A stretch of DNA of 11,649 nt, taken from Anaerolineae bacterium CG2_30_58_95 (GTDB lineage: Bacteria; Chloroflexota; Anaerolineae; Anaerolineales; Villigracilaceae). Below, piece after piece: positions 1 through 11,649 of this stretch; the first letter of the stretch is position 1, and each line of letters begins with the position of its first letter. Location of the stretch: the NCBI GenBank assembly GCA_001872165.1, contig MNXK01000185.1:1-11649 (forward strand), in the 5' to 3' direction. A program made the position numbers and the translations under genes. Below the pieces are notes generated by a model. The model had not been told where the DNA came from and made no database searches. It saw only the letters and a program-made list of their open reading frames with translations.

Positions 1-102
1 GAAAAAGAAGCGACCACTTCGTCTCAGGCGCACCACGGCCCTCCGCGCCACGCGGAGATCCGTTCAGGCCGTAGCCGATGATCGCGTTCAGGATCAGGTC
101 AA
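1..102 (-). pseudogene. Possible NAD(P)H-hydrate epimerase (YjeF_N) remnant, partial
   Basis: On the minus strand the frame running from about 102 to the window edge encodes DLILNAIIGYGLNGSPRG. This resembles the D-L-x-x-D-A-x-x-G-x-G-L-x-G-x-P-R-G segment of NAD(P)H-hydrate epimerases (YjeF N-terminal domain), which repair damaged NADHX. The second Asp of the usual motif is Asn here. Upstream in the same frame the sequence passes at once into a repeat (101-127), and after the PRG stretch the residues no longer look like the family, so this appears to be a short broken fragment, not a gene. The match covers only about 18 residues and the rest lies outside the window, so the call is tentative. 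Confidence 0.3.
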
Positions 103-127
103 TGGCGCGGGGGATTTGGTCAACGGA
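101..127 (+). repeat. Dispersed repeat module A, left copy
   Basis: This 27-base stretch matches 1355-1380 in direct orientation with a single one-base length difference in a G run. It starts with aatggcgcgg and ends with ggtcaacgga. The two copies lie outside the MNT-HEPN gene pair, one on each side. Confidence 0.7.
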
Positions 128-169
128 CTCGCGGTCGGGAACGGATGTCCTCTTGTGGGAGGGGGAGAA

Positions 170-187
170 TCCACGCGGGAGGGAGGA
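170..187 (+). repeat. Dispersed repeat module (tccacgcgggagggagga), left copy
   Basis: The 18-base string tccacgcgggagggagga recurs exactly at 1304-1321, where it forms the right end of the larger core repeat. Shorter relatives built on gtccacgc occur at 239-246 and 399-406, so the left flank holds several broken copies of the same family. Confidence 0.7.
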
Positions 188-196
188 TAAGTCCAT

Positions 197-288
197 ACCT
201 GACATGTCTCCACGAATCCGTGATTAATCGTGGTTCAAGTCCACGCGAGCGGGCTGGCTAAAAAGGGCGCGCCTGAGACATGTCAGGT
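197..288. repeat. 14-base perfect inverted repeat with inner stem
   Basis: Arms acctgacatgtctc (197-210) and gagacatgtcaggt (275-288) are perfect reverse complements separated by 64 bases. Just inside the left arm, ccacga (210-215) and tcgtgg (228-233) form a second small stem. No gene is visible here. It may be a degenerate mobile repeat; there is no T-run to suggest a terminator. Confidence 0.6.
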
Positions 289-308
289 TTTAGCAGGTCA
301 AGTGGCTG

Positions 309-406
309 GTCAACGGACTTTGTCACCCCGCCACACCGCCCTGCGTTCGGTGCAGGGAAGAACGGCGGGGCAGGCGGATGCCGTTTGGTTGGGTGAGAGT
401 CCACGC
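309..406 (+). repeat. Core repeat, left copy, downstream of the HEPN gene
   Basis: The outer parts of this stretch match 1237-1310 in direct orientation: 309-332 matches 1237-1260 with one mismatch, and 364-406 matches 1268-1310 with a few mismatches. The ccccgcc and ggcgggg segments form a stem. In this copy the loop is enlarged to about 31 bases and contains its own hairpin (ccctgc...gcaggg), whereas the right copy has a 7-base loop. The element ends 15 bases from the HEPN stop codon. It is not coding as far as I can see. Confidence 0.75.
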
Positions 407-420
407 AGAAAGAGGTGCTT

Positions 421-807
421 CTATTTCGCCCCAAGAAATGCCCTGGCAAACTTCCGAATTGAGTTGGCTATTTCGAGCGCTTCTTTTGCATCATCGGCAG
501 TTGGAGAATCCCCGGGGTAACGCGTCCGCACGGCATAGTCAGTCAACGTGTTGAGGAGGCGTGCGTCCATTTCAAGGAAAATCCCTGCAGACGAACATAA
601 GTCGTTCAGCATCAACAAGTCGTGTGTCTTGGGAAAGTCCGCGCCTTTGGAAATGAGCAACGCTTTCATGTATTTCTCCGCACATTGTTGCGCATGAAAA
701 CATGTTCCCCCAACCAGCGGTTTTTTCCGTTGGAGCGCGGATTTCGCCAGTGTAAAATCTTCCTCGGCGCGTTCCGTCCACGCGCGCGGGTCATTTGTTT
801 CGCTCAT
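421..807 (-). CDS. HEPN domain protein (partner of MNT nucleotidyltransferase)
   Basis: A 128-residue helical protein with the HEPN signature CFHAQQCAEKYMKALL at about residues 36-51 and the RTRYPGD motif at about 94-100, as in COG2250-type HEPN proteins that are usually encoded next to minimal nucleotidyltransferases. In such pairs the HEPN protein is generally the toxic partner and the MNT protein neutralises it. It starts at ATG 807 with an AAGGTG ribosome site about 5 bases upstream, and overlaps the end of the nucleotidyltransferase gene by 17 bases, so the two are translationally coupled. The R-x4-6-H catalytic motif of RNase-active HEPN proteins is not present anywhere in the sequence, so RNase activity should not be assumed. 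A role in substrate binding or a different toxic mechanism is possible. Confidence 0.85.
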   Translation of the reverse strand: MSETNDPRAWTERAEEDFTLAKSALQRKKPLVGGTCFHAQQCAEKYMKALLISKGADFPKTHDLLMLNDLCSSAGIFLEMDARLLNTLTDYAVRTRYPGDSPTADDAKEALEIANSIRKFARAFLGAK

Positions 808-1177
808 ACAACACCTTGCCGCTCGTCAGAATTTCACGGATAAAGAAGTCCCCCGACTTCAAGTCTTCTTCGATCTCTTTGGGTGTCTTGACCAGGATAT
901 CCACGGGGAAGGGACGCGGCAGCAACAATTGCGAAACTGCCCAACTCCTGTCCTTGTGGGATGCGCGCGTATTCATAATGACAAGCAAATCCACATCGCT
1001 GTGTGAATTGGGGGTGCCATAAGCAAAAGAGCCAAAAAGGATGACCTTTTCGGGCTTCAGTTCATCAACGATTTTCTTTATGGCAGGCCGTAACGACTTG
1101 CCTACCGGAACCTTCAAGCCCACAGGAATGATCTCGGGTTGGCGCAAAGAAAACCTGGCAAGAGTCGGTGTTGTCAT
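791..1177 (-). CDS. MNT-type minimal nucleotidyltransferase (antitoxin-like)
   Basis: A 128-residue protein of the polymerase-beta nucleotidyltransferase superfamily. The active-site signature is complete: G49-S50, ten residues, then D61-x-D63 (GSFAYGTPNSHSDVD), with a third Asp at 93 in PVDILV. Members paired with HEPN proteins can modify the HEPN partner with AMP and silence it; that role is inferred here from the family and from the gene pair. The frame is open up to an ATG at 1207, but I place the start at ATG 1177 because the 30 bases between them contain a TGTTATAAT extended -10 element, so the longer form would start upstream of transcription. No Shine-Dalgarno sequence precedes ATG 1177. 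The 3' end overlaps the HEPN gene by 17 bases. Confidence 0.85.
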   Translation of the reverse strand: MTTPTLARFSLRQPEIIPVGLKVPVGKSLRPAIKKIVDELKPEKVILFGSFAYGTPNSHSDVDLLVIMNTRASHKDRSWAVSQLLLPRPFPVDILVKTPKEIEEDLKSGDFFIREILTSGKVLYERNK

Positions 1178-1186
1178 GGTAAATGT

Positions 1187-1195
1187 ATTATAACA
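1187..1195 (-). promoter_or_regulatory. Extended -10 promoter of the MNT-HEPN operon
   Basis: The minus strand reads TGTTATAAT, a perfect TATAAT with the TG of an extended -10, ending 9 bases before ATG 1177. The -35 region is poor, as is common for extended -10 promoters. Transcription would start about 3-4 bases before the ATG, giving an essentially leaderless mRNA, which fits the missing ribosome site. Confidence 0.6.
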
Positions 1196-1236
1196 AATCA
1201 GCAGCAAATGAAGTGACGAATTTACAGCCAGGCGGT

Positions 1237-1321
1237 GTCAACGGATTTTGTCACCCCGCCTAAAAGCGGCGGGGCAGGCGGATGACGTTTGGTTGGGGGC
1301 GAGTCCACGCGGGAGGGAGGA
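1237..1321 (+). repeat. Core repeat, right copy, upstream of the MNT gene
   Basis: Direct-orientation partner of 309-406, here in compact form: gtcaacggat at 1237, a ccccgcc/ggcgggg stem (1254-1274) around a 7-base loop, then a shared right end with the cacgcgggagggagg block that also occurs at 170-187. It lies 60 bases upstream of the MNT start codon, so the gene pair is bracketed by the two copies. Confidence 0.75.
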
Positions 1322-1324
1322 GAA

Positions 1325-1356
1325 GAAAGGATGAAGGCAGAAGGATGAAGGATGAA
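1325..1356 (+). repeat. Purine-rich short tandem repeat (aaggatga units)
   Basis: Imperfect 7-8 base units (aaggatga, aggcag, aaggatga, aggatga) run head to tail between the core repeat and module A. The strand is purine-rich and non-coding. Confidence 0.6.
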
Positions 1357-1380
1357 TGGCGCGGGGATTTGGTCAACGGA
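1355..1380 (+). repeat. Dispersed repeat module A, right copy
   Basis: Direct-orientation partner of 101-127, differing by one G. From here to 1553 there is GC-rich sequence with small hairpins (for example gcggctctgccgc near 1409-1421) and no gene that I can support. Confidence 0.7.
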
Positions 1381-1553
1381 CCGCTTCGCGTCACGGGCAA
1401 GCAGACAGCGGCTCTGCCGCTCGGAAACTGGCGCGTTTTCCCAGAGATGGCGCGATAATAGGAAAGAGTCTCGCCAGTCCCGCCGCTGCCGCTGCACCCT
1501 TCGGGTGTGCTACGCGAAGCCAAACCGTTAGTGCTTTCGAGGAGGAAAATCGT

Positions 1554-1706
1554 ATGGACTGGATTGCTTTGCTATCCGGCCTCGTCGGCGTGATGATCGG
1601 ATCGCTGACGAGCATCGTCACCCTGCTCGTTCAAAACTACTACCCACTGAACCCCAACCCCCGTTCCTTCAACGATACCCACCTGCCCTGCCCGATGACC
1701 ATGTGA
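1554..1706 (+). pseudogene. Truncated small membrane-anchored protein
   Basis: A strong ribosome site (gaggagg, about 8 bases upstream) leads into ATG 1554. The first ~32 residues look like a genuine N-terminus: MDWIALLSGLVGVMIGSLTS and the following IVTLLVQN form one hydrophobic helix, a pattern seen at the start of many short hypothetical membrane-anchored proteins. From about base 1640 onward the frame is simply the antisense of the conserved radC 3' end, and it stops at 1706. The likely reading is a gene whose 3' part was lost when it was joined to the radC region. An intact 50-residue membrane peptide is possible but less likely. Confidence 0.4.
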
Positions 1707-2347
1707 TCCAGCACGTCAATGTCCAGCAGCTTGCCGGCCTGGAGGATGGCGCGCGTCACGGCCACGTCGTCGGGGCTGGGCGTCGGGTCGCCGCTGGGGT
1801 GGTTGTGGATCACGATGATGGCCGTGGCGTTGCGCCGGATGGCCGGTTTGAACACCTCGCCAATATGCACCTGTGACGAGTTGACCGAGCCGCGATAGAT
1901 TTCCACGATGTCGAGCACGCGGTTGCGCGTGTCGAGCAAAATGACGCGCAGGTGTTCCTGTTCCAGACCAGACATCTCGTATTGAACCAGCGCGGCCGCC
2001 TCGGCGGGGCTGTTGATCGCCGGGCGCTCTTCCGGCGCTTCGAGCATCAGGCGGCGGCCCAGCTCGATGGCCGCCTTGATCTGGGCCGCTTTGGCCTCCC
2101 CGATCCCGTGCTGGGCGCGCATCTCGTCGAAGGTCGCCCTGTGCAAGCCGGTCAACCCGCCGAACTTTTGCAGCAGACGCTGGCCGACCTGCACGGCGTT
2201 CTCGCCGGTCACGCCGACGCGCAACAGGATGGCAAGCAGTTCGGCGCTGCTGAGCGCCTGTGGGCCCAGCTTCCCCAGCCGCTCGCGCGGACGCTCGTCC
2301 GCGGCCAGGTCGGTGATGCGGTAAACAGGTTTGACGGAGGCGTTCAT
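1640..2347 (-). CDS. radC: RadC family protein (JAMM/MPN metalloprotein)
   Basis: A 235-residue protein of usual length for the family. Residues about 1-105 hold the N-terminal helix-hairpin-helix-like region ([13 protein letters not shown], then [19 protein letters not shown]). Residues about 112-235 form the MPN domain, with a complete JAMM metal motif: Glu in HIGEVFKPA, then H181-N-H183, seven residues, S191, two residues, D194 ([14 protein letters not shown]). It ends with the typical VSLKERGL. The start at 2347 has AGAGGA about 8 bases upstream. Despite the name, a DNA-repair role for RadC proteins is not established; the fold suggests a zinc-dependent isopeptidase or related hydrolase. 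It lies 51 bases downstream of the ligase-like gene on the same strand, probably co-transcribed. Confidence 0.93.
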
Positions 2348-2374
2348 AGTTTAATCCTCTGAAACTCTGGACTA

Positions 2375-2390
2375 CGGAAGCTTGCTTCCG
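2375..2390. repeat. Small perfect palindrome between ligase-like gene and radC
   Basis: cggaagcttgcttccg consists of two 7-base arms around TT. No T-run follows on the minus strand, so it is more likely a short REP-type palindrome than a terminator. Confidence 0.5.
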
Positions 2391-2398
2391 CTTTGCTG

Positions 2399-3553
2399 TT
2401 ACCCCCGCTTCTTCGGCGGTGGCAGCGGGATTTCGCGCGGCGCGAGCATGTTCCAACGCGAGGCGCCCAGGTACAGGATTTCCAGGATCAAGTCGGTGTA
2501 TGAAATCCCGTCCGCATTGGCGATCAGGCACAGGTCGCTGTAATCGGGGGTCAGGCCGGGCAGGGGGTTGATCTCCAACAGGCAGGGATTGCCTTCGCTG
2601 TCGAGGCGGAAGTCAACGCGCGAGACATCCAGCGCGCCCAGCAGGTGATGGCCGCGCCAAGCGTAGTGCTGCAATTTCTTGGCCAGGTCCGGTTCCACTT
2701 GAGCAGGACAAATATATCCGGGCGCGCCTTGCGAACCAATGGACTGGGCCTTGGCCTCCAGCCCGTAAACGCCGGGCGTGACCGAGCGGGTGCTATCCAA
2801 TTCCAGGATAGGGAAGCGGTGGAAACCGTCCGCATCGTACCACTCTGGATGCAGGGAGTACAGCCTGGAGTCCGGGCGGCCCATGATCGCGACGGTGAAC
2901 TCGCGGCCGGAGAGGTAAGTCTCCACCAGAGCGGGCTGCTTGTACATGCTGACGACGTACCTGGCGCGCTCGCGCAGTTCTCCTTCATTGTGGACAATGG
3001 CGCGAGCATCTACGCCCATGCCGGTACCTTCGCGCGCCGGCTTGACGAACAACGGAAAGCGCAGCTCGGGGCGTAAGGGTTCCTCGCCAGTGTGGAATTC
3101 CTGGAAAGGCGCGACGGGGAGGCGCCGGTCGCGCCAGATGCGTTTGGTCAGCGTCTTGTCCAATGCAATGGCGTTGGTCAAAACACGCGAGCCGGTATAG
3201 GGAATTTTGAGCAGTTCCAGCAAGGCTGGGATCTGGGCTTCGCGCGCATCGCCCCCTAAGCCTTCAGCGATGTTGAAGCAGATGTCGGGCTTTGCTGTTT
3301 TCAGCGCATAGGGCAGATTGCTGTCGGCTGGGATGAACATGGTCCAGTGGCCGTCAGTTTCGAGCGCGGCCCGGATGAGGTTTATCGTTTCGATATAGTC
3401 ATAGTCCGCGCCGGTGTCCGGGGGAACGTCAGACGGGAGGGGCTTATCGTGCTCTTTGATGTTGGCCAGCACAGCCACCCTCCACGGACGCGCCGGGCGC
3501 GGTGGGGAACTGGGAGGTTTATCGCTTTCTTGATCTTGCATGGCAGGGTTCAT
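2399..3553 (-). CDS. D-Ala-D-Ala-ligase-like ATP-grasp enzyme
   Basis: A 384-residue ATP-grasp carboxylate-amine ligase. The prefold region reads NIAEGLGGDAREAQIPALLE and IPYTGSRVLTNAIALDK (about 94-133), as in D-alanine-D-alanine ligases. The ATP-grasp domain has FVKPAREGTGMGV (169-181), LVETYLSGREFTV (209-221), and the metal-binding D314 in RVDFRLD with E327 and N329 in LLEINPLPGL. Unlike true Ddl it lacks the N-terminal GGxSxE motif and has GTG where Ddl has GSS, both part of the dipeptide site, so the substrate is uncertain. A proline-rich leader of about 20 residues precedes the fold. The frame is open to ATG 3568, but AGAGGA just before ATG 3553 favours the latter. It is followed by radC. 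Confidence 0.8.
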   Translation of the reverse strand: MNPAMQDQESDKPPSSPPRPARPWRVAVLANIKEHDKPLPSDVPPDTGADYDYIETINLIRAALETDGHWTMFIPADSNLPYALKTAKPDICFNIAEGLGGDAREAQIPALLELLKIPYTGSRVLTNAIALDKTLTKRIWRDRRLPVAPFQEFHTGEEPLRPELRFPLFVKPAREGTGMGVDARAIVHNEGELRERARYVVSMYKQPALVETYLSGREFTVAIMGRPDSRLYSLHPEWYDADGFHRFPILELDSTRSVTPGVYGLEAKAQSIGSQGAPGYICPAQVEPDLAKKLQHYAWRGHHLLGALDVSRVDFRLDSEGNPCLLEINPLPGLTPDYSDLCLIANADGISYTDLILEILYLGASRWNMLAPREIPLPPPKKRG

Positions 3554-3594
3554 TTCTTCCTCTAACATGGACAGAGTGGGTTTTTGCAGTGAGA

Positions 3595-3623
3595 AGTATA
3601 AATCAATAAATCCAACTAGACAA
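3595..3623 (-). promoter_or_regulatory. Promoter for the ligase-like gene and radC
   Basis: On the minus strand TTGTCT (3623-3618) and TATACT (3600-3595) are separated by exactly 17 bases, a good sigma70-type pair. The expected start near 3588 gives a leader of about 35 bases. The -35 hexamer overlaps the -35 of the divergent atp promoter. Confidence 0.6.
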
Positions 3624-3645
3624 GATAAATCCTTTCAGGTATGAT
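3617..3645 (+). promoter_or_regulatory. Promoter for the atpAGDC operon
   Basis: TAGACA (3617-3622) and TATGAT (3640-3645) are spaced by 17 bases, each matching the consensus at 5 of 6 positions. The expected start near 3652 gives a leader of about 240 bases before atpA. Confidence 0.6.
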
Positions 3646-3651
3646 ATGTGC

Positions 3652-3893
3652 GTTCTGTTACCAGCCAGGTCAGACAAAAAACGAACAAAAGGGTTCACTT
3701 CGATCCGCATGGATTCGTTCAAACAACTACAGAAAAACCAGACAGAGACCCAAGGCGTGCCCGGATGCGAGACCTCTATCCGGGCAGCCGTGTGTAAAAA
3801 CATGCTGTCTGCTCTACTTCCTCATTGCGAGAGGGATTGCTTCATCCCTGTTTAGTTCGCAGGGGCTTGCAAGCACATATCCACGGAGGTGAC
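3652..3893 (+). other. Long leader of atpA with two hairpins
   Basis: This stretch has no gene that I can support. It contains a perfect 8-base stem (gcccggat 3759-3766 with atccgggc 3778-3785, 11-base loop) and a 6-base stem (agggat 3832-3837 with atccct 3844-3849). The string cattgcgagagggattgcttc at 3823-3843 resembles the end of a dispersed CATTGCGAG...GAAGCAATCCC type of repeat known from many bacteria, which is a recollection, not a search result. Neither hairpin is followed by a T-run. The leader ends with GGAGGTGA directly before the atpA start. Confidence 0.4.
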
Positions 3894-5555
3894 ATGACCG
3901 ACCTGATCAAACAAATTACCAGTGAGTTAAAACAGCAGATTGATTCCTACACGCCTGAGATCGGCATCAGCGACGTCGGCACGGTGACCGAGGCCGGGGA
4001 TGGCATCGCCCGCGTCGGCGGCCTGGGGAACGTCAAGTCACAAGAATTGGTGCAGTTCCAGAACGGTGTGATGGGTATCGCTTTCAACCTGGAAAAGAAC
4101 AGCGTTGGCGTCATTATCATGGGCGATTATTCCGAGATCGCCGAGGGGATGATTGCCCGCTCGACCGGGCGAATCGCCTCGGTGCCGGTCGGTGACGGGC
4201 TGATTGGGCGCGTGGTCAACGCCCTGGGCGAGCCGGTGGACGGTCGCGGCCCGATCCAGTTTACGGGCTACCGTCCCATCGAGCGCATCGCGGCGGGCGT
4301 AGTCCAACGCCAGGACGTGGATACGCCAGTGCAGACCGGCATCAAAGCCATCGACTCGATGATCCCCATCGGCCGCGGCCAGCGCGAACTGATCATCGGC
4401 GACCGCCAGACCGGCAAGACAGCCATCGCCATTGACACGATCATCAACCAGAAAGGCAAGGATCTGGTCTGTATTTACGTGGCCATCGGCCAGAAAAAGG
4501 CGGCCGTTGCCCGCACCGTGGCCCTGCTGGAACGCTACGGCGCGATGGAGCATACGATTGTGGTGATTGCCTCGGCGGACGAAGCCGCCGCGCTGCAATA
4601 TATTGCACCTTATGCGGGCTGCGCCATCGGCGAGGAGTTTTTGGAGACCGGCCGGGATGCGTTGGTCATTTACGACGACCTCTCCAAACATGCCTGGGCC
4701 TATCGCCAGGTGTCGCTACTCCTGCGCCGCCCGCCGGGACGTGAAGCTTATCCGGGTGACGTGTTCTACCTGCATTCCCGCCTGTTGGAACGGGCGGCTC
4801 GTATGGCGAATAAGTACGTCATCGTCAAGAAGGACTTTGCCGAATCGCTGGCGACTGAAAAGGACAGCGTAGACGGCAAGGTCTACGGCGGGCCACGCTC
4901 ATTGCATGATGCCGAAGAGGCGCGCAAGGCGCTGGAAAAGCCGGATGACTACAAGGCGGTCAAGGTCGAAGGGTCGGGCGGCTCGCTGACGGCGCTGCCG
5001 ATCATCGAGACCCTGCTGGGCGACGTTTCAGCCTACATCCCGACCAATGTCATCTCCATTACGGATGGTCAAATTTACCTGGAAGGCAACCTGTTCAACG
5101 CCGGCATCCGCCCGGCAGTCAACGTGGGCATCTCGGTCTCGCGCGTGGGTGGATCCGCGCAGGTGCGGGGGATGCGCCAGGTGGCGGGTAAGTTACGCCT
5201 GAACATGGCGGCTTATCGTGAACTGGCGGCTTTCGCGCTGATGGCCTCTGACCTTGATAAGGCGACTCAGGCGCAATTGAACCGTGGTCAGCGCATGCAA
5301 GAAATCCTCAAGCAACCGCAGTATGAGCCAATGTCCATGGAAAACCAGGTCATTGTCATCTTCGCCGGGACGAACGGCTTCGCCGATGCCGTCCCGGTAG
5401 AGCGGATGCGCGCCTGGGAGACGGCCCTGCTGCGCTACATGGACAATTCCCATCCTGAGCTTGGCAAGGACATCGCCGAGAAGAAGCAGATCAGCGAAGA
5501 GACCGACAAGAAACTGCGCGCCGCGCTGGATACGTTCAAGGCCACGTGGCAGTAA
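3894..5555 (+). CDS. atpA: ATP synthase F1 subunit alpha
   Basis: Non-catalytic nucleotide-binding subunit of the F1 head of the membrane ATP synthase. Visible features are the beta-barrel N-terminal domain, the P-loop GDRQTGKT at 169-176, [17 protein letters not shown] at 256-271, and the arginine-finger segment ISVSRVGG at 413-420. The start is ATG 3894, preceded by GGAGGTGA; the frame is open upstream to 3825 but only through leader sequence. At 553 residues it is about 40 longer than the E. coli protein. The extra length sits mainly at about 305-363, between ERAARM and SLTALPII, where E. coli has about 18 residues and this protein about 59. It is first in an atpA-atpG-atpD-atpC cluster; no Fo or delta genes lie upstream. 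Confidence 0.97.
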
Positions 5556-5559
5556 GTAA

Positions 5560-5599
5560 GTAAACAGGTAAACAAGTAAACAAGGAAACAGGTAGCCAG
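5560..5599 (+). repeat. Five 8-base tandem repeats between atpA and atpG
   Basis: Head-to-tail units gtaaacag, gtaaacaa, gtaaacaa, ggaaacag and gtagccag fill the gap between the atpA stop and atpG. The last unit runs into AGGA, the only candidate ribosome site for atpG, 3 bases before its ATG. Confidence 0.8.
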
Positions 5600-5604
5600 G
5601 AATT

Positions 5605-7942
<2,338 letters not shown>

Positions 7943-7949
7943 GGGTCAA

Positions 7950-7994
7950 GTGTTCCAGTGTTCAAGTGTCACGTGACACTGGAACACGTGACAC
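7950..7994. repeat. Nested palindromes between atpD and atpC
   Basis: Arms gtgttccagtgt (7950-7961) and acactggaacac (7976-7987) are perfect 12-base reverse complements. Between and overlapping them lies the perfect 14-base palindrome gtgtcacgtgacac (7966-7979), and cacgtgacac recurs at 7985-7994. The mRNA can fold into alternative hairpins just before the atpC ribosome site (CGGAGA at 7995-8000). No T-run follows, so it is more likely a processing or translation-control structure than a terminator. Confidence 0.7.
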
Positions 7995-8006
7995 CGGAGA
8001 ATGCTT

Positions 8007-8456
8007 ATGCCCATCCGTTGTGAGATCGTTTCCCAAGACCGCATGGTCTACCAGGGCAATGCCGACATGGTGCTGCTCCCCGGCTCGGAAGGGGAGATGG
8101 GCATCCTGCCCAACCACGCGCCGCTGCTGACCACCTTGAAATTCGGCGTCGTCAAAGTACGCGCTCAGGGCCAGGAAGAATTTTTTACAGTTGCCGGCGG
8201 CGTGGCCGAAGTGCAGCCGGATATCGTTACCGTTCTGGCCGACGCGGCCGAAAACGTCAAAGAAATTGACGTAGCGCGCGCCGAGGCCGCCAGGAAGCGC
8301 GCCGAAGAGATGCTGGCCAAGGGTCCACCCGCGGATACGGATGCTTATCTGAAGGTCGAGGCGGCCCTGCGCAAGTCCACTTTGCGGCTGGATGCCGTCA
8401 AACGCTTCCGGCGCGGCGCCACGAAACCGGCCAGAATCACCGAAGAATCCAAGTGA
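8007..8456 (+). CDS. atpC: ATP synthase F1 subunit epsilon
   Basis: A 149-residue subunit of the F1 central stalk that links gamma to the c-ring and can inhibit hydrolysis. The N-terminal beta-sandwich shows the family motif GSEGEMGILPNHAPLLT (26-42) and FFTVAGGVAEVQ (59-70). The C-terminal helical region rich in Ala, Glu and Arg begins near residue 85. ATG 8007 is preferred over ATG 8001 because GGAGA lies about 6 bases before it, whereas it abuts the earlier ATG. It is separated from atpD by a palindromic spacer and from the mreB-like gene by 8 bases. Confidence 0.93.
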   Translation: MPIRCEIVSQDRMVYQGNADMVLLPGSEGEMGILPNHAPLLTTLKFGVVKVRAQGQEEFFTVAGGVAEVQPDIVTVLADAAENVKEIDVARAEAARKRAEEMLAKGPPADTDAYLKVEAALRKSTLRLDAVKRFRRGATKPARITEESK

Positions 8457-8464
8457 GTTAAACT

Positions 8465-9472
8465 ATGCCTCTATTCTCGAAAGACCTGGGGATTGATCTG
8501 GGCACGAACCAGACCCGCATTGCCGATGGCTCAGGTGTTCTGGTTGATGAGCCGACCATCGTCGCCATTGCGCAGGACGAGCAGAAAATCGTTGCCCTGG
8601 GCAAGGAAGCGCAGAATATGTACGGCCGCGTGCCCGAAAATATCGAGGTCGCTCGACCGCTGCAGAACGGCGTGGTGGCCGATTACGAGATCATCGAGGC
8701 ATTGCTGGCCTATTTGCTGCGGCGCGTCAGTGGCCCGCTGCGCATCTTCCGCCCGCGCGTCATGATCTCGGTGCCTTACGGCGTGACCAGCGTGGAATCG
8801 CGCGCCGTGCACGAAGCCGTGCTCCAGGCCGGCAGCCGAGACGCTTACCTGATCCAGCAGCCGCTGGCCGCCGCCATCGGCGTGGACCTGCCGATTGGCT
8901 CGCCCTCCGGCAACATGGTGCTGTGCCTGGGCGGCGGGGCGACGCAGGTCGCGGTCATCGCCATGTACGGCATCGTCTCGGCGGAGACCTTGCGCGCGGG
9001 GGGTATGCACCTGGACGAGGCCATCGTCGCTTATGTGCGCAAAAAGTACGGGCTGATCATTGGCTCACCGACCGCCGAGCAATTGAAGTTCAAGATCGGC
9101 GCGGCGGTGCCCCAGGATAAAGAAGAGAGCATGGAAGTGCAGGGACAGGATCAGGTCAGCGGGCTGCCGCGTCCCGTCACACTGACAACCGGGGAGATCG
9201 TCGAGGCGCTCCAGGAGCCGCTCAAGGCATTCATCGAGATCGGCCGCCGCGTCCTCGAGAAGACCCCGCCCGAACTGGTCTCGGATATCATTGACCGCGG
9301 CGTGGCATTGTGCGGCGGTGGGGCGCTGTTGCGCGGTATTGACAAGTTCTTCACCAAGTCGCTCGGCATCCCAGCCTATCTGGTGGATAACCCTTTGACA
9401 TGCACGGTGGAAGGCGCGATGAAGGCCTTCAGCCTCTATCCTTTCCTCAAGCGGAACCTTCCGCCCGTATAA
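8465..9472 (+). CDS. mreB: MreB-family actin homologue with altered nucleotide site
   Basis: A 335-residue MreB-type protein of near-normal length. It keeps the phosphate-1 loop (GIDLGTNQT, D11), MEVQGQDQVSGLP (223-235), VLEKTPPELVSDIIDRG (263-279) and the adenosine loop ALCGGGALLRG (281-291). Several residues that contact nucleotide or metal in known MreBs are changed: IEEP is IQQP (Q131, Q132), VDIGGGTTE is LCLGGGATQ (C154, A159, Q161), and KxEIG is KFKIG (K210). Canonical MreB polymerises on the membrane and guides cell-wall synthesis; this one may bind ATP poorly or not hydrolyse it. It starts 8 bases after atpC without a clear ribosome site, which suggests translational coupling to the ATP synthase operon. 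The family call is firm, the function is not. Confidence 0.9.
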   Translation: MPLFSKDLGIDLGTNQTRIADGSGVLVDEPTIVAIAQDEQKIVALGKEAQNMYGRVPENIEVARPLQNGVVADYEIIEALLAYLLRRVSGPLRIFRPRVMISVPYGVTSVESRAVHEAVLQAGSRDAYLIQQPLAAAIGVDLPIGSPSGNMVLCLGGGATQVAVIAMYGIVSAETLRAGGMHLDEAIVAYVRKKYGLIIGSPTAEQLKFKIGAAVPQDKEESMEVQGQDQVSGLPRPVTLTTGEIVEALQEPLKAFIEIGRRVLEKTPPELVSDIIDRGVALCGGGALLRGIDKFFTKSLGIPAYLVDNPLTCTVEGAMKAFSLYPFLKRNLPPV

Positions 9473-9480
9473 GATCAGCC

Positions 9481-9600
9481 GACCGGGCATAAGCGCCTAT
9501 CCGAATAACGGAATGCAGACTTCAGTCTGCCCTGCATTGCGGACTAAAGTCCGCGTTCCAGAGGGTTTTCGGATAGGCACTAAGCGTCCGGTCTTTTGTT
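9481..9600 (+). terminator. Putative operon terminator with REP-like doublet in its loop
   Basis: Outer arms gaccgg (9481-9486) and ccggtc (9588-9593) and inner arms gcctatccgaa (9495-9505) and ttcggataggc (9568-9578) form a long stem followed by ttttgtt. In the loop sit two perfect 16-base palindromes, gcagacttcagtctgc (9515-9530) and gcggactaaagtccgc (9539-9554), flanked by ggaatgc and gcgttcc. Termination after the mreB-like gene is inferred from the stem plus T-run. Confidence 0.55.
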
Positions 9601-9602
9601 AC

Positions 9603-10445
9603 ATGAACATTCCTCGACCTCCAGAAGCCCTCTCAGCCCCCCTTCGTCCCCCCATTTTTGAACTTAAAAATGGGGGGATAGAGGGGGGCGGCGGCTTGAT
9701 CGAGACCTTCCCCCTGCGCAAAGGCAGGCGCTGGGCCTGGCTGGTTGCGGCGTTGATCTTGCTGGCGGCTTCTGCGGGCGTAAAGATTTACGGGATAACC
9801 CTGGCCTACCTGGGCTGGAAACGCTATGGCGCGGCGGTGGTGGGCGAGTCCCTTTTTTGGCCGCTGGTCATTGCGGCAGGCCTATTCCTGTCGTTCCTGA
9901 TCTTCGCCGGGATTGCGTACGCCAACTGGGTCAAGGCAATCCTGCTCTACCAGAACGGCTTCGCCTATAAAGATCGTCGCGGCCTGCACCCCTGGCGTTG
10001 GCGAGACGTAGCCGCCTTGCGCATGGCGGTCACCCGCCACGATGTCTTTGGAATAAACACTGGCGCTACACACGCCTACACAGTAGAAAACCGCAGCGGC
10101 AACCGGCTTGCGTTGAACGATAGTTTCAGCCGCGTGGAAGAACTGGCGCGGGCCATCGAAGAAAAGACATTCCCCATTCTACTCGAGCAGGCCAGCCAAC
10201 AATACAACGCCGGCAGGAACCTGACCTTTGGGCCGGTAATGGTCAACCAGGCGGCAATCCAGATCGGCAAGAAGAGCTATGCCTGGGGCGAAGTCCAGCA
10301 AGTGACCGTGCAGCGTGGATATTTGCACATTGCCAGGAAGGAGGGGGGTCTATTCAGCGGTGCGAAGACCGCCCTGGCAGGCATCCTCAATCTACGTGTG
10401 TTGCTGTCAATCATTAGCCAGGTGATCAGGGTCAGGGTTGAGTAG
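9603..10445 (+). CDS. Two-TM membrane protein, DUF6585-like
   Basis: A 280-residue protein from ATG 9603. There are two hydrophobic helices (about 45-64 and 85-106). They are followed by a soluble domain containing LLYQNGFAYKDRRG, PWRWRDVAALR, THAYTVENRSGNRLALNDSF, and later LTFGPVMV and KKSYAWGEVQQVTVQRGYLHI, a pattern I recognise from DUF6585 proteins of unknown function. The open frame reaches ATG 9513, but that lies inside the palindromic element. Residues up to about 30 from ATG 9603 are encoded by a G/C-run inverted repeat, so the true start may be TTG 9696, which has a G-rich site 7 bases upstream (about 249 residues). The gene is convergent with rex. Confidence 0.7.
   Translation: MNIPRPPEALSAPLRPPIFELKNGGIEGGGGLIETFPLRKGRRWAWLVAALILLAASAGVKIYGITLAYLGWKRYGAAVVGESLFWPLVIAAGLFLSFLIFAGIAYANWVKAILLYQNGFAYKDRRGLHPWRWRDVAALRMAVTRHDVFGINTGATHAYTVENRSGNRLALNDSFSRVEELARAIEEKTFPILLEQASQQYNAGRNLTFGPVMVNQAAIQIGKKSYAWGEVQQVTVQRGYLHIARKEGGLFSGAKTALAGILNLRVLLSIISQVIRVRVE
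9636..9689. repeat. Long C-run/G-run inverted repeat at the 5' end of the DUF6585-like gene
   Basis: The inner arms ccccccattttt (9648-9659) and aaaaatgggggg (9666-9677) are perfect, with a 6-base loop. The pairing extends outward through gcccccct (9636-9643) and aggggggc (9682-9689), making a stem of about 24 pairs with one mismatch and two possible G-U pairs. It resembles a MITE or REP-type dispersed element that fell into or next to the gene start. Confidence 0.75.
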
Positions 10446-10454
10446 CAGAATAAC

Positions 10455-10480
10455 AAAAACGGCGTCCGCAAAGGCGCCGC
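10455..10480 (-). terminator. Rho-independent terminator of rex (shared hairpin)
   Basis: A 7-pair stem, cggcgtc (10460-10466) and ggcgccg (10473-10479), with loop cgcaaa is followed on the minus strand by TTTTTGTT. That makes a good terminator for rex. On the plus strand the hairpin follows the DUF6585-like gene by 14 bases but has only a short CTTTC tail, so it probably works weakly there. Confidence 0.7.
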
Positions 10481-10490
10481 TTTCATAACC

Positions 10491-10539
10491 TCTACTCTCT
10501 ACTCCCTACTCTCTACTCTCTACTCTCTACTCTCTACTC
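10491..10539 (+). repeat. Seven 7-base tandem repeats (tctactc)
   Basis: Seven head-to-tail heptamers, six tctactc and one cctactc, fill the space between the terminator and rex and include the rex stop codon (10534-10536). Because the unit is 7 bases and contains TAG on the minus strand, three units give a stop in every frame. Confidence 0.9.
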
Positions 10540-11154
10540 GAGATAATACGTCATCCGCTGCAAACCAGTGGAAGGATCAATATATTGCAGCATCACCCCC
10601 TGCGGTACGCTCAAGCTGATGGGCGCGTAATTCAAGATGGCTTTGACGCCGGCTTCGATCAACTGGTTGGCGACCTCCTGGGCGGCTGAGGCCGGGACGG
10701 TCAGCATGGCGACTTTGATACCCGCTTCCCGGATGGTGTCCACCATCTTCTGCGTATCCCGGATGACGAACTCACCCACCTTCTGGCCGATCAGGGCCGG
10801 GTTATTGTCGAAGACCATCGCCACGCGAAAGCCGCGATTGGCGAAGCCCTGGTAGCGAGCAATGGCGTGACCCATGTCACCCATGCCGACCACCGCCACA
10901 TCCCAGACGCGGTCCACTTTCAGGATCTCGCGCAGTTTCCCGGTCAGGAAAGCGATATTGTAACCGGCGCCCTGTTTGCCAAACTCGCCGAACTGGGAAA
11001 GATCTTTGCGGATCTGCGCAGCCGAGACGCCTACCAGATCGCCGAGTTCCTGCGAGGAAGTCGTTTGCTGGCCTTGCGCTTGCATGTGACGCAGGGCGCG
11101 CAGGTAAACGGGCAGTCTGCCGACGATGACATTAGGGATGATTTTCATTGCCAT
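10534..11154 (-). CDS. rex: Redox-sensing transcriptional repressor Rex
   Basis: A 206-residue regulator that senses the NADH/NAD+ ratio and represses genes for fermentation and respiration when NADH is low. The N-terminal winged helix holds SSQELGDLVGVSAAQIRKDL (33-52) and FGEFGKQGAGYNI (55-67). The Rossmann fold has GMGDMG (90-95) and D116 in VFDNNP, and NYAPISLSVP (175-184) matches the family. The start is ATG 11154, with GGAG 6 bases upstream. I did not find a convincing Rex operator (TTGTGAA-type palindrome) in the non-coding parts of the window, including in front of atpA or rex itself. A weak promoter (TTGCGG, 17 bases, TAAATT) can be read upstream. Confidence 0.96.
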   Translation of the reverse strand: MAMKIIPNVIVGRLPVYLRALRHMQAQGQQTTSSQELGDLVGVSAAQIRKDLSQFGEFGKQGAGYNIAFLTGKLREILKVDRVWDVAVVGMGDMGHAIARYQGFANRGFRVAMVFDNNPALIGQKVGEFVIRDTQKMVDTIREAGIKVAMLTVPASAAQEVANQLIEAGVKAILNYAPISLSVPQGVMLQYIDPSTGLQRMTYYLE

Positions 11155-11228
11155 AGCCTACTCCATGAAGAATATCTGCCCAATTTACCACAAAAGGAGA
11201 TTTTCCGCAATTCACCCCGCCCCCCAGT

Positions 11229-11649
11229 TTATTTAGATAATACAATCTCCACAATAAAGCTGCCGTTCGCATGGATTTCCATGATGGACAGTGGGAAGGG
11301 GCAAAAATGGCCGGAGGGATAGCCCAGGTTGGGATTCTCTGAGCGGGACAGGAACGGGATCGAGACGGTGAATCCCTGCGCGGTGAAAGGCGCATCCGTG
11401 CGGACCTCGAGCCTGATCCCGTTAACCAGGCCCCATCCCCAACTGACGGGGGTGAGGCTGGCGCGCACGTCCGCCGCCCAGCCGGCGCGGAAACGCTGCC
11501 AGGGGTCAACGGCTATCGGGATGCGGGTTGTGAGCGCGGTTTGGCTGTCGTAGCGCACCTGGAGACCGTCTTCGGTCAGGCGGAAGGTCTTGGTGCGGTT
11601 TGCGCCCGCGCTCGAAAGCATCAACGTGCCGTCTCGCGTCCATACAGGA
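11229..11649 (-). CDS. C-terminal part of an unrecognised protein (cut by window edge)
   Basis: The minus-strand frame is open from the right edge to a stop at 11229-11231, giving the last 139 or so residues of a longer protein. It reads through GTLMLSSAGANRTKTFRL, LTTRIPIAVDPWQRF, VSWGWGLVNGIRLEVRT, YPSGHFCPFPLSIMEI and ends in GSFIVEIVLSK. Alternating polar and hydrophobic residues and many Trp, Pro and aromatic positions suggest a beta-rich accessory or C-terminal domain, as in some carbohydrate-active enzymes, but I do not recognise a family. Its stop lies 74 bases before rex on the same strand. The start is outside the window. Confidence 0.65.
   Translation of the reverse strand, partial: PVWTRDGTLMLSSAGANRTKTFRLTEDGLQVRYDSQTALTTRIPIAVDPWQRFRAGWAADVRASLTPVSWGWGLVNGIRLEVRTDAPFTAQGFTVSIPFLSRSENPNLGYPSGHFCPFPLSIMEIHANGSFIVEIVLSK

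Follow-up and report, generated by a model that had tools for sequence, protein, structure and literature searches.

The gene mreB2 of Anaerolineae bacterium CG2_30_58_95 encodes a second MreB-family protein with an eroded catalytic site. Across the order to which this organism belongs (Anaerolineales), MreB2 appears to have lost the residues used for ATP hydrolysis and to have retained its fold, protofilament interfaces, membrane loop and base-side nucleotide residues. Based on these sequences, we consider it fairly probable that MreB2 is a non-hydrolysing or very slow MreB isoform, which would provide a stable scaffold at the membrane alongside canonical MreB.

The mreB2 gene and its catalytic site

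The window, meaning the whole stretch of 11,649 nucleotides that was analysed, carries the following genes:

424-1207, minus strand: HEPN domain gene overlapping a nucleotidyltransferase gene (profile matches)
2399..3568, minus strand: D-Ala-D-Ala ligase-like ATP-grasp gene (PF07478), divergent from the atp genes and mreB2
3888..5555, plus strand: atpA, F1 alpha (TIGR00962)
6539..7942, plus strand: atpD, F1 beta (TIGR01039)
8001..8456, plus strand: atpC, F1 epsilon (TIGR01216, 130.7 bits against a cut-off of 67.25)
8465..9472, plus strand: mreB2, 335 aa, starting 8 bp past the atpC stop
9513-10445, plus strand: gene for a DUF6585 protein, downstream of mreB2 (profile match)

The overlapping HEPN and nucleotidyltransferase genes resemble an MNT-HEPN toxin-antitoxin pair. 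The atpA product, at 555 aa against a 503-position model, has an apparent internal insertion of some 50 aa ahead of the GGSLTALP motif.

As the original prediction had stated, an mreB-family reading frame begins 8 bases past atpC. Its product passes the cut-offs for the MreB family (PF06723, 386.8 bits against 27; TIGR00904, 384.2 against 365.75) and is predicted to have the full actin-like MreB fold. The gene follows the F1 genes and is not part of an mreBCD operon; the same genome also carries, on another contig, an mreB with an intact motif followed by reading frames that read as mreC and mreD (named by eye).

Residues were counted on 219 distinct rows drawn from 239, namely 120 MreB2 sequences of the order, 8 of other orders of the class, 41 of other classes, 39 canonical MreBs and 11 outgroups. 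Named genomes were scanned for related loci; of 167, the best 80 were kept, at 75-96% identity. The order group includes L034-L113, assigned by 75-96% identity rather than by taxonomy. For the other classes, 41 rows were chosen by hand to spread over the families among the listed best matches from 201 genomes, 166 of them with any match. Six loci were excluded (L124-L126, L129, L130 and L132); five of them represent genomes already included among rows L157-L164, and L130, in which the motif reads intact, was left out since G062, with the same family code, was already present. Sites are numbered as in Caulobacter (Cc), with E140, D162, T167 and the E...T-X-[D/E] motif with E169 taken from the accessible parts of published papers. 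The residues of the window protein that bear on its function are as follows:

8495..8497, plus strand: D11 (Cc D16), phosphate-1 Asp, kept (120/120 in the order)
8507..8512, plus strand: N15-Q16 (Cc A20-N21), phosphate-1 loop, changed (Ala 1% and Asn 18% of 120 order rows; commonest residues Met, 72, and Phe, 66)
8666..8668, plus strand: N68 (Cc D76, Spiroplasma MreB5 D70), changed (Asp in 5% of 120 order rows, 71% of other-class rows)
8738..8755, plus strand: L-R-I-F-R-P (residues 92-97), hydrophobic membrane loop, kept (F95 111/120, P97 120/120)
8789..8830, plus strand: residues 109-122, main protofilament-pairing helix (Cc 117-130), kept (equivalents of V118, E119, R121 and A122 120/120 each)
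8855..8860, plus strand: Q131-Q132 (Cc D139-E140, E140 being the catalytic Glu), changed (Gln at E140 in 111/120 order rows)
8924..8926, plus strand: C154 (Cc D162, Mg-site Asp position), changed (order rows: Cys 82, Ser 24)
8939..8947, plus strand: A159-T160-Q161 (Cc T167-X-E169, catalytic Thr-X-Glu), changed (motif in 0/120)
9005..9007, plus strand: M181 (Cc D189), changed (Asp in 0/120 order and 39/39 canonical rows; Asn in 32/41 other-class MreB2s)
9092..9094, plus strand: K210 (Cc E218) in KFKIG (Glu in 3/39 canonical copies)

The catalytic motif E...T-X-[D/E], given as conserved in 95.8% of non-Spiroplasma MreBs (PMC9597168, accessible part), was found intact in 0/120 order MreB2s, 5/8 sequences from other orders, 38/41 from other classes, 38/39 canonical copies and 11/11 outgroups. 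For the same five groups, E140 is kept in 4/120, 8/8, 39/41, 38/39 and 11/11, D162 in 4/120, 6/8, 32/41, 39/39 and 11/11, and T167 in 7/120, 5/8, 40/41, 39/39 and 11/11. The acidic residue at 169 survives in 79 of the 120 order rows, the base-side nucleotide residues E213 and K216 are kept in 119/120 and 120/120, and D192 in 120/120. The window protein, with Q132, C154, A159 and Q161, therefore has neither the motif nor the Mg-site Asp of a canonical ATPase MreB. The sequence CLGGGCTE is common among relatives within the order; it places Cys at the positions of both the Mg-site Asp (154) and the catalytic Thr (159), so that two thiols could occupy the old phosphate site.

The original prediction had named four changed sites. 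All the substitutions are present as described (Q131-Q132, the phosphate-2 stretch L153-C154-L155-GGG-A159-T160-Q161, and K210 in KFKIG), and the absence of the motif throughout the order places them well beyond a single assembly. Three of the four sites were upheld as changes at conserved positions; the KxEIG site is not diagnostic because so few canonical Chloroflexota copies have Glu there. The pocket is also altered at sites absent from that list (Cc D76 to N68, N21 to Q16 and D189 to M181). Overall, 72 columns are conserved in the 50 canonical and outgroup rows; 48 of these columns persist in 90% or more of the order rows, and 17 in fewer than 20%. Pocket columns, from a list that we compiled from papers, are over-represented among those lost (6/13 vs 11/59), a weak effect at a one-sided Fisher p of 0.045, and conserved positions outside the counted pocket have changed too, e.g. 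Cc S37 and R238.

The likely consequence for ATP hydrolysis can be judged from published mutants, as given in the accessible parts of the papers cited. In Spiroplasma citri MreB5 the wild-type kobs of 0.15 per min falls to 0.05 in D70A, 0.01 in E134A, 0.08 in D156A and 0.0005 in T161A (PMC9195046). Sites were matched by adding 6 to the MreB5 number to obtain the Caulobacter one; PMC9597168 itself pairs E134 with E140 and T161 with T167, and the D70/D76 pairing is our own inference. The window residues N68, Q132, C154 and A159 fall at D70, E134, D156 and T161, so that all four are changed, and the Thr to Ala change at the last is identical to the most damaging MreB5 mutant. With four ATPase-lowering positions changed at once, hydrolysis by MreB2 should be very slow or absent. 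Two observations count against a full loss: 79/120 relatives retain the acidic residue at 169, and D156A by itself no more than halves MreB5 activity. In addition, Caulobacter D162G is a viable, A22-resistant mutant (PMC3137890, accessible part), so a change there alone does not abolish function. The loss of hydrolysis put forward in the original prediction is supported by published mutants, by recurrence across the order and by purifying selection (see below), and stands as a probable loss.

Interfaces and predicted behaviour of the protein

The surfaces through which MreB assembles appear to be retained in the window protein, as does the hydrophobic membrane loop. In the pairing helix, a V118E change is reported to give single filaments (PMC4051119, accessible part). 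At the longitudinal contact, the order rows have Ser (97) or Ala (23) at the S283 position, and 119 of them keep D284. In the membrane loop, the position of F95 is Pro in 36/39 canonical copies. Altogether, 129 columns are at least 95% conserved across the 120 order rows.

Given these features, MreB2 would bind nucleotide or stay permanently in one state, and would assemble into membrane filaments with slow or no turnover. Such filaments could form a stable scaffold next to the hydrolysing MreB encoded by mreBCD or intermixed with it. The most likely behaviour that we infer for MreB2 is that it forms filaments, works together with canonical MreB and takes part in wall growth; wall genes occur among its neighbours, namely murA in other classes and the D-Ala-D-Ala ligase-like gene. 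As a more tentative extension, it is possible that a walled order runs elongation on two MreBs, the non-hydrolysing one forming permanent membrane filaments that position or template the dynamic one, and that this arrangement evolved independently of Spiroplasma MreB3. One published result is at odds with a membrane scaffold that does not hydrolyse ATP: Geobacillus MreB reportedly has to both bind and hydrolyse ATP to form membrane filaments efficiently (PMC10718530, accessible part).

The altered phosphate-1 loop means that nucleotide binding itself may be lost. A20 and N21 are replaced, most often by Met and Phe, as would be expected if MreB2 neither bound nucleotide nor polymerised on its own and instead worked as a monomer, either capping, nucleating or regulating canonical MreB or binding to wall enzymes. 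We regard this as unlikely, in view of the pairing helix conserved in up to 120/120 rows, the conserved longitudinal contact and the retention of base-side E213 and K216.

Less likely again is that MreB2 has kept ATP hydrolysis by means of a rebuilt, actin-like site, with Gln132 standing in for Gln137 of actin. Actin does have Gln137 at the E140 position (PMC9597168, accessible part), so residual hydrolysis is conceivable, and both the prevalence of Gln there (111/120) and the retention of D11 (120/120) are in keeping with such a site. However, 116/120 rows lack the Mg-site Asp D162 and 113/120 lack T167, and the varied replacements across the order (Q/R/T/G at 140; C/S/T/N/Y/H at 162) look relaxed rather than rebuilt.

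Gene neighbourhood, ancestry and selection

Gene order was surveyed for 169 distinct MreB2 rows, with the window atpC as sole atpC query, so that divergent atpC genes may be missed in the counts that follow. Within the order, atpC lies directly upstream of mreB2 in 100/120 loci (gaps of -1 to 223 bp); it lies at 1285 bp in one, neither atpC nor murA was seen in 18, and one locus is too short. In other orders of the class the upstream gene is atpC in 6/8 and murA in 2/8. Among the other classes the arrangement is atpC-murA-mreB2 in 18/41, murA alone in 6, atpC directly in 13 and other or none in 4; MurA was identified by profile for two examples and by similarity to one of them for the rest. 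The clostridial MreB of Acetoanaerobium (L239) likewise has murA just upstream. The atpC-murA-mreB2 arrangement thus looks old, and murA would since have gone from between the two genes in the lineage of the window.

Fourteen of the 18 unlinked order loci have the D-Ala-D-Ala ligase-like gene upstream on the opposite strand (13 at a distance of 172-374 bp, the remaining one at 999 bp), as though the F1 block had been excised. This gene is a recurrent divergent neighbour, present also in 23 of the 34 linked order loci for which 5 kb or more of upstream sequence is available. A genome-wide search with the beta subunit only did not find an F1-beta orthologue in these 14 genomes, where the best match showed 26-31% identity (E 2e-8 to 3e-30), compared with E below 1e-262 in three linked genomes used as controls. 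A full-length V/A-type subunit A is present in 11 of the 14 (872-903 bits, below the archaeal model cut-off of 972); G004, G252 and G262 have neither the F1 nor the V/A enzyme in full, and their assemblies may be incomplete. The 14 form an Anaerolineales-like group (G004 and G252-G264; loci L020, L058, L064, L067, L068, L070, L071, L074, L076, L079, L091, L093, L095 and L097). Their MreB2s, with Q, C, C and E at 140, 162, 167 and 169, are eroded too.

MreB2 therefore appears to outlive F1, which makes a coupling between the two unlikely. The original prediction had proposed a non-hydrolysing scaffold made with and for F1 ATP synthase, to which the frequent position of atpC directly upstream lent support. 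With murA between or alone upstream in so many other-class loci, and with an eroded MreB2 in genomes where F1 genes are missing beside mreB2, F1-beta was not found and V/A-type subunit A is mostly present, we now regard it as highly improbable and have set it aside; taken as a whole, the earlier interpretation is partly supported. That mreB2 sits next to the ATP synthase genes looks like a matter of inherited order rather than of a functional link, and the same may hold for other mreB genes with an ATP synthase neighbourhood.

An MreB2 orthologue was found in 59 of 60 relatives searched (53-96% identity), the exception, G046, showing only the canonical copy. In a 123-row tree all MreB2 sequences lie on one side of a branch (SH-aLRT 97) with canonical MreBs and outgroups on the other, and the order MreB2s form one group (SH-aLRT 97); the tree was built by a quick method without bootstrap and is unrooted, with only 11 outgroup rows. 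Judged from this tree, MreB2 is an old, phylum-wide Chloroflexota paralogue distinct from the mreBCD copy. No paper describing it was found in the open-access literature, searched by title and start of abstract, a set outside which subscription papers mostly fall.

In four relatives (G022, G024, G036 and G049) an eroded MreB2 was found but no canonical mreB. In these genomes mreC was not found with TIGR00219, nor was there a close match to the PBP2-like protein of the sister genome G017. About 3 kb past the PBP2-like gene, G017 encodes a glutamyl-tRNA synthetase-like protein (both named by eye), which is likewise unmatched in G022, G036 and G049. An assembly gap is therefore the simpler reading, and the idea that these relatives live on eroded MreB2 alone was dropped. 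G024, whose assembly is 86% complete and split into 400 contigs, has a 54% match to the synthetase-like protein. In G022, G036 and G049 the stretch from the synthetase-like gene to mreB was not found, although the listed completeness of G036 and G049 is 97% and 95%.

Parsimony on the 123-row tree gave 3 changes for D189, 5 for E140, 7 for T167, 8 for D162 and 15 for D76, and since the rows are related the 0/120 count does not represent 120 independent losses. The early-branching order members L155, L138, L139 and L145 retain E140 and D162 without T167 and D189, which suggests a sequence of losses from D189 through T167 to E140 and D162. This is no more than a tendency: D162 is replaced as well in 9/41 rows from other classes and 2/8 from other orders, some still with T167, so its changes are repeated and a strict sequence was rejected.

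The window gene is under purifying selection, with dN/dS (Nei-Gojobori) of 0.046-0.083 against three relatives of the same genus; the comparison with L008, from a different genus and with dS close to 1, gave 0.12-0.14. Over all pairs of the window genome and its three same-genus relatives, the canonical gene stood at 0.055-0.119. A pseudogene is ruled out by these low ratios, in line with the original prediction, and neutral drift in a decaying duplicate, although several catalytic positions vary freely among relatives and conservation is slightly lower for MreB2 than for canonical MreB (mean pairwise identity 0.654 vs 0.718 over 23 genomes), is contradicted by the same ratios, by the 129 conserved columns and by the near-universal orthologue, and can be given almost no weight.

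Relation to known MreB systems

Canonical MreB of the mreBCD type (Thermotoga, Caulobacter, Geobacillus) differs from the window protein at the catalytic Glu, the Mg-site Asp, Thr-X-Glu and D189, and in operon context. The canonical copy found in the same genome has the motif intact, as do 38 of the 39 canonical copies counted. The MreB2s of other Chloroflexota classes fall on the same side of the tree as the window protein, but the motif is intact in 38/41 of them and D189 is already Asn in 32/41.

The Mbl locus of Firmicutes resembles many Chloroflexota MreB2 loci outside the order in having murA upstream; murA precedes MreB2 in 24/41 rows from other classes and 2/8 from other orders and is absent upstream in the window. 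The Acetoanaerobium locus, which is followed by flagellar-type genes, we take to be an Mbl locus. Three Bacillus-type Mbl rows and this sequence do not fall inside MreB2 (SH-aLRT 97, in an unrooted tree with 11 outgroup rows), and the motif is intact in all 11 outgroups. A nesting of MreB2 within Bacillus Mbl is thus unsupported by the tree.

Three papers (PMC9597168, PMC10718530 and PMC9195046), in their accessible parts, describe the role of ATP hydrolysis in MreB as unclear or ambiguous. An MreB that is selected across an order without its catalytic residues, beside an intact paralogue and with intermediates among its relatives, offers a comparison that can test what filaments do without hydrolysis. 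The nearest precedent for MreB2 is Spiroplasma MreB3, likewise an isoform without E...T-X-[D/E] beside hydrolysing isoforms, which releases Pi very slowly yet forms filaments (PMC9597168, accessible part). MreB3 differs in carrying Asp, Lys and Ser/Thr at the motif positions, where the window has Q, A and Q, in its wall-less host and in sharing only 29-30% identity with MreB2. The two site losses were presumably of independent origin, and MreB2 is a member of a known family in an unusual state.
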